Part shown: piece by piece, positions 1 to 23,487 of the stretch
How positions within the stretch are numbered: position 1 is the stretch's first letter
Layout of the letters: each line of letters starts with the position of its first letter
IMG/VR virus record: IMGVR_UViG_3300031758_000583
Location: 1-23,487 of that record
Reading direction: 5' to 3' (one strand)
Length of the DNA stretch: 23,487 nt
Origin: a virus
The notes under the pieces: model-generated
Databases searched by the model: none
What the model saw: only the letters and a program-made list of their open reading frames with translations
What the model was told of the DNA's origin: nothing
Translations under genes and position numbers: made by a program

Positions 1-2
1 TC

Positions 3-104
3 GGTCGCGAAGACCACTTGTTAACCTCGTACCCAGTAGAAGATTTGCCTAAGGAAGCGGTTAAACTGGAGAGAGTCAAAGCGTATCTTTTGCCAGATGG
101 CTGA
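3..104 (+). CDS. C-terminal end of an upstream gene (possibly terminase large subunit)
   Basis: Reading frame 3 is open from the window edge to a TGA at 102–104 and encodes about 33 residues ending in AYLLPDG. The other two forward frames stop early. Its stop overlaps the ATG of the next gene at 97, a tight coupling usual in phage late operons. Position directly before a small gene and the portal is where the terminase large subunit normally sits, so terminase is the guess from gene order only. No terminase motif is visible in so short a fragment. Confidence 0.5.
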   Translation, partial: GREDHLLTSYPVEDLPKEAVKLERVKAYLLPDG

Positions 105-255
105 CAAAATGCCTGAAGAGCTTCTTAAGAAGTTTGCCGCAGACCGTGAGGCCAAAAAGGCTCCTAGCGGTAAAGAAGTGAGTGGGTCTGAAGAAACTCG
201 CAAGCGTGCTAAGGCCAAAGCACAAAAGGCTAAGGAATCTATCTTCCGCAAGTGA
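97..255 (+). CDS. Small Lys-rich protein before portal
   Basis: A 52-residue ORF starts at ATG 97, overlapping the end of the preceding frame, and ends at TGA 253. It is rich in Lys, Ala and Glu (for example RKRAKAKAQKAKES) and predicted to be a charged helix without membrane segments or cysteines. It ends 36 nt before the portal gene and is probably in the same transcript. Position between a presumed terminase and the portal suggests a small packaging or head-assembly accessory, but no family is recognised. That both ends abut neighbouring genes supports it as real. Confidence 0.55.
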   Translation: MADKMPEELLKKFAADREAKKAPSGKEVSGSEETRKRAKAKAQKAKESIFRK

Positions 256-291
256 TCCTTTAGGGTCTCAATTACCTGTTTGAGTGTGTAG

Positions 292-2517
292 ATGGCCAGT
301 TCGACCGAAACAAGGAAGAGGTTCAATGAGATCTTAGAGGCGTCCCGCACTCAGGATCGAAGCAACCAGGCGTCGACCATGGTTGTTTTGAGCCATCTAC
401 AGCAGATGACCCTTCTCATGATTAAGAAGGGTCTGACTTTTTATTGTGATCAAGATACATTTAAAAGCCGTACACGTTTTCTAGACGACGTTATTGCTTT
501 AAATAAGCTTGATATACGTTTTCCAGCGATTATTAGGAACTTTTTAATCGACGGCTGTGGACTGTTTTACTTCAGACCAGACCCAAAGCTTAAGTATCAG
601 ATCTACTTCTTCAACAAAAATCAGTATCGCGTTTACCACGATGTAAACGGAGAGGTTGAAGAAGTCGTTATTGTCTACAGCTATAAAGTTAAAAACGCGA
701 ATCTTGGTTTACCTAGCAATAGCTACGGACAAAACAAGCGTTATGTACGCTTGACCATCACAGCTGACGAAATTAGCGAAGTTGAGACTGATACTGAGTT
801 AAGTTTTGATTTAGAGCCTGGAGCTATTCTGACTCCAGCCAAAAAACGACCAAATACTCTTGGTTTTATCCCTGCTGTTGAAGTTTTAAATAAACCAAAC
901 GCCAGCGGAACTGAGGGTGAAGGCGAGTTTGACCCGTTTATGGAGCAGATTGTGCTCCATGACGAGATGACTCGGAACATCGCAAAGAATATTGAATTTT
1001 TTGGGAATCCCACGCTGATTAGCTCACGTCCTCGGAGTGATCTGGTCGAAGCGAGTGACGCCTCCAGTACTTTTAGGCCGACTATCAGCAGTCAGAGCGG
1101 TTTTTCTGGGGTCGATAGTCCTTCGACACGCGTAAGCGAGCCTTTTGGTGCCGGCATGGGCGGCGGTCTTCGCGTGCCTCGCATTATTGCGAACGTGGAA
1201 CCCTCTGACCGCGTGGGTTACATGACTCCGGACCCAGTGAACGGAGATATGAACCGGTACGCTCTCCTTCTGCGAGAGGAAATACGTACTGCCTTGGGCG
1301 GCGTTGATGAAATTTCAATTTCAGCTGGCGCGACCGCTACGGAAATCAAGGGTTTGATGGGTCGTGCTCAAGCCACGGCTCTCCGTAAGAACAAAAGCTT
1401 CTTGACTTACGGTTTCAATCGTCTCTTAGAGATGATGATCTATCACCAGGAGATGATTTTCCGCGAGTCGTTTATTGCCGCTGCTGGGCTTAAAGAACCG
1501 AGCTTACCTAAAGAACAAACGGAAGAAACTCTAGAGAAGTATCAGAAATCTTTAGCTCGGTACGAGGTTAAAGTCACCCAGACGATTCAGCTTGCTCTCC
1601 AAGAAAATAAAGTGCCTCCTGGCGTCGTCGGTTTACCCGAAGATGGTGATCGCACTGTTACTTACAGGTATCAAGGCGATGTTTACGAGGATACGGCATA
1701 CGACATTAACCAAAAGTCGATCGTTGTTCGTAATTTACAAGAGCTTGGTGTGGACAGCATCGAAGCTCTTAAGTTTCTTTTCCCTGAGAAAACTGATTCT
1801 GAGCGAGCTGAGATGTTGAAGGGTTTCCCCTTCCGCATGGTGCAACAAACTCAATCAGCAATGCAACAATTTCTGGTATTATTAAGCCAGATGTTGCAGT
1901 CGCCGCATCCCCTTGCGCCGAATCAGCCACTTGCTGCTGATCCTAGACTGAACATAACTCCGCTCCTTTACAGGACATTCGACCACCTCGCGGAAGAACT
2001 AACTTACTCGGGTAGCTATGAGCCAGCAGATCCAAGCTTCGACCCCGAGCCCGGTCTCCCCGGCGGTAGCCCCGGCGGTATCATCGGACCAGGGCTCAAC
2101 CGCCTACCCGCAGTGGGTGGCGCAAACCTCTACCCCGGCGGTAGCTTCGGTACCTACAGCCCAACCGCCGTCGCAGGTACAACAGGCTACGGGCCTTTCT
2201 ACCAGCAACCAGTTCAGCCAGTTAACGTCGCCCTCCTCCCCGAGCAATCCTTGGGAAGCGGCGATGGGTACCCTGGAACGGGTGCTGTCCCAGGTGAACT
2301 CTCCGTCCCCCAGCCAGGTTCAACAGTCGCCTTACCAGGTGGCACCGCAACTGGCTACTCAACTGAGCAATCAGAGTTTACAGGCCCAACCTTGGGCTTA
2401 CCAGGAGCAGCAGGTAGCGCCGACCTCGTTTACCAACGCTTCACAGACCCAAACTTCCTCGCAAACTTCTACGGCCCCGCAAACGAGCGTAAGCCCCGTA
2501 ACCGCCGAGGTCGTTAA
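292..2517 (+). CDS. Portal protein
   Basis: A 741-residue protein, called the portal (the dodecameric ring at the capsid vertex through which DNA is packaged and ejected). The call rests on size, position before a scaffold and the capsid gene, and portal-like content in the first 570 residues: an N-terminal helical stretch, then alternating beta and helical blocks, and a long charged helical region (residues about 400–440). From about residue 585 the protein changes to a Gly/Pro-rich, probably disordered tail (PGLPGGSPGG and similar) ending in a basic NERKPRNRRGR. That tail is exactly the part encoded by DNA that also codes for the scaffold-like protein in another frame (from 2018). No strong ribosome site precedes ATG 292. 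The portal identity is fairly secure; whether the last 166 residues are native or the result of a frameshift or lost stop is open. Confidence 0.8.
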   Translation: MASSTETRKRFNEILEASRTQDRSNQASTMVVLSHLQQMTLLMIKKGLTFYCDQDTFKSRTRFLDDVIALNKLDIRFPAIIRNFLIDGCGLFYFRPDPKLKYQIYFFNKNQYRVYHDVNGEVEEVVIVYSYKVKNANLGLPSNSYGQNKRYVRLTITADEISEVETDTELSFDLEPGAILTPAKKRPNTLGFIPAVEVLNKPNASGTEGEGEFDPFMEQIVLHDEMTRNIAKNIEFFGNPTLISSRPRSDLVEASDASSTFRPTISSQSGFSGVDSPSTRVSEPFGAGMGGGLRVPRIIANVEPSDRVGYMTPDPVNGDMNRYALLLREEIRTALGGVDEISISAGATATEIKGLMGRAQATALRKNKSFLTYGFNRLLEMMIYHQEMIFRESFIAAAGLKEPSLPKEQTEETLEKYQKSLARYEVKVTQTIQLALQENKVPPGVVGLPEDGDRTVTYRYQGDVYEDTAYDINQKSIVVRNLQELGVDSIEALKFLFPEKTDSERAEMLKGFPFRMVQQTQSAMQQFLVLLSQMLQSPHPLAPNQPLAADPRLNITPLLYRTFDHLAEELTYSGSYEPADPSFDPEPGLPGGSPGGIIGPGLNRLPAVGGANLYPGGSFGTYSPTAVAGTTGYGPFYQQPVQPVNVALLPEQSLGSGDGYPGTGAVPGELSVPQPGSTVALPGGTATGYSTEQSEFTGPTLGLPGAAGSADLVYQRFTDPNFLANFYGPANERKPRNRRGR

Positions 2518-2941
2518 TCACTTCGGGATTGAAGCTCCCGGCATCCTGAATCAGTACGCTTGCTCGCTTGAGGATCTCCTCATCGACCAAGCTCAGAAAA
2601 TGGACGCCCTCTCTGCTCGCCACGATGCGATGCAGACGATCCTGACTGATCCCGAGCATCTGGCTAACTACACCGATCGTTATTTCACGGAAGTGGTACC
2701 CGTGGACATCGACGGTGATCTTGACTATAGCCAGCAACAAGCTCAGACGTACCAGCCCCGCTACGACATGCCAGCGCCCCCGGCTAATGCAGGTGGCGTT
2801 AATGCCGGCGCTCAACCTCAGCAACAGTGGGATCAGTTCAGCGACGTCATGAACCGCAGCCCTGAGAACGCCTGGCGTGTTCTTCAGCAAATGGGTCCTG
2901 AAGCTATGCGTAGCAAGCTTCTCTTTATGGATCCTGCTTGA
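2018..2941 (+). CDS. Scaffold-like / capsid assembly protein overlapping the portal gene
   Basis: A 307-residue protein whose first half is a Gln/Pro/Ser/Thr-rich disordered region and whose second half (from about residue 165, ITAEVV-like segment through the C terminus) is a normal mixed-composition domain with helices such as SLEDLLIDQAQKMDAL and a closing basic helix near GPEAMRSKLLF. The composition, position between portal and major capsid protein, and a short helical C terminus fit a capsid scaffold. The first 500 nt (2018–2517) overlap the portal gene in a different frame. ATG 2018 forms an ATGA but has no good ribosome site; ATG 2264 (in NPWEAAMGTLERVL) follows GGGAAG by 5 nt and is a plausible alternative or second start. 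A terminator follows 24 nt after the stop. Confidence 0.7.
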   Translation: MSQQIQASTPSPVSPAVAPAVSSDQGSTAYPQWVAQTSTPAVASVPTAQPPSQVQQATGLSTSNQFSQLTSPSSPSNPWEAAMGTLERVLSQVNSPSPSQVQQSPYQVAPQLATQLSNQSLQAQPWAYQEQQVAPTSFTNASQTQTSSQTSTAPQTSVSPVTAEVVNHFGIEAPGILNQYACSLEDLLIDQAQKMDALSARHDAMQTILTDPEHLANYTDRYFTEVVPVDIDGDLDYSQQQAQTYQPRYDMPAPPANAGGVNAGAQPQQQWDQFSDVMNRSPENAWRVLQQMGPEAMRSKLLFMDPA

Positions 2942-2964
2942 TAGCATTAAAGAGCCAAGGTCAG

Positions 2965-2989
2965 AGCCCCCGTTACTGGGGGCTTTTTT
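2965..2989 (+). terminator. Rho-independent terminator after scaffold gene
   Basis: A perfect 7-bp stem (AGCCCCC at 2965–2971 with GGGGGCT at 2978–2984) with a 6-nt loop is followed by a run of six T (2984–2989). It lies 24 nt after the scaffold stop and before the next ribosome site, so it would end or attenuate the portal–scaffold transcript. Confidence 0.85.
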
Positions 2990-3021
2990 CTTGCTAATGT
3001 TTTTATAAAGGGATTAATTTC

Positions 3022-3159
3022 ATGCGCTCTCTCAGCTATCGTCCTCGTAAAGAGGATTCGAAAAAAGAAGAAGTAAAGGAAGTGGCTCCCGTCGAGCAAG
3101 TTAATGAAACTCAGCCTGAATCACTTGATTCTTTTGATGAGTCTGTTGTTATCAGCTGA
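3022..3159 (+). CDS. Small acidic protein, unknown
   Basis: A 45-residue ORF from ATG 3022 to TGA 3157, preceded by a ribosome site AAAGGGA at 3007–3013. The N terminus is basic (MRSLSYRPRKEDSKKEE) and the rest is Glu/Asp/Ser-rich, so it is probably disordered. It is the first gene after the terminator at 2965 and converges with the minus-strand membrane protein gene, overlapping it by 8 nt. No family is recognised. The good ribosome site is the main reason to accept it. Confidence 0.5.
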   Translation: MRSLSYRPRKEDSKKEEVKEVAPVEQVNETQPESLDSFDESVVIS

Positions 3160-3487
3160 CGTTATCGTCGTTTTTTCCCAGGCGACGCTCTAGTTCTTTC
3201 TCGGCTAACCGTTCAACGGCTGCCAAAATTCGGATACCTGCGTAGCCAATAATGAATGAGGTCGCTATGGCCTCATTTTTTGTGAGCTTGAATCTTTCTT
3301 CAATAGCTGGACTTACAAAAGTAGCCAGCATGTAACCAACAAGCGATGCCTTAATTAGATAAGGTATTACCTTTTTTACTCCTCGTGGGTGCGTTAAGCT
3401 TTCGGTGATTGACCCCGAAAAGCAAGCTATTGAGGATTCAGGGTCTTCGAAAAACACCGTAAGGACTCTTTCTATGTGGGAGGACAT
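3152..3487 (-). CDS. Small two-helix membrane protein, holin candidate
   Basis: A 111-residue protein with two hydrophobic segments, at about residues 40–60 (VIPYLIKASLVGYMLATFVS) and 73–92 (AIATSFIIGYAGIRILAAV), and a strongly charged C-terminal tail (RLAEKELERRLGK). Size, two membrane helices and a charged cytoplasmic tail fit a class II-like holin, which would permeabilise the inner membrane and release lysozyme at lysis. An AAGGG stands upstream of the ATG on the minus strand. It is the only minus-strand gene in the first 14 kb apart from the intron endonuclease, so it must have its own promoter or be read by antisense transcription. No endolysin lies next to it; the only murein hydrolase in the window is 12 kb away. 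It could instead be an unrelated small membrane protein. Confidence 0.5.
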   Translation of the reverse strand: MSSHIERVLTVFFEDPESSIACFSGSITESLTHPRGVKKVIPYLIKASLVGYMLATFVSPAIEERFKLTKNEAIATSFIIGYAGIRILAAVERLAEKELERRLGKNDDNVS

Positions 3488-3550
3488 CCGCCCTTACGAC
3501 GCTCTTAAATATCTTAGACGAAGTACAATTAAATAAGCTGGAGTATCACT

Positions 3551-4354
3551 ATGGTATACGCTCCTCAAACTAATTGGAAATACGATAAAAACCTTTATCA
3601 TCCGATTCAGTCTGGTCCTCAGCGCACGGGCGACGACTTAGATCTGCGGGACACTTATTTAACGATTTCTAGTGGCTACGTAACTCCTTTAGGGGTGCAG
3701 CAGACTTGGCTTGGCGTTATTGACGAAGGCGCTGATTTTGGGCGGATTCCGGTAGGCCCTCCAAATATTAGTGGATACTTCACGACCGAGTGGCGAGCGG
3801 TTCCTCCTGCTATTTCTGGTTATTGGACTAATTACGAGAACACGCAGCCGCACGCATCTGGCTTACTTGACAGTTACGTAGGTTTCCGTGCTCAGGGTCT
3901 CTACAGCACTGCGAATGCGACTGTCCAGACCGCTTTAGGTCCACAGCCTGGTTTGCGTAATTTTGGCACTCATACTTGGTATGGTGAACAAATACCTGAT
4001 AATCAGCTATATTCTCCTTTCCAGACACCTAGTTCGAACGACAACACACTAGATGGAGGAGGTATTACAGGTGGAGGTGTTACACATCCCTCAGTTGCTT
4101 CGCCCACGCTAACCAACCCAACTAACGACACGTCTGGGTCACGCGCCGCGTGGGTTTATCACTATCCAATTTATTGTCAGTCATTCACCGAGACTCGCTA
4201 CAGCGGAGTCCCTGGTCAAATGGGCTCTCCTGTCCGTAATAGTTATCGAGGCAAGTCACTTCGTTACGTCCCTAATTACGGGTCGGTATATGGTGTCCTT
4301 GGAGAAGGTGTACGAAATATGGTGCGTAGGTTTAGCCCTGGGACTAAGATCTAA
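3551..4354 (+). CDS. Unknown structural-type protein upstream of the capsid gene
   Basis: A 267-residue protein rich in Tyr, Gly, Pro, Ser and Trp with almost no charged clusters. It has repeated short turns of the type NISGYFTTEW (residue 73 on) and AISGYWTNYE (residue 87 on), which look like a duplicated beta-hairpin module. It ends in a basic segment (GEGVRNMVRRFSPGTKI). A CTGGAG ribosome site lies 6–11 nt before ATG 3551. It has no signal peptide or membrane helix. Location between scaffold and capsid genes suggests a virion protein such as a head decoration or connector, but I do not recognise the family. Confidence 0.65.
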   Translation: MVYAPQTNWKYDKNLYHPIQSGPQRTGDDLDLRDTYLTISSGYVTPLGVQQTWLGVIDEGADFGRIPVGPPNISGYFTTEWRAVPPAISGYWTNYENTQPHASGLLDSYVGFRAQGLYSTANATVQTALGPQPGLRNFGTHTWYGEQIPDNQLYSPFQTPSSNDNTLDGGGITGGGVTHPSVASPTLTNPTNDTSGSRAAWVYHYPIYCQSFTETRYSGVPGQMGSPVRNSYRGKSLRYVPNYGSVYGVLGEGVRNMVRRFSPGTKI

Positions 4355-4438
4355 ACCTCTAAAAGTGCGACAACTTGTTGTTCCTTAGGGCTTTTAAAGA
4401 CTTAAGATTACTTTTGTAGTTTCTTCTGAGTCTTATCG

Positions 4439-6680
4439 ATGTTTATCGATAATGATTTCCCGAAGATTCTTGGTGCGGAACTTTACCGTCCTCACCCTGC
4501 ATACATCGTTGAGATGGCTGCAGAGCCGGTTGACAAACCAGCCGCCTCTCTGAGTAATCGGAGAGTGAAAACCCGGTGAATTGCTGGAAACCCTTCTTAA
4601 AAGCTTCAGGCCCTACAACGTAGCCGGCGACGGCAAGCGTGAATGGTTAAAAAGTCTGAAGTCTGGGGCAATCAGCAGCCAAGCCTCTCAGGAATGAGTG
4701 GAAGGTTCATCGACTAGGGCATACGATCCAGACCGGATTATGAAGTCCACTAGCGCCGGGGCTCCCAGTATTGTTCGTAAGCTTTAAGCTTTCGCTCAAT
4801 ACCTAGACTAGATCCTCCGTAAATAGCCTGTATGGCTTTTGCGTCCCTGATGTAACCGGGAATAGAATACAAATCTTTCCCGTTTTTGGTTAGCTCTGAT
4901 TTAATCGGAAGACTTAAGCCACTAACGTCGAGGATCCAAGTCTGAAGCTGGTAAGCAAACTCTAGAGAAGCCGTGGTGACTTTAAACCGACGTTCTGTAA
5001 CGGATCCGTCGCCGTCCCACACTCCTCTTAGAAAGTCCTTTTTAAACTCACGGAGGTTACAAGAAAGTTTCAAAGTGTAGGACTTGTTAGGTGTTATACC
5101 TAACTTAAGTAAATCCTCCACTAAAGACTTTTTACTAAGAACTAAAATTTTTTGAGGGGCACAGTTCCTTTCATTAATTTTAGAAATCTTTGTTTTAAGT
5201 TCTGGAGCACCTTCACCTAAGAACTTTCTAAACTGCTCTAAAATGTTACAATCTTGTTCTTTTAGAGCTATCCTCGCTGCCGTTAATCTAGGACTTATGT
5301 TTCCATCTGCTGCTAACAAACCTAGAAAGTAAGCTTTATCTGGCGTATCGATGATCTCAAAATAGCGATCATTGTAATCCAGAAAAGAGTAAGTCTCTCC
5401 TGATTTTCTCTTACGCTTACCGGTTTGTTCGAAATAAGATGGAATACCTAGTTTCTTCCTAGCTTTATAAAAAGTCACCATCGTTACACCTAGAACTTTA
5501 GCTGCTTCAACATCTGGCATTTTCGAAGCCAGTTCTTGAACAACAGAAAACTCTGGGTTAAAACGTTCAAAGCGTGACATCTGGGAGCAAGATATAGTCA
5601 GTGCCCTAGGGATGAGAAACCTAGGGAGCGGACCCGGACTCAGGGATCCTAACACGTGTTGTCCACGACTTTTCAAAGCAACCCGGCCAGACGGTTCAGT
5701 TAGATCGTTACCGTTTCTTCGGTAACCCCGGCTCCAAAGAATCTCGCGAGCGTACTGCTGAGCAGACCATTGGTACTGCTAACAGCCGCAATATCGTGAA
5801 GGATAAGGTGCTCGTGACGCTTCGCGAGTACACCGGTCCTGCTGACCCGAGTGACCCCACTCAGCCCAGCACCTTCAAGATTGCGCGTGAGACCCTGATT
5901 ACCGCCCAGCGTCTGCTGCTGGACACCGGTAACCTCACCACCTTCCACCAATCGATCGGCAGCCTGACTCTGCTCGACGACTATCGTCGTTGGCGCGACC
6001 GGGTGTTCATCAATGAACTCCTGAAGGCTGTTTCTAAGGGTCAGTCTTCTGACACCCAAGGCGGTTACTACTTCCCTGGTGACCTGGCCACTGGTGCTCT
6101 GACCTACACCAACGCCGAGCAAGCTAAGTTCGACGTTAAGGATGACCTGCTGCGCGTGGTGAAGAGCCTGCGTAAGCGGAACACCCCCACCTTCCAGGAC
6201 GGTTTCTATCGCTGCGTTTGCGATCCGACCTTCCTGATGCACCTGCGTCAGAACAGCGACTTCCGTGAAGTTGCTCGTTATCCTGGCAATGGTCAAATCA
6301 ACCCCCTCATGTCCGGGATGCAGCCCAACGCTGCCCTGTACATGGGTCAAGGCTTTGGCCAAGCCACCTTTGTGGCCGGCGAGCCGATCATGCCCACGGG
6401 CTTTGTGTTTGAAGGCGTGCGCTTCTTCGAAAGCACCAACATGCCTACTCAAACTCAAAACGCGACCATCGCGTCTACCGCCGCTTCCTACAACGCAGCA
6501 GTCGGTATCTTCTTTGGTCCTCAGGCCGTTGGTGTCGGCATCGGTGGCAACAATGCCCAGGTGCTGCTCAACAACAACGACGACTTCAGCCGTTTCATCA
6601 TGATGATTTGGAGCCTGTACGCAGGTTTCGAACTTCTGAACGCTGATTTCGTCACCGTTGGTTACTCTTTCGACGCTTGA
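4439..6680 (+). CDS. Major capsid protein, split by a group I intron
   Basis: The coding sequence is join(4439..4530, 5657..6680), 371 residues. Exon 1 (MFIDNDFPKILGAELYRPHP and about 10 more residues) continues in frame only if 4531–5656 is removed: the last two bases of exon 1 (GT) join the T at 5657 to give a Val codon, producing AAEPVVVHDF. Exon 2 then reads through VHDFSKQPGQTVQLDRYRFF and on to TGA 6678. Reading exon 1 without splicing hits TGA at 4577 after 46 codons, so capsid production needs splicing. The protein is a cyanophage-type major capsid protein, presumably of HK97 fold (inference from family and position). Codons are strongly biased to C-ending forms, as in highly expressed genes. 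It is followed at 15 nt by a second, equally biased structural gene with a strong ribosome site, then a terminator. Confidence 0.9.
4531..5656 (+). mobile_element. Group I self-splicing intron in the capsid gene
   Basis: This is a 1126-nt intron. P1: exon end AGAGCCGGU (4522–4530) pairs with the internal guide GCCGCCUCU (4541–4549) with one mismatch and the required U·G at the splice site. A P4-side AATTGCTGGAAACC (4579–4592) and a Q-like AATCAGCAGCCAAGCC (4670–4685) match the conserved core of phage group I introns. P3 is GCCCT (4610–4614) with AGGGC (4716–4720). P7 is GACTA (4712–4716) with TAGTC (5595–5599), inside the classic AAGATATAGTC element. P8 is TCCAGA (4727–4732) with TCTGGG (5580–5585). 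P9 is CCCTAGG (5604–5610) with CCTAGGG (5620–5626). The last base is G (5656). A P10 of exon TGTT with intron GACA is possible. All core parts are present, so splicing activity is expected; the L8 loop carries the endonuclease gene on the other strand. Confidence 0.92.
4750..5580 (-). CDS. LAGLIDADG homing endonuclease, antisense within the intron
   Basis: A 276-residue protein with two LAGLIDADG motifs, YFLGLLAADG (residues 84–93) and FLRGVWDGDG (183–192), each keeping the acidic catalytic residue (D92, D191), so a monomeric two-motif enzyme that cuts an intronless allele to spread the intron. An N-terminal HTH-like segment (residues 23–47, DVEAAKVLGVTMVTFYKARK) probably helps DNA binding. 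The frame is open further upstream to 5676, but that would extend into capsid exon 2; ATG 5580 is chosen because it sits exactly at the P8 stem base, so the whole gene lies in loop L8. It is transcribed opposite to the intron and capsid mRNA, so it needs its own minus-strand promoter. No clear ribosome site precedes it. AT-rich codons differ from the C-rich capsid exons, consistent with an invading element. Confidence 0.92.
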   Translation of the reverse strand: MSRFERFNPEFSVVQELASKMPDVEAAKVLGVTMVTFYKARKKLGIPSYFEQTGKRKRKSGETYSFLDYNDRYFEIIDTPDKAYFLGLLAADGNISPRLTAARIALKEQDCNILEQFRKFLGEGAPELKTKISKINERNCAPQKILVLSKKSLVEDLLKLGITPNKSYTLKLSCNLREFKKDFLRGVWDGDGSVTERRFKVTTASLEFAYQLQTWILDVSGLSLPIKSELTKNGKDLYSIPGYIRDAKAIQAIYGGSSLGIERKLKAYEQYWEPRR

Positions 6681-6694
6681 GGAGGTAACTAACA

Positions 6695-7573
6695 ATGACG
6701 ATCAACCCTAACCAGATCTCGGTTGCCAAGATTTATCCTGGTAACTACACCAACGTTCTTCGTTACTGGCACGAAGAAAAAACCATGCAGTTCGAGAACG
6801 CCAACGGCGTTCAGACGAGCTACACCAACCAACCCGTTGGTGGCCCCGTGGGCGTGGTGTTCCGTCCCGGTTGGATTGCTCAGCAAGCCATCGGTTACGT
6901 TGACCTGAGCTATCAGGCACTTGGTACCAACAACCAGCTGGATTACTACACCCAGCCTTATGGTTCTGGTCAAAACGCTGCTAATCAGCCTTTCCTGAAT
7001 GCCAGCGTAATCATCCCGTCTCCCGACTACCACAAGGATGTTCGGGCAGACATCACCAACGGTATCACTGCACCTTCTGGTGCCTTTGTGTACCGCACCT
7101 CGCTCCGTGTCGACGGTGGCGATGTGGTTAGCTCTGGTGTTGCAGGTGGTTCTGCTTCTCCTCAGCTGACTCTGATCCCTGCGGTTGGCCAAGGTCTCCG
7201 CAACAACACCACTGTGGTGTCGGGTCAGTTCGGTACCTCTATTACCGGTTCCAACAGCCGTATTGCCAACGGCAGCGTTGCTTCTACGAACATCATCAAC
7301 AGCAGCAGCCTGTCTGCTCTGACTGCTGCTACTCAGTGGAGGCTCTTCACCACTACCAATCTTGGTGGCGTTGCTGCTTCTGGTCTGGCACAAGGTTCGG
7401 GTATCTATGATCCCCGCGCTGGTGCTGGCAAGCTGTCCGGCAAAGACAAGGCACTCGCTATTTGCGAAGTGTGCTGGATTGTTCCCGATGCTCCCCCGGA
7501 GCGTGCAGACCTGGCTCTGCAGCCCGGCGGCATTGTGGAATCCACCGCTTACACCTCGACTTCGCCTTCCTGA
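6695..7573 (+). CDS. Abundant structural protein paired with capsid protein
   Basis: A 292-residue protein directly after the capsid gene, with a strong ribosome site (GGAGGT at 6681–6686, 8 nt before ATG 6695) and the same C-ending codon bias as the capsid gene, both signs of very high expression. The sequence is Asn/Gln/Gly/Ser/Thr-rich and beta-like, without membrane segments, and has two cysteines close together near residue 260 (ICEVCWIVPDAP). Likely a head decoration or other multi-copy virion protein. The family resembles proteins seen next to cyanophage capsid genes, but I cannot name its function. It ends 28 nt before a strong terminator. Confidence 0.75.
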   Translation: MTINPNQISVAKIYPGNYTNVLRYWHEEKTMQFENANGVQTSYTNQPVGGPVGVVFRPGWIAQQAIGYVDLSYQALGTNNQLDYYTQPYGSGQNAANQPFLNASVIIPSPDYHKDVRADITNGITAPSGAFVYRTSLRVDGGDVVSSGVAGGSASPQLTLIPAVGQGLRNNTTVVSGQFGTSITGSNSRIANGSVASTNIINSSSLSALTAATQWRLFTTTNLGGVAASGLAQGSGIYDPRAGAGKLSGKDKALAICEVCWIVPDAPPERADLALQPGGIVESTAYTSTSPS

Positions 7574-7601
7574 TAGAATCAGGACGCGAGCAAAGGGACT
7601 T

Positions 7602-7627
7602 AACCCCTCCTTCGGGAGGGGTTTTTT
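7602..7627 (+). terminator. Strong Rho-independent terminator after capsid operon
   Basis: A perfect 9-bp stem (AACCCCTCC at 7602–7610 with GGAGGGGTT at 7615–7623) closed by a UUCG tetraloop (7611–7614) and followed by a T run (7622–7627). It closes the capsid and partner gene transcription unit. Confidence 0.95.
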
Positions 7628-7716
7628 ATTGGTTTCCTGTTCTTAAGTAATTTTTTACAGTATTTAGTATTTTCCGCTGTCAGAGTTAATAGTGCGTACC
7701 ATATTTATCCAGTTTT

Positions 7717-7980
7717 ATGGACGATCGGGAGCTTTCAGACCTTAAATTAGAGCGCAAAGAGTGCTCTAGATGTGGCGCCACTTGGCTTAACGGCGTTCAT
7801 CATTGGCGAACAGGATACAAAGGTAATGAGTTAGATCTTGCGGGCCTCGTTTGTAACCGAGTTAACGATCCGAGCTGCGTAAACCCTAAAAAAGGCTGCA
7901 CTGGAGGGGATACTTGGGAGAAAAGAGCCGAGTTTTTAGGAAATTTTGAGCGTGAGCTGAAGCGCATGAGAGAAGATTGA
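7717..7980 (+). CDS. Small Cys/His zinc-binding-like protein
   Basis: An 87-residue protein with a CSRCG knuckle (C16, C19), two adjacent His (H28, H29), and three further Cys (C46, C54, C61) followed by a charged helix (FERELKRMRED). The spacing suggests a small zinc finger or HNH-like zinc fold, but the third His/Asn of an HNH nuclease is not evident. It is the first gene after the capsid operon terminator and starts about 90 nt downstream of it, in an AT-rich leader that may hold a promoter. No family is recognised; a DNA-binding or packaging role is possible. Confidence 0.6.
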   Translation: MDDRELSDLKLERKECSRCGATWLNGVHHWRTGYKGNELDLAGLVCNRVNDPSCVNPKKGCTGGDTWEKRAEFLGNFERELKRMRED

Positions 7981-8023
7981 GGTATTTTGGTCTAAACTTC
8001 TGTCCACATACTGACTTTTTCAG

Positions 8024-8479
8024 ATGTCCGCCAAAGTCTATAAGCCCAGTGGGGTCAAAATCGACGTAATTTCTACTCACGACGATGGTGAGTACTTTAT
8101 GGTTCGGTCTAGCACCACGGGTAAGGTGTTTTTTGCCCATAAAGATCAAGTAGACGAGTTTAAAGAGGATTTAGAGCCAAAAACCGCTTCAAACACGGTT
8201 CAGCTACGCCGTGGCCGTCGTTCTGTGAAAAAAGATGAGGTCGAAGTAACTGTTGTTAAGCCTTTACCTCCCACTGACAACCGGATTAATTTAAATAATC
8301 TGACTCCTGAAGGTTTGACTCAGTGTTTACCTGGCGTTGGCCTTAAAACTGCCAAAGAAATTGTTGAGCTACGGCAATCTCTGCCTGGTGAGCGTTTTAC
8401 AAAGCTCGAACAGCTTGAAAGCATCAAGCGAGTCGAATGGAGCGAAGTTTTTGCTACTGGAGTTGTGTACGTAGAATAA
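8024..8479 (+). CDS. Helix-hairpin-helix (ComEA-like) protein
   Basis: A 151-residue protein. The C-terminal part (residues about 88–138) is a helix-hairpin-helix pair: INLNNLTPEGLTQCLPGVGL has the ComEA-type opening and the LPGVGLKTA hairpin (102–110), which binds the DNA backbone without sequence specificity. The N-terminal 50 residues look like a small beta-barrel (ISTHDDGEYFMVRSSTTGKV), and a basic linker (LRRGRRSVKK, 61–70) joins them. It lies in the head–connector block, so it may contact DNA inside the head or neck. A DNA-binding role is well supported by the HhH motif; the place in the virion is inference. Confidence 0.75.
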   Translation: MSAKVYKPSGVKIDVISTHDDGEYFMVRSSTTGKVFFAHKDQVDEFKEDLEPKTASNTVQLRRGRRSVKKDEVEVTVVKPLPPTDNRINLNNLTPEGLTQCLPGVGLKTAKEIVELRQSLPGERFTKLEQLESIKRVEWSEVFATGVVYVE

Positions 8480-8501
8480 AGAAAGATAAGAGTTTTAGAC
8501 C

Positions 8502-9122
8502 GTGGCGCAGCTGAGTCAAAACGAGTTAGAGCAGATCCAAAGTTATCTTGCTCAGCAGGGTGTCACGTTTAATGCGACTAGCACAGACGCAACTAAGCGC
8601 GAAGTAATTTATGCTGCAGTTAATCAACTAACACGTAACCCTGCGCAAACGTTTGGTTACCGTGTTGATGACTTTAACTTTAGTCGTATTGCCTACCACT
8701 TAGGTTATAACATTGCTACGGTTCCTGCTGGTGACTATGCACGTCTCTTAGAGGCGTGCAATAGCATTCCCAGTGAGTTTTACTTTGACAAAATTGTTGC
8801 TCAAGTAGAACGCTGTGAAGAAGCAGAGCGTTTGACTGAATTAGCTGCTGGTCGGGCCACGAGTCGTCAAGAAACCATTCTTGGTGACGTGTCTCGTTCA
8901 ATCTCAATTCAAGACAAACGCGAGACTGCCAGAATCTGGCGCGAAAACTATCTGTATGAGTGTGGCCGCTTAGCCGAAATGCTTTACGTTCCGAACTATA
9001 AAGACCCCGTGGCCTCTAGGTATCGATTCGAGCGGAGCGGCGGTGAATTTATTCAAGCCATACCTGGTCCGCCAGATGTTTCTCGTTCTGATCGCCTCTA
9101 CTTTTATGCGAATTGGAGATAG
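8502..9122 (+). CDS. Putative head–tail connector or neck protein
   Basis: A 206-residue protein starting at GTG 8502, 22 nt after the HhH gene. The N terminus (SQNELEQIQSYLAQQGV) is helical, followed by mixed helical segments with many charged residues and no membrane helix or Cys cluster. Gene order (after capsid and before large internal proteins) and size suggest a connector or head-completion protein, but no diagnostic motif is seen. The start is the only usable one near the upstream stop, though GTG has no strong ribosome site. Confidence 0.6.
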   Translation: MAQLSQNELEQIQSYLAQQGVTFNATSTDATKREVIYAAVNQLTRNPAQTFGYRVDDFNFSRIAYHLGYNIATVPAGDYARLLEACNSIPSEFYFDKIVAQVERCEEAERLTELAAGRATSRQETILGDVSRSISIQDKRETARIWRENYLYECGRLAEMLYVPNYKDPVASRYRFERSGGEFIQAIPGPPDVSRSDRLYFYANWR

Positions 9123-9153
9123 ACTGTCTCTATTGATCTCGCGTTAGTTACAG

Positions 9154-10965
9154 ATGCAGTCGGGCATTCGCGGAGGATTCGGTGTCCTTAGGAATTTAAT
9201 TCAGCGTGCTGGTGGAGCCAAGCAAGCTCGTCAGTTAATGGAAGCCGTTCGGCAGACGCTTCCTGCAGCGGAGATGACCGGCGTCCGTGGAATTAGTGAA
9301 CCTGTACGGCGTGCAGCTGTACAAGCTGGTTTAGTAGACGAGCTTACTGCGTTTCCTTCTGCTGTTTCTCGTCAGGGAGGCAATGTCGGCCTGATGGGCA
9401 CGCGGAATGTGCCGACTTCTCGTCAGCTTGGCCAGGCCCCTGTTCCTGAATTCGGTCCTGGCTCTCGTACTCCTCAGCCTCCCGCTGGATCCCGTCCCGT
9501 AAACACTCTTATTCCTCAATCTCCACAAGGGCCACGCCAGCGCGGAGGTGCCTTAGCTCAGACTGCTCAAGATAATATTCCTTCCCCTGCTGCGCGTACA
9601 CAGTTTACGGAAGATTTAATCAGTCAGCCTGTCCCGATGGGTCCTGCTCGCGCCCCGATGCAGGGTCCTTCGATGACTGGAAATCCTGTTCAAGGTCAAC
9701 TGGACCTGCGCTTCCCTGCGGGATCACGGTCGGTGGCTGAGTTCACGACCACCCGTGGCGCCATTCGTCCTGAAGGCACCAATATTGCAGGACAACCTTA
9801 TCGCGGCGCTCCAGTTGCGAGTGAACGAAACCTCGAAACTATCCGCGCTTCTATGGCTCCTCGCGCCGCTGACGTTGCGGAAGAAATTGTTACCCGAGCT
9901 CCTCAGGGTCAACAGTCGCTTTTCATCGATAACGTTCCCGACATTTGGTCTGGCGGCTACCGTATTCGACCAGAACTGGCTCGTCAGCTTCCTCGCGAGG
10001 TACAAGAGCGCATCGGTACTGTGATGATGCGTGAAGCTGCTGATCTTGGTCCTGTTGCCCCACGTCCGGCTTTTGGTCCTGACGCCGGTCCCTCCCCGGT
10101 GGATCCCGCAGTAGCTGCCGCGTTTGCGCGTAATGCAGCAAGTGGTGCCGAACTCGTGGATCTAAGTGCTCTCATGAGTAACCCTGCTTTCCGTGCAGCC
10201 ACTGGTTTAGCTGGGGTTGGTCTGTTTGGCGCTGGTGTTGCTGGGATGATGAGTGGCAATCGTACAGGTGAGACTACTGCAGGAGGTCCACCTAGCTTGC
10301 CTCTGACTCAGGCACCGACCGCTCCTATCTTTACTGAAGCGGACGGCAGTCCCTTGGGAGCCGTGGATCCCGCCGCTGTGCTGCCTCCGGCCCGAGGCAA
10401 TATTGATCCTTCTGTTGCAGCGCCAACAGTAACCACAGGTAACTTGCAGCAAGCAAGTTCGATGCGCGAGCAGCTCGCTCAATCCGCCCCCGGAGCGGCT
10501 GCCGTACTCCGAGCTGTGGAACCGATGGGTCCCGAGAAATACCGCAGCATTGAAGAATATGCAGCTGCGCGGAAAGCTTATGCAGAAGCTAAGCCCGAGA
10601 TCCAACAGCTAATGAAGTATATGGAAGGTCAAAGCCCTTCTATTGGAGGTGGCCTAGCTATGTGGGCTTCTTCCAATCCCGTTCTTGCCTATCGTTTCCA
10701 AGAACGTCAATTAGCCAACCCAGCTGCTAATCAACAAAGTGCAGAAGCAGTTACTACTACAACTGTGACCGCTCCCATCGGATCCGAGGTATCTGCCGCC
10801 GCTGTGGGTAACGCCGCTTCTGTCGCAGACGCTGCCTTGAACCCTTCGCAAGGTGCTTTCGATATGGTTGACGTTACGTCTCCACAAGTTCAACCTCACC
10901 TGCAACGAGTACAGGAGTTCATCCGGCAACAAGCGCCTCGTTCTGCAATGTACGCTGGCTATTGA
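9154..10965 (+). CDS. Large virion protein with Pro/Arg/Gly-rich disorder, ejected-protein candidate
   Basis: A 603-residue protein. It begins with a short amphipathic helical region (GGFGVLRNLIQRAGGAKQAR), then runs through a long Pro/Gln/Gly/Arg-rich disordered region (to about 330), then a Gly/Ala-rich hydrophobic stretch (residues about 343–367, TGLAGVGLFGAGVAGMM) that could cross a membrane, then more disorder and a helical segment near SIEEYAAARKAYAEAKPE. Such architecture resembles internal virion or ejected proteins that insert in the host envelope during DNA entry (inference). It is too disordered to look like a typical tape measure, though that cannot be excluded. It has the same strand and close spacing as its neighbours. 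Confidence 0.6.
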   Translation: MQSGIRGGFGVLRNLIQRAGGAKQARQLMEAVRQTLPAAEMTGVRGISEPVRRAAVQAGLVDELTAFPSAVSRQGGNVGLMGTRNVPTSRQLGQAPVPEFGPGSRTPQPPAGSRPVNTLIPQSPQGPRQRGGALAQTAQDNIPSPAARTQFTEDLISQPVPMGPARAPMQGPSMTGNPVQGQLDLRFPAGSRSVAEFTTTRGAIRPEGTNIAGQPYRGAPVASERNLETIRASMAPRAADVAEEIVTRAPQGQQSLFIDNVPDIWSGGYRIRPELARQLPREVQERIGTVMMREAADLGPVAPRPAFGPDAGPSPVDPAVAAAFARNAASGAELVDLSALMSNPAFRAATGLAGVGLFGAGVAGMMSGNRTGETTAGGPPSLPLTQAPTAPIFTEADGSPLGAVDPAAVLPPARGNIDPSVAAPTVTTGNLQQASSMREQLAQSAPGAAAVLRAVEPMGPEKYRSIEEYAAARKAYAEAKPEIQQLMKYMEGQSPSIGGGLAMWASSNPVLAYRFQERQLANPAANQQSAEAVTTTTVTAPIGSEVSAAAVGNAASVADAALNPSQGAFDMVDVTSPQVQPHLQRVQEFIRQQAPRSAMYAGY

Positions 10966-11007
10966 TAGTAAAATAGTTACACGACTTGAAGCACGCAGAG
11001 TAAGCGT

Positions 11008-11568
11008 ATGAACAGCCCTTCTATGTCACCCAGGAGTTTCGCTTACTCTGGAGGGGAACGTGTTCCCTACATGTTCCCCCAGCAAGCTGAGACTGGCTTC
11101 TCTAGTCAGGGTATTACTCAGGATCCTCGCGAGGTTCCCTCCTACGGGGTGTCGATGGAGTCTGCTCCGCGAGGTTCTGGTGGTGGATTTCTTAAAGCTA
11201 TTAACGATGTCGCTGGGATGTTGCTCCCTATCGTGGGAATAGCTCAAAGCTTTAAAGCCGGATACCAAGGTTTACCTCTCCCTGGTCGCAACCCTAACGA
11301 TGCTCGAATGGGTGGAGATCGGTTTATTTTTCAGGTTTATCAAGATATGCTTGCTCGAAACGAACGAGAAGCTGAGCGAGCTCGCCAAGAACGTGAGGCT
11401 GCTAATCAACGAGATTTAGAGCGTCAGATTATTCTTGAAGGCGTTCGCTCGGATAAAATACCTTTTGAAGAAGCTCTTAAAGCTTTAAAGACCGGACAAT
11501 TTGATTTCGGTGCTCCTGCTGCGCCTGAGCAGCTCCCATCTCAGGCTCCCGCCACGTCGGCACGTTAA
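11008..11568 (+). CDS. Probable internal virion protein with hydrophobic segment and coiled coil
   Basis: A 186-residue protein with a disordered N terminus, a Gly/hydrophobic segment (residues about 57–85, GGFLKAINDVAGMLLPIVGI), and a strongly charged coiled-coil helix (residues about 112–145, RNEREAERARQEREAANQR), then an Ala/Pro-rich tail. It follows the 603-residue protein by 42 nt. The hydrophobic segment plus long helix is shared in style with that neighbour and fits an internal or ejected virion protein. No family is recognised. Confidence 0.55.
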   Translation: MNSPSMSPRSFAYSGGERVPYMFPQQAETGFSSQGITQDPREVPSYGVSMESAPRGSGGGFLKAINDVAGMLLPIVGIAQSFKAGYQGLPLPGRNPNDARMGGDRFIFQVYQDMLARNEREAERARQEREAANQRDLERQIILEGVRSDKIPFEEALKALKTGQFDFGAPAAPEQLPSQAPATSAR

Positions 11569-11600
11569 CCCACTCACTGAGCTCACAGAGCACATTATCT

Positions 11601-12158
11601 ATGGCGAGCACCAGCACAAACAAACAACCGCTAATGGTGGATCGCCCCTTTTTTAGGGGCGCAAAGATTAATAGCGGGACAACCGTGATTGCCGATGCCA
11701 GTAATCCTGACTTTTCGGACTTAATCCAACTTGTCCGCGTAGGAGACATTCCTTCTGAGGACGGTGCCCTCGTAGAGGATATTTTTGTCGTATCTGCTGA
11801 GGGTTATCCAAATAGAGGTGGGGTACGTAGTGCCGCTTTCGGTGTTTATGTGTATGCACCGAACCAGGCTGCTCCCTCTACTTCTGTTCCCCTCTTAGTT
11901 GGCAAATTCGAAATCGGCCTTTCGGGAGACACTGAAGGGGTAATTCAGCGAGTTGAGCTGCCTGCCACGGTGGCCCCCACCCCACAAACAGGCGACACCA
12001 GTCTGGTCTATCCGATCGAACGTGGCAAATCCGAAGCCATGTACCTTGAAAAAGGTTACATTTTGTGTATCGGGTATTTAGGTAGAGGCCCCGCCGCAGT
12101 TTCTGGTGGGTTAAGTACTTCCGGTGTTTACGTAATGGCGCAGGGCGGGTTCTACTGA
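11601..12158 (+). CDS. Beta-rich virion protein, possible tail or capsid accessory
   Basis: A 185-residue protein made almost entirely of predicted beta strands (IQLVRVGDIP, DIFVVSAEGYP, FGVYVYAPNQAA, LLVGKFEIGL, YILCIGYLGRG, GVYVMAQGGFY), without Cys pairs or membrane helices. It ends 3 nt before the GTG of the next gene, so the two are translationally coupled. A beta-sandwich tail or head-decoration protein is likely from composition and position; no family is recognised. Confidence 0.6.
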   Translation: MASTSTNKQPLMVDRPFFRGAKINSGTTVIADASNPDFSDLIQLVRVGDIPSEDGALVEDIFVVSAEGYPNRGGVRSAAFGVYVYAPNQAAPSTSVPLLVGKFEIGLSGDTEGVIQRVELPATVAPTPQTGDTSLVYPIERGKSEAMYLEKGYILCIGYLGRGPAAVSGGLSTSGVYVMAQGGFY

Positions 12159-12161
12159 TCC

Positions 12162-13706
12162 GTGGCACGCCGAAAAGGCTCAGATGACTTTGGCTGGGGG
12201 TCACACCAGCCTAAAAAGTCTAAGTTCGGCTTCTCTTCATTTGAAGGTGCGAGTACTGGGCATCAGCTGTCTACGCCGATGCCTTTCAAGCGAAAATTTA
12301 GACCTGACTTTAACTTAAAAGATTTCAGTATTCTGTATGACTATAACTACGCTTCCATGTGGACTAGGTGGCGTAGGGGGTATGAATTGTATATGTACGC
12401 TAATCAAGCGTACGTTGGTTTAAATTATTCGTTCAGGTACTGGACTACAGGCACCGTGGGCGTTGGTGCTGCGCTGCCCGGCGTTTGTTACATGTACCCC
12501 TCAATGAGCCAAGACATGGCTATGAGGATGGTTGCGATACGCCCAAGAGATTCTTTTAACTTTCTCGACTTTGGTTACTCGATTAAATCTGTAACAAAAA
12601 CAAGTGGCACAACTTACGCTGTTGAACTTTCAAGTAACTTTGGGCCACCTATTTCATTCTTTACAGGCGAGATTCTGTCGGATCGTTTTGCGGCAAACGG
12701 TACAGAAAAGACGACTTATAACAATTACGTAGTTATCGGTGTAGGTAACGGTACAACTCCAATTACTCCAGGATTCGCTCCAATATTTAACAGTATCTTT
12801 ATTTCACTGGATACGAACAACAGCTGGTCTGTTATCGATAACGAGACATTAGCAGCACCTGCCGGGCTCCCCACCGTTGGTGACTATTTCACTACGGAAA
12901 TGCGATTTGGGTGCAATTGCCCGGATTACCTAGCGCGTGAAGATTTTAATCTTTATGAATACAGTCTGAAACGAAAGTATCCTTATACGCTTCCTCAAGA
13001 CTTAAAGCCAGGTCTATACGATGCGGGTAAAGATTTCTTAGCTTCTCGAACGGAAAACAGCCGAGATCTGCCTGGCTTCACTCGTGATTTTGGTTTTTTG
13101 TATGTTAAAAGACTTTTAAACTTACCTAGTTATACAGACGGCAGCAAAGTTTATTCAGACCCTAACCTTATATATTTTGCACCGAGATGGTGCAAGCATA
13201 TTTACGCGTCGTTCTGGGATATGCAGAACAGATTTGGGACGGACATGTTCCCACCAGCGTGGTTGGCTCAACCTACTGATGAGCCTATGGACGATAAGTA
13301 CAGAGAATTTTTTGATTTGAACTTAGCTAAACAAACGACATTTGAGAAAAGACAACAACATCTTCGCTGGTGGGAGAAGTATTCTCCTTCCAAAAATACG
13401 GTGCCGGTACACATGATGTATCCTGATATGCACCCTACTATGGTAAAAACTCTTAACTTTGACACATTAGCTTCAGGCACTAGCACAGCTATGACTGCTA
13501 GTGGTTTTGAGATGTTTACGATTGATCAGTATGATCCGTTTGCTCCTCCCGACCCAGATGTAACTCCTAAGTTAGATGGCGGTACATACAGTAACGGTGT
13601 TCTTGTCAGTGGAGCCTCTTTAATTTATGACGGAGGTAGCTACGCAAACGGTAACTTAATACCGTATCCTTCTCTTCCTTCTTTGATAAACGGAGGCGTT
13701 TACTGA
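12162..13706 (+). CDS. Large tail or virion protein with a split SWIM-like zinc motif
   Basis: A 514-residue aromatic-rich protein (many Tyr, Trp, Phe) starting at GTG 12162 and overlapping the next gene by one base (TGATG). Residues 251–257 are CNCPDYL and residues 344–350 are CKHIYAS. Together they match the two halves of a SWIM zinc finger (C-x-C … C-x-H: C251, C253, C344, H346), but the halves are 90 residues apart instead of the usual 6–25. The C-terminal 50 residues carry two similar beta hairpins (LDGGTYSNGVLVSGASLIYD and the following GGSYANGNLI). Position before tail-fibre-like genes suggests a tail hub, tube or baseplate-like component. The exact role is unknown; the zinc-site reading is from the motif, not from any structure. 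Confidence 0.65.
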   Translation: MARRKGSDDFGWGSHQPKKSKFGFSSFEGASTGHQLSTPMPFKRKFRPDFNLKDFSILYDYNYASMWTRWRRGYELYMYANQAYVGLNYSFRYWTTGTVGVGAALPGVCYMYPSMSQDMAMRMVAIRPRDSFNFLDFGYSIKSVTKTSGTTYAVELSSNFGPPISFFTGEILSDRFAANGTEKTTYNNYVVIGVGNGTTPITPGFAPIFNSIFISLDTNNSWSVIDNETLAAPAGLPTVGDYFTTEMRFGCNCPDYLAREDFNLYEYSLKRKYPYTLPQDLKPGLYDAGKDFLASRTENSRDLPGFTRDFGFLYVKRLLNLPSYTDGSKVYSDPNLIYFAPRWCKHIYASFWDMQNRFGTDMFPPAWLAQPTDEPMDDKYREFFDLNLAKQTTFEKRQQHLRWWEKYSPSKNTVPVHMMYPDMHPTMVKTLNFDTLASGTSTAMTASGFEMFTIDQYDPFAPPDPDVTPKLDGGTYSNGVLVSGASLIYDGGSYANGNLIPYPSLPSLINGGVY

Positions 13707-14407
13707 TGGCTTCAACACCTGTAATTCTTCTTTCTAAGCGCAGCGGTAACTCATCAGATCGACCTAACGCCGCCACGGTTCAGGCCGGTGAACTCGCTAT
13801 GTCCTTTGGGGCGGCGGATCCAGGTCTGTACTTCAAAGATTCTGCCGGATCGATTAGAAAGTTTGGATCAAATCACTACGGAACTACCTCTCCCAACTCC
13901 AGTCCACTCGGTTCGCCAGGTAACTCAGTAGGAGAGTTGTGGGCGGATTCTTCAACTAGTAATTACTATCTCCGTGTTTGGACTGGCGCTGCTTGGCAGA
14001 AGGTCGGTGCCGGTTTTGCTGACACTGCTAACTCAGCCAATACCGCAGTTACGGCCAATAGTGCAGCAACAGCAACTGTGGCTAATTCAACCATCGTCGC
14101 AAGTGGAGCTTTGTCAGCTGTAGTTGCCAGCGGCTCCTTGTCAGCTGTTATCGCTAGTGGCGCATTATCCGCTGTAGTCGCTAGTGGTTCGATCTCTGCT
14201 GTTATCTCTAGTGGCGCATTATCCGCTGTAGTCGCTAGTGGTTCGATCTCTGCTGTTATCTCTAGTGGTTCACTTTCAGCAGTAGTTGCTAGCGGCATCG
14301 CCGTTGTTACGGCATTGCCTGCCGCATCCACCGGCTCCCTTGTTTATTTGAATGCCGGCACTAGCGGTCTGTATGTTTCAGCTAACGGCGGCTGGATTCT
14401 CACATAG
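13706..14407 (+). CDS. Tail-fibre-like protein with 9-residue repeats
   Basis: A 233-residue protein. Residues 1–55 match a domain frequent at phage fibre N termini (ILLSKRSGNSSDRP … AGELAMSF … GLYFKD). Residues 76–100 carry a GELWAD … LRVWTGAAWQKV module that also recurs three times in the gene at 21622. Residues 105–130 are Ala/Thr/Asn-rich, and 132–194 consist of seven tandem 9-residue repeats of the form [AS]SG[AS][LI]SAV[VI]. A final beta segment (GLYVSANGGWILT) ends the protein. This is a trimeric beta-structured fibre or tail needle by analogy (inference). It starts inside the previous stop and overlaps the convergent Dps-like gene by 8 nt. Confidence 0.75.
   Translation: MASTPVILLSKRSGNSSDRPNAATVQAGELAMSFGAADPGLYFKDSAGSIRKFGSNHYGTTSPNSSPLGSPGNSVGELWADSSTSNYYLRVWTGAAWQKVGAGFADTANSANTAVTANSAATATVANSTIVASGALSAVVASGSLSAVIASGALSAVVASGSISAVISSGALSAVVASGSISAVISSGSLSAVVASGIAVVTALPAASTGSLVYLNAGTSGLYVSANGGWILT
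14161..14268 (+). repeat. Perfect 54-bp tandem duplication in fibre gene
   Basis: Two identical 54-bp copies (14161–14214 and 14215–14268) lie within a longer array of degenerate 27-bp units, each encoding the 9-residue repeat. Flanking units differ at many third positions, so this pair is a recent duplication of two adjacent units and a likely site of copy-number change. Confidence 0.95.
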
Positions 14408-14942
14408 AGCCACGCAGCGTGGCCTTCATCATCCAAGCTCCCTTGAATAAGTTGCCGCAGATCTCAGCTGCATAATTTTCGACATCCGGTGCACCTGTCT
14501 GGCGTGCAGCTTCAGTGAGATCTTTTGCCATCATGGCGCCTGCCTCTAGATTTTTAGTGTAGAGAGTAAGACCCTCGCGAGCGTCGTATGTTTTAACGGC
14601 AGGAAACTTTTTAAAGGCGTCGAATAGACCACATTGACACATAGGCATAAGATAGTCCATGCTGCGCACCAGCTCAGCCACAGTGTCAAAGTCAGAAGTA
14701 TGTTGCTGATACTGTTCTTTTAAGAATTCGTGAATCGCCAAGAAGTTAGAGCACTCGACGTTTAGATGCAAAAGGTGAGCTTGTATGTTTAATTGATATA
14801 AATAAGAGGCAAAGGAGACCATCTGATAAACGAGGTTATCAGGCGTGGCCTCCTTTGTGATAACGACCTCCTCCTTAATAACTTCTTGCTTAGGCGCCTC
14901 AGAGGCGTTTTGAAAGATGTCAGCTAAAGAGGAGGTGTTCAT
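14400..14942 (-). CDS. dps-like: Dps-like (ferritin-family) protein
   Basis: A 180-residue protein. After a disordered Glu/Lys-rich N terminus (1–33), residues 36–178 follow the Dps four-helix pattern: HLNVECSNFLAIHEFLKEQY and FDTVAELVRSMDYL align with the E. coli Dps HWN…H…D…D…AE region, and the C-terminal GAWMMKATL matches its final WML helix. Of the five intersubunit ferroxidase residues of E. coli Dps (H51, H63, D67, D78, E82), four are kept here as H59, H71, D86 and E90, and D67 is replaced by K75. Dps proteins form 12-subunit cages that oxidise and store iron with peroxide and protect DNA. An additional C102-x-C104 is present. It is 9 nt downstream of an HTH gene on the same strand and probably in one operon. 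Function during infection (oxidative or iron protection) is inferred. Confidence 0.8.
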   Translation of the reverse strand: MNTSSLADIFQNASEAPKQEVIKEEVVITKEATPDNLVYQMVSFASYLYQLNIQAHLLHLNVECSNFLAIHEFLKEQYQQHTSDFDTVAELVRSMDYLMPMCQCGLFDAFKKFPAVKTYDAREGLTLYTKNLEAGAMMAKDLTEAARQTGAPDVENYAAEICGNLFKGAWMMKATLRGSM

Positions 14943-14951
14943 TGTCGGCTA

Positions 14952-15203
14952 TCAGACAGCACAAGCAGCGCTTTCTTCTACTTTAGCCTCTTCCTCCGCA
15001 GAGTTCAGATAAGCCTCCAGAGCATCTTTGTTGATGCGGTACAGGGACTTTGCACCATTTGGTTGCAGATTGACGAAGATGCCTTTGGGCCAGCCACCGG
15101 GTTGGTTGGACTCAGTGAGAGAAATACGCTTACGTACAAAGCCTGCAGAGCAGTTCAGCAGCTCAGCGGTCTGGGCGATGGTCAAGAGCCTTGCGGATTC
15201 CAT
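14952..15203 (-). CDS. Excisionase/MerR-type helix-turn-helix DNA-binding protein
   Basis: An 83-residue protein. Residues 5–30 (LLTIAQTAELLNCSAGFVRK) form the winged-HTH opening typical of excisionase/AlpA/MerR-like small proteins, followed by a wing (GGWPKGIFVNLQP) and a helix ending ALEAYLNSAEEEAKVEES. It lies just upstream of the Dps-like gene and is divergent from the gene at 15339. A perfect 7-bp inverted repeat stands 9 nt before its ATG and may be its operator. No integrase is nearby, so a transcription-regulator role for the Dps unit is more likely than excision. Confidence 0.75.
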   Translation of the reverse strand: MESARLLTIAQTAELLNCSAGFVRKRISLTESNQPGGWPKGIFVNLQPNGAKSLYRINKDALEAYLNSAEEEAKVEESAACAV

Positions 15204-15211
15204 TTAATTTG

Positions 15212-15233
15212 GCGTTGTGAATGAAGACAACGC
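15212..15233. promoter_or_regulatory. Inverted repeat upstream of HTH gene, possible operator
   Basis: GCGTTGT (15212–15218) and ACAACGC (15227–15233) are perfect reverse complements separated by 8 nt. The site lies 9–30 nt before the HTH start codon in the 135-bp region between divergent genes, so it could be bound by the HTH protein itself or form a hairpin in its mRNA leader. Confidence 0.45.
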
Positions 15234-15338
15234 GAAAAGGTTAGCAGGAATCTTCATGAAGGGAATCTGTGAATGCTGTCTTAAGGTTAATTTTAGGTTT
15301 CGACCCAGTAGACTGAGTAGACGCACTGGACAAGCCTC

Positions 15339-15587
15339 GTGACCATACGGATTGCTGGAGAGGTTTTTAAAGGCTACAACCAGCCTCGTCGCGACTCGGA
15401 TGGAGGCAAGAAGTTTGCCGTGGCCGCGAAAGAAGGCGACCAAGTTCGTCTTGTTCGTTTTGGGGACCCGAATATGACTATCAAGAAACATATACCAGAA
15501 CGTCGTGAAAACTTTAGAGCACGTCACAACTGTGACAACCCTGGGAGCAAGTTAAAAGCACGTTACTGGAGTTGTCGAGCTTGGTAA
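15339..15587 (+). CDS. Small conserved phage protein (YNQP…YW family, DUF6321-like)
   Basis: An 82-residue protein from GTG 15339; an in-frame TAG at 15318 leaves little choice of start. It has the conserved plan of a small phage protein family: FKGYNQPRR, FAVAAKEGDQVRLVRFGDPN, then RRENFRARHNCDN and a final KARYWSCRAW. Three cysteines (two in the C-terminal half around RHNCDN and YWSC) may bind metal. The family is widespread in tailed phages and I remember it as DUF6321, but the name should be checked. It is the first plus-strand gene after the divergent HTH gene and 55 nt before the NblA-like gene. Function unknown. Confidence 0.7.
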   Translation: MTIRIAGEVFKGYNQPRRDSDGGKKFAVAAKEGDQVRLVRFGDPNMTIKKHIPERRENFRARHNCDNPGSKLKARYWSCRAW

Positions 15588-15607
15588 GTTTGAGCGAATA
15601 TTATAAT
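15581..15607 (+). promoter_or_regulatory. Possible promoter for the NblA-like gene
   Basis: A perfect TATAAT (15602–15607) is preceded by TTGGTA (15581–15586) with a 15-nt spacer, shorter than the ideal 17. It lies in the gap after the 82-residue gene, 35 nt before GTG 15642. The −10 is excellent, the −35 spacing poor. Confidence 0.3.
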
Positions 15608-15641
15608 TTGTCTTAGACTTTTTGTAGACGCAAATCCAGCG

Positions 15642-15881
15642 GTGAAAGAGGAGCATGGCCAGCTGCGGGTCGGCTTGACACTTGAAGACGACTTCACTCT
15701 TACGCGCCTTAAGAACGCTGCGCAACAACTGAAGGGTGAAGCACGCGATCAGTACCTCTGGAAAACTATTTTTAAATTTGTGTGTCGTGAGCGAGCGTTT
15801 AAGTCGGTCATGGAAGAGATAGGCGTTGTGATTGACACTAATGTCGATATTTTTGAAGATTTAACAGAGGAGAAGGATTAA
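15642..15881 (+). CDS. nblA-like: NblA-like phycobilisome degradation adaptor
   Basis: A 79-residue protein. Residues 12–50 align without gaps to cyanobacterial NblA: LTLEDDFTL matches NblA LSLEQQFSL, and the NblA Arg-Glu pair of the second helix falls at exactly the same distance (R49-E50). Between them are the expected amphipathic helix, a QYLWKTIF segment equivalent to NblA DFLVQLYE, and a loop. NblA dimers bind phycobiliproteins and recruit Clp protease to dismantle phycobilisomes; NblA genes are known in cyanophages of Microcystis, Planktothrix and marine cyanobacteria. An acidic C-terminal extension (DTNVDIFEDLTEEKD) is longer than usual. It starts at GTG without a clear ribosome site. 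Supports a phycobilisome-containing host. Short length means similarity should be confirmed by profile search. Confidence 0.65.
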   Translation: MKEEHGQLRVGLTLEDDFTLTRLKNAAQQLKGEARDQYLWKTIFKFVCRERAFKSVMEEIGVVIDTNVDIFEDLTEEKD

Positions 15882-15912
15882 ATTAGTTAGTACTGGAGGT
15901 CTTACAAATACA

Positions 15913-16785
15913 ATGTCTCAGACAAGAGCTCTGCTGGAATCCTGGCAACAGCAAAACCCAGGATTATTCAGGGGTCTTCAGCAGGCTCTAAGTCGGGCGG
16001 AAGGTACTTGGCGAGGTAACGCACCTGGTTACAACGTCCTCTTTGGCGGAGGACAGTTCAACGATTATTCAAGACACCCGGACAAAGTAATCAAGTCTCC
16101 GGGAGGTTACGCCAGCGCGGCTGCAGGCGCCTACCAGTTCATGCCGGGCACGTATCAAGAAGTTGCTAGGCAGTTGGGGTTGAAAGATTTCAGTCCTGAA
16201 AGCCAGGACTTAGCCATGCTGTACAAGGTCCGACAGCGGCTGATGCCGGTGGGAGGCTTAGCAGCGCTCACCAAGGAAGGCACACTTAGTCCAGCGCTGC
16301 AGGATTATTTGGCGCCCGAGTGGGCGTCGATCCCCACGGCGGAGGGAGGGAGTTTTTACGGCCAGCCGGTCAAACGCTCGTCACAGGTCTCCGCGTGGTT
16401 TGACGAAGGAGCTCGAAACGCGTCTAAAGGTCCTGCGCCTACTGCTGCTAAACCTTCTACAGCGCAGGATAAGGCTACGGGTTTATTGAATAAATTTATA
16501 AACCTATTAGGTATAACTGGAGCTTTGCAACAGCTTGGTCCACAGTCCTCGACACAGCGTCCTGAGTTTATTGATTACTCCGAAAAAAGCACGGCTCCTG
16601 ACCCTGGTGCGGAGCTTCTGCTTGACCTTTATAAGACTCAACGCCGCGATGAGAATATCCAGCAATTGGCTGAAGAAGAAGCTGCTGTTCAATTAAGAAG
16701 AAATCAAACGGCTATTCAACAAGCGCAAGCTCAATTGCTTGCTCAGGCTTTGAGTTCTTTTGGAGCTCCTAAGTCAGTTATTTAA
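15913..16785 (+). CDS. GH104 (lambda R-type) lysozyme with C-terminal coiled coil, virion-associated candidate
   Basis: A 290-residue protein. Residues 20–165 match the lambda R transglycosylase family: AEGTW (29–33, with E30 at the place of the lambda catalytic Glu19), GGGQFNDYSRHP (45–56), AAGAYQFMPGTY (70–81), LKDFSPESQDLA (90–101) and EWASIP (136–141). The reaction is cleavage of peptidoglycan glycan strands. Unlike lambda R it has a 120-residue extension: an Ala/Pro linker, a short hydrophobic helix (LLNKFINLLGITGAL), and a long Gln/Ala/Glu coiled coil (243–280). No signal peptide is seen. The extension and its location among virion genes suggest a particle-bound entry lysozyme rather than the lysis endolysin. 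A GGAGGT (15895–15900) lies upstream. It ends with the motif LLAQALSSFGAPKSVI shared with the next protein. Confidence 0.85.
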   Translation: MSQTRALLESWQQQNPGLFRGLQQALSRAEGTWRGNAPGYNVLFGGGQFNDYSRHPDKVIKSPGGYASAAAGAYQFMPGTYQEVARQLGLKDFSPESQDLAMLYKVRQRLMPVGGLAALTKEGTLSPALQDYLAPEWASIPTAEGGSFYGQPVKRSSQVSAWFDEGARNASKGPAPTAAKPSTAQDKATGLLNKFINLLGITGALQQLGPQSSTQRPEFIDYSEKSTAPDPGAELLLDLYKTQRRDENIQQLAEEEAAVQLRRNQTAIQQAQAQLLAQALSSFGAPKSVI

Positions 16786-16816
16786 ACGTATAATCGATAT
16801 AAGAAGCTAAAAGTTA

Positions 16817-17125
16817 GTGAACTCCTTTTTAGGTGGCGCTGTTGGGTTTGGCTCTGACGTTCCCGATTATGGTTCCATCGGACCTGGGTATACAGGAGAC
16901 TACTTCGGGTCTTCGCCTACTGGGGGAACCTCTGGCGGATCTTTCCTGCAAGATTTAGGCCGTGGGATTTTAGGCGGTCTTAGCAGCCTAGGTTCAAGCC
17001 CGGCTGGATATGGCGCAGCACCAACTAGCGCAGGTGGCGGGTACACCGATCAGACAAAACAAAATATGCGAGATCTTTTAGCTATGGCGCTTCGCTCCTT
17101 TCCCACTCCCAGATCTGTGATCTGA
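16817..17125 (+). CDS. Gly/Ser-rich small virion protein with shared C-terminal motif
   Basis: A 102-residue protein from GTG 16817, very rich in Gly, Ser, Tyr and Pro (residues 1–75), so probably disordered or fibrous, followed by a short helix (TKQNMRDLLAMALRSF) and a C-terminal PTPRSVI. The last 16 residues (LLAMALRSFPTPRSVI) match the last 16 of the preceding lysozyme at 12 positions, with different codons. A TATAAT (16789–16794) lies between the two genes. No family is recognised; a virion protein that docks through the shared tail is inferred. Confidence 0.6.
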   Translation: MNSFLGGAVGFGSDVPDYGSIGPGYTGDYFGSSPTGGTSGGSFLQDLGRGILGGLSSLGSSPAGYGAAPTSAGGGYTDQTKQNMRDLLAMALRSFPTPRSVI

Positions 17126-17154
17126 GTATTTTCCAAAACTTCGAGTTAAGACCG

Positions 17155-17994
17155 ATGCCTGTTTCTCTTCCCGCATACTACGACTGGTCCTCAACTAACG
17201 CTCCGAGTGGCCCTTTTGGCGTAGAGCCTATCTCGGGCTCTGAGACTGTCTTCAATAATCTCAGTGGACAAGGCGCTTTTGGTGAAGGTGGGGCTGTAGA
17301 TCCGTTCAGTGCTTTTAACAAAAATACATCGGATCTTTCGAATGTTAACAGGCTGGCAGGAGATCTCGGCAGACTTTTCAGCTCCCCTTTTGACCCAAAA
17401 CAAAATTTAAAAGATTTAAGAGCAATAGAAAAACAAAATATTAAAAGAACAAGGAAAACAATTTCTAATGTCTATCCAGAGCTGACTGGGTTAACAGGTG
17501 AGAAATCTCGAGTTGAAGCCTACGAACAATTTGCGGACACAGTAGCTAAGTTAGGTGAGCTAGCAAGATATGATTTAGGGGTAGATCCTGATCTTTCTAA
17601 GCAATACAATCAATTTAGTACACGCGTACAAGATATACAAAATCAATATTCATTGTCTGGCCGTTTAGGTGGATATGATCAATTAGCGCTGAACCCACCC
17701 GTGGTGACTATGGATGTCGGTTCACTACGTGGAAGCACTCAATGGGGGTCGCCTGAAATTGCGGCTCAATACAATTCACTTATCGACTACAGCGGTCCAC
17801 AGACGTCTAGCTTTATCTACGGCTCGAATAGGCCCAGGGAGACTTATAAAATCCCTGATCGCTATGCTGCTCTTGAAGATCCTCGGATGGCTGCCTTAGT
17901 TTATGGTGGGGATAAAACAGCTGATGCCATTGGGCGGTACTACAACACCAGTGGCGATGTAGCAGGCTTAATGAACTACGGAAGCGTGTCCTGA
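17155..17994 (+). CDS. Unknown probable virion protein
   Basis: A 279-residue protein: Gly/Ser/Pro-rich first 70 residues, a charged helix rich in Lys/Asn (residues about 80–105), a helical middle (SRVEAYEQFADTVAKLGELA), and a Tyr/Gly/Ser-rich C terminus. It has no cysteines, signal peptide or membrane helix. It follows the Gly-rich protein by 29 nt and its TGA overlaps the next ATG (TGATG), so it belongs to the same late unit. No family is recognised. Confidence 0.6.
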   Translation: MPVSLPAYYDWSSTNAPSGPFGVEPISGSETVFNNLSGQGAFGEGGAVDPFSAFNKNTSDLSNVNRLAGDLGRLFSSPFDPKQNLKDLRAIEKQNIKRTRKTISNVYPELTGLTGEKSRVEAYEQFADTVAKLGELARYDLGVDPDLSKQYNQFSTRVQDIQNQYSLSGRLGGYDQLALNPPVVTMDVGSLRGSTQWGSPEIAAQYNSLIDYSGPQTSSFIYGSNRPRETYKIPDRYAALEDPRMAALVYGGDKTADAIGRYYNTSGDVAGLMNYGSVS

Positions 17995-18287
17995 TGAGCG
18001 ATTTCCGGCGTTCACAATCTGAGAGACGTGCGGAATCTTTCGGTCAAAGGAGATTACATCACGTCGATCGAGAGCCAAAGTTTCATCGATTGGCTGGAGA
18101 AATTTTTGGGGTTGAGTCTCGGGAAAGGGCTCGTCAACAGAACAGAGAAGTTCGCTCACGTTTGCAAGCTTCACGCCCCGTGGGCGTAGGCTTTGGTGAA
18201 AAAGATAGTTATGGACCAGATGATTCTTGGGACACGAAAGACCCCATTAAACATACACCCTCCCCAAATTACTATAATGTTCGATAA
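17994..18287 (+). CDS. Small Arg-rich protein, unknown
   Basis: A 97-residue strongly basic protein (RRSQSERRAESFGQRRLHHV and RERARQQNREVRSRL) followed by a Gly/Asp-rich tail ending in PSPNYYNVR. Starts at ATG 17994 inside the previous stop, so it is translationally coupled. Its 3' end overlaps the convergent methyltransferase-like gene by 41 nt. A nucleic-acid-binding or virion-basic-protein role is possible from charge alone. No family recognised. Confidence 0.55.
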   Translation: MSDFRRSQSERRAESFGQRRLHHVDREPKFHRLAGEIFGVESRERARQQNREVRSRLQASRPVGVGFGEKDSYGPDDSWDTKDPIKHTPSPNYYNVR

Positions 18288-18837
18288 ATTGTTTAACACT
18301 TACCTCGTAATTTAGTTGCGGCGGTAAGTAATATAAGAATCCAAACACTTTAGATTTAACAGCACTTAAATCCTGTTCTCTGATTAGTGTTGGTTTTTCT
18401 GCTAACACACACAGCGGAAAGTCGAATCCAATCTTTTGAGTGACTAGCAACGCGACTTCAGTGGAAGTTAAAAATATTATTGCTTGTCCAAGTTCGTTAC
18501 GTAACCACTTCTGATAACACAGTTCTAACCAAACACGCTGCGCTGACTTTTTGAACCTTAATGATTTTTCGAACAGCTTTATATTTTTTGGTTGCTCGTC
18601 TCCTGATAAAACACTTCTAGGAGGATATAGATAAACTTTATCTGCTTTCCACGGCTGGATTAATCCGTTTTCACGCCAAGTGAAGAAACGATCAGCTTGG
18701 ACTATCGAGTTGGCGGATTGACTAGACGCAGGATCTAAATCTATCGAACCTCCAAAGAAAGCCGCTGTGGTAGCAACTACTTCTGGCGGAGATATAAAGT
18801 CAGCATCAGTAAATGAGACCGTTTGAATATTCATCAA
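18247..18837 (-). CDS. Dam-like phage DNA adenine methyltransferase with altered catalytic motif
   Basis: A 196-residue protein. FISPPEVVATTAAFFGGSID followed by LDPASS and a downstream ADRFFT … GLIQPW match the phage N-6-adenine methyltransferase (Dam, PF05869-type) plan: PPEV, GGIDLDPASS, FFT..DGL.QPW. The C-terminal FGFLYYLPP matches the family end. Instead of the catalytic [ND]PPY the sequence reads LYPPRS (residues about 71–76). N becomes Y and Y becomes R, so normal adenine-N6 chemistry is doubtful; it may be a divergent subfamily, a binding protein or a decoy. It overlaps the upstream gene by 32 nt and lies at the 3' end of the minus-strand operon. Confidence 0.7.
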   Translation of the reverse strand: MMNIQTVSFTDADFISPPEVVATTAAFFGGSIDLDPASSQSANSIVQADRFFTWRENGLIQPWKADKVYLYPPRSVLSGDEQPKNIKLFEKSLRFKKSAQRVWLELCYQKWLRNELGQAIIFLTSTEVALLVTQKIGFDFPLCVLAEKPTLIREQDLSAVKSKVFGFLYYLPPQLNYEVSVKQFIEHYSNLGRVYV

Positions 18838-19225
18838 TTTTTTTATTGGCTTCTTTTGGGTCTACAAGATGAACACAGATTTCACTTGACTGAACCATAG
18901 CAATAAGAGCAAGATCTGATTCTGACTCTTTTTCGATAACGCGAATGATCTTGCTAAACAGAGCTTCAGCCTTCTCGTCCATACCTTCTTGAGCGACTGC
19001 TAAGTCATTCTCAAGATCTGACTTCGTTAAATACTTTGAGGTCTCCGGGTTTTCTGGATTAAATACAAGGATTCCTTCACCGAGAGCCGCTCGGTTCTCA
19101 AAATAGAGCCGAGTCATATCTGATAAGATGGTACGAACGACACCAGCGCTAATCATGCGCTCTGTTTCGTTGCCACTGAACAGATTCTTAATAAGCGCTG
19201 CGGCGCCTCGTGACAAATCAGACAT
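18806..19225 (-). CDS. Unknown helical acidic protein
   Basis: A 139-residue protein starting with MSDLSRGAAALIKNLFSG. The reading frame is open further upstream, but this ATG (19225) forms an 8-nt overlap with the stop of the HTH gene, and the upstream extension would overlap that gene for over 130 nt. It is mostly alpha-helical and acidic (KYLTKSDLENDLAVAQEGMD, KIIRVIEKESESD) and ends with a short hydrophobic tail region. No Cys knuckle, HTH or membrane helix is obvious. Operon context (HTH upstream, methyltransferase-like downstream) suggests an accessory or host-interaction role; no family is recognised. Confidence 0.6.
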   Translation of the reverse strand: MSDLSRGAAALIKNLFSGNETERMISAGVVRTILSDMTRLYFENRAALGEGILVFNPENPETSKYLTKSDLENDLAVAQEGMDEKAEALFSKIIRVIEKESESDLALIAMVQSSEICVHLVDPKEANKKIDEYSNGLIY

Positions 19226-19538
19226 AGGTAAAATTGCTCCAGGCTGCCTGCGTGATCGCGTGGATATCGTATAAGAACTTAGACGAATTCCGTTCGGTTG
19301 GGTCTGTCTTGCAGAAGTGACGACCTTCCACGAGTCCTGACTCACCTTTGGATGCAATCCCTTGATGGATAAGTTTGTCGATCGTTACAGCTGGGACATT
19401 AAGTCTTTGGCTAACGATCTTCTTTGAGACGAAAGCGTTAGTGATCTTGCCTCCCTTTTGAGCGACAAGAAGTTGAAGTGAAGCCTCGATGCTGTTGAGG
19501 GCATCGCGGATGTCTTTAATTTCGCGTGTGATGTCCAT
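19218..19538 (-). CDS. Helix-turn-helix DNA-binding protein
   Basis: A 106-residue protein. An N-terminal coiled coil (DITREIKDIRDALNSIEASL) is followed by an HTH of excisionase/cyanobacterial style (residues about 37–62, SKKIVSQRLNVPAVTIDKLI), a loop with GRHFCK, and a helix ending AITQAAWSNF. A transcription regulator is likely. Its stop overlaps the next ATG by 8 nt. The 130-nt region before it holds a 12-bp palindrome (19567) and would be the natural operator site. Confidence in DNA binding is moderate. Confidence 0.65.
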   Translation of the reverse strand: MDITREIKDIRDALNSIEASLQLLVAQKGGKITNAFVSKKIVSQRLNVPAVTIDKLIHQGIASKGESGLVEGRHFCKTDPTERNSSKFLYDIHAITQAAWSNFTYV

Positions 19539-19566
19539 GGAATAAAGGAGGGGCTCCCCTTAACCA

Positions 19567-19578
19567 CCTGGCGCCAGG
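19567..19578. promoter_or_regulatory. Perfect 12-bp palindrome, possible operator
   Basis: CCTGGCGCCAGG is a perfect palindrome 29 nt before the ATG of the HTH gene (19538) in a 130-nt gap. A second near-palindrome AGGGGCTCCCCT (19549–19560) lies between it and the ATG. Either could be a repressor site or, on the minus transcript, a leader hairpin. Confidence 0.35.
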
Positions 19579-19668
19579 CAATCAGGGCGAATTACTGCTG
19601 GTCCGAAAAGGCTAAAAGGATTACAGCACCCCTCATGTCAGCACGGCCTTTGTTACGTGTTGACTTGT

Positions 19669-20121
19669 TTAGTTTAGGAGTGCTTTTGCTTTTGTCTCGA
19701 AGTCGGAAGGGTCCTCAATCAGCAGCTCGATCAGCTTATCAAGTTTTCCAGGGCTGTCAAGCTCACGACGTTCGTTCTTAATCAACCAATATGTATATGC
19801 GTTTAATAGGTAATAATGTGTTTGTTTTGCTTTAAGCGCACCAACTTTCCACTTTTCGTAGTCAAAAGCGCTGCTGTGTCGTGAATTACCAGTTTTTAGT
19901 TCGAGTTCACGAATTTCAATCTGAAGCTCAATGTCTCGAATGGTGTATTCAAGTGAGCTAATTTTGGCCTCGCAGTCACGAGTGTCTTTAGGAGGTTGAT
20001 TGTCCGTGTAGATCCAGGTCGGAAGGTTGTCGATCTTAAATTCGTCCTCCCAAAGACAAGGGCGGCGTAGCTCAGCCGTAGAGTTCGCCGAGTATGCGGT
20101 CGATGTGTACGTTGTAATCAC
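19669..20121 (-). CDS. Unknown helical protein, coiled coil
   Basis: A 150-residue protein from GTG 20121, overlapping the end of the winged-HTH gene by 50 nt. Residues about 49–80 (CEAKISSLEYTIRDIELQIE, IRELELKTG) form a coiled coil, followed by an aromatic-rich helix (THYYLLNAYTYWLIKN) and a Leu/Asp helix. No in-frame ATG nearby downstream provides another start, so GTG with translational coupling is chosen. No family is recognised. Confidence 0.55.
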   Translation of the reverse strand: MITTYTSTAYSANSTAELRRPCLWEDEFKIDNLPTWIYTDNQPPKDTRDCEAKISSLEYTIRDIELQIEIRELELKTGNSRHSSAFDYEKWKVGALKAKQTHYYLLNAYTYWLIKNERRELDSPGKLDKLIELLIEDPSDFETKAKALLN

Positions 20122-20473
20122 CGTTTAAACAGTAGAGAGTGTGGTGTTCAAATGCGACCCTGACTACAAGATCGAGTTGAGTGAGCCGTTTTAAATGATT
20201 TCTAACCGAGCTCGTTGACTGACCGACTTCCTCGGCAATCTCAGAAAGACTAGCAGGTTGGATAGCTTTTAAGTCAAGGATTAAGCCACTGTGGTGAGTA
20301 ATCGCTTGGATTCGGCCCTGATGCCTTGGATTGTGGAAAGAGATAACTTGATTTCGAATTTCTGAAGGATAACTCGCTGAGTGATTTTGGCAGATATACC
20401 AAGCTCCTGCAGGTGCAAGATCACTTTTTCGATTTGGGGAGAAGCCTTCTGGTTGGGTGTTGGTGTTATGCAC
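20072..20473 (-). CDS. Winged-helix DNA-binding protein (start uncertain)
   Basis: The open frame is 133 residues from ATG 20473. The C-terminal half (residues about 66–120) is a winged helix: LKAIQPASLSEIAEEVGQST, then SSVRNHLKRLTQLDLVVRV and a wing ending TLYCLNG, matching MarR/ArsR-like or phage repressor folds. The first 64 residues lie inside the neighbouring zinc/HNH-derived gene in another frame and look like random sequence, so the true start may be a non-standard codon near 20290 or there may be translational coupling. No ATG, GTG or TTG start is in frame at the beginning of the winged-helix part. A regulator of the operon is likely. Confidence 0.55.
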   Translation of the reverse strand: MHNTNTQPEGFSPNRKSDLAPAGAWYICQNHSASYPSEIRNQVISFHNPRHQGRIQAITHHSGLILDLKAIQPASLSEIAEEVGQSTSSVRNHLKRLTQLDLVVRVAFEHHTLYCLNGDYNVHIDRILGELYG

Positions 20474-20970
20474 AAGTGGTATGGGTTTATACAGAATGGA
20501 TTAGAGCACCTGGAGCGCACGAAGTCACTTGATCTTAGTTTTGTCTTAAAGAACGCCTCGTAAACGAAGCGGCGAGTACGGGTCGACTGGCCGTCATCCT
20601 CGCTGTACGTGAAGCCTCGGTCCTCCGGGTACTCCAAGTGAGCTTCACGATCAATCAGGGGGCGGTTGCGCTCCAGCCATGCGTGAAATCGTGCGGCACG
20701 ACTGGAGCAAGCGGACAGCTCGCTTCGGCAGACCTCGCAGGCTTGCACCAGATCATGCGGTAACCGGACGCGTTTGCGGAACTCAGCAGGCACCAGGAGC
20801 GGTTCTGAGCGCCCGCAGAGGCAGCGCCAAACAGACAGGTCTTGGTGGTGCTCGATTCGCCAGTGACCCTGATGCTCGACCGTCTCAGGAGCCCCCGTGG
20901 GAGCCTTGAGCCCGCCGTCGTCAAGGTCAAGCAGTCCCAGAAGCGCTACTGCTCTTAGGTTCATGCCCAT
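20281..20970 (-). CDS. HNH/His-Me-derived zinc protein with HTH tail, catalytic His apparently lost
   Basis: A 229-residue protein. An N-terminal zinc knuckle pair (C50-x-C52, C78-x2-C81) is followed by a RxHAWLERN-like helix. Residues 155–167 (CSNPFCINPYHLC) match the zinc-binding loop of His-Me finger/HNH-type enzymes (I-PpoI-like C-x4-C-x4-H). In those enzymes a catalytic His sits two residues before the first loop Cys; here that position is Ser (S153), so nuclease activity is doubtful. The C-terminal 50 residues (KITQRVILQKFEIKLSLSTI) form a small HTH. A nuclease-derived regulator is the best reading. The N-terminal 130 residues are GC-rich in contrast to the AT-rich rest of the operon, suggesting a different origin. 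Starts at ATG 20970 or 20964. Confidence 0.65.
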   Translation of the reverse strand: MGMNLRAVALLGLLDLDDGGLKAPTGAPETVEHQGHWRIEHHQDLSVWRCLCGRSEPLLVPAEFRKRVRLPHDLVQACEVCRSELSACSSRAARFHAWLERNRPLIDREAHLEYPEDRGFTYSEDDGQSTRTRRFVYEAFFKTKLRSSDFVRSRCSNPFCINPYHLCITPTPNQKASPQIEKVILHLQELGISAKITQRVILQKFEIKLSLSTIQGIRAESKRLLTTVA

Positions 20971-21400
20971 GACAAGAGTCGCATGTTAGGCGCAGCATAG
21001 CACCGTAGGTGTCCCAAAGTACATTAAAGGATTATGGAGCTCACAGAGTGCAGGGAGCGCATGGAGGCGTAGTAGGTGCAGCTCGCTTTTATTTTCTTTC
21101 TTTTTTTAATAGTCCAGTCTCCAACAAGACTAGTTTGAGACAAGCGCTTTTATCTTTTTAGAGACGTCTCTTTAATGTTCACCTAATAGTTTTCTAAGAC
21201 TCTAACTTAATACGTTTATCTAGATACGACTCTAGTAACTTATCTTTTGTTAACTGTGCCCAATTTGGTTGTAGAGCGGGAGTTTTACAAAAAGTCTTTG
21301 ATGGAATTTTTTTTGGTAGCGGTTTGGGAAAATACGGCCAGCCCGTGGTTTACATATATTCTTACGAGTGTTTATACTTTGTAAAACCTGGAGGTGTACT
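20971..21400. other. 430-nt gene-free region between divergent operons
   Basis: No convincing ORF on either strand. It separates the minus-strand regulatory operon from the plus-strand fibre genes. From about 21087 it is T-rich and AT-rich. It contains a perfect 12-bp palindrome AGAGACGTCTCT (21160–21171), several GAGAC/GTCTC half sites nearby (21117–21121, 21137–21141), and two GACTCTA copies 30 bp apart (21198, 21228). A candidate promoter is at its right end. The half sites could be an operator cluster or replication-related element; no tRNA or clear terminator was seen. Confidence 0.6.
21349..21378 (+). promoter_or_regulatory. Candidate sigma70-type promoter for fibre gene block
   Basis: TTTACA (21349–21354) and TATACT (21373–21378) with an 18-nt spacer, each 5 of 6 to consensus. 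It would give a short leader containing GGAGG (21390–21394) 6 nt before GTG 21401. Confidence 0.5.
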
Positions 21401-21568
21401 GTGACTAAAACTACAGTCCGGCCTGTAGAAGAGCTTTCTTGGAAAGACTTACGGCAGAGGGCTACAGTGCTTGGTGTGCCAGCCTGGCAACTTGCCGAAC
21501 AGTTGGTGTCTCACGAGAAAGACGGCCAGCTCGTATTTCGGATCTCTCTAGATAGCACAAAGGCGTAG
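21401..21568 (+). CDS. Small unknown protein
   Basis: A 55-residue protein from GTG 21401, preceded by GGAGG at 21390–21394 with ideal 6-nt spacing. The frame is open 33 nt further upstream, but that stretch covers the ribosome site and the −10 box. The protein has two short helices (WKDLRQRATVLGVPAWQLAE) and a strand (GQLVFRISLD), so it may be a compact domain, perhaps DNA-binding by its helix-turn-helix-like spacing. No family recognised. It is the first gene of the right-hand operon. Confidence 0.6.
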   Translation: MTKTTVRPVEELSWKDLRQRATVLGVPAWQLAEQLVSHEKDGQLVFRISLDSTKA

Positions 21569-21621
21569 AATTTAGACTCCCTCGGTTAAACTGGAGAATA
21601 CGGGAGGGACTACGTTTGTAA

Positions 21622-22527
21622 ATGACTGAGATCAACGTACCCGCCTGTCCCACTCATGGCGTATTACCTCGGGCGCTCCATAGTGAGTCTTTCCAAGGCA
21701 TCGTCGAAGTCATTGAAGAACTCATCGGAACGGTAAGCGGCGTGGGCACTACCAGTTATTCTCGCTGTCCTTACGGGTATCCCTGGAATTTTGAAGGGGT
21801 TGTACGCGCCCTAGAAGATTTAAACACCAGCATTAGCGGAATCTCCGGGGGCGGAGGCGGCGGCACTGCTAGTGGAATCGTTGCTGGCTCAGGTATTTAT
21901 ATAACGCAAAGCGGTTCGTTTGAGGTTATTAACGCCACTATTACGTCTGCTTCTGGTCTGACTATATCAGCCGGTTCAGGTATCTATTTATCTGATGCAG
22001 GCACCAAAATCAACCTTGCTGCGCTTGGAACAGGCAGCGTCACAGTTCTTTACAGCGGAACTACTGCCCTTATTAGCGGTACCGACACTCAAGGTGGAGG
22101 CGGAGGAGGCAGCGCTAGCGGTACTGCCGTCATTGTCTCTGGCGATCCTGGTACTGGTTATACCGCAGGTAGCTTGTGGTTTGACACAAACGAGGGGCGC
22201 CTCTTTGTTTACGCGTCAGGTAACGGCGTGTCCGATCCAGCGTGGTATCAGACCAACGCCGAGGCTATTGCGTCCAAAGGCGAGGCGCCTCCCTCCGGCA
22301 CTGGTCTGAACGCACCCCCGCGTGACGGCTCAATTTGGTTTAACAGCCTTATGGGCTCACTGTTTGTTTATGACGCAGTGACAAGCGGTTGGTACGAAAC
22401 CGGACCTTCTAGAAGTTTTGCTTATGGACCTGCCGCACCGCCACCTAGCACACAGGGTGCTGGCTGGTATGACAGCGCTAATAGTCATCTTCGTGTGTGG
22501 GATGGCAGCAGCTGGATTCAGGTCTAA
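21622..22527 (+). CDS. Tail-fibre-like protein with triplicated GxLWFD…W modules
   Basis: A 301-residue protein. After an N-terminal helical domain with two Cys (C9, C49), residues 75–81 and 158–163 are poly-Gly linkers around Gly/Ser/Thr-rich beta repeats (SAGSGIYLSDAGTKINLAA). The C-terminal 120 residues hold three copies of a 23–27-residue module: GSLWFDTNEGRLFVY … W (183–209), GSIWFNSLMGSLFVY … W (236–258) and GAGWYDSANSHLRVWDGSSW (279–301). The same module occurs once in the gene at 13706. Such modules are common in cyanophage fibre or structural proteins and probably form beta-hairpins for assembly or binding. Upstream GGGAGGG at 21602–21608 is a possible ribosome site with long spacing. 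Confidence 0.75.
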   Translation: MTEINVPACPTHGVLPRALHSESFQGIVEVIEELIGTVSGVGTTSYSRCPYGYPWNFEGVVRALEDLNTSISGISGGGGGGTASGIVAGSGIYITQSGSFEVINATITSASGLTISAGSGIYLSDAGTKINLAALGTGSVTVLYSGTTALISGTDTQGGGGGGSASGTAVIVSGDPGTGYTAGSLWFDTNEGRLFVYASGNGVSDPAWYQTNAEAIASKGEAPPSGTGLNAPPRDGSIWFNSLMGSLFVYDAVTSGWYETGPSRSFAYGPAAPPPSTQGAGWYDSANSHLRVWDGSSWIQV

Positions 22528-22552
22528 TATCTAGCGGTTACTGCTTAGGCAC

Positions 22553-22678
22553 ATGGCCAAGCCCAAGAACACTCAACAGATCGAACCCAAGCCAAAGACC
22601 ACTTCGATTGGGCATAGCGTTCTTTCGCGTCCCCGCCGACGCGGCAAGAAACGTTATCGCGGCCAAGGTAAGGGCTAA
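22553..22678 (+). CDS. Tiny basic protein
   Basis: A 41-residue ORF from ATG 22553 to TAA 22676, between the fibre-like gene and the next one. It is extremely basic: MAKPKNTQQIEPKPKTTSIG, then SRPRRRGKKRYRGQGKG. The short size and Arg/Lys-rich end suggest nucleic acid or virion DNA binding, or a ribosomal-protein-like tail. It has no strong ribosome site. I accept it because it fills the gap between adjacent genes and has non-random composition. Confidence 0.5.
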   Translation: MAKPKNTQQIEPKPKTTSIGHSVLSRPRRRGKKRYRGQGKG

Positions 22679-22703
22679 ACTTATACATAGATAGTGGGCT
22701 GCG

Positions 22704-23186
22704 ATGGCTATTGCGAGTTTTAAAGCTGGTGAGACCATTGCAGCCGGTGATGCTGTTTATGTCGACCCCTCAGACGGCTTAATTTTTAAAGCGAGTGCTT
22801 TAAACGCAACGCAAGCCAGCGTGGTTGGCGTCGCTATTGATAGCGGCTCTGTTGGAACTTTAATCAGAGTTAACGCAGATGGTATATATCCAGGATTAAG
22901 CGGGCTCAGTCCTGGGGAGTATCAGTATCTGTCTGTTACGACTTCTGGCGCTCTGGTTGACTATGCAACTTGGTCTGCTGAGTTAGCTACTGTTAGTGTT
23001 AACGCGTATGTGACGAATATAGGTCGGGCGACGAGCGCTACTCAGCTAGCTGTTGAGATCGATCCACCAACTTTCGTCGTCAACCCAACGTCAGTTCTCA
23101 TGCTTGAGTCCAGCCCAGGTATAACGATTGATGCTATCCTGTTAGAGGATGGATCAACTATTGATCTAGAAACCGCTTCTGTGTAA
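22704..23186 (+). CDS. Beta-rich structural protein, fibre/decoration type
   Basis: A 160-residue protein opening with ASFKAGETIAAGDAVYVDPS, followed by GLIFKASA and a VVGVAIDSGSVGTLIRV strand, the plan of a small beta-barrel module recurrent in phage capsid-decoration and tail-fibre proteins. The second half is Thr/Ser/Val-rich with a likely beta repeat (PGITIDAILLEDGSTIDLET). No Cys or membrane helix. It is 25 nt after the tiny basic gene and 5 nt before the next fibre gene. Role in the virion is inferred from neighbours. Confidence 0.65.
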   Translation: MAIASFKAGETIAAGDAVYVDPSDGLIFKASALNATQASVVGVAIDSGSVGTLIRVNADGIYPGLSGLSPGEYQYLSVTTSGALVDYATWSAELATVSVNAYVTNIGRATSATQLAVEIDPPTFVVNPTSVLMLESSPGITIDAILLEDGSTIDLETASV

Positions 23187-23191
23187 TCGCA

Positions 23192-23487
23192 ATGGCAAGT
23201 CAGAAGATATCCCAACTGACAGCGATTACAACAGTCGCTAGCGGTGATTATTTTCCTATTGTACGCGCATCAGATGTAACTAACCGACGTGTTGAGGTTG
23301 GTGTACTAGATGCTCGCTATACTTTGGCGGCAAGCGGCGTAGCCGCTCAGAGCACGGCTAATACTGCACTTTCTTCCGGTATTGCTGCTCAGAGCACGGC
23401 TAATACTGCACTTTCTTCCGGTATTGCTGCTCAGAGCACGGCTAATACTGCACTTTCTTCCGGTATTGCTGCTCAGAGCACGGCTAA
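23192..23487 (+). CDS. Tail-fibre protein, N-terminal part (truncated by window end)
   Basis: Starts at ATG 23192 and runs off the window. The first 48 residues (MASQKISQLTAITTVASGDY, then FPIVRASDVTNRRVEVG) match the common phage fibre N-terminal domain, followed by perfect 14-residue repeats of AQSTANTALSSGIA. The domain plan (attachment head then repeat stalk) is that of a tail fibre. The repeat copy number and C-terminal receptor-binding part are outside the window. Confidence 0.75.
   Translation, partial: MASQKISQLTAITTVASGDYFPIVRASDVTNRRVEVGVLDARYTLAASGVAAQSTANTALSSGIAAQSTANTALSSGIAAQSTANTALSSGIAAQSTA
23345..23487 (+). repeat. Perfect 42-bp tandem repeats in fibre gene
   Basis: Three complete identical 42-bp copies (23345–23386, 23387–23428, 23429–23470) and the start of a fourth (23471–23487, cut by the window edge). 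Each encodes AQSTANTALSSGIA, 14 residues, or two heptads. Exact identity at wobble sites means recent expansion; the array could also be collapsed or misassembled in short-read data. Confidence 0.95.

Follow-up and report, generated by a model that had tools for sequence, protein, structure and literature searches.

The window is a virus record of 23,487 bases from a cyanophage related to Synechococcus phage S-EIV1. Its major capsid gene is very probably interrupted by a mobile group I intron that splices itself and holds, on the back strand in the P8 loop, a LAGLIDADG homing endonuclease gene. Comparison with related contigs revealed a ribozyme structure, an intact reading frame under selection, empty sites, loss of the gene with the intron kept and, in some pairs, an endonuclease far less diverged than the capsid gene.

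According to the proposed mechanism, RNA of the capsid transcript would fold so that the end of exon 1 pairs with the guide (P1), external guanosine would cut after U4530, and 4530 would be joined to 5657, restoring a capsid protein of 371 aa. In a co-infected cell the endonuclease would cut intronless capsid alleles at or near the nt-92 site, and repair of the cut allele would copy the intron in. Both splicing in infected cells and cleavage of the intronless allele are what we infer from sequence. The features are listed below (+, strand of the capsid gene; -, back strand); invariance and compensatory changes refer to an alignment of nine distinct sequences.

4439..4530, +: capsid exon 1, an open frame of 92 nt (30 codons plus 2 nt) with ATG at 4439
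4531..5656, +: group I intron, 1126 nt (RF00028, covariation, same insertion in 16 related contigs)
4527-4530 / 4541-4544, +: P1, with U4530.G4541 at the 5' splice site and the same U.G in the Rfam alignment; paired in 9/9, invariant
4546-4552 / 4559-4565, +: P2, compensatory changes in two pairs
4572-4576 / 4756-4760, +: P3, invariant in 9/9
4581..4705, +: P4 (4581-4586/4673-4678) and P5 (4591-4593/4665-4667), from the Rfam and nine-sequence alignments
4679-4680 / 4704-4705, +: P6, plus P6a with compensatory changes in two pairs
4712..4716, +: P7 5' strand GACTA, partner 5595-5599; invariant in 9/9
4717..4748, +: P7.1 (4717-4720/4745-4748), compensatory changes in two pairs, plus P7.2
4750..5580, - (read from 5580 to 4750): LAGLIDADG homing endonuclease gene, 276 aa (PF14528, phrog_4645, dN/dS)
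4761..4768, +: P8 5' strand, partner 5581-5588; 8 pairs, one with a compensatory change
5581..5599, +: P8 3' strand (5581-5588) and AAGATATAGTC with the P7 3' strand (5595-5599), seen in the sequence and in the nine-sequence alignment
5601-5603 / 5653-5655, +: P9.0, invariant
5604-5610 / 5620-5626, +: P9, three pairs compensatory; followed by terminal G5656
5657..6680, +: capsid exon 2 through the stop codon (phrog_1357 match of the joined protein)

The interrupted capsid gene and the ribozyme

With 4530 joined to 5657, the frame stays open for 371 codons and ends at 6680. The splice sites 4530/4531 and 5656/5657 and the restoration of the capsid frame had been proposed in the first-pass annotation, and coordinates, junctions and frame all check out. 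The product is identified as a capsid protein because it matches the profile of PHROG 1357 (major head protein, E 7.2e-24). Its sole match among 50,697 phage records (E ≤ 1e-5) is S-EIV1, with 69.5% identity over 99% of the length. No Pfam match was found at 0.01, and the profile of the protein found no PDB match at 0.1. An AlphaFold model built on an alignment of 20 rows had a mean pLDDT of 32.3 and was discarded. Opposite exon 2 the back strand holds a frame of 331 codons (5700-6695), probably a by-product of base composition.

Judged by frame alone the 3' splice site is ambiguous, as every third position between 5623 and 5698, where the tested range ended, leaves the frame open. What settles the site is the P9.0 pairing and the final G, together with the homologues. 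Residues 1-31 are alignable with relatives that have no intron at nt 92, and the predicted junction VVVHDF is present in all of the 80 best relatives, which are all intronless at nt 92, and in S-EIV1 as well; the comparison with intronless homologues called for at the outset thus bears the junction out. Most of the 80 (77) match from residue 1. The other three match from residue 5 only, apparently due to an intron at nt 12. Without splicing the frame ends after 46 residues, exactly the product that had been predicted, so that capsid yield would depend on splicing.

When positions 4400-5800 were searched with RF00028, the whole model (1-253) matched 4521-5626 with 45.7 bits (E 4.3e-10) and placed the U.G pair at U4530; over the whole window the match was partial (model 50-157, E 2.8e-8). 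The gathering score of Rfam for this family is 50, and a default scan at that score was empty because 45.7 bits falls just below it. Five relatives were scanned at the gathering score, and two of them passed: the intron of L093, without the endonuclease gene (58.8 bits), and that of L095, which has the gene (55.0 bits, though the 299 nt matched are too few to contain the true 3' half). L083, L084 and L085 failed. The inserted gene probably lowers the score. We take the intron to be IA-like in class, since P7.1 and P7.2 are both present.

The secondary structure was drawn by hand on the sequence of the window from known group I anatomy, a procedure that favours it over slid versions, and was compared across nine distinct nt-92 sequences (the window among them) after removal of the endonuclease gene. 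Standard pairs make up 99.0% of the 621 cells of its 69 pairs. Two-sided compensatory changes were found in 10 pairs (22 cells), a level reached by none of 500 shuffles, and in slid-partner controls the maximum was 3 pairs. Because the nine sequences belong to a small number of groups, fewer than 22 events underlie these cells, and the shuffles ignore relatedness. A measure of further pair types was not above the shuffles (17 vs 20.1). P1-P9, P9.0 and the first two P10 pairs are formed in all nine sequences, whereas P9.1 as drawn fails in two. The pairings earlier read by eye, P1 with its U.G pair, P3, P7, P8 and P9, are therefore present throughout the set, and the terminal G is seen at 5656. 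The pairs of P1, P3, P5, P6, P7, P7.2, P9.0 and P10 are invariant, and covariation thus says nothing for or against them. P1 has four consecutive pairs only, and P10 is irregular past two pairs. Overall, the claim of a complete group I intron at 4531-5656 is upheld by the whole-model match, the covariation and the intronless homologues, which agree.

The endonuclease gene in the P8 loop

The first-pass annotation was right about the ribozyme, but the intron is more than a ribozyme: the annotation overlooked the gene that lies in the P8 loop, antisense to both the capsid gene and the intron. The protein of 276 aa matches PF14528 (LAGLIDADG_3) with 46.1 bits (E 5.9e-12; cut-off 22.5), and the longer back-strand frame 4750-5676 matches phrog_4645 (endonuclease) at 3.3e-36. 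The acidic residues in LAGLIDADG motifs are catalytic. The protein of the window has two such motifs, FLGLLAADG and FLRGVWDGDG, both of which are kept in all nine aligned rows, and D92, D189 and D191 are invariant in the same nine.

The start codon of the gene adjoins the 3' strand of P8. At the other end, the final codons, YWEPRR and the stop, lie opposite the bases that make up the P8 5' strand, the P3 3' strand and the joining segment. The ribozyme core and the C terminus of the endonuclease therefore share bases.

The dN/dS of the endonuclease is 0.11-0.28 in the 14 pairs listed out of 15, which argues that the reading frame is under purifying selection. One sense-strand control frame was also low (0.15-0.36); it shares its third codon positions with the endonuclease gene, and an open frame as long as 60 codons is not listed there. 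The other control frames gave at least 0.77. Matches to the endonuclease were found in 155 phage records, all below 60% identity and the best-ranked at about 29%. Two short peptide patterns taken from the endonuclease matched 78 stretches in a collection of bacterial and archaeal genomes, with no relative among them. A simple scan of 4300-6000 for sigma-70-like promoters found 0, with 1.7 expected by chance. The AlphaFold model of the endonuclease (mean pLDDT 53.6) is too poor to judge a LAGLIDADG fold. The profile of the protein matches, in the PDB, two chains named V-ATPase (E 4e-5 and 5.6e-5).

The nt-92 site in related phages

The insertion is common to 16 further contigs. Twelve of these carry the endonuclease gene, in every case on the back strand, and the genes are 70-100% identical over the aligned part. 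The remaining four (L086, L087, L093 and L094) have kept the intron and lost the gene, with MPRFERYWEPRR as the remnant of the frame in L093. These four contigs are near-identical, with 0-2 differences over the 2,245-2,560 bases compared. All four have a second insert 17 nt after the first; that of L093 matches RF00028 (E 3.9e-7) and has a LAGLIDADG frame on the sense strand. At this one site the phages thus form a natural series: some are empty, others have the intron and the complete endonuclease gene, and others again have the intron minus that gene, plus a second intron 17 nt further on. A cycle of gain, homing and loss is therefore testable.

The synonymous divergence of the two genes was compared between carriers. 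Among the window, L083, L084 and L085, the dS of the endonuclease (0.16-0.31) is lower than that of the capsid gene (0.45-1.11) in all six pairs, with examples of 0.66 for the capsid gene and 0.23 for the endonuclease (window-L083), 0.79 and 0.16 (window-L085) and 1.11 and 0.28 (L084-L085). This suggests transfer of the intron between phage lineages. When these four are compared with L329 or L332 the order is reversed in 8/8 pairs (endonuclease 0.88-1.12, capsid 0.56-0.95), which suggests an older, separate history; recent transfer therefore fails for some pairs.

The 8-mer CCGGT|TGT, which spans the site, is found in only 2 of 77 intronless genes as compared to 9 of 9 distinct carriers. It may be a mark of a target requirement as well as of co-conversion, because P1 and P10 need part of it. 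As to possible co-conversion of the flanking exon (nt 61-122), the raw differences are 0.10-0.11 among five carriers and 0.19-0.21 in intronless pairs. Outside these nucleotides the capsid values are 0.12-0.17 and 0.14-0.20, respectively.

The intron could also splice and yet be immobile, with the endonuclease gene as a vertically inherited relic. The four near-identical contigs that have the intron and no gene, the greater divergence of the endonuclease in all eight pairs with L329 or L332, and the empty promoter scan are what would be expected of such a relic. Nevertheless, the frame is open in the window and in 12 of the 16 other carriers, both motifs persist in every aligned row, dN/dS is low (0.11-0.28), and in 6/6 pairs among the window, L083, L084 and L085 the endonuclease dS is only 0.2-0.5 of the capsid dS. 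We consider a relic unlikely, and favour a mobile intron.

That the insertion is instead a disrupted, non-splicing capsid gene, a dead copy or an assembly artefact, is very improbable. The window is indeed the virus record of a contig collection and not an isolate, but 16 other contigs share the insertion with sequences that have changed and still pair, and the capsid exons are intact over 371 codons. A broken gene would decay in frame and structure, and neither is observed. It is hardly credible that the back-strand frame is a by-product of base composition and no gene, for although long opposite-strand frames do occur in the window (5700-6695), the matches to PF14528, phrog_4645 and the 155 phage records (all <60% identity, best-ranked about 29%) and the low dN/dS speak against it.

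Introns in the capsid genes of the lineage and of other phages

The capsid genes of relatives were found in two to seven pieces. The insertions fall at about 15 points, at capsid nt 12, 57, 92, 107/109, 144, 257, 265, 321, 397, 415, 432, 633, 684, 702 and 831. Sites 257, 265, 107 and 109 were assigned by script, 107/109 being counted once, whereas the junctions of L086, L093 and L094 were read directly from the sequence. Direct reading also placed the intron of L184 at nt 415, a site shared with L338.

Thirty-three introns from 16 loci were put to Rfam, and 32 matched (19/20 at E ≤ 0.001 and 13/13 at E ≤ 0.01); the exception was the L264 intron at nt 321, with no match in the run at E ≤ 0.001. 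For 13 of the 15 sites at least one intron scored above the gathering score. The best intron at site 144 reached 48.5 bits, and site 321 only 25.2 bits (E 0.0039). The capsid gene of L207 is interrupted by six introns, all of them matched individually (51.7-101.5 bits). Four introns each were found in L159, in L264 (three matched) and in L338 (all matched, E ≤ 0.0039).

How common such introns are was estimated from a DNA pattern in the last exon, chosen to avoid selection for introns. It gave at least 120 stretches, of which 119 were classified and one was left out, not being tied to a locus. Among the 119 listed, 22 were cut before the gene start, 65 were uninterrupted, 31 had at least one intron, and one (L314) was ambiguous and was left out of the intron count on account of an unexplained 5' end. 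Among the matches listed, 31 of 97 informative loci are thus intron-bearing, a count in which near-identical contigs are unmerged and only part of the 31 were put to Rfam. One of the 22 cut stretches, L242, belongs to the contig of L084, which has the intron of the window, and L265, one of the 65 uninterrupted stretches, is without the last 20 codons.

RF00028 was furthermore run over 29 whole records of the lineage, S-EIV1 included (1,851,932 bases, E ≤ 1e-3). Of the 27 matches 26 lie in the capsid gene and represent 24 introns, two of them matched as two halves; match positions were compared by coordinates, with a check of the sequence in five records. The 27th match (G002, 18.9 bits) falls within an open frame rich in repeats and was taken as chance. 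The number of capsid introns is inflated, as the 29 records were picked via the capsid locus and some for its introns. The near absence of introns outside the capsid gene is independent of how the records were chosen, with the qualification that RF00028 can miss introns split by a gene. That so many introns are concentrated on one gene is the less expected part of the finding.

The strand of the endonuclease genes follows the site. Of 34 distinct intron intervals longer than 400 nt, 12 have their longest frame on the back strand (sites 92, 415 and 831) and 22 on the sense strand (other sites). Representatives of the sense frames at 109, 144, 265 and 321 match LAGLIDADG_2 (PF03161), and at 92, 415 and 831 the representative back-strand frames match LAGLIDADG_3 (PF14528). 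Both kinds occur within the one capsid gene of L338. The endonuclease class does not force the strand, because the Kayvirus relative I-MsaII shares the strand of its host gene. This relative (JX080304) is about 29% identical over 91% of the query and likewise lies within an interrupted gene; unlike the endonuclease of the window it is on the strand of its host gene, which is rec (recombinase) and not the capsid gene.

The first-pass annotation had presented an intron in a phage capsid gene as striking. It has a precedent in mycobacteriophage LittleE, and both a capsid intron with a back-strand endonuclease gene (LittleE) and capsid genes with several introns (crAss-like phages) are already known. 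Splicing of the LittleE intron was demonstrated by RT-PCR and N-terminal sequencing (Pope et al. 2013, PMC3706429). As here, that intron lies in the major capsid gene, follows a U, ends in G and has a bottom-strand endonuclease gene (JF937101; PMC3706429). It scores 30.7 bits against RF00028 (E 9.3e-5, below the cut-off), and its back-strand endonuclease matches PF14528 at 8e-5. The enzyme is termed HNH in the record JF937101 and in a figure legend, and is likened to a LAGLIDADG protein in the text of the paper (PMC3706429). Between the endonucleases of the window and LittleE only local similarity is seen, and it is weak (two-sequence comparison E 0.003; hhalign probability 1.2%). LittleE differs in having one capsid intron, and phage and host are unrelated to those studied here.

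crAss-like phages of the Delta and Zeta groups have group I introns in the major capsid gene and other core genes, and one Zeta capsid gene is in five fragments, with domains typical of group I introns in three of the four gaps (PMC7886860). Their introns are spread over many genes, up to 14 per genome (PMC7886860), whereas in the 29 records of the present lineage all but one of the 27 matches fall within the capsid gene. Many group I introns across several genes are also described for huge gut phages (PMC12363816). The freshwater cyanophage Pf-WMP3 likewise has a group IA2 intron with an endonuclease gene (I-PfoP3I), but in the DNA polymerase gene and with an HNH endonuclease (PMC3428280).

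Among the titles and opening abstract lines listed by the literature searches, none concerned introns in S-EIV1-like capsid genes, most subscription journals being outside their scope. Antisense endonucleases of the Didymium type belong to another class, the His-Cys box. Didymium S956-2 and other nuclear rDNA introns resemble the intron of the window in that the endonuclease gene is opposite the ribozyme strand, with P8 among the insertion places; they differ in being eukaryotic nuclear rDNA introns (PMC3679873). The intron of the window extends to cyanophages the rare set in which a capsid intron is combined with a back-strand endonuclease gene.

An endonuclease of a jumbo phage intron contributes to competition between co-infecting phages, and the free-standing segD of T4 is antisense beside the T4 capsid gene, according to the respective papers (PMC11620839; PMC2988022). 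We tentatively speculate that in the present lineage an intron war is fought in the capsid gene alone, with about 15 points, up to six introns per gene and almost none elsewhere. The back-strand LAGLIDADG_3 genes at three sites could be expressed before, and independently of, the late capsid transcript; in a co-infection, carriers might then make an early cut in the capsid gene of phages without the intron and gain in competition. Since the introns seem confined to a single gene, and sense genes are LAGLIDADG_2 but antisense ones LAGLIDADG_3, one may ask why it should be the capsid gene and when the antisense genes are expressed. In practice, gene callers would be expected to split the capsid gene in many such phages.

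The insertion points favour conserved stretches of the capsid gene. Their mean identity is 0.83 vs 0.72 overall, a value reached by 0.7% of 20,000 random draws, and 12 of the 15 lie above the overall mean. The last four points, from nt 633 onward, are near or below it.

Multiple introns in capsid genes of related phages

The capsid genes of two related phages are split several times by introns:

L207 (IMGVR_UViG_3300020414_002119), 3637-6302: capsid gene with 6 group I introns and 7 exons
L338 (record G022), 1358-6108: capsid gene with 4 introns

Each of the six introns of L207 gave a separate match to the Rfam group I intron model, RF00028. Two of the four introns of L338 carry LAGLIDADG_3 genes on the strand opposite the capsid gene, and one carries a LAGLIDADG_2 gene on the sense strand. 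In a further capsid locus, L093, an exon of 17 nt (10696-10712) is flanked by an intron on either side.

Annotation of the S-EIV1 capsid gene

The capsid region of Synechococcus phage S-EIV1 is as follows:

L336 5926-7152, equivalent to KJ410740 60784-62010: capsid region

The full capsid gene is unannotated in KJ410740, where a minus-strand frame and a short CDS are given in its place. The capsid open frame begins with a GTG at L336 6001, and the annotated short CDS, ending at 7152, lies in the same frame.

Other frames and genes in the window

An open minus-strand frame of 331 codons (5700-6695) lies opposite capsid exon 2, and is probably a by-product of codon composition. Another minus-strand frame, of 111 codons (3152-3487), lies amid plus-strand structural genes and had no Pfam match at 0.01. 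Elsewhere were found:

14400-14942, minus: ferritin-like protein (PF00210, 4.5e-8)
18247-18837, minus: weak match to Dam methyltransferase, under the cut-off (PF05869, 5.3e-4)

At 23192-23485, SGIAAQSTANTAL units are repeated in a frame running past the record end, which by eye appears tail-fibre-like.

Follow-up and report, generated by a model that had tools for sequence, protein, structure and literature searches.

A largely viral family of Dps-like proteins lacks the acid at position 67 and the tryptophan at position 52 of the canonical ferroxidase centre

Phage-borne Dps proteins are already known. They have been described in Lactobacillus phages (PMC6669764) and in gut phages (PMC8008677), annotated Dps is present in enterobacterial phages and in cyanophage S-SRM01, and the homologue in Synechococcus phage S-EIV1 was previously annotated as ferritin-like; a literature search on S-EIV1 and ferritin found nothing. 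In the ferroxidase centre of Dps, the acid at position 67 contacts site B alone, via a water (PMC6675082), and in most Dps structures the centre holds just one metal ion (PMC7762939). The His-type centre is characterised by a His replacing D78 and by a ligand His, H164, in helix D, and one protein of this type, NpDps4, functions with Asn at position 67 plus extra His ligands (PMC6675082). Here we compare these systems with a Dps-like gene in the 23,487 nucleotides of IMG/VR virus record IMGVR_UViG_3300031758_000583 (positions 1 to 23,487 of that record), a stretch that we call the window. The gene and its convergent neighbour are:

14400..14942, minus strand: Dps-like mini-ferritin gene, 180 aa (Pfam and PHROG matches, AlphaFold2 model, Dps fold matches)
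13706..14407, plus strand: tail-protein-like gene, convergent with dps and a conserved neighbour (PHROG 356 minor tail protein, 3.7e-15; synteny)

The dps frame is open from its ATG start, and its stop overlaps the 3' end of the tail-protein gene by 8 bases. That the window encodes a phage Dps-like protein had been proposed in a preliminary description made from the sequence alone, and this is borne out by the homology searches and the fold. The product matches the Pfam Ferritin domain PF00210 with an E value of 4.5e-8, which passes the Pfam cutoff, and PHROG 3636 with 5.8e-20; the best match in the PDB was C. jejuni 3kwo (E = 4e-9 with phmmer and 1.9e-11 with a profile). The PHROG 3636 HMM was matched by all 46 of the 46 alignment members, the best reaching 2.2e-39. 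Judged by these scores, the similarity to Dps and ferritins is far beyond chance. The dN/dS ratios of 0.04–0.06 against close relatives, computed with a dS of 1.1–2.7 that is partly saturated, indicate strong purifying selection on the gene.

The structure was predicted with AlphaFold2 as a single chain, using an alignment of 54 family members. The model has a mean pLDDT of 85, with values of at least 90 across most of the bundle, and helices at residues 34–61, 67–94, 103–109, 121–149 and 152–178, the third being a short BC helix. Dps structures were the top Foldseek matches of the model, and VIA-align gave Z scores of about 20 against many of them (1jig: Z 20.7, 1.4 Å over 145 residues; 2chp: Z 20.7, 1.6 Å). 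The predicted structure shows the four-helix bundle of ferritin-like proteins and, connecting helices B and C, the short extra helix; the preliminary description had taken this arrangement as decisive for a Dps, and the two structure comparisons agree with it.

For the ferroxidase centre, the relevant codons are:

14766..14768, minus strand: H59 (E. coli H51, site A ligand; by alignment, kept in 150 of 152 relatives)
14763..14765, minus strand: L60 (E. coli W52 position; Leu or Phe in 152 of 152 relatives, Trp in 37 of 37 comparison Dps)
14730..14732, minus strand: H71 (E. coli H63; by alignment, kept in 150 of 152)
14718..14720, minus strand: K75 (E. coli D67, site B acid; Lys, Gly, Gln, Arg or Asn in the family, never Asp or Glu)
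14685..14687, minus strand: D86 (E. coli D78, site A ligand; by alignment, kept in 150 of 152)
14673..14675, minus strand: E90 (E. coli E82, bridging ligand; by alignment, kept in 152 of 152)

The columns are numbered after the E. coli Dps sequence, and its close relative L247 gives identical columns. An alignment-based scan of IMG/VR identified 345 loci of the family, and the 239 loci fetched gave 152 distinct proteins. These were set against a comparison set of 37 Dps, made up of E. coli Dps, 8 sequences of other phages and 28 encoded by cells or plasmids. The set is small and non-random, drawn largely from one phylum and plasmids. The alignment confirms the columns given earlier for four of the five E. 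coli ligands and for a Lys at the place of D67: H51, H63, D67, D78 and E82 correspond to H59, H71, K75, D86 and E90 in the window. All four columns of the intersubunit ligands H51, H63, D78 and E82 are thus filled, and the conservation counts across the 152 relatives reject a chance alignment of these residues. Their near invariance points to a metal site under selection.

The residue at position 75 behaves differently from the four ligands. Among the 152 relatives it is Lys in 112, Gly in 35, Gln in 2, Arg in 2 and Asn in 1, and an acid is never found, whereas 33 of the 37 comparison Dps have Asp or Glu there. The swap to Lys is therefore real in the window protein but not peculiar to it, since all 152 relatives lack the acid. 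On a family tree built without that column, parsimony requires at least 21 changes among Lys, Gly and other residues. Lys75 had been suggested to serve another purpose; the Gly in 35 of 152 proteins and the repeated changes instead mean that the site-B acid has been lost throughout the family, and the same Gly count gives no support to Lys75 as an essential residue. The codons for Lys (AAR) and Gly (GGN) are two changes apart, and the one-step A/G intermediates encode Glu or Arg, of which Arg was seen twice among the 152 proteins and Glu never. This hints at selection against an acidic residue at this position but is not proof of it. The presence of G75 is also associated with Q82, which was found in 21 of 35 G75 proteins and 7 of 112 K75 proteins; independent pairs gave the same direction, with 4.7 versus 0.1 of 10 on average and a median P value of 0.06.

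The second change, absent from the preliminary description, affects the position that follows the first ligand His. Among the 152 relatives this position is Leu in 133 and Phe in 19 and never the Trp52 of the canonical ferroxidase centre, the window protein having L60. Judged from these alignments, the replacement of Trp52 is more uniform across the family than the change at position 75. Further residues forming a family signature are Q54, L57, E63, F73, H81, F85, C102, Y128, N131, K140 and F166; of these, E63, elsewhere usually Thr, Lys, Ser or Arg, is a candidate replacement carboxylate. As Trp52, a second-shell residue, is lost and much of the surrounding shell is altered, ferroxidation by the window protein may be slow or absent. 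A literature search on Dps with Lys at position 67 or on Trp52 gave nothing direct, its coverage being incomplete; within that literature we came across no earlier account of both replacements occurring throughout a Dps family, and the double change at the iron site may be new.

These losses raise the question of whether iron handling has been given up altogether, the changed centre being a relic and the fold a scaffold or a binder of another partner. The site-B acid and Trp52 are missing from every member, and two members, L044 and L047, have jointly lost H56, H59, H71 and D86 (to Asn, Ser, Ser and Asn) and carry K167D and W170G, while they retain K75 and E90. The reading frames of the pair are open and constrained (dN/dS 0.07), so a role needing no iron may exist in the family. 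However, relics usually drift, and the four ligands are kept in 150 of the 152 proteins of a very divergent family; for the family as a whole we consider the abandonment of iron handling unlikely. The joint loss of H56, H59, H71 and D86 with K75 left in place indicates that the ligands act as a unit from which K75 is excluded.

When 56 rows were placed in a tree, one branch with a support of 100/100 set the family apart, its stem measuring 2.87 changes per column, as expected from an old and distinct group rather than from a recent copy of a host gene. A scan of 84,980 GTDB genomes found two relatives only, both on contigs of MAGs (10 kb and 48 kb long) that may themselves be viral; the scan used short peptide patterns, which can miss distant cellular relatives. 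A recent pick-up of a host dps is rejected by the fully supported clade, the long stem and the scarcity of cellular relatives, and within the scans made the family is almost exclusively viral. Two contigs of a MAG named as Euryarchaeota archaeon carry family members (L084, L118 and L120), and these would be either binned phage contigs or an archaeal virus.

Synechococcus phage S-EIV1 was the sole family match among 50,697 phage records and is the only cultured member. The phage lineage was placed with the capsid gene:

5796..6680, plus strand: major capsid protein (PHROG 1357, 9.5e-21; 66% identical to that of S-EIV1)

S-EIV1 is the only phage record that shares the capsid of the window, and its portal is 42% identical to that of the window. 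A dps was present in 13 of the 13 capsid-selected records of at least 37 kb; the seven capsid-selected records without it are all at most 33 kb long and may be fragments. By analogy with S-EIV1, which infects Synechococcus, the host of the window phage is probably cyanobacterial. The earlier idea of a cyanophage is indirectly supported by this relationship. For photosynthetic infection the S-EIV1 link is the only support that we found; no gene of the Photo_RC (psbA/psbD) family was present in any of 30 records, some of which may be fragments. Around the portal and capsid genes of the window, we also observed a 307-aa open reading frame (2018–2941, plus strand) that overlaps the portal frame (292–2517, plus strand) by 500 bases in a different frame. 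The same frame is open in S-EIV1 at 59284–60264 (326 aa), overlapping the portal homologue and 33% identical over 256 aa, and the S-EIV1 annotation covers only 59863–60264 of it; the frame is possibly a conserved overlapping gene. A free-standing LAGLIDADG endonuclease gene (4750–5676, minus strand) adjoins the capsid gene, and a similar one was found in only two fetched relatives (31% identity), most loci stopping short of the region.

Compared with S-EIV1 AHV82153, annotated as 'DNA-binding ferritin-like protein', the window protein is about 46% identical and has the same four ligands, no acid at position 67 and no Trp52; the S-EIV1 protein differs in having Gly at position 67, where the window has Lys. 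Canonical Dps (E. coli Dps, C. jejuni 3kwo, P. aeruginosa PA0962 and H. pylori NAP) share with it the fold, the BC helix and H51, H63, D78 and E82, whereas the window has Lys for Asp/Glu67, Leu for W52 and distinct shell residues, and the family forms the separate, long-stemmed clade. The cyanobacterial His-type Dps (NpDps4, TeDpsA and TlDps1) offer a parallel in that position 67 can be non-acidic, being Asn in NpDps4 (PMC6675082). The window protein nevertheless keeps Asp at D86, with no His for D78, and residues 150–180 contain no His that could act as H164 in helix D, by which a His-type centre is rejected. Other phage Dps (from Grimontviridae, Kuravirus SU10, Bacteroides phage BS162P1, Lactobacillus phage 3-521 and S-SRM01, besides those of gut phages; PMC8008677) resemble ours in being phage-borne, but the eight sequences examined fall outside the family and have W52 in 8 of 8 and Asp or Glu at position 67 in 7 of 8. 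The Dps of Synechococcus phage S-SRM01 (L354, 404–838) likewise lies outside the family and has kept Trp52 with Gly at position 67; here another cyanophage seems to have lost the site-B acid independently. Taken by fold and homology, the window protein is a Dps whose ferroxidase centre, as read from the alignment and the model, is neither canonical nor of the His type.

Upstream of dps the window contains:

14952..15203, minus strand: HTH_17 (excisionase/MerR-like) gene, 83 aa, first of the HTH–dps pair (HTH_17 6.2e-6, slightly below the cutoff)
15208..15237, no strand assigned: inverted repeat just upstream of the HTH start (core GCGTTGT-N8-ACAACGC at 15212–15233)

The HTH gene ends 9 bases upstream of dps. 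It is found in the same place, 70–100% identical to that of the window, in about 60 relatives and is usually better conserved than dps, and in these about 60 relatives the position of dps is constant, on the strand opposite to the structural genes and directly behind the HTH gene. The core of the inverted repeat is kept in L003, L004, L006 and L017, and the repeat is a possible operator of the HTH–dps pair. The fixed place of dps within the structural gene block would fit a cage or subunit that is built into or packed with the virus particle, giving protection or iron control at entry; in a sister clade, the gene immediately before dps is a virion structural gene of the same orientation, and proteins of the window clade share a conserved N-terminal segment in which residues 6–14 are predicted to form a short helix. 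Such a virion association is nevertheless rather improbable, as dps of the window clade lies on the opposite strand behind an HTH gene of its own and dps of S-EIV1 is distant from the structural genes, adjoining an annotated sulfate adenylyltransferase where the window has the HTH gene. Sister-clade loci have, a short distance downstream of dps, a gene of the PHROG 3704 type, a PHROG that carries the label 'ferredoxin' (moron/host takeover):

L056, 8748–9473; L066, 10659–11330; L072, 8787–9518 (minus strand): PHROG 3704-type genes (L066 and L072 scanned, L056 similar by eye)

Alternatively, the cage might have little ferroxidase activity and bind DNA of the phage or the host so as to compact or shield it. 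Some relatives have Lys-rich N-tails, such as KPKAPAKSKNG in the sister clade, and PHROG 3636 is labelled 'DNA binding protein', though this is a label only. The N-tail of the window protein is not rich in Lys and Arg, with a net charge of −4 over the first 35 residues, which makes E. coli-like DNA binding through a basic N-tail unlikely for it; as the metal ligands are also almost invariant, we regard a DNA-shielding cage as quite improbable.

The simplest reading is a cage that keeps site A without a normal site B, given that the acid at position 67 contacts site B alone and that most Dps structures hold a single ion. We consider it fairly probable that the protein is a virus-specific mini-ferritin of the Dps fold that oxidises Fe2+ and limits Fenton damage during infection of a probably cyanobacterial host. 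The HTH–dps pair would be expressed during infection, and the product would assemble into a predicted 12-mer cage. Each centre would bind one iron at site A, where H59 of one subunit meets D86 and E90 of the partner subunit, and site B would be weak or absent because Lys or Gly replaces the water-mediated carboxylate. The cage would then take up and oxidise Fe2+, leaving less Fenton damage while the phage replicates. More speculatively, the altered centre might change the oxidant or the rate, and the purpose might be detoxification of iron and peroxide rather than packing of DNA.

A wider reading, which we offer tentatively, is that the family is an ancient and essentially virus-only class of mini-ferritins. 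It would have a single-iron centre where the site-B acid is selected against (Lys or Gly standing in its place), the Trp is gone and the shell is rebuilt with Q54, L57, E63, H81 and K140; it would differ in oxidant use or iron release and be a core gene of the S-EIV1 lineage. If the altered centre represents real chemistry, the family is a natural experiment on the roles of the second iron site and of Trp52 in Dps, spanning more than 150 sequences with repeated exchanges of Lys and Gly and one branch without the ligands. If true, iron handling would be a core need of a widespread and barely cultured cyanophage lineage, for which S-EIV1 offers a cultured test case.

Follow-up and report, generated by a model that had tools for sequence, protein, structure and literature searches.

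A distant NblA homologue in the tail/lysozyme region of an S-EIV1-like cyanophage lineage as a putative Clp-protease adaptor

Overview

The window analysed here, a stretch of 23,487 nucleotides of viral DNA (IMG/VR record IMGVR_UViG_3300031758_000583), encodes a small protein that is, by sequence comparison, a distant homologue of NblA lying outside the NblA family (PF04485) as delimited by its curated threshold. The gene product is probably a divergent, phage-specific NblA homologue, a putative Clp-protease adaptor that would help to dismantle phycobilisomes, perhaps paired with a second protein. Its most likely function is that of a putative ClpC adaptor through which phycobilisomes would be broken down in infected cells, a role reported for NblA of other phages (PMC9602691).

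Phage lineage and genomic context

The portal protein encoded in the window is 42% identical over its length to the portal of Synechococcus phage S-EIV1, and a Dps/ferritin-like protein encoded near the NblA-like gene is 47% identical to the DNA-binding ferritin-like protein of that phage. Assignment of the window phage to an S-EIV1-like cyanophage lineage, with the NblA-like gene fixed in its tail/lysozyme region, is well supported. An earlier note on this DNA, made from the letters alone, had predicted a phycobilisome-bearing host, and this prediction receives indirect support from the portal and Dps, both of which are closest to those of S-EIV1.

Within the tail/lysozyme region, a tail-like gene (phrog_356) is located upstream of the NblA-like gene. 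The lysozyme-like gene on its other side, the product of which is probably virion-associated, adjoins the NblA-like gene in 38 of 56 loci compared by BLAST (Table 1). The Dps gene is fixed beside the NblA-like gene and is also present in S-EIV1, with DNA protection or iron handling during infection as a candidate role. Further features observed in the window were a LAGLIDADG homing endonuclease (4750-5676, minus strand) just ahead of the capsid gene at 5796, a weak match to Dam-type DNA adenine methyltransferases at 18247-18837 on the minus strand (20.2 bits against a cut-off of 28.1; phrog_111), and tandem repeats (ALSSGIAAQSTANT units) like those of phage tail-fibre proteins at 23192-23485, within an open reading frame that continues past the end of the window. 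PADLOC returned no match, and promoters and terminators were not above chance.

Table 1. Location of the NblA-like gene, its parts, its neighbours and related genes (window coordinates unless another record is named)
Feature	Position	Strand	Evidence or remark
NblA-like gene (NblA-1)	15642..15881	+	GTG start, 79 aa; PF04485 19.3 bits
LTLEDDFTL, equivalent of the NblA N-terminal motif L-S-L-E-Q-x-F-x-L (reported ClpC-binding end)	15675..15701	+	
Predicted helix 1 (residues 14-28)	15681..15725	+	AlphaFold2 model
Predicted helix 2 (residues 33-60); W40 and C48-R-E-R-A52 invariant	15738..15821	+	AlphaFold2 model, alignment
Acidic C-terminal tail from D65, extending past the classical NblA domain	15834..15878	+	Charge
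Dps/ferritin-like	14400..14942	-	PF00210 33.6 bits; 56/56 loci (BLAST)
Small HTH (excisionase-like)	14952..15203	-	HTH_17 26.8 bits (cut-off 27); phrog_2907 E 3.5e-4; 56/56 loci (BLAST)
Small conserved upstream neighbour (phrog_7595, unknown function)	15339..15587	+	BLAST, 52/56 loci
Lysozyme-like, directly downstream	15913..16785	+	phrog_90 endolysin E 4e-25; phrog_17230 tail fibre/lysozyme E 3.5e-22
Second NblA-like gene, examples	L082 1444-1677; L083 1459-1698; also L091, L092, L093 and others	- (L082); + (L083)	
AHV82245, S-EIV1 hypothetical protein	S-EIV1 73902-74222 (L023 36363-36683)		Weak NblA match, long acidic tail

Conservation and selection

Relatives of the NblA-like gene were detected in viral contigs at 21 loci in a first scan and at 56 loci in a profile scan, and a wider profile scan returned 136 stretches, out of which 80 loci were kept. 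In 14 comparisons of the window gene with its relatives, pS ranged from 0.69 to 1.01 and pN from 0.064 to 0.298, and the median pN/pS over 105 pairs was 0.22. The open reading frame, for which the coordinates and strand given in the earlier note were correct, is well supported as a real coding gene that is conserved and subject to strong purifying selection.

Residues L12, T13, E15, D16, F18, L20, R22, A27, L30, and D36, as well as L39, W40, C48, R49, E50, R51, A52, V56, G61, and F71, were invariant in all 38 aligned sequences. The cysteine preceding the Arg-Glu pair (C48) and the acidic C-terminal extension, both of which had been singled out beforehand as unlike classical NblA, recur throughout the alignment: all 38 distinct sequences keep C48, and each of them has the extension with a net charge of -4 to -8.

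Homology to NblA

Among Pfam families, NblA (PF04485) matched the window protein best (19.3 bits, E 0.0016), with residues 12-57 placed on profile positions 2-47 of 50, a span of 46 residues without gaps. The curated PF04485 cut-off is 25 bits, and since the window protein scores below this value, as do all listed window-type relatives, it falls outside the family as curated. Among 38 relatives, 30 had a PF04485 match at E 1, more than for any other family. All of these matches were weak (best E 4.7e-4), and the remaining 8 relatives gave no PF04485 match at that threshold. CLAG, NrtR_WHD, and PutA_1st were rejected as Pfam identities, each being sub-threshold and matched by fewer relatives. 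The NCBIfam equivalog model for NblA, NF045916 (cut-off 100 bits), did not match the window protein; the NblA of Microcystis phage Ma-LMM01 itself reaches only 15.6 bits against this model. A phmmer search with the single window sequence recovered no PDB relative, and PHROGs gave nothing useful for the window protein. The only match among the genome contigs searched, in Nitrosomonas, was dismissed as a bacterial relative, being a chance occurrence of the short string GLTLEDDFT in a 49-residue open frame.

Family profiles were compared by hhalign with nine NblA references, comprised of three chains from the PDB, four genes from cyanobacterial plasmids, and two from Microcystis phages. The first family alignment (39 sequences) scored 25.5 over 50 columns; none of 300 column permutations reached the real score (maximum 17.8), and the reversed alignment scored 11.6. 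With 62 distinct family sequences the score was 26.0 (probability 55.5%, E 1.2e-4, 50 columns), and with a second phage NblA-like family (described below) added to the references it was 30.1 (probability 79%, E 1.5e-5, 63 columns). Neither of these scores was reached by any of 200 permutations (maxima 16.9 and 19.1, respectively). Four further families from these loci scored 6.7, 8.2, 10.5, and 18.1 against the NblA references, the highest value belonging to Dps, a helical protein, while the second phage family, which serves as a yardstick, scored 44.8. A search of the family profile against 177,635 PDB sequences ranked NblA 1ojh first with a weak E of 0.17 (0.28 in another search). Because the profile-profile score exceeds both the permutations and the other families of the same loci, distant homology of the window family to NblA, judged on family profiles and extending over the whole helix-loop-helix, is well supported.

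In these alignments, LTLEDDFTL (residues 12-20) and R49-E50 fall, in a single ungapped register, on LSLEQQFSI and R44-E45 of 1ojh, respectively, consistent with the earlier observation of this motif and an Arg-Glu pair at matching distance. The ungapped agreement with NblA, first put at about 39 residues, proved to be longer, i.e. 46 residues by Pfam and 50 columns by hhalign. The identity originally proposed for the gene thus holds as distant homology, backed by family profiles with controls, and does not hold at the curated Pfam cut-off.

Predicted fold

AlphaFold2 modelling based upon 38 sequences predicted helices at residues 14-28 and 33-60, with a mean pLDDT of 61.7 and blocks in the range 21-50 at 73-82. 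The predicted arrangement of a short helix 1 and a long helix 2 is as expected of NblA. The earlier note had named the joint absence of profile similarity to NblA and of a predicted two-helix antiparallel dimer fold as the result that would speak against its reading. As regards profile similarity and the two helices, this outcome did not occur: profile homology is supported (hhalign score of 26.0 across 50 columns, reached by none of 200 permutations), and the model shows a helix-loop-helix, for which the antiparallel dimer is a putative arrangement.

Foldseek searches with the window-family model did not place NblA among the matches, and the same was true for the second family, which lies partly over the Pfam cut-off. 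The Foldseek test therefore does not discriminate, given that a family with members above the cut-off fails likewise. Searches with Foldseek and VIA against the PDB and viral models yielded nothing meaningful and count neither for nor against homology.

Remodelling of the C-terminal end

The window protein resembles the NblA of cyanobacteria (PF04485; 1ojh of Anabaena PCC 7120, 3cs5, and 2q8v/2qdo) in the length and register of the helix-loop-helix, the L-[ST]-L-E-x-x-F motif, the R-E pair, an aromatic residue at the Y48 position, and about 50 ungapped columns. It differs in its Pfam score, the Q11 to D replacement, the invariant W40 and C48-R-E-R-A, the mostly acidic K53 position, and an acidic tail of approximately 15 residues. 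Within the L-x-L-E-Q-x-F motif, L12, E15, and F18 are kept in all 38 sequences and L14 in 37, and every sequence has D at the position of the glutamine (Q11 of 1ojh). Towards the other end, the position of 1ojh L51 is V in 38/38 relatives, and that of 1ojh K53 is D/E in 24 and K in only one, the basic residue being lost in 37 of the 38. L51 and K53 of Anabaena NblA are presumably residues that matter for phycobilisome binding.

As read from the alignment, the N-terminal NblA motif is largely kept and the C-terminal end is remodelled through C48-R-E-R, loss of the docking residue, and the acidic tail. PMC4103541 assigns binding of ClpC to the N-terminal NblA motif and binding of phycobiliproteins to the C-terminal motif. 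The remodelled C-terminal half of the window protein suggests a grip on cargo or partner that differs from that of classical NblA.

A second NblA-like gene in the same phages

A PF04485 search of the larger records revealed a second NblA-like gene in several of them, five of which scored above the cut-off with up to 35.8 bits, and a model of this second family was built from nine sequences. This model detected the second family in 19 of 41 IMG/VR records with the window-type gene, which correspond to 41 of the 56 profile-scan loci, and in 8 of ten further records picked by length among the 80 loci kept, for a total of 27 of 51 records, many of the 51 being fragments. All 15 examined records of at least 70 kb contain the second gene; the records without a match are shorter, the longest having 69,852 bases. 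A single stop codon was located inside the matched span in 3 of the 19 and 1 of the 8 matches. The distance between the two NblA-like genes was 25.8-32.1 kb in 11 of 13 records measured and 54-64 kb in the other two, and the neighbours of the second gene include a methyltransferase-like ORF.

The two families occur in the same genomes and share an [LT]-x-E-Q-x-F motif, a helix-loop-helix, and an extended C-terminus. However, the second family is closer to NblA, and occupies another genome position; H21 and C61 are invariant in it, and it carries an L-P end in place of C48-R-E-R. Direct profile comparison of the two families was weak, with a probability of 12.9 over 29 columns (33.5 with more sequences).

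Comparison with other phages

NblA of Microcystis phage Ma-LMM01 and its relatives is likewise a phage-encoded NblA homologue of approximately 65-80 residues. Ma-LMM01 NblA scores 52.4 bits in Pfam and adjoins nrdA, whereas the divergence of the window protein is much greater and its gene lies in the tail/lysozyme region. Nadel et al. (2019) reportedly described distant NblA homologues of uncultured phages. Marine cyanophage NblA (S-SCSM1, cyanopodoviruses, and uncultured phages) are distant homologues too. According to PMC9602691, the NblA homologue of S-SCSM1 was predicted by HHpred, and a metagenome-derived nblA was reported to be active in S. elongatus PCC 7942. NblA sequences of S-SCSM1, the cyanopodoviruses, and the uncultured phages of the 2019 study were not among the matches of the phage searches.

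A tblastn search of the window protein against cultured phages (INPHARED) gave no match at E 10. Another member of the window family and a divergent member of the second family gave only chance tblastn matches, which were rejected as cultured-phage relatives. The 1ojh segment as query matched no phage record, and NblA of the Ma-LMM01 type was reached from the second family. The S-EIV1 hypothetical protein AHV82245 resembles the window protein in its weak NblA match (16.2 bits, E 0.014), its acidic tail, and its position, which adjoins the S-EIV1 lysozyme gene and is near a distant relative (E 7e-4) of the window ORF 15339-15587, but it is matched by neither the window-family nor the second-family model.

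No match to psbA, cpeT, or chlorophyll-binding genes was obtained in 14 large IMG/VR records tested, and S-EIV1, tested alongside, gave one chlorophyll-binding match. In PMC5780444, Ma-LMM01 is likewise described as being without host-derived genes for maintaining photosynthesis. A literature search of partially available texts found no report of nblA in the S-EIV1 group, an earlier report being possible, e.g. in the paper on S-EIV1 itself. A table in PMC5332604 that covers the group holding S-EIV1 contains hli and ptoX and no nblA.

Proposed function and alternative explanations

As a putative Clp-protease adaptor, the window protein would dimerise, either with itself or with the second NblA-like protein, and would bind ClpC via the conserved N-terminal LTLED-F motif. 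It would then bring the ClpC-ClpP protease to phycobilisome proteins, the breakdown of which would free amino acids and reduce the light absorbed during infection. A role in directing phycobilisome proteolysis is plausible.

Given the paired genes and the changes at the docking end, a heterodimer or new cargo is conceivable. Synechocystis NblA1 and NblA2 reportedly form a heterodimer (work of Baier, 2014), a precedent for an arrangement, overlapping with the preferred one, in which the two phage proteins act only together. The co-occurrence of both genes in 15 of 15 records of at least 70 kb, and in 27 of 51 examined, is consistent with such obligate partners, yet co-presence within one lineage does not show interaction, S-EIV1 is matched by neither family model, and the separation of the genes by 25.8-32.1 kb in 11 of 13 records places them in regions that may differ in expression time; obligate heterodimerisation is considered rather doubtful. 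Retargeting of the adaptor, with the NblA fold and ClpC-binding end kept for other cargo (a host protein of defence, regulation, or the photosystems) and phycobilisomes left to the second protein, would account for a largely invariant N-terminal motif next to a changed docking end, for the invariance of the acidic tail and C48-R-E-R, and for the more canonical second copy in every examined record of at least 70 kb. The NblA alignment of 50-63 columns nevertheless still runs through helix 2, the alternative cargo is a candidate, and phycobilisome binding may tolerate these changes, and a retargeted adaptor is judged unlikely.

A function apart from NblA is also conceivable, in which the gene product is a small helical protein of the virion, of the tail, or of lysis control, and its resemblance to NblA stems from descent or convergence. 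Such a protein would suit the position between tail and lysozyme genes and the sub-threshold Pfam score. It is quite improbable, as NblA tops both the Pfam and the PDB sequence profile searches, and the permutation and neighbour-family controls are clearly lower.

Significance

Phage NblA genes are already known, and the kind of gene is therefore not new. What appears to be new is a divergent NblA-like family that is missed by curated models and fixed in a common S-EIV1-like cyanophage lineage, where all near-complete records examined pair it with another NblA-like gene. The analysis furthermore provides a likely role for a hypothetical gene, one which the wider scan placed in 136 stretches of viral contigs from the environment. 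Tentatively, this widespread lineage may possess a two-protein phage Clp-adaptor system comprised of a near-canonical NblA in one module and a rebuilt NblA in that of the tail and lysozyme genes. The two would act as a heterodimer or upon different cargo, and the rebuilt protein would redirect the host ClpC-ClpP to a new target. The pair represents a testable system for asking whether a phage steers the host protease with two adaptors, be it as a heterodimer or through different cargo.
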